Below are positions 1-39,821 of a DNA stretch of 39,821 bases, piece after piece. The stretch's first letter is position 1. Each line of letters starts with the position of its first letter. Below the pieces are notes generated by a model. The model did not search any database. It was not told the DNA's origin and worked only from the letters and a program-made list of their open reading frames with translations. A program made the translations under genes and the position numbers. This stretch comes from an uncultured Acholeplasmatales bacterium (GTDB lineage: Bacteria; Bacillota_I; Bacilli_A; Acholeplasmatales; Anaeroplasmataceae): positions 1 to 39,821 of the forward strand of contig CALUXR010000017.1 of assembly GCA_944324795.1 (NCBI GenBank). The letters run 5' to 3'.

Positions 1-56
1 GCAAAAAAACCAACTTGAAAATATTTTCATTAATCACAATCCTAAAGTTTGGGTTG

Positions 57-293
57 TTAAATCCCAAAGACGGGTTTTAATGCATTAATAATTTCAGTAT
101 CATTTTTACCTTCATTATGTAATTTATTAATATTATTTAATAAATTATAACGAATAACATAACTTAAATTTTCCATTATAGGTTTATTTAATTCTTTATT
201 GATTCTACTATCAATGCTTAATTGTTTTTTTAATATTTTATCAACACTGTATAATATTCCAGCTAATTCTTCTTGTAATTCTTTTAATTCCAT
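57..293 (-). CDS. small hypothetical protein, 78 aa
   Basis: I do not recognise this family. The 78-residue product is hydrophilic and almost entirely helix-forming, with heptad-like Leu/Ile spacing in the first 30 residues, no Cys and no membrane segment, so it looks like a small cytosolic helical protein. The ATG has a GGAGATG ribosome-binding site 6-7 bases upstream and its own promoter at 315-343, which is why I accept it as a real gene. It is transcribed away from the neighbouring tRNA gene. No function can be assigned. Confidence 0.6.
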   Translation of the reverse strand: MELKELQEELAGILYSVDKILKKQLSIDSRINKELNKPIMENLSYVIRYNLLNNINKLHNEGKNDTEIINALKPVFGI

Positions 294-314
294 TTAAAAT
301 CATCTCCACGAATT

Positions 315-343
315 ATTATATATAAAAGTTATAATTTATTCAA
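315..343 (-). promoter_or_regulatory. sigma-A-type promoter of the 78-aa gene
   Basis: On the minus strand, TTGAAT (338-343) and TATAAT (315-320) are separated by 17 bases, about 20 bases upstream of the ATG at 293. Seen directly; activity is inferred. Confidence 0.55.
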
Positions 344-361
344 GTTTTTTTATTTTTATTA

Positions 362-390
362 TTTACAAATCTATTTATTTATTATATAAT
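362..390 (+). promoter_or_regulatory. promoter of tRNA-Arg
   Basis: TTTACA (362-367) and a perfect TATAAT (385-390) are 17 bases apart, placing the start of transcription a few bases before the tRNA 5' end at 402. Confidence 0.65.
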
Positions 391-401
391 TATTGAGCGT
401 T

Positions 402-478
<77 letters not shown>

Positions 479-511
479 CTAAGAAATTTAATAGATTTAT
501 TCTATTTATAT

Positions 512-536
512 GTGCAGTTATTTACTGCACTTTTTT
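512..536 (+). terminator. intrinsic terminator after tRNA-Arg
   Basis: GTGCAGT (512-518) pairs with ACTGCAC (524-530) across a 5-nt loop and is followed immediately by six T. Confidence 0.85.
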
Positions 537-905
537 ATTTTTATACTTATACAAATTAATTAATGACTATTTTGTTATCATGGTGATTATTATTACCAAT
601 CAAATATATTATAATAATATAATAATTTAATATTCAAAACTTCTAAAGCTCATTTTTAGAGAAATTAATAATGATAAACACAAACAAATCAAAGTTCGAG
701 TCATTGAAACTAAATGATAAGGAGTAAGTATAATTATCAAGTACATTTTAATTATACTAGTTTGTTTAAAATCCGTCTTATATTACACGCTTACTAGATA
801 AATTGTATAATAATCTATTCTTTGAACTATGAACTTTCACATAACGCCTAATATTATAAATCAAAAACATCCGACAAATATCGTTAAAGTTTACAGCAAT
901 ATCGA
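537..905. other. intergenic region with no recognisable gene
   Basis: This AT-rich stretch lies between the tRNA terminator and the terminator of the starch operon. I read both strands and found no open frame with a plausible ribosome-binding site, no convincing inverted repeat and no recognisable gene remnant. It may be a decayed gene, but nothing supports that. Confidence 0.4.
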
Positions 906-907
906 AT

Positions 908-937
908 AAAAAATCCCGGCTATAAAAACCGAGATTT
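908..937 (-). terminator. terminator of the maltodextrin operon
   Basis: On the minus strand, AAATCTCGG (929-937) pairs with CCGGGATTT (911-919) with one T-G wobble, and the transcript then continues into a run of U (908-913 overlapping the stem foot). It lies 24 bases past the frameshift-corrected stop at 961, which supports 961 as the original gene end. Confidence 0.75.
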
Positions 938-960
938 GTTTAAAGAGGTTATTTAAAGGA

Positions 961-2245
961 TTACTCTGTAACTGCTGTAATAGTAAGAGATGGAGTTGAA
1001 TCTAAATTAGATACAACAATTCTGTTAAGTACCAGCTGTAACTACAGTGATATTACCATCTGCAGCAACGCTAAATGCATCACCTAATGCATCTGAACCA
1101 ACTTCACCAGCCCAACCTGATAGAGCAATCTTGAATTGATCACCTTCAGCAAAAGTATATGTAATTGTAGCTGTCATAGTTTCTTCATCGATAACTAATT
1201 TGTTTTCTTCAACAAATTTCCAACCAGAAATAGTACCAACTACATAGAATTCAGGTAAGCCTAAATCTACTTCTACTACAGTAACTGTACCATTTTCATA
1301 TTTAGCATAAACAGAAGTTGTACCTGATACAACAACACAGTTAGCTTCAGCAATAAGTGCGATATTTTCTGTTTGTTCAGTACCATTGTTAACGATAATT
1401 GTAGTTGCATCTTCAGGCACTTCTACACTATATGTATTATAAGATTCACCATTTACTTCTACTACACCAACTTTAGTAGAAGCAACACCTGGCCATTTAG
1501 AATCGCCAAGTTTAGAACCCCAATAATGAATATTTAAAACATCCCAACCATTTGTATCAACTACGTATAAAGTTATCATTTCAATTGGATCACTAGCTTC
1601 TGGTTTAGCTAATTCAGGATCATCAGCTTTAGCTTGATAAGATGTATAAGTAACTTCATATTTATTGTCAGAGTTTACAACATCTAATCTTAACGCATTA
1701 CGTTCTGGAGAATATTGAACATCTACAGTTTGAGATGAGCCATCATTAATGATTACACGGTCAACACCTGCAGGCAATGTATAACCATATAAATGTTCTG
1801 ATTCATTAACTAAAGTCATTTCAACACCTGGCCAAGCTACTGCATAGCTTGATTCTAAATTTTCGGCCTCGCTCCAATAATAGATATTTACTGTTTCAAA
1901 ATCAGCTGGAACATATGCATAGAATGCTGTAAAGTCTGTTGTTTCACCAAATGTAGGTGTTAACATAGGAATTTCTTCAGTTCCTTTATAACCACAAACT
2001 GTACAAGTGTGTTCTCGTGAACCTTTTTCATCTAATGTTGGTTCTTTTGTTACTTCCCATTCTCCCCACACATGGGCATCCCATCTAGTTTCTTCTCCAC
2101 ATTCTGTACAAACTTGACGATGTTTTGTTGCATCACTTTCATAAGTATAACTATGTTGATGTTCTTCTTCAGAACATGATGCTAATGCTAATACTGTACA
2201 TAATGTAGTAAGTACTAACATTATTGTTTTAATAACATTTTTCAC
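961..2245 (-). CDS. surface starch-binding lipoprotein (C-terminal frameshift)
   Basis: Predicted extracellular, membrane-anchored starch-binding protein. The signal peptide ends in the lipobox LASC (Cys24). Residues 30-95 hold paired Cys motifs CTEC (46-49) and CTVC (81-84) in a small Cys-rich repeat. Two CBM26-like modules follow, around 116-200 (YYWSE, AWPGVEMT) and 223-300 (IHYWGS, KWPGV). A third beta-sandwich starts at 332 (FYVVGTISGWKF), resembling SusE/SusF-type starch-binding domains. No catalytic domain is present. The annotatable frame stops at 1025 after VVTAGT. Removing one A near 1026 opens a further 21 codons (starting YRIVVSNLDS) to a TAA at 961, next to the terminator. It is the last gene of the starch operon, 59 bases after the pullulanase gene's end is approached from upstream. 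Sugar specificity is inferred from context and CBM type. Confidence 0.8.
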
Positions 2246-2304
2246 TATTTACCTCCTATTAATGTTATCATTTATTTTTAGACTTACTCACAAGTCTTAA
2301 GCCC

Positions 2305-4980
2305 TTATAAATCTTTATAAAGAATTAGAGTTTGATAATTACTAATAGTAGTTTCATTTGTTAATTCAATATTTCCTGGTAAAGTATTTAAATAAATGCT
2401 ATAACCTGTTAAATCTAATACTTTATCAGTAGCACTAACACCATTAGAATGAATAATTAAATATTCTCTATTAGCACTATTATCTGTTAATTTATAATAG
2501 ATCATTGAACCATCTTTATTAGTGTTAATTACTAATTCTTTTGCAGATAGACTATCTAAACCAAATAGATTACTATTTTGTTTAATAGCTATTAATTTTT
2601 GATAATTAGCAAATACATCGCTATTTTTAATCTTTAACGCATAATTTAATTCATTAACTTTATAGCTTGCATTATATGAATTGTCATTGCCTTGTTTAGT
2701 TCTTAAGAATTCTTCACCAGCTAGCATAAATGAAATACCTTGAGATGTAAATACTACTGAATTTGCTAATACTGCCATTTTCTTTATTGTTGTTTCATCT
2801 TTTATGCCGGCTGCTTTAATTCTGTCATACAATGTATAATTATCATGACAAGTTACATAATTTACACATTTTTCAACTTCTAAAGTCTTATTAGTGCTTA
2901 ATATTAAACCAGTTAAACTGCTCTTAATATTCTTTACATCTGATGTAGAAACTTTAGAATTATTAGTTATCCAACCTTTTGAAGTTGCAGCATTTAGACC
3001 ACCTTTTATTAAGGCATCACGCATCTTATCGTTAAAACAGCCATAGCCTTCATATTTATTCATATTAGCTTGGCTTGCTTGCATACTAGATGATAAAGCT
3101 GCAGTGCCACCAGTCCATGGTTCACCATAAACTGTAATAGCTTCATTAACATTTTCATGTAAGTTTTTAGTTAACTCATTCATTGTTTCTAAATCATGGA
3201 CAGCCATTAAGTCAAATCTAAAGCCACCAAGTTTATATTCGCTAGCCCAAAACTCTGTTGAATCAACCATAAATTTGCGATACATTGAACGTTCACTAGC
3301 TGTTTCATTACCACAACCACTACCATTAGAAGGTGAACCGTTACTATATCTAAAGTAATAGCCTGGCATTAAAACATCAAAGTTAGAACCACCTAATCCA
3401 TTAACGTGGTTATAGACTACATCCATAATTATGTTAATTCCAGCTTCATTATAAGCCTTAACCAACTCTTTAAATTCTTTAATTCTTACATAACCATCTG
3501 ATGGGTCAGATGAATAAGAACCTTCTAAGGTATTATAATTTAATGGATTATAACCCCAATTAAATACCATTGTGCTTTCTGTATTGGCTTGATCAAAGAT
3601 TGGTAATAATTGAACTGCATTAACACCTAATTCTTTAATATGATCAAAACCTGTAGTTACTGTTATGCCATTTGAGCTTGTATAAGTTGTGCCTGTTTCG
3701 TAAAAGCCTTTAAATTTCTTAGCATTTTCACTACTACCACCCCAGGTAGAGCTACTAGTTAGGTCAGATATATGAGTTTCATAAACTGTTAAGCTAGTTG
3801 ATGCATAATTATGAACATTAATATTATCCCAGCCTTCAGGGTTTGTCTTACTAAAGTCAACAACCATACCTCTTAAACCATTTATGCCAGTTGATTTAGC
3901 ATATGGGTCTACAACTTCACGATTAGAATATGTTGAATTAGTAACTACATATGTATAATACTTACCCTCATTATCGCCATTTAAAACGTATTCAAAAGCC
4001 CCATTTTCAATCTTTTTCATCGCATATTCTTGATAGTTATTATTACCACCAAGGCTAGAAGGAGTACCTGTATCATATATTCTTAAACTAATTTTTGAAG
4101 AAATAGGAGACCAAACTCTAAATGTTGTTTTTTCACTAGTATAAATAGCCCCAAGTTCACCACTATATGTATATAATTCTTCAAATTCTTTGCTAGAATA
4201 GATAACTTGTTTATCGCACATCTTAGTTAATGTTTTACCAGATTTAAAAGTAACATTTAAAATGTAGTCATCTAATAAGCTAGGCAATTCATTACCTAAC
4301 TTATATATTACTCTTTTACCTGTGTTTGACGATAACATATCAGATGGAGTATTACTGTCAAATAAAACTTCATTTCCTAATTTAATTTCATAACTTGCAA
4401 ATTCTCTATTAGTCTGAAACCAAATAGAAAAGCCAGTTTTTGTATTATAAGCTAATTCAAAATGTGAAATCATCTCAAGTAATTCTCCTTTGTCATTAAT
4501 ATAGATATTTGAATCACCATTTTTTAAATAAATATTATAATAACCATATTGGTCTCTTTCTAAGACACTAAAATCAACATATCGGTCATCATCACCATCT
4601 TTAGAAGGCGAATCTTCCCAAGGCTTGTTTTCTTTTACTATAAAACCTAGACCACTGCTTTCAGCTGTTGGAAAATCAGCCCAAGAAAATCTTGCAACTA
4701 AGCCATAACTATCTGTTTCTGTAAACTGATAATCAGCACCATCTTTTGTGTCTTCCCATAACCATAAATTCCAAGTATACTCGCCATTTGTCTTTGTAGT
4801 TATATCATAATGAATCGCAAAACCTAAGTTTTCATCAGTTATAGGTAAATTTGGGTCATTGTTTTCTTCTTGGTTTTCTTCTTCATTTGGTTTTGGGTCT
4901 TGGTCTATAGTCTTGTTATTACAAGCTACAATTGTTAAAGAAAGGATGAACAATAATAATATATTTAATATTTTTTTCAT
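2305..4980 (-). CDS. pulA: type I pullulanase, membrane lipoprotein
   Basis: Hydrolyses alpha-1,6 branches of pullulan, amylopectin or branched maltodextrin outside the cell. The signal peptide has lipobox IVAC (Cys20), followed by an acidic Asn/Glu linker. Residues 52-170 (YTWNLWLWED, VARFSW) match a CBM41 pullulanase-associated domain, residues 270-370 a CBM48-type module, and about 395-800 the GH13 barrel. Visible family regions are YNWGYNP-like FNWGYNP (473-479), DVVYNH (520-525), the nucleophile Asp590 in GFRFD, acid/base Glu620 in YGEPW, and Asp713 in TCHDN. At 891 residues it has the usual pullulanase length. It lies 10 bases after an unknown lipoprotein gene in the operon and feeds linear maltodextrins to the MalEFG importer. 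I am confident of family and reaction. Confidence 0.95.
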   Translation of the reverse strand: MKKILNILLLFILSLTIVACNNKTIDQDPKPNEEENQEENNDPNLPITDENLGFAIHYDITTKTNGEYTWNLWLWEDTKDGADYQFTETDSYGLVARFSWADFPTAESSGLGFIVKENKPWEDSPSKDGDDDRYVDFSVLERDQYGYYNIYLKNGDSNIYINDKGELLEMISHFELAYNTKTGFSIWFQTNREFASYEIKLGNEVLFDSNTPSDMLSSNTGKRVIYKLGNELPSLLDDYILNVTFKSGKTLTKMCDKQVIYSSKEFEELYTYSGELGAIYTSEKTTFRVWSPISSKISLRIYDTGTPSSLGGNNNYQEYAMKKIENGAFEYVLNGDNEGKYYTYVVTNSTYSNREVVDPYAKSTGINGLRGMVVDFSKTNPEGWDNINVHNYASTSLTVYETHISDLTSSSTWGGSSENAKKFKGFYETGTTYTSSNGITVTTGFDHIKELGVNAVQLLPIFDQANTESTMVFNWGYNPLNYNTLEGSYSSDPSDGYVRIKEFKELVKAYNEAGINIIMDVVYNHVNGLGGSNFDVLMPGYYFRYSNGSPSNGSGCGNETASERSMYRKFMVDSTEFWASEYKLGGFRFDLMAVHDLETMNELTKNLHENVNEAITVYGEPWTGGTAALSSSMQASQANMNKYEGYGCFNDKMRDALIKGGLNAATSKGWITNNSKVSTSDVKNIKSSLTGLILSTNKTLEVEKCVNYVTCHDNYTLYDRIKAAGIKDETTIKKMAVLANSVVFTSQGISFMLAGEEFLRTKQGNDNSYNASYKVNELNYALKIKNSDVFANYQKLIAIKQNSNLFGLDSLSAKELVINTNKDGSMIYYKLTDNSANREYLIIHSNGVSATDKVLDLTGYSIYLNTLPGNIELTNETTISNYQTLILYKDL

Positions 4981-4990
4981 TATTTTCCCC

Positions 4991-5749
4991 TTATAAATTT
5001 ATTAATTTGTTAATTGGAATATTATATTCACATTCGATAGTTGTTAGAATTTCCATACTATAATCTCTTGTAAAAGCTCTAGATGTTAAACTTATAATCA
5101 TGCCATAACGATCTACTGTAAAACTGTGCATATTAATTAGTTCTTTACCATCTTCTGTTTCACTTTTAGTATTTACGCTATAGGTGAGTTCTGTTTCATC
5201 ATCATTTAATGAAAAGAATTGATAATAATTTGCTACATTAGCTAGAACATAATCACCATAGTAAACTCCTCCACTATGGTAATTAGATGTTACATCTGAA
5301 TAGAAAAAACTTTTAACTGAATCAGTAACATCTTCTTCACTATAAGAAACGTTATCTAATATTCCGTCTGTTTTTTGGTAGACTACTACGTTATTCGCTT
5401 CGTCAAAATAAGATAGAATTTCTTGTTGGTAAAAATTATAATCATCTTTGTCATTACCAAAATAACTACCACTAACTTCTTTTAAGGTGTAGTAATACAT
5501 GCTATCTTTATCAATATAGGTAGTAAGTACTACTTTGCCATCTTCAACTTTATTTTCATAATAAGTAGAGGTTATCACGCTTTTACCAGTTTTAATATAT
5601 TCATAACTTTTATCATAATCGATTTCCATGACAAAATCTTTAATATTACCTTCTGGTATTTCACTAGCACAAGAAGTTAGCGCAAAACTAACTATAACTA
5701 ATAAGATAAATATTAAGATTTTATCTAAATGTATAGTTCGCTTCACCAT
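4991..5749 (-). CDS. unknown lipoprotein, 252 aa
   Basis: I do not recognise this family. Residues 9-26 are a hydrophobic signal ending in lipobox LTSC (Cys27), so the protein should be anchored on the outer face of the membrane. The mature part is rich in Tyr, Asp and Ser with alternating hydrophobic residues, typical of a beta-rich extracellular domain. No enzyme motif is visible. Its start overlaps the end of the preceding gene by 29 bases and it sits 10 bases before pulA, so it is a member of the starch operon. The C-terminal layout (Asp, x, x, Gly turn, then strands ending near an E-Y/N pattern) resembles that of the neighbouring 5721-6368 lipoprotein, so the two may be distant relatives. 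A role in starch binding or surface assembly is only an inference from position. Confidence 0.75.
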   Translation of the reverse strand: MVKRTIHLDKILIFILLVIVSFALTSCASEIPEGNIKDFVMEIDYDKSYEYIKTGKSVITSTYYENKVEDGKVVLTTYIDKDSMYYYTLKEVSGSYFGNDKDDYNFYQQEILSYFDEANNVVVYQKTDGILDNVSYSEEDVTDSVKSFFYSDVTSNYHSGGVYYGDYVLANVANYYQFFSLNDDETELTYSVNTKSETEDGKELINMHSFTVDRYGMIISLTSRAFTRDYSMEILTTIECEYNIPINKLINL

Positions 5750-6368
5750 AACAACAATCCTTTTTATTATTATCTTTAGTATTTACCGTTTCAAAAAATT
5801 CTCTTACTAAATAACCCTTTGCATCATATTCGATTTCAATATTCCATTTAGCGTTACAAGTTATTTCACTAGGTCTATAAATTCTTAATTCTTTATTAAC
5901 CCCAAATGCTTTAACAATAAATCCGCCACCCTCAGTTTCATAATAGTAAACTTTATCGATACTAGCTGGTCTTATTATTCTAGATTCTAAGACATATCTA
6001 GTAGCAATTGATCTACCATTAGTTTCATCTACTGCCTCTGTATTCCAATTTGTTTGATTAAGATGTAGTGGAATTCTTAAAAAGTGAGATGAACAACTAT
6101 TTGCAAAAACATCAGGAGAATCAGTAAATTCAACATTTGTTCTAGAAACAGTACTTGGCATACTATCTAGATTAAAATAGTTAAAATTACCAATTACTGA
6201 ATAATTAGTGTATGTTGAACTATATTCAAAATTACTAACTATTTCTAATAATCTATCTTCAGATATATAACCTTCTTCTGGTTTCTTATGGTCAGAACAA
6301 CCTGTAACAAGACTTATTAAGAAAACTGAAATGATGACAAATAGTGCTTTTAAACTTTTCTTCATCAT
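5721..6368 (-). CDS. unknown lipoprotein, about 215 aa
   Basis: No recognised family. The open frame extends to 6434, but the first 22 codons would run inside the ATPase gene. The ATG pair at 6363-6368 is preceded by AAGGAAG at proper spacing, so translation starts there. The signal peptide MKKSLKALFV... ends in lipobox VTGC (Cys24 counting from the first Met). The mature domain is beta-rich, with several Cys (including SNANSCSS-like and DCC) and many aromatic residues; no catalytic motif is seen. It follows the MsmK-type ATPase gene by 10 bases and overlaps the next lipoprotein gene by 29 bases, implying translational coupling. Function is unknown; an accessory surface role in starch capture is a guess from context. 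Confidence 0.75.
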   Translation of the reverse strand: MMKKSLKALFVIISVFLISLVTGCSDHKKPEEGYISEDRLLEIVSNFEYSSTYTNYSVIGNFNYFNLDSMPSTVSRTNVEFTDSPDVFANSCSSHFLRIPLHLNQTNWNTEAVDETNGRSIATRYVLESRIIRPASIDKVYYYETEGGGFIVKAFGVNKELRIYRPSEITCNAKWNIEIEYDAKGYLVREFFETVNTKDNNKKDCCYGEANYTFR

Positions 6369-6378
6369 AATCACTTCC

Positions 6379-8916
6379 TTAGTAGATCTTAATGTCCATA
6401 GACTTTTCAGTAATATGAATCTTTGAAATATCAAATAATACTTTTATATCTTTACCTACAAGAGACATATCGCTAGATTCAATATATAAATCTTTAATAC
6501 CTGCTCCATCATCAATTTCGCAATGTAAATATTGTTTTTTTCCATAATCTAGACCTTCTACAACTTTAACAACTAAACCTTCATCACCAATTTTGTAGGC
6601 ATCATGAGGTATTTCTAATAAATATTCTTTAGTAAATACTTTAACCCCTAAAGATTGAACCATCTTATTAGAAATTTGGTCACTAGATAGTGTAACTAAG
6701 TCATTGGTTTTAAAGAAAAATAAGATTTTAGCTAAATTAGTTTGATGAGTGTATTCTTTTTCTAATTCTTTTAATTCTTTATTATATGCTTTAGTTAAAT
6801 TCTTAACTGGATACGCTTCATTATCACATTCTTTAATAAATTCTTCATAATCTTTCTTTAAACCTTCAACAGTTCTTTTATAAATATTTTTTAAAGAATT
6901 AATTTCACTATCATATCTTAAAGATTCTAAATTTAATCTCTTTTCTAATTCGTTTTTCTTTTCAAGAGAAAAATTATTCTTAAATACTCTAATTTCAGCT
7001 GCTCTCTTGCGATAGCTATCTTTATCTTTGTTTATCTTTTTAAATGATTCAAAAGCACCAATTTCGTCATTGTAGATCTTAGTATACATTTCATTAACTT
7101 CTTGGCTTATTTTCTTAACCATTTCTTTATGTTCTAAAGTTTTTTTCTTCGAATTATTTTTTAATTCTTCTTTTAATTTAGTTAAAGATGAATTTAATAT
7201 TTGTTTTTTATCAGCTATTAAAGGTTTATTTTTTTCTATTACAACTTCTGAATCTATATGACTAGCGCTAGCTATATTAGCTTCATAGTTAGATTTTAAT
7301 TCATTAATTAAGCCTTCATATTTTTCTTTTACTGCTTCAACTCTTCTATTTAAAAAATCTTCATATTTATTACCTACAAATGATTTAGCTGTTTCATAAT
7401 TTAAGAAAATTGAATTAATTTTGTCATAACTTGAGATAGCTTTAGAAACCACTTGGTTGTCTTTAGAAAATTCAATTTGAGTAAAATCAATATCTAAACT
7501 AGCAGTACTTGCACTATATTCATTATCAATTGTGAATAATAATTGTTTAGATGTTCCTAAACTTAATACTTTTTTACCTTCAATATCTTCACTATTTATA
7601 ACTTTAACTATATTTTGTTTGCCGTTTGTTAATTTAATGGCTTCAATTGGAAATAAAAGATTATATTTACCATCTTCTAATTTAATAGCTTTAGGTAAAT
7701 CATATTCGAGATTATCAATTAAAAGCTTACCCGATTTAACTTCACCATCGATTAAGTTATCTTGAGGAATACGAGAATTAATAGTTTCTTCAGTTATAGA
7801 ATCAAACATATGAATGCGATCAATATTAACTGCAGCTTTTGTAAATTCCCCTTTAACAAGGCCATAATTTGATGTTCCTTTAATGATTACTCTAGTTGAG
7901 GATTCAGTAAATCCATCGCCTTCTTTGTTAATATCGGCATAAATTAGAGTTTCATTACCTAATTCTTCAAAGTGAGATATTCTAACATTTAATAAATACT
8001 TAGATTTTTCTACTACTTCAGGGTCTAAGCTTAAATGTTCACAACGAATACCAAATACTACTTCACACTTGCCATCTAAATATTTAGCTTTTACTTTAGC
8101 TAATTTAGAATAGGGAATATCTAGAGTTTCTTCAGACCATCTAAATGTTACATGAACATTATCACCATCTTTTAATAAATATGATCTAAAGAAATTCATT
8201 TGAGGTGTACCGATAAAACCAGCAACGAATAAATTATTAGGATAATCATATAAATTTTTCGGTGTATCGATTTGCATAATACGACCTAATTTCATAACAA
8301 CTACTCTTGTACCAAGAGTCATAGCTTCTACTTGGTCATGTGTTACATAGATAAATGTAGTTTTAAGTTGGTCATGTAATTTAGCTATTTCTGAACGCAT
8401 TTGACTTCTTAATTTAGCATCAAGGTTTGATAATGGTTCATCTAATAACATAACTTGAGGTTTTCTTAAGATTGCTCTACCTAAAGCCACTCTTTGTCTT
8501 TGACCACCAGACATAGCTTTTGGTTTACGGTCTAAGTATTCTGTTAAGTCTAAGACTTTAGCTGCCCAAATTACTCTTTCATGAATTTCCGTATTTGGAA
8601 CATGTCTTAGTTTAAGACCGAAAGCCATATTTTCATAAACTGTCATATGTGGATATAAGGCATAATTTTGAAATACCATCGCGATATCTCTATCTTTTGG
8701 TTCAACATCATTTACAATATCATTACCAATATATAATTCGCCAGCACTAATATCTTCAAGACCTGCAATCATTCGAAGGGTTGTTGACTTACCACAACCT
8801 GAAGGTCCTACAAATACAATGAATTCTTTATCTTTAATTTCCATTGTAAAGTCTGATACAGCTCTAGTGCCATTAGGATATACCTTATATACATGTTCTA
8901 ATCTTAAATCAGCCAT
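6379..8916 (-). CDS. msmK: MsmK/MalK-type ABC ATPase with long coiled-coil extension
   Basis: Predicted ATPase energising sugar uptake by MalFG. Residues 1-372 are a complete MsmK/UgpC-type subunit: Walker A GPSGCGKSTT (37-46), Q-loop Gln83, signature MSGGQRQR (135-142), Walker B VMLLDE (155-160), switch His193, then an OB/TOBE regulatory region ending NIDRIHMFD at 372, where family members normally stop. Instead about 475 residues follow: a beta-rich segment (380-480), a charged Lys/Glu-rich helical region about 515-725 with strong coiled-coil character, and a last beta domain (about 755-845) whose end, GKDIKVLFDISKIHITEK, again looks like a TOBE C-terminus. The usual length is 360-380. There is no signal peptide or membrane segment, so it is cytoplasmic. 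The gene is 14 bases after the amylase gene. Lone MsmK proteins can serve several sugar importers. Confidence 0.93.
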   Translation of the reverse strand: MADLRLEHVYKVYPNGTRAVSDFTMEIKDKEFIVFVGPSGCGKSTTLRMIAGLEDISAGELYIGNDIVNDVEPKDRDIAMVFQNYALYPHMTVYENMAFGLKLRHVPNTEIHERVIWAAKVLDLTEYLDRKPKAMSGGQRQRVALGRAILRKPQVMLLDEPLSNLDAKLRSQMRSEIAKLHDQLKTTFIYVTHDQVEAMTLGTRVVVMKLGRIMQIDTPKNLYDYPNNLFVAGFIGTPQMNFFRSYLLKDGDNVHVTFRWSEETLDIPYSKLAKVKAKYLDGKCEVVFGIRCEHLSLDPEVVEKSKYLLNVRISHFEELGNETLIYADINKEGDGFTESSTRVIIKGTSNYGLVKGEFTKAAVNIDRIHMFDSITEETINSRIPQDNLIDGEVKSGKLLIDNLEYDLPKAIKLEDGKYNLLFPIEAIKLTNGKQNIVKVINSEDIEGKKVLSLGTSKQLLFTIDNEYSASTASLDIDFTQIEFSKDNQVVSKAISSYDKINSIFLNYETAKSFVGNKYEDFLNRRVEAVKEKYEGLINELKSNYEANIASASHIDSEVVIEKNKPLIADKKQILNSSLTKLKEELKNNSKKKTLEHKEMVKKISQEVNEMYTKIYNDEIGAFESFKKINKDKDSYRKRAAEIRVFKNNFSLEKKNELEKRLNLESLRYDSEINSLKNIYKRTVEGLKKDYEEFIKECDNEAYPVKNLTKAYNKELKELEKEYTHQTNLAKILFFFKTNDLVTLSSDQISNKMVQSLGVKVFTKEYLLEIPHDAYKIGDEGLVVKVVEGLDYGKKQYLHCEIDDGAGIKDLYIESSDMSLVGKDIKVLFDISKIHITEKSMDIKIY

Positions 8917-8930
8917 ATATTATTTCTCCT

Positions 8931-10529
8931 TTATTTAACTATAGCTATACTATATGATGGTAATAAAATTGTGCCACTTTTTAACATACCGATATATCTA
9001 GTGTCATTATCTACTACTAGTTGACCTACAACATCATTAAAGCCATATGACTTATAATCTACTTCAAGGTCATCACTAGGTGAGAAATTAAAGACAATAC
9101 CTATTTCACTACCATTATAAGTTTTCTTGATAAATAATAATTTGTTATCTCTATCCATCGCTATTTTAGTTACTTTGCCCCTAGCAATTTCAGGATTTTG
9201 ATTTCTTATTAATAGACATTTTTTATAATAATTATAAATTGAAGTTTTAACTTTCATTTGAGTACTTACATAACCATGAGGATAACTTTCAACTGTCGCG
9301 CCACCTAAACTTGAACATTGGCCAACTCCGTCACCCCACATAATTGGAATTCTTACATTTTGGTCTGGTAAGTCACCAGCATTAGAACCAGTCATGCCAA
9401 CTTCATCACCATAATAAGTAAATGTTGAACCATTTAACATTTGAAGTAAGGCATATTGAAACTTATTTTTTCTAACATCAGTACCAGATGTTGTATATCT
9501 AGGTGTATCATGGTTATCAATAAATGGAGCAGGAATATTATTGCCAGCCATTTCTTCATTAGAAACTAAAGCATCATAATAGCTATTTAACATTCTGCCT
9601 TCTTGATTTACTGAATTAATAATTCCACTTGATGGGTTTGACACGCTTACATTAAAGTTAAAGAATGAATCAATACCACTTTCATAATATTGGCTAATAG
9701 CATCAGTTGATATGTCCCACATTTCACCAACAACATAAGCATTAGGATTTTTATCTTTAACACATTTGTTAATGTATGATAATAATTCAACATTTTTACT
9801 AGTGTTATTTAAATAATAATATTTGACCGCATCTAGTCTAAAGCCATCAAGTCCCATATCTAGATAATATTCGATTATGTTTTTAAATTCTTCTCTAACA
9901 TATGGACTATCACAATTAAATTCAGGCATACCAGAATCAAAATTAGATTCATAATAATAACCTTTACCATTTACTTCAGTATAACCACTTTTTTGAGTCG
10001 TTGAAAACACATAAAAATCTTTAAATTTTTCATCTTCTTCAGTTAAAGTTTGATTATTTAAAGTTTTTTCATAAGCTTCTTTAGCTTTAATAAACCATGA
10101 GTTATTACTTGCTGAATGGTTTAGTACTAAGTCTATAATTAATTTAATACCACGTTTGTGGCATTCATTTATTAGATTTTTAAAATCATCCATTGTGCCA
10201 TAAGATGGGTCTATTTCATAATAATCTTTTACATTATATTTATGATAACTAGACGATGTATTTATTGGCATTAACCAGATACCATTAAACCCTAAGTCTT
10301 TTATATAGTCTAGTTTAGCTGTAACACCATTTAAATCACCAATTCCATCACCATTTGAATCATAAAATGATCTAACATATATTTCATAATAATTACGATA
10401 ATTATCATCTATTATGTTAGTTGTAGTTAAATCTTCTTCTATTTCTTTGCCATATGGCGAATCACTACAACTTATTATTGTAAGAGCTAATATTACAGTT
10501 AAAATTAAAAGTAATATTTTTATAATCAT
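8931..10529 (-). CDS. GH13 alpha-amylase family lipoprotein
   Basis: Cleaves alpha-1,4 links in starch or maltodextrin at the cell surface. I start it at ATG 10529 (532 aa), preceded by AAAGG that overlaps the malG stop region; the open frame continues to 10562 inside malG. The signal peptide ends in lipobox IISC (Cys21). The GH13 barrel begins with YEIYVRSFYDSNGDGIGDL. Catalytic regions are DLVLNH, nucleophile Asp233 in GFRLD, Glu269 in VVGEMWD and Asp341 in FIDNHD. The overall form resembles lipoprotein alpha-amylases of the Halothermothrix AmyA type (GH13_36), but neopullulanase or alpha-glucosidase activity cannot be excluded. It sits between the permease genes and the ATPase gene, so it is co-transcribed with the importer that takes up its products. 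Confidence 0.92.
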   Translation of the reverse strand: MIIKILLLILTVILALTIISCSDSPYGKEIEEDLTTTNIIDDNYRNYYEIYVRSFYDSNGDGIGDLNGVTAKLDYIKDLGFNGIWLMPINTSSSYHKYNVKDYYEIDPSYGTMDDFKNLINECHKRGIKLIIDLVLNHSASNNSWFIKAKEAYEKTLNNQTLTEEDEKFKDFYVFSTTQKSGYTEVNGKGYYYESNFDSGMPEFNCDSPYVREEFKNIIEYYLDMGLDGFRLDAVKYYYLNNTSKNVELLSYINKCVKDKNPNAYVVGEMWDISTDAISQYYESGIDSFFNFNVSVSNPSSGIINSVNQEGRMLNSYYDALVSNEEMAGNNIPAPFIDNHDTPRYTTSGTDVRKNKFQYALLQMLNGSTFTYYGDEVGMTGSNAGDLPDQNVRIPIMWGDGVGQCSSLGGATVESYPHGYVSTQMKVKTSIYNYYKKCLLIRNQNPEIARGKVTKIAMDRDNKLLFIKKTYNGSEIGIVFNFSPSDDLEVDYKSYGFNDVVGQLVVDNDTRYIGMLKSGTILLPSYSIAIVK

Positions 10530-10533
10530 ATTT

Positions 10534-11421
10534 CTAACCTTTAACTGCGCCACCTGTAACACCTTCTACATAATAACTTTGTAAACAGAAGAATAATATA
10601 ACAATTGGAATAGATACAACTACACCTGCTGCGCAGAATACTGGGAAGTATTGAGTACCAGCTTCTTTTGATAGCATTTGTTGTAAACCTACAGCCACAT
10701 TCATAAGTTCTGTTCTACCACCAGCCATAACTGAAGCAAGCATATAATCACCCCATGGAGCTGTAAATGCAAGCAAAATAGTATAAACAACTATTGGTTT
10801 AGATAAAGGCATAATAACGCGCCAGAATATGGTGTTTTTATTTGCTCCATCTAGCATGGCTGCTTCATCTAATGAACGACTAATAGTGTCAAAGAAACCT
10901 TTAGCTACATAATAGTTCATTACACAACCGGATATGTAAACTAAAATTAAACCAAACAAACTTGGCATACCATTAGCAAGCCCGATTGAACTTAACATAT
11001 AATAAGTGATAATCATACCTAAGAAACCTGGGAACATTCCAATTATTAAGATAACTTTCATATATCCTTTTCTAGTTTTAAATCTTAATCTAGAAAATGA
11101 ATAAGCACTAACTAATGTTAAGACTGTATTTAACACTGAGACAATTAATGCTATACAAAATGTATTCAAATACCATCTCCAGAAAGGATAGGTCTTATCA
11201 GTGAATAAGAAAATATAATTATCAAAGGTAAATTCTTGAGGTATTAATAAGTTAGATTCATAAGTTACCGCAAATGATTGAATTAATAAATAAACGAAAG
11301 GACAGATCCAAATAATTGCTAAAAGAATTAAAAAGATATAAATAACTGTTTTAGATATTATTTCCTTTGTTCTTTTACCGCCTGACATATTAGAGGCTTG
11401 AAATACACTAAACTTTTTCAT
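10534..11421 (-). CDS. malG: maltodextrin ABC permease MalG
   Basis: Inner membrane subunit of the maltose/maltodextrin importer. The 295-residue protein has six hydrophobic segments and, around residues 190-210, the EAA loop (DEAAMLDGANKNTIFWRVIMP) that docks onto the ATPase. The N-terminus (to residue 22) is cytosolic and polar. The C-terminal FCLQSYYVEGVTGGAVKG tail is typical of MalG. The ATG overlaps the malF stop by one base (TAATG), a sign of coupled translation. It partners MalF, MalE and the ATPase at 6379-8916. Confidence 0.95.
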   Translation of the reverse strand: MKKFSVFQASNMSGGKRTKEIISKTVIYIFLILLAIIWICPFVYLLIQSFAVTYESNLLIPQEFTFDNYIFLFTDKTYPFWRWYLNTFCIALIVSVLNTVLTLVSAYSFSRLRFKTRKGYMKVILIIGMFPGFLGMIITYYMLSSIGLANGMPSLFGLILVYISGCVMNYYVAKGFFDTISRSLDEAAMLDGANKNTIFWRVIMPLSKPIVVYTILLAFTAPWGDYMLASVMAGGRTELMNVAVGLQQMLSKEAGTQYFPVFCAAGVVVSIPIVILFFCLQSYYVEGVTGGAVKG

Positions 11422-12962
11422 TATTGGAAATCCCCCTCATTCTTAACTGCATTACTTCTGCTATAGAAAAATAGAGATAATGTAGCTACAACAACGAATA
11501 CAATAATACCAATAACTGAAGCTACACCATAATCTTTAGATACTTCACCCATTGCTAGCTTATATAACCAAGTGATTAATAAGTCGGTTTGACCAGCGCC
11601 ATATACATATGTGCTTAGTGGTGCACCATTTACAGTTGTAAATGAAGGACTACCACCAGATAATAGGTAAATAACATTAAAGTTATTGATATTGCCAACA
11701 AAGTTAGATATTAAATATGGACCAGTTACAAATAGCATATATGGTAAGGTAATCTTAGCATACATCTTAAATTGACTAGCTCCATCAATACGAGCTGATT
11801 CATATAAGTCTTGAGGAATATTCATTAAGATACCAGAACACATTAGCATAGTATATGGAATACCTATCCACATGTTAACTACAATTATAGTAATCTTAGT
11901 GATTAATCCATCTTCTAAGAATCTAATATTTTCACTAATTATTCCGACATTTCTTAATAAAGCATTAAGACCGCCAGTTTCAGTTTTTAAAAATTGTGAT
12001 AAGAATAATAAAGATATAAATTGAGGAACAGCGATAGTTGTAATTAAAACTGTACGCCATAGCTTTTTAAATCTAATACCCTTCTTATTGATAATCATAG
12101 CTACAATCATACCTAAAAAATAGTTTGTGAATGTAGCAAATATTGCCCAAATCAAAGTCCATAATAAGATTTGCATGAAAACCCCTGCGAATTGACTAGA
12201 ATCTCCTCCAGCCATACCAAATAGCTTTTGGAAATTATAAGTGCCAACCCAATCAAACAAAACTCTTGGATTTTGATATGTCGATGAATAGTTAGTAAAA
12301 CCAACTAAAATCATTACAAATAATGGGATTATGGTAAACATCACAACCCCAAGTGTTGGGAAAGCAAGTAAGACTTTGTGAAAGTTTTTACCTACTAAAC
12401 TATTTAAAGTTTCTTTATCACCAACATGTTTACCAATTTTTTCTAAATTTTCTAATTCTCTATTTTCATTAATTTGAATAGACCATAAGAAAATTAAAAT
12501 ACCTATTAAAATTAAGGTTATAACAAAATTTAATAAAATTAATAAACTATCATCTTTAAATTCCGCTATTTCAATGCCTAAAGTAGGATCAACATAAACT
12601 GTTTGGGCTACATAACCAAATGTCGCAATCTTAGCTATTGCGTTAGCACCAACAGTTACCATAAAGATGACAAAGGCTATTTCATAAATTAAATACATAC
12701 ATCCTTTAATTAATGATTTTCTTGATAAGTGTCCAAACCCCATAACTAGATAACTAGTTCTTGTCTTATAGTCACCACCAACAAAAATTTCATATAAATT
12801 AACAAAGTAATTTATGATAGCGCTACCAATTTTTTTGAATAAAATAACTAGAGTGCTGCTAAAGAATTTAGCAACTCCTCTAGGTATTGCCTTAAAAAAA
12901 TCTAAAATTTTATATAAAATTCTCTTATAACTAGGGAGTGCAAGGTATTCGATTGTCGTCAT
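11421..12962 (-). CDS. malF: maltodextrin ABC permease MalF
   Basis: Second membrane subunit of the maltodextrin importer, 513 residues, matching the long MalF form rather than the 290-residue MsmF/LacF form. A basic amphipathic N-terminus is followed by early membrane helices at about 84-105 and 130-160, a cytosolic stretch, and the core permease with the EAA loop (YESARIDGASQFKMYAKITLP) around 385-405. GAGQTDLLITWLY near the C-terminus is also family-typical. It is preceded by AGGAGG and separated from malE by 76 bases that contain a strong hairpin (12992-13020). Confidence 0.95.
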   Translation of the reverse strand: MTTIEYLALPSYKRILYKILDFFKAIPRGVAKFFSSTLVILFKKIGSAIINYFVNLYEIFVGGDYKTRTSYLVMGFGHLSRKSLIKGCMYLIYEIAFVIFMVTVGANAIAKIATFGYVAQTVYVDPTLGIEIAEFKDDSLLILLNFVITLILIGILIFLWSIQINENRELENLEKIGKHVGDKETLNSLVGKNFHKVLLAFPTLGVVMFTIIPLFVMILVGFTNYSSTYQNPRVLFDWVGTYNFQKLFGMAGGDSSQFAGVFMQILLWTLIWAIFATFTNYFLGMIVAMIINKKGIRFKKLWRTVLITTIAVPQFISLLFLSQFLKTETGGLNALLRNVGIISENIRFLEDGLITKITIIVVNMWIGIPYTMLMCSGILMNIPQDLYESARIDGASQFKMYAKITLPYMLFVTGPYLISNFVGNINNFNVIYLLSGGSPSFTTVNGAPLSTYVYGAGQTDLLITWLYKLAMGEVSKDYGVASVIGIIVFVVVATLSLFFYSRSNAVKNEGDFQ

Positions 12963-12991
12963 AAAATACTCCTCCTTTATAACAAGAAATA

Positions 12992-13020
12992 CATAGTAGG
13001 GCTTTAAAGCCCATACTATG
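12992..13020 (-). promoter_or_regulatory. malE-malF intergenic hairpin
   Basis: CATAGTA-GGGC (12992-13002) pairs with GCCC-TACTATG (13009-13020) with one bulged base and a 6-nt loop, 11 base pairs in all. On the minus-strand transcript it lies between the malE stop (13039) and malF. The sequence after it is U-rich but has no continuous U run, so it fits a partial terminator or an exonuclease-blocking 3' hairpin that keeps malE mRNA more abundant than malFG. Confidence 0.75.
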
Positions 13021-13038
13021 CATTATTAAATTGTTTTT

Positions 13039-14286
13039 TTATTGACTAGCTTTAATAGAATCATTTAAAGTTTTAGCATAAGTTGCTATTTCTTCTAAAG
13101 TAAATGAACCATCTGCAATTGCTGTATAAAGAGTATTTGGAGCTGTCCAGTAGTTTCCTGGTACTGCAGTTTGAGCATGTGCGAATTCTTGTTGAGCAAT
13201 TAAAACTTTAACATTTGGATCTGACGTTACTTCAGGGTTTGCTGCAGCAGCTTTATTACATGGTGCAATGCCATTTTTTTCAAATCTAGCTAATTGTGAT
13301 TCTTCGTTTGATAAATATTTAGCTAATTCATGAGCAGCCACTAATCTATCATTATCACCTTGACTAACTTGAGGGTTAACGCCTAATAATTTACCACCTA
13401 AGAAAGCACCTAAGTGTTTTGTATCGCCATCAACTGTTACTGTTGGCATTACAGCACAACCATAATTGTCGCCTAATGCTTCTTTATATGCTGCAATATC
13501 CCAAGTACCTGCTATACAAGCTACTAAGTTATTAGATGGAGTTGGAGCAGCCATTTCATTTTGCCATGCATCACTTTTCATAATTTGATACATAGCTTTA
13601 ATAGCTTTTTGACCAGCTTCGCCATCAAAGTCAGCAGAAACACTAGTTATAGCGCCGTCTTCATCAAATACCATTTTATAATCAGCACCATATGTAAATA
13701 GTGCGCCAGCTGACCAGAATGCTTCACCTAGGTTATAACCTACATACTTATCATGTGCGGCTGCCTTTTCTAACATAGTTTCAATAGATTTAACATCTTC
13801 AGCTGTATAGAATGATGTATCATATTGAACATAGTATGTATTATCACCGGTATATGGATAAGCATATAAGTTTTCATTAAATGTCGCTAAAGATACACCA
13901 AGTTCTGAGTTGTTTTCTGTTACGAAATCAGCATTATCACCAACTAGTCTAGCTAATGCACCTTTTTGATATAAGACTGTAATTTTATCTGATGCAAATT
14001 CATATACATCTGGTCCTACTACCCAGTCTAATACTTCACTATCAACCTTATCGGCACCATGTGCTACATATGTGATATTATAAGTATTTTCATCACCTAA
14101 AGATTTACGATATTGTTTAAATTTTTCAAATAAACTCTCATTAAATTCTTGGTCAGATGCCGCACCTGAATAAGTTAAGTTAATAGTCTTTGGACCATCA
14201 CTTCCTTCGTCGCCACCACCGCCACCACAGGCAGCTAAGCTTAGTGTTAATAAACCAACACCCATTAAAGCAAATAATTTTTTCAT
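13039..14286 (-). CDS. malE: maltose/maltodextrin-binding lipoprotein
   Basis: Extracellular solute-binding protein (family 1) delivering maltodextrins to MalFG. The signal peptide ends in lipobox LAAC (Cys20), followed by a flexible Gly/Asp linker. The mature protein of about 395 residues has the two-lobe binding-protein layout, with family-typical stretches such as YAYPYTGDNTYYVQYD, GTWDIAAYKEALG and KYLSNEESQLARFEKNG. Many exposed aromatic residues fit oligosaccharide stacking. The gene is preceded by AGGAGG and bracketed by hairpins at 14326-14347 and 12992-13020. Substrate identity rests on the surrounding malQ, phosphorylase, amylase and pullulanase genes. Confidence 0.93.
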   Translation of the reverse strand: MKKLFALMGVGLLTLSLAACGGGGGDEGSDGPKTINLTYSGAASDQEFNESLFEKFKQYRKSLGDENTYNITYVAHGADKVDSEVLDWVVGPDVYEFASDKITVLYQKGALARLVGDNADFVTENNSELGVSLATFNENLYAYPYTGDNTYYVQYDTSFYTAEDVKSIETMLEKAAAHDKYVGYNLGEAFWSAGALFTYGADYKMVFDEDGAITSVSADFDGEAGQKAIKAMYQIMKSDAWQNEMAAPTPSNNLVACIAGTWDIAAYKEALGDNYGCAVMPTVTVDGDTKHLGAFLGGKLLGVNPQVSQGDNDRLVAAHELAKYLSNEESQLARFEKNGIAPCNKAAAANPEVTSDPNVKVLIAQQEFAHAQTAVPGNYWTAPNTLYTAIADGSFTLEEIATYAKTLNDSIKASQ

Positions 14287-14325
14287 CCTTTTTTACCTCC
14301 TAATATTAAAATATTTGCTGTTTTG

Positions 14326-14347
14326 ATTAATCTATTGCTAGATTAAT
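14326..14347 (-). promoter_or_regulatory. hairpin upstream of malE
   Basis: In the minus-strand RNA, ATTAATCUA and UAGAUUAAU form a perfect 9-bp stem capped by GCAA, a GNRA tetraloop. It spans the stop codon of the HAD gene and lies about 40 bases before the malE start. No U run follows, so it is not a terminator; a 5' stabiliser or processing site is the likelier role. Confidence 0.6.
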
Positions 14348-15019
14348 TTCCTTAATTAATTTTGCTATCTTCTTAGAATCAAACCCTTTTAATTTTTCTT
14401 TATAATCGTTTTTTGGTGTTAAATTTGATTCTATAAAGATAGTTTTAAAATTTAATGATTTAGCTGGTAATATATCGCATTCTAAATCGTTACCTATCAT
14501 TAAATAATGACTAGCCATAGGGGTTTTTAGTTTGGCTTTTTTAAAGAATTCTAAATTAGGTTTTTTAATACCATAATCGCTTGATATGAAGATTTTCTTA
14601 AAATAATCTTTAATTCCTAATTCTTCTAATTCTTTTAAGGTAAAGATTGTTTGAGCATTTGATAAAACATAAAGATTATAATCATTATTGTTTTTTAGTT
14701 CTTCTAATAGTTCAATTACCCCGTCATATAATTTAATGTATTTAGTTGATAATTTGCGAAAATTATAAGCTATATCATCAATTATTAACATTTTATCTAT
14801 TCCCTTAAATAATTTTGTAAATACATCAATTAGTTCAATTTCTTCTTTTTTCTTTTCTAATTTTTTAACTAACTTATAATATTTTTTCTTTAGTTTTAAA
14901 GGTTTATATATTTTGTATTTAGAAACGTATTTACTAAAATTATTCCAAAAAGTAATATCTTCTTCATCTGTACAAATATCTATTAAAGTTCCATATAAAT
15001 CAAAATAAATGTTTGTTAT
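14327..15019 (-). CDS. HAD-superfamily phosphatase, apparent AUA start
   Basis: Predicted phosphatase of HAD subfamily IA, cytosolic, 230 residues. The first ATG in frame is at 14791, but that would remove motif I. The same frame stays open upstream through 76 more codons and contains NIYFDLYGTLIDI, the canonical motif I with nucleophile Asp at residue 7, followed by a helical cap. The only codon with correct spacing (7 bases) from the strong AGGGGAGGG site is ATA at 15017-15019; no ATG, GTG or TTG is available there. Motif II is LSNAQ, the motif III Lys is in GIKKPN, and motif IV is IGNDLECDI. The gene sits between phosphorylase and malE, so a sugar phosphate made during maltodextrin breakdown may be the substrate, but this is inference. 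Confidence 0.8.
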   Translation of the reverse strand: MTNIYFDLYGTLIDICTDEEDITFWNNFSKYVSKYKIYKPLKLKKKYYKLVKKLEKKKEEIELIDVFTKLFKGIDKMLIIDDIAYNFRKLSTKYIKLYDGVIELLEELKNNNDYNLYVLSNAQTIFTLKELEELGIKDYFKKIFISSDYGIKKPNLEFFKKAKLKTPMASHYLMIGNDLECDILPAKSLNFKTIFIESNLTPKNDYKEKLKGFDSKKIAKLIKEINLAID

Positions 15020-15062
15020 GTATAACCCTCCCCTTATATTTTTTACCTAAAAAAACTAAAGT

Positions 15063-17360
15063 TTATTTTAGATGCCAAATCAGTTTATTATAATCAAGGA
15101 TTGAACGGTCTGATGAAAATTTAGCGGCTGATGCCATATTTATTAAACATTTTTCATAGAATATATCTCTACCATACTCTTGATTGGCTCTCAATTTAGT
15201 TTTAATATAAGAATCAAAATCTGCTAAAACTAAATAATTATCTGGGTTGTTGCCATTTAATAATGAATCATAAATAGCTTTAAATACACCGCTTCCTAAA
15301 TCATCAAGTGTACCATCAATTAAAGATTCAACCACTCTTTTTAATTTTGGATTATTTTCTAATAATTCACAAGGATTATAATTTTCTTTTACTTTAGCTA
15401 CTTCTCTAACATTTAAGCCAAAAATGTAGTTATTATTAAACCCAGCTTCTTCTGCTATCTCAACATTAGCTCCATCTAGTGTCCCAATTGTAGGGGTACC
15501 ATTTAACATAAACTTCATATTAGAGGTTCCGCTAGCTTCCATTCCAGCCATTGAAATTTGTTCAGATAAATCAGCTGCACAAACTATTTTTTCAGCATAT
15601 GATACATTATAGTTAGCTACAAACACAACTTTTAATATTTTGCTAACCTCAGGATCATTATTTACTAAGTCCGCTATCGTGTTAATATATTTAATAATAG
15701 CTTTAGCCATATAATAACCTGGTGCTGATTTAGCGCCAAAAATAAAGGCTGTAGGTTTAAAGTCTTTAATTGAGCCATCTTTAATACCATAATAGATATA
15801 TAGAATGCTAAAGGCATTTAAAAGTTGTCTTTTATATTCGTGTAATCTTTTTACTTGAACATCAAACATAAAGTCAGTTGGTATTAAGATGTTATCATGT
15901 TTATAAATATAATCACTTAAAATCTTTTTATTTTTTTGTTTTATAATTTTAAATTTTTCTAAGAATCTTTTATCAGTTACATAGCTTTTGACTTTAGATA
16001 ATTCATCTAAATTACAAATCCATTTATCTCCAATTAAAGAACAAATTTCTTTAGTTAAATTTGGGTTATTCAATACTAACCATCTTCTTGGCGTTATTCC
16101 ATTTGTTACATTTTCAAACTTATCGGGATATAAGTTATACCAATCTTTAAAAGTATCAGCTTTTAAAATATTAGTATGAATCTCAGCTACCCCATTTACT
16201 TTAGCTGCTACAAAGATTGCTAGATTAGCCATATGTACTAAATTATCTTTAATAATGTAATATTTAGTATTATCTAATGTGTTATCAATAATATCTTGTA
16301 ATTTGATAATTTCAGTTAATACATCAGGTAAATATTTTTCTAACATCTCAACTGGCCATTTTTCTAATGCTTCACCCATTATTGTATGATTAGTAAAGTT
16401 AAATAATTGATGACATATCTCTAAAGCTTCATTAAAAGACAAACCTTCTTTTTGTAACAATCTTAAATATTCTGGTATAGCTAGAGTTGGATGAGTATCA
16501 TTTAATTGGAATATTTGATATTTAGCTATATCTTTTAAACTATGTTTTTTAGTTTTATATTTAGCTAAAACATCTTGAAGTGAGGCCGAAACCATAAAAT
16601 ATTCTTGTCTTAATCTTAAAACTTTGCCAAGATATGTATTATCATTAGGATATAAGACAGCTGTGATTTCTTTAGCATTATATTCATTAATTGCATTTTC
16701 GCTACCTTGCATATTATCAAAGGCTTTAAAATCAAAATCTTCATAAGCCTCGCTTTGCCATAGTCTTAAAGTATTAACTACCTTACTATCATAACCAATA
16801 ACTGGCATGTCATAAGGGATAGCCTTTACCTTCATATCTGAAAATTCAACTATTCTTGCATCTTCATCACGTCTAATTGAGAATGGGTCACCCCACTTTA
16901 GCCAATCATCAGCTTCTTCATTTTGAAAACCATTGATAAAGTTTTGTTTAAACAAACCGAAACGATATCTTATGCCATAACCATCTAAAGGAATACCTTT
17001 AGTGGCTGCTGATTCTAAAAAACAAGCTGCAAGCCTTCCGAGACCACCATTACCTAAAGCGGCATCTTCAACTTCTTCAAATTCATTTAAATCAATATGA
17101 AAATTAGCTAGTGAGTTTTTAACATCTTCAGTCATTTTCATATTTAGTAAGTTAGCATATACAAGTCGTCCTATTAAGAATTCGGCAGAGAGATAACCAC
17201 ATTTCTTAATGTCGGCACATCTTGTATTATGCCAATCATTACTTACTTTTAACATTATTAATTTAGATATTACATTATAAAGCTGTTTGACATTAGCTTC
17301 TTTTACATCTATTTGATATTCTAACCTCATCAGTTCTTCTATTTCTTTTATATAATCCAT
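15063..17360 (-). CDS. malP: maltodextrin/glycogen phosphorylase
   Basis: PLP-dependent phosphorylase releasing glucose-1-phosphate from the ends of maltodextrins (GT35), cytosolic. Start is ATG 17360 (765 aa), placed after AGGAGG that overlaps the malQ stop; the frame upstream to 17393 lies inside malQ. The C-terminal third carries EASGTSNMKFMLNGT with the PLP lysine (Lys616), then IGTLDGANVEI. NDTHPTLAIPE and RLRQEYFMVSASLQD are also family signatures. The length fits the shorter maltodextrin type without a long regulatory N-terminus. It acts with MalQ: MalQ lengthens short chains which this enzyme then degrades. glgP would be an equally fair symbol. Confidence 0.96.
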   Translation of the reverse strand: MDYIKEIEELMRLEYQIDVKEANVKQLYNVISKLIMLKVSNDWHNTRCADIKKCGYLSAEFLIGRLVYANLLNMKMTEDVKNSLANFHIDLNEFEEVEDAALGNGGLGRLAACFLESAATKGIPLDGYGIRYRFGLFKQNFINGFQNEEADDWLKWGDPFSIRRDEDARIVEFSDMKVKAIPYDMPVIGYDSKVVNTLRLWQSEAYEDFDFKAFDNMQGSENAINEYNAKEITAVLYPNDNTYLGKVLRLRQEYFMVSASLQDVLAKYKTKKHSLKDIAKYQIFQLNDTHPTLAIPEYLRLLQKEGLSFNEALEICHQLFNFTNHTIMGEALEKWPVEMLEKYLPDVLTEIIKLQDIIDNTLDNTKYYIIKDNLVHMANLAIFVAAKVNGVAEIHTNILKADTFKDWYNLYPDKFENVTNGITPRRWLVLNNPNLTKEICSLIGDKWICNLDELSKVKSYVTDKRFLEKFKIIKQKNKKILSDYIYKHDNILIPTDFMFDVQVKRLHEYKRQLLNAFSILYIYYGIKDGSIKDFKPTAFIFGAKSAPGYYMAKAIIKYINTIADLVNNDPEVSKILKVVFVANYNVSYAEKIVCAADLSEQISMAGMEASGTSNMKFMLNGTPTIGTLDGANVEIAEEAGFNNNYIFGLNVREVAKVKENYNPCELLENNPKLKRVVESLIDGTLDDLGSGVFKAIYDSLLNGNNPDNYLVLADFDSYIKTKLRANQEYGRDIFYEKCLINMASAAKFSSDRSILDYNKLIWHLK

Positions 17361-17361
17361 T

Positions 17362-18861
17362 TTACCTCCTATATTTTGTCCCCAAGCTAGCAAGTCTTAA
17401 AGCTAATTCATCTGACAAATTTTCCTTTAAAATTCGGTAAGACCAGTTATCAGTCGAAACTGTAGAAGGTAGATTCATTCTAGATTTGCCATCTTGACAT
17501 AATAAGTCTTGCATTGGAATTATGCAAGTATCTGCTTTAGATGCATAAGCAAGTTCAATTACACATTCAACTAATTTATGTGGTTCTTCACCTAAATATT
17601 TAACATTTAGAAGTTCGCATTCTTTTTCTAAATCTTTATAGTAAATCTCAAGTTCTTCTTCTTTTAAGTCTAAAATATATTGATACAAAGGCATATTATC
17701 ATGGGTACCTGTATAGACAATATAATTATTAGTGTAATTTGATGGTTTATGTTCATTATCACTATGGCCATCAAAAGCAAACTCAATTATCTTCATGCCA
17801 GGATATCCTACTTGCTTCATTAAGGTTCTAACACCATCATCAATTGTGCCTAGGTCTTCCGCTACAATATTAAGGTCTAATTTATCTTTAAATAAATCAA
17901 ATTTAGGTCCATCTAGCCAACTACCTTTTCTTGCGTTTAAATGTCCATATGGTATAGCATAATATCTATCAAATCCTCTAAAGTGATCTATTCTTAAAAT
18001 ATCATATAGGACAAAAGCTTTTGATATTCTCTCATTCCACCATTTATAACCATTATCTTTCATATATTGCCAATTATAGATTGGATTACCCCATAACTGA
18101 CCATCTTCAGTAAAGGCATCTGGTGGACAACCTGCTACTAAAGTTGGAACTTTATTTTGATCAAGCAAGAACATTTCAGGATGCATCCAAACTTCAACAC
18201 TATCATAAGCAATATAAAGTGGCATATCACCCATTATCTCGATACCATTATCGTTAGCATATTTATGTAATTTGTTCCATTCATCTAAAAATTCATATTG
18301 AGTCCAAACCCAAAATAAGTATTCTTTATAATAATCATTAATAATTCCTTCTTCTAATTCTTTAGAACAATTTTGATATCTTTTATCCCATTTATCCCAA
18401 GATATGTAGTTATGAATCTTCTTAATAGTCATAAAGACTGCAAAATCTTTATATTCTCCTTTAGCTACAAAATCTAAAAAGTCTTTATTGTTACTATCAA
18501 AATTTAAGAAAGCTTTATATAATATTTCTATTTTATTATTAAAAAGTAAGCTATAATCTACTTTATTATCTTCATAACCTAATTTAACATCTTTGTAATC
18601 ACTTAATTTTAATAATCCTTTTTCTCTTAAAATATCAAGGTCTATAAAATAATAATTTAGGGCTGTAGAAGATACAGATTGATAAGGAGAATCACCATAA
18701 TTAGTTGGGACAATCGGCAAAACTTGCCAAATTTTTAATTTAGCTTTTTTTAGCCAATCTACAAAATGATAAGCTTCTTCTCCTAATGTTCCTATTCCAT
18801 ATTTACTAGGTAATGAACTAATATGTAAAAGTAGTCCAGCCTTTCTATCTTTTTCTTTCAT
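17362..18861 (-). CDS. malQ: 4-alpha-glucanotransferase (amylomaltase)
   Basis: GH77 enzyme that transfers maltosyl units between maltodextrins and frees glucose, in the cytosol. Start is ATG 18861 (499 aa) with an AGGGG site 8 bases upstream; the frame to 18894 would overlap the operator. Visible features: LLHISSLPSKYGIG at the N-terminus, MGDMPLYIAYDS, nucleophile Asp292 in LRIDHFRG, acid/base Glu335 in VAEDLGT and Asp388 in GTHDN. First gene of the maltodextrin operon, followed by malP one base later. Control by the divergent LacI-type regulator is suggested by operator-like sites at 18882-18891 and 18925-18938. Confidence 0.97.
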   Translation of the reverse strand: MKEKDRKAGLLLHISSLPSKYGIGTLGEEAYHFVDWLKKAKLKIWQVLPIVPTNYGDSPYQSVSSTALNYYFIDLDILREKGLLKLSDYKDVKLGYEDNKVDYSLLFNNKIEILYKAFLNFDSNNKDFLDFVAKGEYKDFAVFMTIKKIHNYISWDKWDKRYQNCSKELEEGIINDYYKEYLFWVWTQYEFLDEWNKLHKYANDNGIEIMGDMPLYIAYDSVEVWMHPEMFLLDQNKVPTLVAGCPPDAFTEDGQLWGNPIYNWQYMKDNGYKWWNERISKAFVLYDILRIDHFRGFDRYYAIPYGHLNARKGSWLDGPKFDLFKDKLDLNIVAEDLGTIDDGVRTLMKQVGYPGMKIIEFAFDGHSDNEHKPSNYTNNYIVYTGTHDNMPLYQYILDLKEEELEIYYKDLEKECELLNVKYLGEEPHKLVECVIELAYASKADTCIIPMQDLLCQDGKSRMNLPSTVSTDNWSYRILKENLSDELALRLASLGTKYRR

Positions 18862-18881
18862 ATAAATTACCCCTTTTTTAT

Positions 18882-18891
18882 AAAACGTTTT
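18882..18891 (-). promoter_or_regulatory. LacI-family operator just after the malQ transcription start
   Basis: The perfect palindrome AAAACGTTTT has the CG centre and A/T arms typical of LacI/GalR-family operators. It lies between the malQ -10 box (18902-18907) and the start codon, a position where a bound repressor would block transcription. Probable target of the LacI-type protein at 19196-20179 or of CcpA. Confidence 0.55.
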
Positions 18892-18901
18892 CACATGTAT
18901 T

Positions 18902-18929
18902 ATTTTAAACTAATAAAAAAATTTTGCAA
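18902..18929 (-). promoter_or_regulatory. malQ operon promoter
   Basis: On the minus strand, TTGCAA (18924-18929) and TAAAAT (18902-18907) are 16 bases apart. The start site would be just before the operator at 18882-18891. Confidence 0.55.
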
Positions 18930-18938
18930 GCGATTTTA
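18925..18938. promoter_or_regulatory. cre-like site overlapping the malQ -35
   Basis: TGCAAGCGATTTTA agrees at 12 of 14 positions with the CcpA cre consensus TGWAANCGNTNWCA and shares AAGCGATTT with the site upstream of the KDG operon (34368-34381). Overlap with the -35 box would favour repression. Confidence 0.45.
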
Positions 18939-18997
18939 CTCGTTTTCGAAAAATTTCAAAACAACGCATTTATTTTCGAAAAAATTTCGAAAATAAA

Positions 18998-19025
18998 TTG
19001 AAAAAAGCATAAATTAGTATATAAT
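18998..19025 (+). promoter_or_regulatory. promoter of the LacI-type regulator
   Basis: TTGAAA (18998-19003) and TATAAT (19020-19025) with a 16-base spacer, giving a leader of about 165 nt before the ATG at 19196. Confidence 0.65.
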
Positions 19026-19062
19026 AGTAATGGTGATAGCCTGAAAATAAAATGTATTTAAT

Positions 19063-19126
19063 CTAAGCACGAGCATAAAAAGGGCATAAACGTGATCTGC
19101 AGTTTACAATAGCTCCTCGTGCTTAG
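19063..19126 (+). ncRNA. structured 5' leader element of the regulator gene
   Basis: CTAAGCACGAG (19063-19073) pairs perfectly with CTCGTGCTTAG (19116-19126), an 11-bp closing stem. The enclosed 42 nt contain a further possible stem TAAAC/GTTTA (19087-19091 with 19102-19106). No U run follows, and I cannot match it to a riboswitch class I know. A separate hairpin, TGTGTC-TTC-GACACA (19158-19172), lies directly before the ribosome-binding region. It may be a cis-regulatory RNA. Confidence 0.4.
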
Positions 19127-19195
19127 TTTATAACAAAAAATTATTTTCATAGCTACGTGTGTCTTCGACACAGGAGAAAGGAATGTGAGGTTAAT

Positions 19196-20179
19196 ATGAA
19201 AATAAAAGACATTGCCTACGACTTGCATCTATCAGTCTCTACAGTTTCTAAGGCATTAAATGGTGCTTTTGATGTCTCTAATGAAACTAAACAGCTAGTT
19301 CTAGACTATGCTAAAAAGGTTGGTTATAAAGCTAGAGACCAAAGACTAAAGACGACAAAAAAAAGAAGGTTATGTATTATCCACAGTGTCGATAATTTAA
19401 TAAATCCTTCTAGTTTATTTATGGCGCTTAGTGCCGCTTTTTCAAAATATGCTGGGGAAAATAATTTTGAAGTGATTCAAGTAAGTGCTCATCAAATTGG
19501 GGAAAGTTATGATGATTATTTAAAAGATAATCATTTTGATGGGGCCTTTATTTTAGGATTAAATTATGAAAGTCCCTTATTGAATAAAATTAAAGGAACT
19601 AATATACCTACTGTTTTATTTGATAATATAGTTGAAGGTGATAAAATATCTTCAATAAACAATGAAAATTTAAATACAATTTCTAAATTAGTAACTCTAT
19701 TACATAATAAAGGTCATAATAAAATTGGTTTTATTCATGGTGATAGGAGCTCTTTTATATCTAACGAAAGATATGCAGGTTACATTATTGGACTTGAAAT
19801 GAATGGTATATCCTATAATCCAAATTATATTTATTTTGGTTCATATAATGAAGAATCAGGTTATAAAGCCGCATCTTTTTTCAAAAATACTTATGTTTCA
19901 GCTATAGTTTGTTCATCAGACAGTATCGCAATAGGTCTAATTAGAGGACTTAAAGATATTGGGATTAGTTGCCCTGAAGATGTTTCAATCACAGGTTATG
20001 ATGATCTTGAAATAGCTAGTTATTTTACTCCGCCTTTAACTACAGTCCGTCAAGACCTAGATCTAATAGGAAATAGAGCTTTTGACTTGCTTGTCAGTAT
20101 GTTAATGAATAGAACAAATCAAAGAATTGTTATATTTTCAGATATTATAGTTAGAGAGTCTATTAGAAATATTTTATAA
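19196..20179 (+). CDS. LacI-family transcriptional regulator (probable MalR)
   Basis: DNA-binding regulator of 327 residues. I start at ATG 19196 with GTGAGG 5 bases upstream; a GTG at 19157 in the same frame would put the start inside a hairpin. Residues 1-50 form the LacI helix-turn-helix (IKDIAYDLHLSVSTVSKALNG) and hinge. The rest is a periplasmic-binding-protein-like sugar domain, with VIVRESI near the C-terminus as usual. It is divergent from malQ, and CG-centred palindromic operators lie in between, so regulation of the maltodextrin operon by a maltodextrin or similar sugar is likely. The residues contacting DNA (SVSTVSKALN) are the common LacI/GalR type. Whether it represses or activates cannot be told. 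Confidence 0.92.
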   Translation: MKIKDIAYDLHLSVSTVSKALNGAFDVSNETKQLVLDYAKKVGYKARDQRLKTTKKRRLCIIHSVDNLINPSSLFMALSAAFSKYAGENNFEVIQVSAHQIGESYDDYLKDNHFDGAFILGLNYESPLLNKIKGTNIPTVLFDNIVEGDKISSINNENLNTISKLVTLLHNKGHNKIGFIHGDRSSFISNERYAGYIIGLEMNGISYNPNYIYFGSYNEESGYKAASFFKNTYVSAIVCSSDSIAIGLIRGLKDIGISCPEDVSITGYDDLEIASYFTPPLTTVRQDLDLIGNRAFDLLVSMLMNRTNQRIVIFSDIIVRESIRNIL

Positions 20180-20262
20180 AAACTAGTAATAAAGATTTCA
20201 AGACCTATAATAATCAGGATAATACCACCAGCTATAACAGTCTTATTTTTATGTTTTTTGTT
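20171..20262 (-). pseudogene. C-terminal remnant of an MntP-like manganese exporter
   Basis: The frame entered right after a TAG (20263-20265) reads KTVIAGGIILIIIGLEIFI followed by TSFYK, very like the final transmembrane helix and tail of MntP-family Mn efflux pumps. There is no start codon or upstream part of the gene, and the frame then runs into the antisense of the lacI-type gene. I take it as a short decayed leftover. The match is by eye from a hydrophobic segment, so chance similarity remains possible. Confidence 0.35.
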
Positions 20263-20324
20263 CTAATTTTTACTATTTTTTCGGACAAAACTCACAAATT
20301 TTTTTAAAAAAATACGATTAAATC

Positions 20325-20353
20325 TAATTAAACCATAATAATGTTAATGTCAA
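20325..20353 (-). promoter_or_regulatory. orphan promoter facing the mntP-like remnant
   Basis: A consensus TTGACA (20348-20353) is followed after 17 bases by TAATTA (20325-20330) on the minus strand. No intact gene lies downstream in this direction before the antisense of the regulator. Confidence 0.35.
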
Positions 20354-20359
20354 TAGAAA

Positions 20360-20377
20360 AATGTACAATTGTACATT
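20360..20377. promoter_or_regulatory. 18-bp perfect palindrome, BlaI/CopY-like operator
   Basis: AATGTACAATTGTACATT is a perfect palindrome whose core TACAATTGTA fits the TACANNTGTA consensus of the BlaI/MecI/CopY regulator family. It lies 6 bases upstream of the TTGACA of the orphan promoter. No such regulator is encoded in the window. Confidence 0.45.
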
Positions 20378-20526
20378 CTTATTTTAGCGCCAACAATTAT
20401 AATGCTTTTATAAACATATTTAAAATAAATTATTATTTTAATTTAATTAATTTATTTATTCTTAATGTTATTAAAGTAATAAGAAGGAAGTTTTCCTTCC
20501 TTCTTATCTCTTAAAATTGCTACTTG
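20378..20526. other. non-coding stretch with a 12-bp hairpin
   Basis: Only one structure stands out: ATAAGAAGGAAG (20479-20490) pairs perfectly with CTTCCTTCTTAT (20496-20507) around a 5-nt loop. It follows the short ORFs on the minus strand and is a candidate terminator for the rtcB-side transcript, although the U content after the stem is only moderate on either strand. Confidence 0.45.
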
Positions 20527-20613
20527 CTATATATCTTTAAATCTATTTTCATTAAATGTATAATTGACATTTTCACAAAAACCATCTAAATAGATATTTC
20601 CTAACTTTAACAT
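20527..20613 (-). CDS. possible 28-aa peptide
   Basis: A 28-codon frame begins at an ATG with AAGGAG 9 bases upstream, the site being formed by the end of the preceding 57-aa frame. The sequence (MLKLGNIYLDGFCENVNYTF..., ending KDI) has no recognised family. Good signal placement and tandem arrangement are the only support; it may instead be the remnant of a longer gene. Confidence 0.3.
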   Translation of the reverse strand: MLKLGNIYLDGFCENVNYTFNENRFKDI

Positions 20614-20619
20614 TAAAGA

Positions 20620-20793
20620 TTACTCCTTTTTACCATACTCAGATTCCCTAAAAAATTCAAGCTGGTCGTATGTAACAAACCACTCAAACCAACTTCTTAG
20701 AGGACCCGAGTCTAATTCAGCTAATAATTCTTTAAAGTTTAATTTAGTATCATTTAAAATTAAACTTATACACAACCTTGCAATTACATTCAT
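20620..20793 (-). CDS. possible 57-aa hypothetical protein
   Basis: The frame starts at ATG 20793, immediately after the stop of the 79-aa membrane protein gene (20796), and ends GKKE at a TAA that overlaps the ribosome-binding site of the 28-aa frame. It reads MNVIARLCISLILNDTK... with an aromatic-rich centre (SWFEWFVTYDQLEFF). It lacks a clear ribosome-binding site, so it would depend on coupling. The balanced composition suggests real coding rather than random AT-rich sequence. No family recognised. Confidence 0.4.
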   Translation of the reverse strand: MNVIARLCISLILNDTKLNFKELLAELDSGPLRSWFEWFVTYDQLEFFRESEYGKKE

Positions 20794-20795
20794 TA

Positions 20796-21035
20796 TTAAT
20801 TATTAACTTGATCTTTTATTTCATTAAATAGTTCTTCAGCATTTTCAATTAAATCATTAAGTTTATTTTCTTCTTCAGTTTTTTCATCTGCGATTAATCC
20901 GTCTTTATTAAAGTCTTTATTAAAAGTTTTTTCCATAAAATTAGTAATAGGACCAGATAAAAATGTATCATATACAAAACACACTACTACCATAACAATA
21001 ACTGTAATTATTAATTTTAATAAAAATTTAAGCAT
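20796..21035 (-). CDS. small membrane-anchored protein, 79 aa
   Basis: Starts at ATG 21035, which has GGTGG 8 bases upstream; a GTG at 21047 is in frame but sits on that site. One N-terminal transmembrane helix (about residues 3-25, LKFLLKLIITVIVMVVVCFVYD) is followed by a short basic region and an acidic helical tail rich in Glu, Asp and Asn. Hence a single-pass protein with a soluble tail. It lies 103 bases after the nucleotidyltransferase gene, with a 14-bp inverted repeat between, so it may be a separate unit. No known family. Confidence 0.6.
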   Translation of the reverse strand: MLKFLLKLIITVIVMVVVCFVYDTFLSGPITNFMEKTFNKDFNKDGLIADEKTEEENKLNDLIENAEELFNEIKDQVNN

Positions 21036-21065
21036 GTAAATTTCCACCTTTCATTTATTAAATAT

Positions 21066-21104
21066 ATATTAACAATTTATAAATATAATTTAAATTGTTA
21101 ATAT
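21066..21104. repeat. AT-rich 14-bp inverted repeat
   Basis: ATATTAACAATTTA (21066-21079) is mirrored perfectly at 21091-21104 with an 11-base gap. It lies between the nucleotidyltransferase and the 79-aa membrane protein genes and could be a weak terminator or an operator. Confidence 0.5.
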
Positions 21105-21138
21105 TATTATATAATTTTTCAATATTTTATTCAATAAA

Positions 21139-22158
21139 TTAACATTTATTAAAATAATCTTTAAATTTAATTTGATATATTTTAGTAATGATATCATCTA
21201 TTTCTTTAATATTTGCAGATTTAGGTAATTTTGTATTTTTATAAGCTTCTTCTAATTCATATTCTAATTTATTAAGATAATCATAAAATTCATCTTTAAC
21301 TGAACCATCATCATTTCTAAAATAACCATTTCTAATACTTAAAAGAAAATCTTTTTCTTCTCTATAAGTATGTAATGTATTATCTTTTAATATTTCAATG
21401 CCAGATAGATATAATCTTACTAAATGCATCATATGTTTATTTAAATGTTCATCATCTTTCTTTTTATTTCTTGCATTTATTTCATCTTTATAATCATTAA
21501 TAACATTATTTAATTGATCATTCATTTCTTTTAAACTACCAACTTTAAGATGTTTCATACAAATATCAACATAAATGTCATATATTTCATTATCATCTTT
21601 ATCTAGATATATTTTAAAATCATTTTCATTAATATTGTAGCGATTAATAAAGCTCATTGCTGCATTTTTAGCACTTCTAGTTATATGTTTTTTTCTTAAT
21701 ATTTCATCATTTTCACGTCTAGATAAGGCGTTTTCTAATTTATTTAATTGAGCTCTAGCATAACCAGAAAATGTATATTTTGCTTTTTGTGATAAAAATA
21801 AATGTCTATTATCTAATAATATTTTCCCAAGTGGTGAAACATAAATATAATCTTCATCTTTACAAAATAACATTTCAATAATGTTTGGATTACAACTAAT
21901 AGCTAGTTTAATAAATTTATTTAAACTATAGATAACAGTATCGGTTTTATTATCTATAAATTGTTCAAATGTAGTAGTGCCTATTAAATCAGAAAAAGTA
22001 TTTAAAGCTATTCCTCTAATATCTAAATCTGAATTATCATTATTAGTACCATATGCATAACTACCAGATACGCAAAGTAAAATAATATTATCTTTTAAAT
22101 GTTCATTTTTACTTAAAAAATCATATTCTTTAGTTGATAAAATTTCTTTTATATTCAT
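21139..22158 (-). CDS. RNA-repair-associated nucleotidyltransferase (COG3541-like)
   Basis: A DNA polymerase beta-superfamily nucleotidyltransferase of 339 residues. The N-terminal catalytic motif is VSGSYAYGTNNDNSDLDIRG (about 30-49), with GS, the YGT turn and metal-binding Asp44 and Asp46. This form, with a downstream helical domain, is the COG3541 type often found beside RtcB in predicted RNA-repair operons, exactly the arrangement here: it starts 8 bases after rtcB with a good GAGGTTAAG site. The likely role is end healing or nucleotide transfer on broken RNA in the cytosol; the actual substrate is unknown. The C-terminal half is Lys/Glu/Asn-rich and helical. Confidence 0.8.
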   Translation of the reverse strand: MNIKEILSTKEYDFLSKNEHLKDNIILLCVSGSYAYGTNNDNSDLDIRGIALNTFSDLIGTTTFEQFIDNKTDTVIYSLNKFIKLAISCNPNIIEMLFCKDEDYIYVSPLGKILLDNRHLFLSQKAKYTFSGYARAQLNKLENALSRRENDEILRKKHITRSAKNAAMSFINRYNINENDFKIYLDKDDNEIYDIYVDICMKHLKVGSLKEMNDQLNNVINDYKDEINARNKKKDDEHLNKHMMHLVRLYLSGIEILKDNTLHTYREEKDFLLSIRNGYFRNDDGSVKDEFYDYLNKLEYELEEAYKNTKLPKSANIKEIDDIITKIYQIKFKDYFNKC

Positions 22159-22166
22159 CTTAACCT

Positions 22167-23429
22167 CTATTCACACGCTTTAAAATTATAAATTGGTTTA
22201 ATTATTTTTTTAATTTTAACTGTTTCTTTAATATTATTTAATATTACATCTATTGGTTTGTAGGCCATTGGAGCTTCATCGATCGTATCATTGTTACAAG
22301 TTGTTGTATATATACCTTTCATTTCATTTTCAAATTCTTCTAATTTAAGGCTCTCTTTAGCCATTTTTCTTGACATTATTCTACCAGCACCATGAGGGGC
22401 AGAATAATTATAATCAGGATTAGATAAACCTTCACCTATAATTACACCATCACGCATGTTTATAGGTATCAATAAAGGTTCATTTAGATAAGCTCTTATA
22501 GCTCCCTTCCTTATTATTTTATCTTCTAAATCAATATAATTATGAATTGATTGAAAATAAGGTATCTTATAATCATTATAAACAAGTTCATTATCATTAA
22601 TTTTTAAATTAATATTAAAATATTTATCTAAAATATTTTTAGCTAAATAAAGTCTATTATATCTTGCAAAATTTTGACATATTTTAATATCTTCTAAATA
22701 ATTTTCTAAATCAAGACCACTAAGATATGCCATATCGCGATTAATTGTATCTAATTCTTCTTTTTGTCTTTCTCTTAATAATTTTAATTTTTCTTCTATT
22801 TCTTTAAACCTATTTTCTAATTTTAATTTATTTAATAAATCATTATATTCTTTTTGCATTCTTAATTTAATATTTTTATAAGCTGCAATATCTTGATAAA
22901 TATTAGCTACTTGTAAGCCTAAATTTCTTGAACCTGTATGTATTAATAAATAAATATCATCATTATCATCTTTATCAAGTTCAATAAAATGATTCCCTCT
23001 ACCTAAACTTCCTAAGCTATTAACTAACCATTTAATTTTTTCTAATTCATTAAAACAGTTTAAATTAATTAAATAATTATAAACTTTATTATAAGTATCA
23101 TCATCTAAATCATTTATATTTTTACCACTTGGTATTTGATGACATATTTCATCAAATTTATTTAAATTTATTGTTATTTTACCTAGATTTAAACATAAAA
23201 CTCCACAACCTATATCAACCCCTACAACATTTGGTATAACTTTATCAGTTAAAGTTATAGTAGTACCGATGACACAACTAGCACCAGCATGACAATCAGC
23301 CATAATCCTTATTTTACTATTTAAAGACATTTCATTGTCTAAAATATCTTTAATTTGACTTATAGTTATCTCATCTATTATATCACTATAAATTATAGCT
23401 TTATTATATTTTCCTTCTACTTCTAACAT
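22167..23429 (-). CDS. rtcB: RtcB-family RNA ligase
   Basis: Joins RNA 2',3'-cyclic phosphate or 3'-phosphate ends to 5'-OH ends using GTP and Mn2+. I start at ATG 23429 (420 aa); the ATG at 23447 is only 5 bases past a -10 box. Signatures (numbering from this start): HAGASCVIG, VDIGCG with Asp72 and Cys75, GRGNHF with His147, HTGSR with His164, His296 in SIHNY, and PHGAGR with His346, the expected guanylylated histidine. Compared with classic RtcB there is a helical Lys/Glu-rich insert around residues 185-230, and IPINMRDGVIIGEG replaces the usual Gly-Ser-Met region, suggesting a divergent subgroup. It forms an operon with the nucleotidyltransferase and is probably for tRNA or rRNA repair. 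Confidence 0.92.
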   Translation of the reverse strand: MLEVEGKYNKAIIYSDIIDEITISQIKDILDNEMSLNSKIRIMADCHAGASCVIGTTITLTDKVIPNVVGVDIGCGVLCLNLGKITINLNKFDEICHQIPSGKNINDLDDDTYNKVYNYLINLNCFNELEKIKWLVNSLGSLGRGNHFIELDKDDNDDIYLLIHTGSRNLGLQVANIYQDIAAYKNIKLRMQKEYNDLLNKLKLENRFKEIEEKLKLLRERQKEELDTINRDMAYLSGLDLENYLEDIKICQNFARYNRLYLAKNILDKYFNINLKINDNELVYNDYKIPYFQSIHNYIDLEDKIIRKGAIRAYLNEPLLIPINMRDGVIIGEGLSNPDYNYSAPHGAGRIMSRKMAKESLKLEEFENEMKGIYTTTCNNDTIDEAPMAYKPIDVILNNIKETVKIKKIIKPIYNFKACE

Positions 23430-23451
23430 ATTTTCACATCCATTCATAATT

Positions 23452-23460
23452 ATTATACCA
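23452..23460 (-). promoter_or_regulatory. extended -10 promoter of rtcB
   Basis: TGGTATAAT on the minus strand is an extended -10 element (TGnTATAAT). The -35 region is poor (TTTTAA), as is usual for extended -10 promoters. Its position supports the rtcB start at 23429. Confidence 0.5.
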
Positions 23461-23481
23461 TGTTAGTTTACATATTAAAAG

Positions 23482-23511
23482 AAAAAAAGAATTTCTTTTA
23501 TTAAGAAATCC
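23482..23511 (-). terminator. terminator of the pot operon
   Basis: On the minus strand GGATTTCTT (23503-23511) pairs with AAGAAATTC (23489-23497) with one mismatch, followed by seven T. It lies just after the potD stop at 23519. Confidence 0.8.
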
Positions 23512-23518
23512 TTTTATT

Positions 23519-24670
23519 TTAAACTTTAGCATTATTATATATATTAGTTAATTTATTTAAATATTCTCTAGAAACATTAGCTAGAACTGTTCCTTTATAA
23601 CCTTTATTTGGCAATATTGGATAATATTTCTTAACGGCATAAGCAAAATTTGTAAGCCAAATATCATCAGAATTAGTTGGATCACTTTTGTAGTTTGTAA
23701 TCATATCATATGTCTCTTGAATAGGTGTACAATAGCCAACTACATTAGCATTTAAATATGCATTATTAGGTTCTAATAAGAAATCAATAAATTTATAAGC
23801 TAAATCAGTATGGCGTGCTTTTTTAGGAATAACTAAATTATCCATAAATGCTATAGTATTATCAGGAATTAAAATATCAAAATTAAGACTTGCTACATCG
23901 GTTGAATCTTCAAGAACTGTATATAACATATCTAAGAAATCGCCAGTCCACATAAATGCTAAATCAAGATTGCCGGCTGAAACACTCTTTTTTAATGTGT
24001 CAGTGCCCCACATATCAAAATAAGTATTTTCTAAAGTGTTTTTGAAAACTTCAAGATTGTTATCACTTTCTAAATTTATATCTAAATTATTATAAAACAT
24101 CGATGCTGTATAAGCGTAACGTGGTGTTTCATACATTCCAATTTGCGTATTTTCTGGCAATATTGAACGATCAAATAGTAAAGACCATGGACTTTTATCT
24201 TGATATTCATCTATAACATTTAATAAATCAGGATTACTTTTATTATACATAATACCCCAAGTACCCCAAAAATAGGGAACAAAATAACTAGTTATCCCTG
24301 GATTTCTTTTTTCTAAATCATCTAAAATTCCTTGGACACCTGGTAAGAATTTATCATAATCATAATTATTAAGTTTAGATAAATCAATTTCTTGAAGTAA
24401 ATCAGCTTCTTTCATCTTCTCTACCATATAATCACTTGGTACAACAATATCATAAACGGTAGTTCCAGATTTTAATTTTGAATAAAATAATTCATTAGAA
24501 TCAGCAAGTGACATAACAACATCACAATTATAAGCTTCTTCAAATTTAGCTACTACTTCATCATTTATATATTCGCCCCAATTTAAAACAAGCAATCTCT
24601 CTCTACTGCTACAAGAAGAAATAATAAGTGTTATAAACATAAGGAATAAGATACTAAAACTTTTTTTCAT
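23519..24670 (-). CDS. potD: spermidine/putrescine-binding lipoprotein
   Basis: Extracellular binding protein of a polyamine ABC importer. Start is ATG 24670 with GGGGAG upstream, inside the end of potC (17-base overlap). The signal peptide ends in lipobox ISSC (Cys20). The mature protein begins LLVLNWGEYINDEVVAKFEEAYNCDV, the hallmark opening of PotD/PotF proteins, and contains VPSDYMVEKM and a late DNLVIPKKARHTDLAYKFIDFLLEP stretch. About 384 residues, slightly longer than E. coli PotD. Last gene of potABCD. Spermidine versus putrescine preference cannot be told. Confidence 0.93.
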   Translation of the reverse strand: MKKSFSILFLMFITLIISSCSSRERLLVLNWGEYINDEVVAKFEEAYNCDVVMSLADSNELFYSKLKSGTTVYDIVVPSDYMVEKMKEADLLQEIDLSKLNNYDYDKFLPGVQGILDDLEKRNPGITSYFVPYFWGTWGIMYNKSNPDLLNVIDEYQDKSPWSLLFDRSILPENTQIGMYETPRYAYTASMFYNNLDINLESDNNLEVFKNTLENTYFDMWGTDTLKKSVSAGNLDLAFMWTGDFLDMLYTVLEDSTDVASLNFDILIPDNTIAFMDNLVIPKKARHTDLAYKFIDFLLEPNNAYLNANVVGYCTPIQETYDMITNYKSDPTNSDDIWLTNFAYAVKKYYPILPNKGYKGTVLANVSREYLNKLTNIYNNAKV

Positions 24671-25517
24671 GTTTTTTTCTCCCCTTAAAAGCAAATGTAT
24701 AAATTAATACTAAAATAATTGATATAACAGTTAATAAAGTTGAAAAGGCATAAACGCCAGGGAATAAACTACGTTTACCAATTGATGAATATATCCAAAT
24801 AGACATATTATCAAAACCATTACCTGTTGTAAAATAACTGATAGCGAAATCTTCAAATGAAACCGTAAAAGCTAAGACAAGACCGCTAAATACGCCACTT
24901 TTAACTGTTGGAATAATAACTTTTCTTACTGCTTTTAAAGGTTTAATACCTAAATCAGTAGCAGCATCCATTAAATTAGGGTCCATTTCTCTTAATTTTG
25001 GCATAACGCTTAAAATGATATAAGGCAAAGTAAAGAATACATGGGCTAATAATAAAGTTGGAAAGCCAAAGAAATAAGGGAATATTGGTAATAATAAACT
25101 AAATAATAACATTAAGGTAACACCTGTTACAATATCAGCATTTAACAAAGGAATATTATTTAATAATAATAATTTTTGTCTTTTCTTTTGAGGTAGGTAA
25201 AAAATACCAACTGCGATCAATGTACCTAATATTGCTGATATTAAAGTTGCAGAAATGCTTATTATAAAAGTATTTTTTATAGCTTCTGTTAATAAACGAT
25301 TACTAAACATTTCTAAATACCAATTGAAAGTAAAACCACCATATTCAGTCGTACTTCTACTTGAATTAAATGATTGTAATGCTATTACAATAATTGAAGC
25401 ATATAACATAAAGATTGTAAAAATTATAGCGATAATTTTAAATACTTTCCATAAAAGTTTCCACATTTTATGCTTTTTAAATCCATAATCTTCAATATGG
25501 GCAACTTCATATGTCAT
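24654..25517 (-). CDS. potC: polyamine ABC permease PotC
   Basis: Inner membrane subunit of the polyamine importer, 287 residues, with six predicted membrane helices and an EAA-type cytosolic loop around MDAATDLGIKPLKAVRKVIIP (about 183-203). The N-terminal helix is followed by the usual LQSFNSSR segment. The ATG overlaps the potB stop by 4 bases (ATGA) and the end overlaps the potD start, showing tight coupling. Confidence 0.93.
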   Translation of the reverse strand: MTYEVAHIEDYGFKKHKMWKLLWKVFKIIAIIFTIFMLYASIIVIALQSFNSSRSTTEYGGFTFNWYLEMFSNRLLTEAIKNTFIISISATLISAILGTLIAVGIFYLPQKKRQKLLLLNNIPLLNADIVTGVTLMLLFSLLLPIFPYFFGFPTLLLAHVFFTLPYIILSVMPKLREMDPNLMDAATDLGIKPLKAVRKVIIPTVKSGVFSGLVLAFTVSFEDFAISYFTTGNGFDNMSIWIYSSIGKRSLFPGVYAFSTLLTVISIILVLIYTFAFKGRKKHEKKF

Positions 25518-26380
25518 AATAATGTTTCACCCTCCTTATCAAATTTATTTATAAGTAGGATTGAACCAAGGATTATCACTAAGACTAAGACAGCTAATAC
25601 TGAACCAATGTTATAATTCATATTAGAGAAGTTTTGTTCAATTATATTACCAATAAGTAAAACATTACCAGCTCCTAATACTTTTGGTACGGCAAATCCT
25701 GAAAAACATGGTAAAAATACCATTATTGAACCAGAAACTAGACCTTTAAGACTTAAAGGAAATATTACTTTCCAAAACTTTTTAGTTTCAGTCATGCCTA
25801 AATCTAAGGCCGCTTCTTCTAATGATGGATCTATTTTTTCTAAAGCATTATAAATAGGTAAAATTACAAATGGTAAATAAGTAAAAACTAAACCAATTAA
25901 AATAGCTAAATCAGTCCCTAATATATCAACACCTTCAATACCTAACATATTAGTAATAATATTGTGAGGTTGCATTAAATATGATAAAGCCTCTATTCTA
26001 AGTAAAATATTTGTCCACATTGGTAATATCAATAATAATAATATACCACCTTTATGTTTTAATTTAGATTTATATAATGTATAAGCGATTATATAACCAA
26101 AAAATAGGCAAATAAGTGTTGTTAAAAAACTGAATTTAAAACTATTATATAAGGCAATTAATACACTTTCTTCTTTTAAGATAGCAAAATTAGAAAATGT
26201 AAAACTAGCACCTTCAAAACTTATACCTTCAGTATTAACAAACATCAAGATAACCATAATAAACATTGGGATTAAAGCTAGTAAATATAGCCAAATTTTA
26301 TATGGTGTAGACAATCTTTCTAATTTATATGGTGAAGGTAAATCTTCTAATTTGGCTAATAACTTACGATCTTTTTGCAT
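25514..26380 (-). CDS. potB: polyamine ABC permease PotB
   Basis: Second membrane subunit of the polyamine importer. I start it at ATG 26380 (288 aa), inside the end of potA (25-base overlap); the frame runs up to a TTG at 26404. Six hydrophobic segments and the EAA loop LEEAALDLGMTETKKFWKVIFP (about 190-211) identify it. The hallmark FLPCFSGFAVPKVLGAGNVLLIGNII follows that loop. Partner of PotC and PotA. Confidence 0.92.
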   Translation of the reverse strand: MQKDRKLLAKLEDLPSPYKLERLSTPYKIWLYLLALIPMFIMVILMFVNTEGISFEGASFTFSNFAILKEESVLIALYNSFKFSFLTTLICLFFGYIIAYTLYKSKLKHKGGILLLLILPMWTNILLRIEALSYLMQPHNIITNMLGIEGVDILGTDLAILIGLVFTYLPFVILPIYNALEKIDPSLEEAALDLGMTETKKFWKVIFPLSLKGLVSGSIMVFLPCFSGFAVPKVLGAGNVLLIGNIIEQNFSNMNYNIGSVLAVLVLVIILGSILLINKFDKEGETLL

Positions 26381-27525
26381 GTTCCATCTACCTTCATTAA
26401 ACAAATTTCATAAGGGTCAACACTTAGACCGATTTCTTCACCAACTTTTACATCTTCATATGTATGAATTACAAATTCAATATTATCAATATCGACACAA
26501 AGTTCATAATGAACTCCTTTAAATATTGATGAAGTTACAACACCTTTAAGTTTAGCTTTATCAAGACCTACAACATCAAAATCTTCTGGTCTAATTACAA
26601 CATCAACCTCTTCACCATCATTAAATTCATAACCAACACAATCAAAATCAGCACCCATAAAATTAACTAAATTCTTTTTGATATATTTACCTCTAACAAT
26701 ATTAGATTCACCAATAAATTTAGCTACAAATCTATTTTCAGGTTCATTGTAAATATCTTTTGGCGAGCCAAGTTGTTGAATTATCCCACCATTCATAACA
26801 ACTATTCGGTCACTCATTGTCATTGCTTCTTCTTGGTCATGAGTAACATAAATAAAGGTTATTCCTAAATCTCTTTGCATTTCTTTAAGTTCATATTGCA
26901 TATTTTGTCTTAATTTTAAATCAAGAGCTGCAAGTGGTTCATCTAAAAGTAAAATTTTAGGTTTTAAAATAATAGCCCTAGCTATAGCTATTCTTTGCAT
27001 TTGACCACCAGACATTTGATTTATATTACGATTTTCAAAACCTGTTAGATTTACTTGTTCTAATGCATGAAATACTGATTTAGCAATGCAATTATTTAAA
27101 TATTTCTTTATTTTAAAATAACTAACACGTTTTAAATTAGGATTTTCTTTTTTAATTTCTTCAATTACTTTTTCTTTTCCACCATAAAAGTTTAAAATAA
27201 ATTTATAGCCACGGTTTTTAATACCAAAAGCTATATTTTGAAATACATTTAAATGTGGAAATAATGCATAACGTTGAAAGACCGTATTTATCGGTCTAGC
27301 ATAACTTGGTAGTTCATTAATAATTTTATTATCTACGATTATTCTACCAGAATCAGGTTTTTCAAACCCAGCTAGCATTCTTAAGGTTGTAGTTTTACCA
27401 CAACCAGAAGGTCCTAGTAAAGTTAAGAATTCATTTTTATAGATAGTTAAATTAATTTTATTAACTACTTTAACATCAGCATAAGATTTTTCTAAATCTT
27501 GTAGTTCAATAAGCGGTTCAGACAC
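26356..27525 (-). CDS. potA: polyamine ABC ATPase PotA with internal insertion
   Basis: ATPase of the polyamine importer, 389 residues, started by GTG at 27525 with AGGGG 7 bases upstream; no ATG lies near. Walker A GPSGCGKTT (38-46), Q-loop Gln84, signature MSGGQMQR (171-178), Walker B ILLLDE (191-196), switch His229, then a TOBE domain. An extra Lys-rich block of about 40 residues (roughly 104-143) sits between the Q-loop and the signature, in the helical subdomain that contacts the permeases; similar inserts occur in mycoplasmal PotA proteins. First gene of the operon, with a promoter at 27578-27605. Confidence 0.93.
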   Translation of the reverse strand: MSEPLIELQDLEKSYADVKVVNKINLTIYKNEFLTLLGPSGCGKTTTLRMLAGFEKPDSGRIIVDNKIINELPSYARPINTVFQRYALFPHLNVFQNIAFGIKNRGYKFILNFYGGKEKVIEEIKKENPNLKRVSYFKIKKYLNNCIAKSVFHALEQVNLTGFENRNINQMSGGQMQRIAIARAIILKPKILLLDEPLAALDLKLRQNMQYELKEMQRDLGITFIYVTHDQEEAMTMSDRIVVMNGGIIQQLGSPKDIYNEPENRFVAKFIGESNIVRGKYIKKNLVNFMGADFDCVGYEFNDGEEVDVVIRPEDFDVVGLDKAKLKGVVTSSIFKGVHYELCVDIDNIEFVIHTYEDVKVGEEIGLSVDPYEICLMKVDGTCKKIVSY

Positions 27526-27577
27526 CTACCTACCCCTGTTCATCAAAGATGATCCTTTCTTTAAAAATTCAATGTAA

Positions 27578-27605
27578 ATTATACTTAAAATGACATATAA
27601 TACAA
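27578..27605 (-). promoter_or_regulatory. potABCD promoter
   Basis: TTGTAT (27600-27605) and TATAAT (27578-27583) on the minus strand with a 16-base spacer, about 50 bases before the potA GTG. Confidence 0.6.
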
Positions 27606-27631
27606 TAGATTTTATAAAATTTATAATTTAA

Positions 27632-27645
27632 TGTAAACGTTTTCT
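27632..27645. promoter_or_regulatory. cre-like site upstream of the pot promoter
   Basis: TGTAAACGTTTTCT matches the cre consensus TGWAANCGNTNWCA at 13 of 14 positions. It lies 26 bases upstream of the pot -35 box and 6 bases from the kdu operon terminator, so its target gene is unclear. Confidence 0.5.
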
Positions 27646-27650
27646 TTTTT

Positions 27651-27698
27651 AAATAAAAAAATACAATTTCACCTAATTTTAGAGATGAAATTGTATTT
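27651..27698 (-). terminator. terminator of the KDG catabolic operon
   Basis: A 13-bp perfect stem AAATACAATTTCA (27659-27671 with 27686-27698) is followed on the minus strand by a T-rich tract. It lies 28 bases past the kduD stop. Confidence 0.85.
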
Positions 27699-27726
27699 AT
27701 ATTTTATCAATTAATTTTTATAATAA

Positions 27727-28527
27727 TTATTGAGGTTGTTTACCAATATAAGCTAAAATACCACCATCAACGTAAAGAATATGACCATTTACGAAGTTAG
27801 AAGCATCACTAGCTAAGAATACTGCAGGACCTTGTAAATCCTCAGCATTACCCCAACGGCCAGCTGGAGTTTTAGAAACGATAAATTGATCAAATGGATG
27901 ACGGCTACCATCTGCTTGTCTTTCTCTTAATGGAGCAGTTTGAGGTGTAGCAATATAACCAGGTCCAATACCATTACATTGAATGTTATTAGCACCATAT
28001 TCTGAACAAATGTTTTTTGTTAACATTTTTAAGCCACCTTTTGCAGCAGCATATGCAGAAACAGTTTCACGACCAAGTTCAGACATCATTGAACAAATGT
28101 TAATAATCTTACCATGACCTTTTTGAATCATTGAAGGAATAACAGCTTTTGCCATGATGAATGGTCCTGTTAAATCGATATCGATTACTTGTCTCCATTG
28201 TGCTGCAGTCATTTCACACATAGGAATACGTTTAATAATACCAGCATTATTAACTAAAATATCAACGATACCTACTTCTTTTTCAACTTGAGCAATAAAA
28301 TTGCTAACTGCTTCTTCATTAGTTACATCACAAACATAACCATGAGCTTTAATTCCTTTTTCTTTATAAGCAGATAAACCTTTATTAACCAAATCTTGAT
28401 TAATATCATTAAATACAATAGTAGCCCCAGCAGCATGTAATGCTTCAGCAATAGCGAAACCGATACCATATGAAGCACCAGTAACTAATGCTACTTTGCC
28501 ATCTAATCTAAAGTCTTTCATTTCCAT
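27727..28527 (-). CDS. kduD: 2-deoxy-D-gluconate/KDG 5-dehydrogenase (SDR)
   Basis: Short-chain dehydrogenase that reduces 5-keto-4-deoxyuronate-derived 2,5-diketo-3-deoxygluconate to KDG with NAD(P)H. The nucleotide motif TGASYGIG is at 16-23, NNAG at 93-96, and the catalytic set is Ser146, Tyr159 and Lys163 (YAAAK). The ending HILYVDGGILAYIGKQP and the block RQADGSRHPFDQF are hallmarks of the KduD/gluconate 5-dehydrogenase group in gut bacteria. A gluconate 5-dehydrogenase activity is possible, but kduI next door makes KduD the better call. Last gene of the operon. Confidence 0.9.
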   Translation of the reverse strand: MEMKDFRLDGKVALVTGASYGIGFAIAEALHAAGATIVFNDINQDLVNKGLSAYKEKGIKAHGYVCDVTNEEAVSNFIAQVEKEVGIVDILVNNAGIIKRIPMCEMTAAQWRQVIDIDLTGPFIMAKAVIPSMIQKGHGKIINICSMMSELGRETVSAYAAAKGGLKMLTKNICSEYGANNIQCNGIGPGYIATPQTAPLRERQADGSRHPFDQFIVSKTPAGRWGNAEDLQGPAVFLASDASNFVNGHILYVDGGILAYIGKQPQ

Positions 28528-28540
28528 ATTAATTTTCCTC

Positions 28541-29377
28541 CTATTTTAAATCTTCATTATCAATATTATCCATATCGTCAAAGTCTTGATTTTCACCACA
28601 CATAGCCCAAATAAATGAGTAATTAGATGTACCAATACCAGAATGGATTGACCAGCTTGGTGAAATTACTAGTTGTTCATTGTGCATAACGATATGACGA
28701 GTTTCTTGAGGTTGGCCCATCATATGGAAAACAACTTGACCAGGTTTAATATTGAAATAGAAATAAACTTCCATTCTTCTTTCATGTGTATGAGAAGGCA
28801 TAGTATTCCAGCCACTACCTTCAGCTAAATCAGTCATTCCCATAGCAAGTTGACATGACTGGCATACATCAGGATGGATATATTGATTTATAACCCTTTT
28901 ATTTAATGTAGCTGCATCACCACAAGGACGATGATTTGCCTTTTCAAAGTCGATATAATAAGTTGGATAAGTCTTATGAGCAGGACTTGAAGCTATATAA
29001 AACTTAGCAGGGTTATTTTTATCTACAGATGAAAAGCTAACATCTTTTGTACCCATACCAACATATAAACCATCCTTTGGCTTAACATCATAAACTTTAC
29101 CATCTAATGTCACTTTACCAGCACCACCAATATTGATGATACCAAGCTCACGTCTTTCTAAGAAATAAGCAGCACGAAGTTCATCACTAGTTTCAAGTTT
29201 TAAAGTTTTACTAACAGGCATAACCCCACCAGCAATAATTCTATCTTGATGTGAATAAACTAATAAAATATCATCGGCTTTAAATACCTCTTCAACAAGA
29301 TAGTTAGCTCTTAATTCACTAGTATCATAATGTTTTGAGTCATTAGGATGATTAGCATATCTAACTTCTAATTTCAT
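28541..29377 (-). CDS. kduI: 5-keto 4-deoxyuronate isomerase
   Basis: Isomerises 4-deoxy-L-threo-5-hexosulose uronate (the product of pectin or glycosaminoglycan lyase and unsaturated glucuronyl hydrolase action) to 3-deoxy-D-glycero-2,5-hexodiulosonate. At 278 residues it has the exact family length. The zinc ligands are visible as His196 and His198 in SHTHERRME, with Glu203 and His245, the same positions I recall for E. coli KduI. Cytosolic. It is followed by kduD after 13 bases, and its start overlaps the end of the isomerase-like gene by 17 bases. Confidence 0.95.
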   Translation of the reverse strand: MKLEVRYANHPNDSKHYDTSELRANYLVEEVFKADDILLVYSHQDRIIAGGVMPVSKTLKLETSDELRAAYFLERRELGIINIGGAGKVTLDGKVYDVKPKDGLYVGMGTKDVSFSSVDKNNPAKFYIASSPAHKTYPTYYIDFEKANHRPCGDAATLNKRVINQYIHPDVCQSCQLAMGMTDLAEGSGWNTMPSHTHERRMEVYFYFNIKPGQVVFHMMGQPQETRHIVMHNEQLVISPSWSIHSGIGTSNYSFIWAMCGENQDFDDMDNIDNEDLK

Positions 29378-30218
29378 TTTTTACCTCTTCTTCTATTTGC
29401 TTAATAAAATTATAACTTTCTTGCATACCTTCTTTTGAATTACCTTCAAAAATAAAGTAAGCATTTGGGTTACAATTAAGCATCTTTTTTATTATTGTTT
29501 TGTAGTCCATGATACCTTTACCGATATCTTTTCTGATAATTTTGTTATCAACGACTTCAAAATCTTTCAAATGGAAAATAACTGTTCTATCTCCTAAAAC
29601 TTCAATAGCTTCATCTAAAATAGCCATATAATTTTGATAATTTGAAATATCTAAATAATTAAATAAATCAATTGTAAAATAGATGCTATTAGAATGAATT
29701 AAATCATAAAGTTTACGTAAAACTTTAGGACAATAACAAACATGACCAAATGCTCCTTCAAGAGCGATTTTAGCATTGTTTTCCTCAGCAACTAAAGCAA
29801 GTTTTTTAAAAACAACAACAGCTTCTAAAAAACCTTCTTCAGTTCTATTTTTAGGATGATATACCCATGGCTCATCGCTAAAGGAACCAGTTTCACTACC
29901 AACATATGAACAATTAAAATCATGTTCATATTTTAAAAAATTACTAAAATTTGTAAAACCTGTCATAACCTTTTCTTTGTTAGAATGAACAGGGTTGAAA
30001 TAAGCTCCTAACATAGCAATTTCAATACCTTCATCATTAAAGCTTTTGGCTATATCATGGGCTTTTTTAGTATCTAAATAAGTAGGGATAGCACCTTCAT
30101 CTAAAAGTGCTTTATTTATTACTAATTGAACCGAATCAAAGCCAATTGCTTTAGCTTCTAAAGCTAAATTAACTGCTGTATTACGACCTAAATCATGAAC
30201 TCTTACACCAATTTTCAT
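29361..30218 (-). CDS. xylose isomerase-like TIM-barrel sugar isomerase/epimerase
   Basis: AP-endonuclease-2/xylose isomerase-like barrel of 285 residues. Probable metal ligands are Glu in ALEGAFGH, Asp in FTIDLFNY, His in IFHLKDF and Glu in YFIFEGN, one at the end of each of four strands, as in sugar epimerases of this fold. The substrate is not evident; in an operon for ketouronates it may interconvert a uronate or keto sugar. It overlaps its neighbours on both sides (4 bases with the aldo-keto reductase gene, 17 with kduI), so co-expression is strict. Confidence 0.8.
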   Translation of the reverse strand: MKIGVRVHDLGRNTAVNLALEAKAIGFDSVQLVINKALLDEGAIPTYLDTKKAHDIAKSFNDEGIEIAMLGAYFNPVHSNKEKVMTGFTNFSNFLKYEHDFNCSYVGSETGSFSDEPWVYHPKNRTEEGFLEAVVVFKKLALVAEENNAKIALEGAFGHVCYCPKVLRKLYDLIHSNSIYFTIDLFNYLDISNYQNYMAILDEAIEVLGDRTVIFHLKDFEVVDNKIIRKDIGKGIMDYKTIIKKMLNCNPNAYFIFEGNSKEGMQESYNFIKQIEEEVKNEIRS

Positions 30219-31057
30219 ATTTCATATTCCTCTTTCGCAAACGGATTATTATCAGGGTCTGTATATAATCTCTTACCTAAATTAAGTTCATCTAAAATTT
30301 TCATATCTTCTTTTGTAAGGGTAAAATCAAATACTTCAAAATTAGATTTAATACGCTCTTTTGTTACTGATTTAGGAATCATTATTATATTACGTTCTAG
30401 ACCCCATCTAACGACGATGTTAGAAACCGATTTATGGTATTTTTTAGCCATATCGATAAGAGTTTGGTCAGTAAAAACCATTCCTTTAGCAAACGGACCA
30501 TAAGATTCTAAACATATATCTTCCAAGGCTAAAAATCTAGCTAATGGTTCTTGGCTTAAATATGGATGTAACTCAACTTGATTAACCATTGGTTTAATAA
30601 TACAACTTGAAAGTAAATTATTTAAATGATGTATCTGAAAGTTAGATACACCAATAGCTCTAACTTTACCTTCTTTATATAATTCCTCAAAAGCTTGCCA
30701 AGTATGTAAATTAACTAAATAATTATTACTTGGCCAATGAATAAGATATAAATCAACATATGTTGTTTGCAATCTTTCTAGGCTTTGTTCTAAATTAATT
30801 TTTGCACTCTTATAACCAATTTGTTTAGGATAAAGTTTTGTAGTAATAAAAATTTCTTCTCTTTTTACACCACTATCCTTAATCGCCCTACCAATACTTT
30901 CTTCATTACCATATCCCATTGCAGTATCGATAAGTCGGTATCCTATTTTTAAAGCTTCAAGGGTTGCATTATAACATGACTCACCATCTTCAGCCTTAAA
31001 AGTTCCAAGTCCTAATTTAGGCATAATAACGCCGTTATTTAAAGTTACATTTTCCAT
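30215..31057 (-). CDS. aldo/keto reductase
   Basis: NADPH-dependent aldo-keto reductase barrel, 280 residues from ATG 31057 (AGG 9 bases upstream; an ATG three codons earlier lies on that site). The catalytic tetrad is visible: Asp in LIDTAMGY, Tyr in MGYGNEES, Lys in ITTKLYP and His in YLIHWP. The late IIMIPKSVTKERIKSNFEVFDF block is the cofactor-phosphate-binding motif. In this operon it could reduce a deoxy-ketouronate (as DEH reductases do) or a uronate, but substrate cannot be read from the sequence. Confidence 0.9.
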   Translation of the reverse strand: MENVTLNNGVIMPKLGLGTFKAEDGESCYNATLEALKIGYRLIDTAMGYGNEESIGRAIKDSGVKREEIFITTKLYPKQIGYKSAKINLEQSLERLQTTYVDLYLIHWPSNNYLVNLHTWQAFEELYKEGKVRAIGVSNFQIHHLNNLLSSCIIKPMVNQVELHPYLSQEPLARFLALEDICLESYGPFAKGMVFTDQTLIDMAKKYHKSVSNIVVRWGLERNIIMIPKSVTKERIKSNFEVFDFTLTKEDMKILDELNLGKRLYTDPDNNPFAKEEYEI

Positions 31058-31086
31058 AAAAGCCATCCTTAATATTTAAAGTTTAA

Positions 31087-32112
31087 TTAACGTTGAACAC
31101 GACCAGAAGCATCTCCACCTGCTAAAGCTTCTACTTCAGATGTAGATACTAAGTTGAAGTCACCATTAATTGTATGTTTTAATGCAGAGGCAGCAACAGC
31201 GAATTCTAAGGCTTTACCTTGATCTTTAGGGTAAGTTAATAAACCATGAATTAAACCACCACTAAATGAATCGCCACCACCAACACGGTCAATGATTGGG
31301 TTAATATCATAACGTTTAGATTCATAGAATTCTTTACCATTATAAATTAAAGCTTTCCAACCATTATGAGTAGCTGAGAAAGATTCTCTTAATGTAGAAA
31401 CTACATATTTGAAACCAAATTTTTCAGCCATTTGTTTAAAGATTGCTTTATAACCTGAAGCATCAGTTTTACCACCTGTAACATCAGCATCTGGTTTGAA
31501 GCCTAAACATAATTCAGCATCTTCTTCATTACCGATACATACATCTACATATTGCATTAAAGGACGCATAATTGAAATTGCTTTTTCACTTGTCCATAAT
31601 TTCTTACGGAAGTTTAAGTCACATGAAACTGTAACGCCATGGCGTTTTGCAGCTTCACAGGCTAATTTTGTTAATTCTGCAGCTTTATCAGAAATAGCTG
31701 GAGTGATACCAGACCAATGGAACCAATCAGCACCTTCCATAATAACATCAAAATCAAAATCCTTTGGATCAGCTTCAGCAATTGCGCTATTAGCACGGTC
31801 GTAAATAACTTTAGAAGCACGCATAGAAGCGCCAGTTTCTAAATAATAAATACCAAGTCTATCACCACCACGAGCGATATATTTAGTATTAACACCATAT
31901 TTACGAAGTGCATTAACTGCACATTGACCAATTTCATGAGATGGAACTTTTGAAACAAAGTAAGCATCATGACCATAGTTAGCACAACTTACAGCCACAT
32001 TAGCTTCACCACCACCATAAACTACATCAAAAGAATCTGATTGAACGAAACGTGTATTACCTGGTGTAGATAATCTCAACATAATTTCGCCTAAAGTAAC
32101 AATTTTTGCCAT
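31087..32112 (-). CDS. kdgK: 2-keto-3-deoxygluconate kinase (PfkB family)
   Basis: Phosphorylates KDG to KDPG with ATP, the step before Eda. 341 residues; ribokinase fold. The substrate-side motif GGGEANVAV is at 33-41, the NEED motif (GNEEDAE, 194-200) that binds Mg and phosphate is intact, and the catalytic base is Asp281 in RVGGGDSFSGG with the anion hole before it. It is the downstream of two related kinases in the operon and has the more standard motifs, so it is the better KdgK candidate. It has AGGAG-like upstream signals. Confidence 0.9.
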   Translation of the reverse strand: MAKIVTLGEIMLRLSTPGNTRFVQSDSFDVVYGGGEANVAVSCANYGHDAYFVSKVPSHEIGQCAVNALRKYGVNTKYIARGGDRLGIYYLETGASMRASKVIYDRANSAIAEADPKDFDFDVIMEGADWFHWSGITPAISDKAAELTKLACEAAKRHGVTVSCDLNFRKKLWTSEKAISIMRPLMQYVDVCIGNEEDAELCLGFKPDADVTGGKTDASGYKAIFKQMAEKFGFKYVVSTLRESFSATHNGWKALIYNGKEFYESKRYDINPIIDRVGGGDSFSGGLIHGLLTYPKDQGKALEFAVAASALKHTINGDFNLVSTSEVEALAGGDASGRVQR

Positions 32113-32124
32113 TTTTAAATCTCC

Positions 32125-32589
32125 TTATTTATCTAATTTTATTTTTATTACGGCTTTTTCGATGGTTTTACCATCAACATCTAATTTTGCTAAATGAATA
32201 TCTTCAGGGAAAACTAATGCATACCCCTCTTCTAAAGTAATATAGATTTCATTTTCTGCTTTATAATGATATTTTGTAACATCTTTTTGTTCATTGTAAG
32301 GTGTAGTTACAACTAAACCTTTATCACTAATATCAGTATAGCCGAAACCTTCTTTACCTTTTAAAACTATTTGCATATCTAAATAGTTTTTATGTCCTTC
32401 AAAATAGCATTCTTCTAAAGGTCTAGCAACATATGTATCGCGATTAACATAAACATTATCACCATCAATTTGTGTTTTACCTTTAGGTAGTGCAAGTAGA
32501 TCATGTGTTAAAACAAAATCTATTGCTGTATCGATATTTTTACTTATTCCCTTGTAATGGGCAATATCTTTTAATTTTCCTACAATCAT
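32125..32589 (-). CDS. YhcH/YjgK/YiaL family protein
   Basis: A 154-residue cupin-like protein of the YhcH/YjgK/YiaL family (DUF386, formerly annotated beta-galactosidase subunit beta). The core YEGHKNYLDMQIVLKGKEGFGY and the late ALVFPEDIHLAKL (His) match that family, whose members occur in sialic-acid, rare-sugar and uronate operons and are thought to act on sugar anomers or sugar acids. Here it lies between two kinase genes, 4 bases after the second kinase's stop. The precise reaction is unknown. Confidence 0.85.
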   Translation of the reverse strand: MIVGKLKDIAHYKGISKNIDTAIDFVLTHDLLALPKGKTQIDGDNVYVNRDTYVARPLEECYFEGHKNYLDMQIVLKGKEGFGYTDISDKGLVVTTPYNEQKDVTKYHYKAENEIYITLEEGYALVFPEDIHLAKLDVDGKTIEKAVIKIKLDK

Positions 32590-32593
32590 AATT

Positions 32594-33625
32594 TTACCTT
32601 TCTACCTCGGCTGCTCCATTAGCTTTCATAAATTGAATAACATCATCTTTAGAGAAAATTGAAGCATCGCCATAAATAGTATGTTTTAATACACTTGTAC
32701 ATAAACCAAATCTAACAGCATAGCTAGGGTCATCAAAATTTTCAAGTAAACCATGGATTACACCTGATGCAAAAGCATCGCCGCCCCCAATGCGGTCAAA
32801 AATATTAAATCTAATTGGATTTGTTAATTCCCAACTTAATTCATCACCATTTAAGGCAAAGTAATAACCAGCTAAACTATTATCATTAGCAGTATAGACA
32901 ACTCTATCAGTACCAAATATATAATTTAAATTATATTTTTTAATCATTTTAGGGAAGACATTACGTCTCTTTTCTGATAAAGTTGCATCTTTTAATTCTT
33001 CATCTAAAGGAATTTCTAATATCGTATTAGCATCCCAGAAACTTGCAAAAACAATATCTACATAATGCATAAATTGTTGATAGACAGGTTTTGCTTCTTC
33101 TACAGTCCATAATTTAGCGCGATAGTTAAAATCAAAACTAACTTTAACGTTTCTTCTTTTAGCTTCTTGAACAGCTTTTAAAGCAACAGTTCTTACTCTT
33201 TCGCCAAGTGCTAAAGTTATACCAGAGATATGGAACCAAGTAGTATCTTTAAAAACTTCATCCCAATTAAATTCACCAATTTGTACTCTAGTTATTGCAC
33301 TATGTTTACGGTTATAAATAACTTTTGATGGACGACCACCAAAACCAGTTTCTAAGAAATAAATACCTAAAGTTGAAGATCCCCTAACAATGTAATCTGT
33401 ATTTACTCCATTAGCTTGTAAATGTCCTACAGCTCCATCACCAAGTTGATTTGGTGGAAGCTTTGACATGAAATAGCATTTGTGCCCTAAATGAGAAAGA
33501 GCAACTGCTACGTTAGCTTCACCACCACCATAATTTACAATAAAACTATGACATTGATTAATAGTAGCGTAATCTGGAGTTGACAAACGTAACATTATTT
33601 CGCCAAAAGTAACAATCTTCTCCAT
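32594..33625 (-). CDS. second PfkB-family sugar kinase, KdgK paralogue
   Basis: A 343-residue ribokinase-fold protein clearly related to the kinase at 31087-32112 (same opening EKIVTFGEIMLRLSTP and GGGEANVAV). Two adjacent ATGs (33628 and 33625) are possible; AGGTGA spacing favours the second. The catalytic base is kept in RIGGGDAFASG, but the NEED-type motif is replaced by ASFWDANTI, so Mg/ATP handling or substrate may differ. It may phosphorylate a different sugar acid, or be regulatory. It is the second gene of the operon after eda. Confidence 0.85.
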   Translation of the reverse strand: MEKIVTFGEIMLRLSTPDYATINQCHSFIVNYGGGEANVAVALSHLGHKCYFMSKLPPNQLGDGAVGHLQANGVNTDYIVRGSSTLGIYFLETGFGGRPSKVIYNRKHSAITRVQIGEFNWDEVFKDTTWFHISGITLALGERVRTVALKAVQEAKRRNVKVSFDFNYRAKLWTVEEAKPVYQQFMHYVDIVFASFWDANTILEIPLDEELKDATLSEKRRNVFPKMIKKYNLNYIFGTDRVVYTANDNSLAGYYFALNGDELSWELTNPIRFNIFDRIGGGDAFASGVIHGLLENFDDPSYAVRFGLCTSVLKHTIYGDASIFSKDDVIQFMKANGAAEVER

Positions 33626-33638
33626 CATGTCACCTAGA

Positions 33639-34289
33639 TTATTTCTTAGCTCTAGCTTCTTTTACAGCGTTTATAAATTGTTTTGCTAATTCTGTAACAC
33701 CTGCATAATCTCCCTTTTTAGCAGGAGCAGTTAAACTTGAACCAGCACTTACACATACAACACCAGCTTTAATCCATTCAGGAATGTTACCTAAATCAAC
33801 ACCACCTGATGGCATTAAATTAGCATATGGAAGTGGTCCATGTACATCTTTAATAAATTTAGGTCCTAAAATATCACCTGGGAATACTTTAATAACGTCA
33901 CAACCAGCATCTAAAGCCATTTTAACTTCTAATACTGTTTGAGTACCAGGAATATAAGGTACTTGATAACGATTACAAAGTTTTGCAACTTCTTCATCAA
34001 AACATGGGCTAACAATAAACATAGCACCATTTAAAATAGCTGAACGTGCAGTTTCTGTATCAAGAACAGTACCAGCACCAATTAAAACGTTAGGATCACC
34101 TACATAATTTTTAATTAAATTAGAGATGATTTCACCAGCACCAGGTACAGTATATGTAACCTCGATAGCTGTAACACCACCAGAAATACAAGCTTCAGAA
34201 ATCTTTAAACCTTTTTCTGTGCTCTCTGCCCGTACTACTGCGACTACACCTACATTAGCAATACGGCTTAAAACATCAAACTTTTTCAT
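33639..34289 (-). CDS. eda: KDPG/KHG aldolase
   Basis: Splits KDPG into pyruvate and glyceraldehyde-3-phosphate. Start is ATG 34289 (216 aa) with GAGG upstream; the frame runs back to 34334, but those codons lie next to the -10 box. Class I motifs: base Glu43 (AIEVTYT), GAGTVLD around 71-77, and Schiff-base Lys134 in VIKVFPGD. Trimeric in the family, cytosolic. First gene of the operon; upstream are a near-consensus promoter and a cre-like site. Confidence 0.95.
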   Translation of the reverse strand: MKKFDVLSRIANVGVVAVVRAESTEKGLKISEACISGGVTAIEVTYTVPGAGEIISNLIKNYVGDPNVLIGAGTVLDTETARSAILNGAMFIVSPCFDEEVAKLCNRYQVPYIPGTQTVLEVKMALDAGCDVIKVFPGDILGPKFIKDVHGPLPYANLMPSGGVDLGNIPEWIKAGVVCVSAGSSLTAPAKKGDYAGVTELAKQFINAVKEARAKK

Positions 34290-34338
34290 ATTTTTACCTC
34301 TTTTTATAAATTGTAGATGAAAACTTTTCACCAATTCA

Positions 34339-34367
34339 ATTATACTTTTTATGTCTTAAATTGTCAA
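34339..34367 (-). promoter_or_regulatory. promoter of the KDG operon
   Basis: Consensus TTGACA (34362-34367) and TATAAT (34339-34344) on the minus strand with an ideal 17-base spacer, one of the strongest-looking promoters in the window. Confidence 0.8.
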
Positions 34368-34381
34368 TGTAAGCGATTTAA
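34368..34381. promoter_or_regulatory. cre-like operator abutting the KDG promoter
   Basis: TGTAAGCGATTTAA fits the cre consensus at 13 of 14 positions and touches the -35 box. It shares AAGCGATTT with the malQ promoter site at 18925-18938. A similar CG-centred site, GAAAACGCTTTT (34427-34438), lies 13 bases before the -35 box of the divergent EIIC gene. Confidence 0.5.
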
Positions 34382-34451
34382 TTTTTCATTTAAAATGTCA
34401 TATTTTTATAGATTAAATTATTATTAGAAAACGCTTTTTAAAATTAAAAGA

Positions 34452-34479
34452 TTTACAATTTGTTAAAAATTAATATAAT
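34452..34479 (+). promoter_or_regulatory. promoter of the EIIC-like gene
   Basis: TTTACA (34452-34457) and TATAAT (34474-34479) with a 16-base spacer on the plus strand; the start of transcription would be near 34486. Confidence 0.65.
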
Positions 34480-34488
34480 AAAATAGAA

Positions 34489-34585
34489 TTAGCCGTTCCT
34501 AGCGGCTAAGATTGCGATTGTGTTAATCAAGCTATAGCGAATAATAGCACTAGGTAAAAGTATCCTAATATTAGAAAAGGAGGAT
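34489..34585 (+). ncRNA. candidate pseudoknotted regulatory leader of the EIIC gene
   Basis: TTAGCCG (34489-34495) and CGGCTAA (34503-34509) make a 7-bp hairpin with loop TTCCTAG. The loop bases CCTAG (34498-34502) are complementary to CTAGG (34550-34554). Between them are smaller stems, GATT/AATC (516-519 with 525-528 of 34,xxx) and GCTAT/ATAGC (34531-34535 with 34544-34548). Then ATCCT (34562-34566) can pair with AGGAT (34581-34585) and mask the AGGAGG site. The layout (compact knot plus ribosome-site masking) resembles a translational riboswitch, but I can match it to no known class. Confidence 0.4.
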
Positions 34586-34588
34586 TTT

Positions 34589-35686
34589 ATGGATACAACA
34601 AATTCTGAGGAAAAAATTTCTTTTAAAACTAAAGTAAAGAATTTCTTAGATAAAAAGAATGTACATCCCTCATTAAAAACTTATTTTATCGATGCTATGG
34701 GTAAAATGGCCCTTGGTTTATTCGCTTCGCTTCTAATAGGCACTATTTTTGATACATTAGGTACAATAACCACTTTAACTTTTTTTAATGATATTGCAAC
34801 CTATGCTAAAAATGCTGCTGGCGCTAGTATGGCTGTAGCTATTGGTTTTGGATTAAAATGTCCACCTCTTGTCTTATTTAGTTTAGTTGCAGTTGGGCTT
34901 GCTGGTAATACTTTAGGTGGAGCAGGTGGTCCTCTTGCTGTTTTTTTTATCGCAATAATTAGTGCGGAAATTGGAAAACTAGTATCTAATACTACAAAAA
35001 TTGATATTTTAGTTACTCCCCTTATAACGATCATTGTTGGCTGTGGTTTGAGTATAGCCATTGCTCCTTATATTGGAATTGGTGCCAACTACATTGGTGA
35101 AGCTATTATGAAAGCTACTGACCTACAACCTTTCTTAATGGGAATGGTTTTAAGCGTTACGGTTGGCATATTATTAACATTACCTATTTCAAGTGCTGCT
35201 ATTTGTGCATCTTTTGGAATTGTTGGCTTAGCTGGTGGAGCGGCTCTTGCAGGTTGTTGCTGCCAAATGGTTGGTTTTGCAATTCAATCATTTAAAGCTA
35301 ATAAATGGTCTGGTTTAGTATCTCAAGGTATCGGAACAAGTATGTTACAAATGCCAAATATTATTAAAAAACCAATTATTTGGCTACCTACAATCTTGAG
35401 TTCATTAATTTGTGGTCCTCTTGCAACTTGTGTTTTTAAATTAGAAATGAATGGTCCTGCTATTTCATCTGGCATGGGAACTTGTGGATTTGTCGGACCA
35501 ATTGGTGTTATTCAAGGTTGGTTAAATGATTTAAATAGCGGCATTAAAGCAAATATTACTGCTCTTGATATTTCAGGATTAATATTGATTAGTATCGTTT
35601 TACCAATAGTTTTAACTTTAATATTTCATTTAATATTTAAAGCTTTAAAACTTTATAATGATGAAGATTTAAAATTAGATTTATAG
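34589..35686 (+). CDS. PTS EIIC-like membrane protein (EIIC_2 family)
   Basis: A 365-residue polytopic membrane protein with about eight to nine hydrophobic helices after a polar N-terminus of about 40 residues. The Gly/Ala-rich segments and the stretches GFGLKCPPLVLFSLVAVG and MNGPAISSGMGTCGFVGPIG match the family labelled PTS EIIC 2 (PF13303). No EIIA or EIIB domain is fused or encoded nearby, so sugar phosphorylation during uptake is not supported by context; it may be a standalone transporter or channel. It is divergent from the KDG operon with shared CG-centred operators, so uptake of a uronate or deoxy-sugar acid is plausible, not shown. AGGAGG precedes the ATG. Confidence 0.8.
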   Translation: MDTTNSEEKISFKTKVKNFLDKKNVHPSLKTYFIDAMGKMALGLFASLLIGTIFDTLGTITTLTFFNDIATYAKNAAGASMAVAIGFGLKCPPLVLFSLVAVGLAGNTLGGAGGPLAVFFIAIISAEIGKLVSNTTKIDILVTPLITIIVGCGLSIAIAPYIGIGANYIGEAIMKATDLQPFLMGMVLSVTVGILLTLPISSAAICASFGIVGLAGGAALAGCCCQMVGFAIQSFKANKWSGLVSQGIGTSMLQMPNIIKKPIIWLPTILSSLICGPLATCVFKLEMNGPAISSGMGTCGFVGPIGVIQGWLNDLNSGIKANITALDISGLILISIVLPIVLTLIFHLIFKALKLYNDEDLKLDL

Positions 35687-35801
35687 ATAATTCAACTAAT
35701 AGTTGAGCAATAATCACTAATTTAGTTAGCAATTCTACTAATTAATACTTAAAAATATTTTATATTTAGCTTAAAATATAATCAGAAAGAAGGTAATATT
35801 T

Positions 35802-36263
35802 ATGGAATTTGCAAAAAGATTACAAGAATTAAGAAAAGAGAAAAATTTAACTCAAGAGGATTTAGCTACTAAATTAAATATTTCTCCTCAAAGTATTAGC
35901 AAATGGGAAAATAATCTATCTACACCTGATTTAGAAATGTTATTAAACTTATGTCATATTTTAAATGTTTCTGCTGATTATATTTTAGGAAATAATAATA
36001 TAACTACTCTAACTCAAAAAGATCCTAATAAATTATTATTAAAATTAGAAATATTAGATAATGGCGATAATGTTAAAATTAATTTACCTTTAGCTATTAT
36101 TAAAAAGCTATTAGAATCTAATACAGTAAAAATTAATGATAAAGATATTTTAAATAAAATAGATTTTAATTTAATTTTCACTTTAATTGATAAAGGTGTA
36201 ATTGGTAAATTACTTGAAATTGATACTACTGATAATGAACATATTAGTATTTATGTAGAATGA
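35802..36263 (+). CDS. XRE-family regulator with SHOCT-like C-terminal domain
   Basis: Residues 1-62 are a Cro/C1-type helix-turn-helix (LTQEDLATKLNISPQSISKWEN, then a second helix pair ending SADYILG). The C-terminal part, about 80-153 (NVKINLPLAIIKKLLE, GVIGKLLEID, EHISIYVE), matches the small domain often found near YvlB/LiaX-like and PspC-type envelope stress proteins. Such regulators often sense the membrane or a partner. The ATG follows AAGAAGG. The stop overlaps the next start (ATGA), so the pair is translated together. Confidence 0.85.
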   Translation: MEFAKRLQELRKEKNLTQEDLATKLNISPQSISKWENNLSTPDLEMLLNLCHILNVSADYILGNNNITTLTQKDPNKLLLKLEILDNGDNVKINLPLAIIKKLLESNTVKINDKDILNKIDFNLIFTLIDKGVIGKLLEIDTTDNEHISIYVE

Positions 36264-36490
36264 TGAAAATAACAATTATTGAAAAAAATAAAAAAATTCT
36301 AAATTTAAAATTACCAAACATCTTATTTTTAAATAAAATAATTTTTAAATATATAATAAAAAAAGTTAAATTTGACCCTAAATTCTTAAAAGAAAATCTA
36401 AAATATCTAAAAAAATATATTAAAAAAAATGGTCATTTTACCTTAATTGAAATAGATAGCGATGAAGATAAAATAATAATTGAAGTATAA
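36260..36490 (+). CDS. small protein sharing the regulator's C-terminal domain type
   Basis: A 76-residue, very Lys/Ile-rich protein (MMKITIIEKN..., ending DEDKIIIEV). The pattern of a short strand pair, a long basic helix region and a closing strand FTLIEID...DKIIIEV parallels residues 80-153 of the preceding regulator, so I take it as a freestanding relative of that domain. It is coupled to the regulator gene by an ATGA overlap and followed by a terminator at 36491. Possible partner or co-sensor; function unknown. Confidence 0.65.
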   Translation: MMKITIIEKNKKILNLKLPNILFLNKIIFKYIIKKVKFDPKFLKENLKYLKKYIKKNGHFTLIEIDSDEDKIIIEV

Positions 36491-36515
36491 GTTGTGATTA
36501 TTTCACAACTTTTTT
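36491..36515 (+). terminator. terminator of the XRE operon
   Basis: GTTGTGA (36491-36497) pairs with TCACAAC (36503-36509), followed by six T (36510-36515). Confidence 0.9.
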
Positions 36516-36518
36516 CAT

Positions 36519-36544
36519 TAAAAAAAAGAGATTTTTAAATCTCT
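36519..36544 (-). terminator. terminator of the 89-aa membrane protein gene
   Basis: On the minus strand AGAGATTT (36537-36544) pairs with AAATCTCT (36527-36534), followed by a run of T. The stop codon of the gene (36535-36537) lies inside the stem-loop. Confidence 0.8.
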
Positions 36545-36801
36545 AATTTCTTATTTTGTTTTATTCCTAATTTAATAAAGATAGTCATTAAAAATAAACT
36601 ACCTAATACTAATATTGTGAAAAAGATTACACCTATAATTCCATATAAAAATGAGGCAATGTTATAATCATCGCTTACATCTTGTTGATTAAATATTTTA
36701 ATAATTGGAACTAATAATATAATATCTATTACTAAAAAGATGATAAAAATAACAAATATAATTGTACTAATTATAAAATATTTATTAAAGTTCTTTTTCA
36801 T
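36535..36801 (-). CDS. small membrane protein with two helices
   Basis: Starts at ATG 36801 (88 aa) with AAGGAG 7 bases upstream. Two long Ile/Leu/Phe-rich transmembrane segments (about residues 9-33 and 53-77) flank a short polar loop with acidic residues (QQDVSDDYN). The C-terminus is Lys-rich. Nothing identifies a family. It is an isolated gene with its own terminator, convergent with the XRE pair. A palindrome at 36873-36886 lies upstream and may be its operator. Confidence 0.65.
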   Translation of the reverse strand: MKKNFNKYFIISTIIFVIFIIFLVIDIILLVPIIKIFNQQDVSDDYNIASFLYGIIGVIFFTILVLGSLFLMTIFIKLGIKQNKKLEI

Positions 36802-36872
36802 AATTTTTCTCCTTTTCATTAAATTAATTATTATGATAATGATAAAATTCCTATAATAACATAGCTAAGATA

Positions 36873-36886
36873 TACTAAATTTAGTA
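36873..36886. promoter_or_regulatory. 14-bp palindrome upstream of the small membrane protein
   Basis: TACTAAATTTAGTA is a perfect palindrome about 70 bases before the start at 36801. An operator is possible; the AT-rich background lowers the weight of this. Confidence 0.3.
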
Positions 36887-36975
36887 AAAATATAACTAAT
36901 AAATAGCAATATACAAATAAAACTAATATATAATCTATTAATATGATACTTTAGTAATAATAATTTTACAAGATA

Positions 36976-37275
36976 TTAAAATTTTAAGTTAAATGTATAA
37001 TATAGTATTACTGCTTGTATAATTAAAGATAAAATACAAGATAGCACAAAATACCAATGTTTTGTTTTATGTCTTATAATAAAGATACCTATAAAACTAC
37101 CTATTGCTCCAAAAAGAAATGTACTTATAATTAAAGTCCTTTCTTTAATTCTCCACATATTATGCTTAGCTTTTATTTTATCTAATGTATATAAAAATAA
37201 AGATATTAATGAACCAATTATATTTAAAAAAACTAAAATTGAAAATATTAAATGATTTAAAATAAATTCTAACAT
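36976..37275 (-). CDS. DUF1294 membrane protein
   Basis: A 99-residue protein with three to four hydrophobic helices. The block FLYTLDKIKAKHNMWRIKERTLIISTFLFGAIGSFIGI is the DUF1294 signature (D-K-x-x-A, W-R-I, then the Gly-rich helix), and RHKTKHWYF is also typical. Function of the family is unknown. The gene begins one base after the obg stop, so it is probably co-transcribed with it. Confidence 0.85.
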   Translation of the reverse strand: MLEFILNHLIFSILVFLNIIGSLISLFLYTLDKIKAKHNMWRIKERTLIISTFLFGAIGSFIGIFIIRHKTKHWYFVLSCILSLIIQAVILYYTFNLKF

Positions 37276-37276
37276 A

Positions 37277-38554
37277 TTATTCTATAAACTCAAATTCAAA
37301 TTCAAAAACACGCACTGTATCGCCATTTTTAATGCCTAATTTTCTTAAGGCATCATCAATACCAAAAGATCTTAATTGTCTTGCAAAACGATTTACTGAA
37401 GACTCATTTTCAAAATTAGTCATTTGGAATATTCGATACAATTTATCGCCAGTAACGTTATAAACACCGTCTTTGTCTTTTTCAATTTTAAATATTGGCT
37501 CATCTTCTTTATATTCATAAGTTACTTCAGGGGCTATTTCATCTTCTTCAAATAAACTAAATGGTTTAGTCACTTGTAAAAGATCAGCTATTTTATATTC
37601 TAATTCAGCAATATTATCTTTAGTAAATGCACTAATAGGAATGACTTCTAAATTGGTTTTTTCAATAAATTTAGCCAAATTTTCTTTAGCTTGTGGTAAA
37701 TCCATTTTATTAGCTACTATAATTTGAGGACGTTTAGATAAATTCATTTTATAATTTTCTAACTCTTTATTTATAATTAAATAATCATTATAAGGATCTC
37801 TACCTTCAACACTTGCCATATCGATGACATGAACAATAACACGGCAACGTTCTATATGTCTTAAAAATTCTAAACCAAGTCCAGCACCTTGATGGGCACC
37901 TTCTATTAAACCTGGTAAATCAGCCATTACAAAACTTCTACCATCTTTTACTTGAACCATTCCTAGTTGTGGTACTAAAGTAGTAAAATGGTAATCTGCA
38001 ATCTTAGGTTTTGCGGCACTACAAGCAGCTAATAGGGTTGATTTGCCAACAGATGGGAAACCTACAAGTCCGCAATCAGCAAGAATTTTAAGCTCACATC
38101 TAATATAGCGTTTTTGTCCTGGTTCTCCTTTTTCGCAAAAATCTGGACATTTATTAACACCAGTAGCGAAAGCCATATTACCACGACCTCCTCTACCACC
38201 AAGAGCGATAACAGCTTCTTCTTTGTCGCGAGTAATATCAGCAATTATTAAATTAGTATCATCATCATAAATAATCGTTCCAAGTGGTACGTGTACATAT
38301 GTATTTTCTGCATTTGCTCCATACATTCCTTTGTTTTTCCCTTTTTCACCAGGTTTAGCTTTTAAAACTTTCATATATTTTAAATCTAATAAAGTACTAA
38401 GACCTTCATCACCAACAAAGATGATTGAACCGCCTTTACCACCATTACCGCCAAAAGGGCCACCCATTTCAACTTTCAATTCTCTTCTATAGGCAACGAT
38501 ACCATCTCCACCTTTACCACCGTGAACTTCCATTTTGACTTCATCTATAAACAT
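37277..38554 (-). CDS. obg: GTPase Obg/CgtA
   Basis: Essential ribosome-assembly GTPase, 425 residues. The N-terminal Gly-rich Obg fold (1-158, with the GGxGGxG repeats), the G domain with G1 GFPSVGKS (165-172), G3 DLPG (212-215), G4 NKMD (282-285) and SAF (308-310), and the C-terminal OCT domain (about 345-420) are all present. It follows rpmA, as in most Gram-positive genomes, although an intrinsic terminator (38573-38595) lies in between, suggesting reduced read-through. Confidence 0.98.
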   Translation of the reverse strand: MFIDEVKMEVHGGKGGDGIVAYRRELKVEMGGPFGGNGGKGGSIIFVGDEGLSTLLDLKYMKVLKAKPGEKGKNKGMYGANAENTYVHVPLGTIIYDDDTNLIIADITRDKEEAVIALGGRGGRGNMAFATGVNKCPDFCEKGEPGQKRYIRCELKILADCGLVGFPSVGKSTLLAACSAAKPKIADYHFTTLVPQLGMVQVKDGRSFVMADLPGLIEGAHQGAGLGLEFLRHIERCRVIVHVIDMASVEGRDPYNDYLIINKELENYKMNLSKRPQIIVANKMDLPQAKENLAKFIEKTNLEVIPISAFTKDNIAELEYKIADLLQVTKPFSLFEEDEIAPEVTYEYKEDEPIFKIEKDKDGVYNVTGDKLYRIFQMTNFENESSVNRFARQLRSFGIDDALRKLGIKNGDTVRVFEFEFEFIE

Positions 38555-38572
38555 AATTAAAATCCTTTCTAT

Positions 38573-38595
38573 AAAAAAAACTAGGCAATGCCTAG
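38573..38595 (-). terminator. intrinsic terminator between rpmA and obg
   Basis: CTAGGC (38590-38595) and GCCTAG (38581-38586) form a perfect stem with a 3-nt loop, followed on the minus strand by eight T (38573-38580). Confidence 0.85.
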
Positions 38596-38599
38596 CTTA

Positions 38600-38884
38600 T
38601 TATTCAACAGCGTAAACAGATACTTGTTTTTTGTCGCGTCCTTTACGTTCAAATTTAACTACACCTGTTGTTTTAGCAAATAATGTATCATCGCCACCAC
38701 GACCAACATTATTTCCTGGGAATATTTTAGTTCCTCTTTGACGATATAGAATTGAACCTGCTGTAACTACTTGACCATCTGCTACCTTAGCTCCTAGACG
38801 TTTAGCTTCAGAATCACGGCCGTTTTTAGTAGAACCAACACCTTTTTTAGATGCGAATAATTGAATATTTAACTTTAACATCAT
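38600..38884 (-). CDS. rpmA: ribosomal protein L27
   Basis: Large-subunit protein whose N-terminus reaches the peptidyl-transferase centre. The 94-residue form begins with the extension LKLNIQLF before [15 protein letters not shown], the Bacillota-type leader removed by the Prp protease between Phe and Ala, matching the neighbouring prp gene. GGAGG lies 7 bases before the first of two ATGs. Confidence 0.98.
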
Positions 38885-38896
38885 GGTTTATCCTCC

Positions 38897-39196
38897 TTAA
38901 CCGTTATACTTCACATTTTTCGGATACTGTAAAGCTAATTGCTTTAATGTATCATCTAAATTTAAACAAACTGCTGAAGTAATATTGTCTTTTTTAATTT
39001 TTAATTTAAAATAACCTTCTTTAGCTTCATATATATAATCGTTGTAACCTAAATATGAAAGTAAATTAACAGTCATTATTAAAGCGGTTGAAATAGAAGC
39101 ACAAACTATATCTTTGCCATATTCAGCATACATAGCATGTCCTTTTACTTCAAAAAAGTATATATCATCTTCAGTATTATACTTAATATTAATCAT
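38897..39196 (-). CDS. prp: ribosomal-processing cysteine protease Prp
   Basis: Removes the N-terminal extension of L27. The 99-residue protein shows the catalytic His20 in VKGHAMYAEYG and Cys32 in DIVCASIST, as in S. aureus Prp (YsxB). It lies between rplU and rpmA, the standard place. Confidence 0.96.
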   Translation of the reverse strand: MINIKYNTEDDIYFFEVKGHAMYAEYGKDIVCASISTALIMTVNLLSYLGYNDYIYEAKEGYFKLKIKKDNITSAVCLNLDDTLKQLALQYPKNVKYNG

Positions 39197-39198
39197 AA

Positions 39199-39507
39199 TT
39201 AAGCATTGATAGATTCAATAGTCAATTTAGTGTAAGCTTGACGATGACCTTTTTTAGTTCTTTCATTCTTTTTAGGGCGATATTTGAAAACAATAATCTT
39301 TTTACCACGACCTTGTTTTTCAACTTTAGCTACTACGCTAGCACCTTTAACATATGGTGAACCAACAATAGTTTTTTCGCCGCCTACAAGAACAACTTTA
39401 TCAAAAGTATAAGTAGTACCTTCTTCAACATCTAATTTTTCAACGAAAATTTGTGAACCAGCTTCTACTTTTACTTGCTTGCCACCTGTTTCAATAATTG
39501 CGTACAT
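39199..39507 (-). CDS. rplU: ribosomal protein L21
   Basis: Large-subunit protein of 102 residues with [15 protein letters not shown] at the start and the late motif [15 protein letters not shown], both typical of L21. It is preceded by AGGAGG and is the first gene of rplU-prp-rpmA-obg. Confidence 0.98.
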
Positions 39508-39599
39508 GTCGTTACCTCCTTATAATTTTAAGACTCACTATTAGGGTAGATTTTAATCATTTATAACCCTTTCTATGTGGTGCATGTTACAACGAATGT
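39508..39599 (-). ncRNA. possible L21 leader
   Basis: About 85 nt of untranslated leader separate the promoter from rplU. It includes AGGGT/ACCCT (39543-39547 with 39566-39570) as a possible stem. L21 leaders of Bacillota autoregulate this operon, but I cannot show that this sequence folds like that family. Confidence 0.3.
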
Positions 39600-39628
39600 A
39601 TAATACATTATTTAAGTATTTTTGTCAA
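39600..39628 (-). promoter_or_regulatory. rplU operon promoter
   Basis: TTGACA (39623-39628) and TATTAT (39600-39605) on the minus strand with a 17-base spacer. Confidence 0.75.
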
Positions 39629-39786
39629 TAATTTAAAATGTTTTTAAAGCATTTTTTGTGCCAATATTAATTTTTTTCATTATTTTAATAAAAGAAATAA
39701 TAATATCTAATAAAATGAACACTAAGCCTATTAATATAGTTAACATTCGGGTTTTCGACACTATTCTATATAATTTTTCTACTTTC
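39629..39786. other. intergenic end region, no gene seen
   Basis: No plausible coding frame. AAAATG (39635-39640) pairs with CATTTT (39650-39655) next to a T run, a weak terminator-like hairpin that could close an upstream transcript on the plus strand. Confidence 0.35.
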
Positions 39787-39820
39787 GTGAGATTTTATAT
39801 ACTACGTATATAAGTCTCAC
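39787..39820. repeat. long inverted repeat at the window edge
   Basis: GTGAGA (39787-39792) with TCTCAC (39815-39820), and within it TTATATAC (39795-39802) with GTATATAA (39806-39813), give a 14-bp interrupted hairpin with a 3-nt loop. The sequence stops one base later, so a following T run cannot be tested. Confidence 0.6.
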
Positions 39821-39821
39821 T

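Follow-up and report, generated by a model that had tools for sequence, protein, structure and literature searches.

A conserved, genus-restricted RNA at the head of an EIIC_2 mRNA in uncultured Acholeplasmatales, a candidate translational riboswitch

A 39,821-nt stretch of DNA from an uncultured Acholeplasmatales bacterium (hereafter the window) contains, in the 5' leader of a gene for an EIIC_2 membrane protein, a 66-nt motif that is almost certainly a real, conserved, and uncatalogued cis-regulatory RNA. The best reading of this motif is a genus-restricted pseudoknot acting as a candidate translational riboswitch, to which we give about even chances. A first-pass annotation, made from the letters of the window alone, had already interpreted the leader as a translational riboswitch, and the analysis presented here partly supports that view.

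Organization of the leader

The features on which the argument draws are the following, in window coordinates:

34452–34479, plus strand: promoter TTTACA-N16-TATAAT, with a predicted transcription start at about 34486
34489–34554, plus strand: RNA motif (domain of about 66 nt) in the 5' leader of the EIIC_2 gene
34489–34495 and 34503–34509, plus strand: P1 hairpin, 7 bp, TTAGCCG pairing with CGGCTAA
between 34495 and 34503, plus strand: P1 loop, 7 nt, TTCCTAG
34498–34502, plus strand: putative pseudoknot 5' strand CCTAG, inside the P1 loop, invariant in six species
34510–34528, plus strand: P2 hairpin GATTGC-GATTGT-GTTAATC, with a nearly invariant loop CGATTGYG
34531–34548, plus strand: P3 hairpin GCTAT...ATAGC, with a closing stem that is kept and a loop whose length differs among species
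34550–34554, plus strand: putative pseudoknot 3' strand CTAGG, invariant, 48 nt beyond CCTAG
34560–34565, plus strand: putative anti-start element GTATCC, with its partner GGATAC at 34591–34596, spanning the start codon
34578–34583, plus strand: Shine-Dalgarno (SD) sequence AGGAGG
34589–35686, plus strand: EIIC_2 (PF13303) membrane protein, 365 aa, start codon at 34589
33639–34289, minus strand: divergent KDPG/KHG aldolase, first gene of a KDG/uronate operon

The 7-bp hairpin, the CCTAG in its 7-nt loop, the complementary CTAGG 48 nt further on, and small stems between the two strands had all been recognized in the first-pass annotation, and each lies where it had been placed, the small stems being P2 and P3. 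The motif begins at predicted position +3 to +8 of the transcript in all six species that carry it. No terminator was found on the plus strand between the motif and the EIIC_2 gene. On the minus strand, a palindromic sequence resembles a terminator by score, but was rejected because no minus-strand gene terminates there. A leader-peptide reading frame was likewise not found: the G000 leader contains no ATG, no SD sequence lies upstream of P1, and a possible TTG start is not common to the species.

Conservation and distribution within the genus

An EIIC_2 orthologue is present in all eight species examined of one Acholeplasmatales genus of uncultured gut bacteria, and the motif precedes it in six of them (G000, G007, G004, G003, G002, and G006). 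The two motif-less species (G001 and G005) retain the same gene behind a promoter and a short plain leader. A covariance model built from the six-species alignment, which scores its members at 87–94 bits, detected a single copy per carrier genome, always before EIIC_2. The six carriers split from G001, G005, and the outgroup G013 in the gene tree with a support of 1.0, and since they form a clade, a single gain or a single loss accounts for the distribution.

Four-fold degenerate sites of EIIC_2 share 34–50% identity between carriers (63% for the close pair G002/G006), and are near saturation in such AT-rich DNA. Yet the motif alignment retains 46 invariant columns, which indicates that the motif is under strong selection; the stretch between the motif and the start codon cannot be aligned among carriers. 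Strict conservation across the six carriers extends to the P2 loop, the joint between P2 and P3, the joint between P3 and the tail, and both knot strands. What leads us to judge the motif real is that six species conserve it although their neutral sites have diverged nearly to saturation. For one sequence alone, significance is weak: a knot of such geometry is also present in about 2.6% of 290-nt upstream regions after shuffling, and the fold z-score of the whole leader is −2.1.

Secondary structure and putative pseudoknot

For all six sequences but G004, the P1–P2–P3 fold is the unconstrained minimum free energy structure of the motif taken alone, and standard pairs occupy 97% of cells in the six-sequence alignment, compared to 23–42% for controls with slid partners. 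Covariation is limited. Two pairs of P1 columns changed on both sides, 14:26 (C-G to U-A) and 15:25 (A-U, C-G, and G-U), while P2 and P3 display one-side changes with pairing retained, and P1 carries one mismatch in each of two species (G007 and G004). The count of pairs with both-side changes was matched by 145 of 500 shuffles and is thus not exceptional.

The two knot strands are invariant across the six species, so that their pairing receives no evidence from covariation, and this invariance would be consistent with pairing. Loop 1, from the P1 5' strand to CCTAG, measures 1–2 nt, loop 2, from CCTAG to the P1 3' strand, 0 nt, and the third loop, occupied by P2 and P3, 40–43 nt in the three carriers measured, a geometry which fits a classical pseudoknot. 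We infer that this pseudoknot forms in solution. In the minimum free energy structure of the full G002 leader, the knot strands form a nested helix in place of P1, which makes a switch between P1 and the long-range pairing possible as well.

Searches beyond the genus

Applied to 160 genomes of the order, 295 of the phylum, and 395 of the class, the covariance model recovered the six carriers and no other credible member. Weak matches (at most 28.7 bits, E 0.003 per genome) occurred at the rate expected by chance, and those inspected had no knot strands or were coding-like. The first-pass annotation had proposed a covariance search over leaders of EIIC_2 homologues; across 92 such loci, this search returned members within the genus but nothing credible beyond it. 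A knot-geometry scan of 96 distant EIIC_2 upstream regions yielded 5 matches, among them three near-identical relatives, where 2.5 were expected, and neither approach found the motif in distant homologues. The earlier expectation that homologous genes share the pairings and show compensatory changes therefore holds for the six close orthologues, which have the pairings and in which both partners have changed at two P1 pairs, but does not extend to distant EIIC_2 homologues. Pattern searches of IMG/VR revealed no motif member, a sequence search of the PDB no relative, and literature searches nothing on this leader and almost nothing on the EIIC_2 (PF13303) family, which is mentioned in a single paper.

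At the gathering cut-off, Rfam 15 offered no family for the leader, the only match in the window being a tRNA elsewhere, and preQ1-II (RF01054) was not among the leader matches of a permissive scan (to E 10). A sub-threshold similarity was to the type-P3 twister (RF03154), at 15.6 bits against a cut-off of 39.9 (E = 1.4). That the leader fits no recognized class, as had been remarked from the letters alone, is thus borne out at both stringencies. An Rfam scan of 40 EIIC_2-homologue loci found no riboswitch that would hint at a ligand.

As a separate observation, the closely related roe-deer Clostridia loci L028, L029, and L042 carry a different knot-like leader, TGCCTGCCGCCGCAGGCA...GGCGGCG, within the final 70 nt preceding the EIIC_2 match and ending near the match start.

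Link to translation and proposed mechanism

The last base of the knot lies 9–11 nt upstream of the SD sequence in the short leaders of G003, G002, and G006, which, together with the lack of a terminator, points to translation as the level of control. The corresponding gap is 22–60 nt in G000, G007, and G004. These three species keep the GTATCC:GGATAC pairing over the start codon, which is absent from the short-leader species, and in G007 and G004 the GTATCC is located in the loop of an additional hairpin, ACTTATAG...CTATAAGT. A different mask, ATCCT pairing with AGGAT across the ribosome site, had been suggested in the first-pass annotation; both strings exist (34562–34566 and 34581–34585), but the mask occurs in G000 only and is not conserved. 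Overall, the region between knot and start codon differs in length (20–69 nt) and type among carriers while the knot domain stays constant, and such a constant domain followed by a changing downstream part is the usual division between aptamer and expression platform, typical of riboswitches. Computed folding energies indicate that blocking the knot strands hardly alters the accessibility of the SD sequence and start codon. No coupling between knot and ribosome site emerges from computation, and the switch itself is accordingly a putative one.

We propose that the motif is a cis-acting structured RNA at the extreme 5' end of the EIIC_2 mRNA, in which P1 and the loop-to-tail pairing would form an H-type or HLout-like pseudoknot, with P2 and P3 filling its third loop. 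This aptamer-like domain would control translation: a ligand, probably a metabolite tied to the cargo of the transporter, may stabilize the knot and thereby change, in one direction or the other, the access of the 30S subunit to the SD sequence. In short-leader species the knot could act on the SD sequence directly through its closeness (9–11 nt), and in long-leader species via the start-codon hairpin GTATCC:GGATAC. Points that count against a riboswitch are the invariance of the knot strands, the unexceptional number of both-side changes, the P1 mismatches in two species, the SD and start-codon accessibility that hardly depends on the knot, the restriction to one genus and one gene, and the two species of that genus which run the gene motif-less.

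Should the motif prove to be a riboswitch, its class would be very small, limited to one lineage, and unrelated to any catalogued one, and would give a concrete instance of the numerous rare riboswitches whose existence has been predicted (PMC10043782). Its ligand would in turn name the substrate of EIIC_2 (PF13303). As a short element present in six and absent in two species of one genus, it can be easily tested.

Alternative explanations

The same RNA could instead be bound by a regulatory protein or small RNA, which would recognize the P2 loop (CGAUUGYG) or the knot and control translation. We regard this as the likeliest of the rivals but still unlikely, even though the P2 loop is exposed and hardly varies and the motif is linked to a single gene, like many protein-bound leaders. 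No candidate protein is known, and proteins with a CAT_RBD domain (LicT/BglG) were detected in none of nine genomes by a search that was positive in control genomes. Combined with a leader that contains no terminator, this excludes the best-known type of sugar-gene regulator.

The knot may also simply protect the 5' end, blocking 5'-to-3' decay of the RNase J type and holding the mRNA at a constant level with no switch involved. The position of P1, which is predicted to begin at +3 to +8 in every carrier, the stability of this hairpin, and folding without coupling to the SD sequence would all agree with such a stabilizer. A hairpin alone would suffice for this role, however, and the conserved P2 loop, joints, and knot strands exceed what it needs, making this explanation unlikely.

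A DNA operator, with the P1 inverted repeat just past +1 binding a repressor, seems very improbable. While the repeat overlaps the transcription start, and the window includes both conserved LacI/CRE-like sites in the same intergenic region and a LacI-family gene, the conserved block spans 66 nt and takes in single-stranded joints, P2, and P3, the P3 loop is variable in length, and the covariance model identified no second copy per genome. Finally, a small self-cleaving ribozyme heading the mRNA is hardly credible: the compact knotted size and the sub-threshold twister similarity (15.6 versus 39.9 bits) would suit one, but this similarity has an E of 1.4 with a mismatched P1 of the twister model, and the motif is constantly associated with one gene.

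The EIIC_2 gene, its divergent operon, and the possible ligand

The downstream gene was assigned to EIIC_2 (PF13303) at 285 bits. The predicted structure of its product is of high confidence (pLDDT 91), and the model has a fold of the maltose/glucose PTS EIIC type, with about 300 residues aligned to MalT (Z 15.0) and E. coli PtsG IICB (Z 14.8). No EIIA or EIIB partner domain was found among the EIIC_2 neighbours scanned, and HPr proteins occur in all nine genomes examined.

The divergent operon encodes a KDPG aldolase, two KDG-kinase-like proteins, KduI, a KduD-like SDR, and an ABC transporter, and its aldolase adjoins EIIC_2 in all eight species of the genus, motif carriers or not. Outside the genus, KDG genes were found near EIIC_2 at a single one of the Clostridia loci (L010), so the link between EIIC_2 and KDG is a genus-level one. 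EIIC_2 may plausibly take part in the uptake or export of sugar acids. Uronate or KDG as the ligand, the option raised in the first-pass annotation, is a guess drawn solely from the divergent KDPG-aldolase operon, which is also found in the two genus species without the RNA. We consider it quite improbable that the motif is a new lineage-confined riboswitch class whose ligand is a sugar acid (for instance a hexuronate, KDG, or KDPG) and which regulates translation of an EIIC-fold transporter via a pseudoknot whose third loop holds two hairpins. To our knowledge, no natural riboswitch is known for hexuronate, KDG, or KDPG.

Several further features of this region were recorded. Transcription of the divergent aldolase operon is served by a promoter that matches the consensus perfectly, TTGACA-17-TATAAT (34339–34367, minus strand), whose −35 element is overlapped by a LacI/CRE-like site, GTCAATGTAAGCGATTTA (34363–34380), invariant in all six carriers, and a second conserved LacI/CRE-like site, AGAAAACGCTTTT (34426–34438), sits just upstream of the EIIC_2 promoter. 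A near-palindrome, GATGAAAACTTTTCACC (34313–34329), located where the aldolase operon is predicted to start, is kept as GATGAAAANNNTTCACC in the six carriers and is the probable operator of a local LacI-type regulator. The operon includes two paralogous KDG-kinase-like (PfkB) genes with a YhcH-family gene between them (31087–33628, minus strand). Elsewhere in the window, an RtcB RNA ligase gene beside an RlaP nucleotidyltransferase-like gene forms a compact RNA-repair pair (21139–23447, minus strand).

Comparison with known systems

LicT/BglG antiterminator (RAT) leaders are likewise leader RNAs of sugar-transport genes, but here the leader has no terminator and the nine genomes no CAT_RBD protein. 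The idnO motif (SRC-69-1) is a candidate riboswitch of Bacillota linked to sugar acids and the PTS (PMC11109978), but is a large multi-stem RNA located between manX and idnO, in another gene context. The pnuC motif (SRC-10-1) and other rare single-gene candidates resemble our motif in having few members, one gene family, and a pseudoknot linked to the ribosome-binding site (PMC8632094), but differ from it in structure and gene.

The closest architectural parallels are found among preQ1 riboswitches. In preQ1-III, the expression platform is remote from an HLout pseudoknot, and the ribosome site is masked by a second pairing (PMC11625349). The leader would likewise join an HLout-like knot to a putative platform apart from it and a second masking pairing, although it has no sequence match to preQ1-III, its motif is short (66 nt), and the second pairing occurs in only three of six species. 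The preQ1-II class (RF01054) occupies leaders of Bacillota and controls translation through an HLout pseudoknot made of a 5' hairpin loop and a 3' tail, with an inner hairpin (PMC11625349). Shared with the leader are the proposed loop-to-tail HLout-type architecture, the presence of internal hairpins, the position in a Bacillota 5' leader, and the presumed control of translation. By contrast, the leader yields no Rfam match, has two internal hairpins and not one, and precedes a gene that is not a queuosine gene; moreover, the 3' strand of the knot is the SD sequence itself in preQ1-II, while here it is CTAGG, 9–60 nt before the SD sequence. The leader is thus a member of neither class, and its architecture resembles the HLout pseudoknots of both preQ1-II and preQ1-III (PMC11625349).
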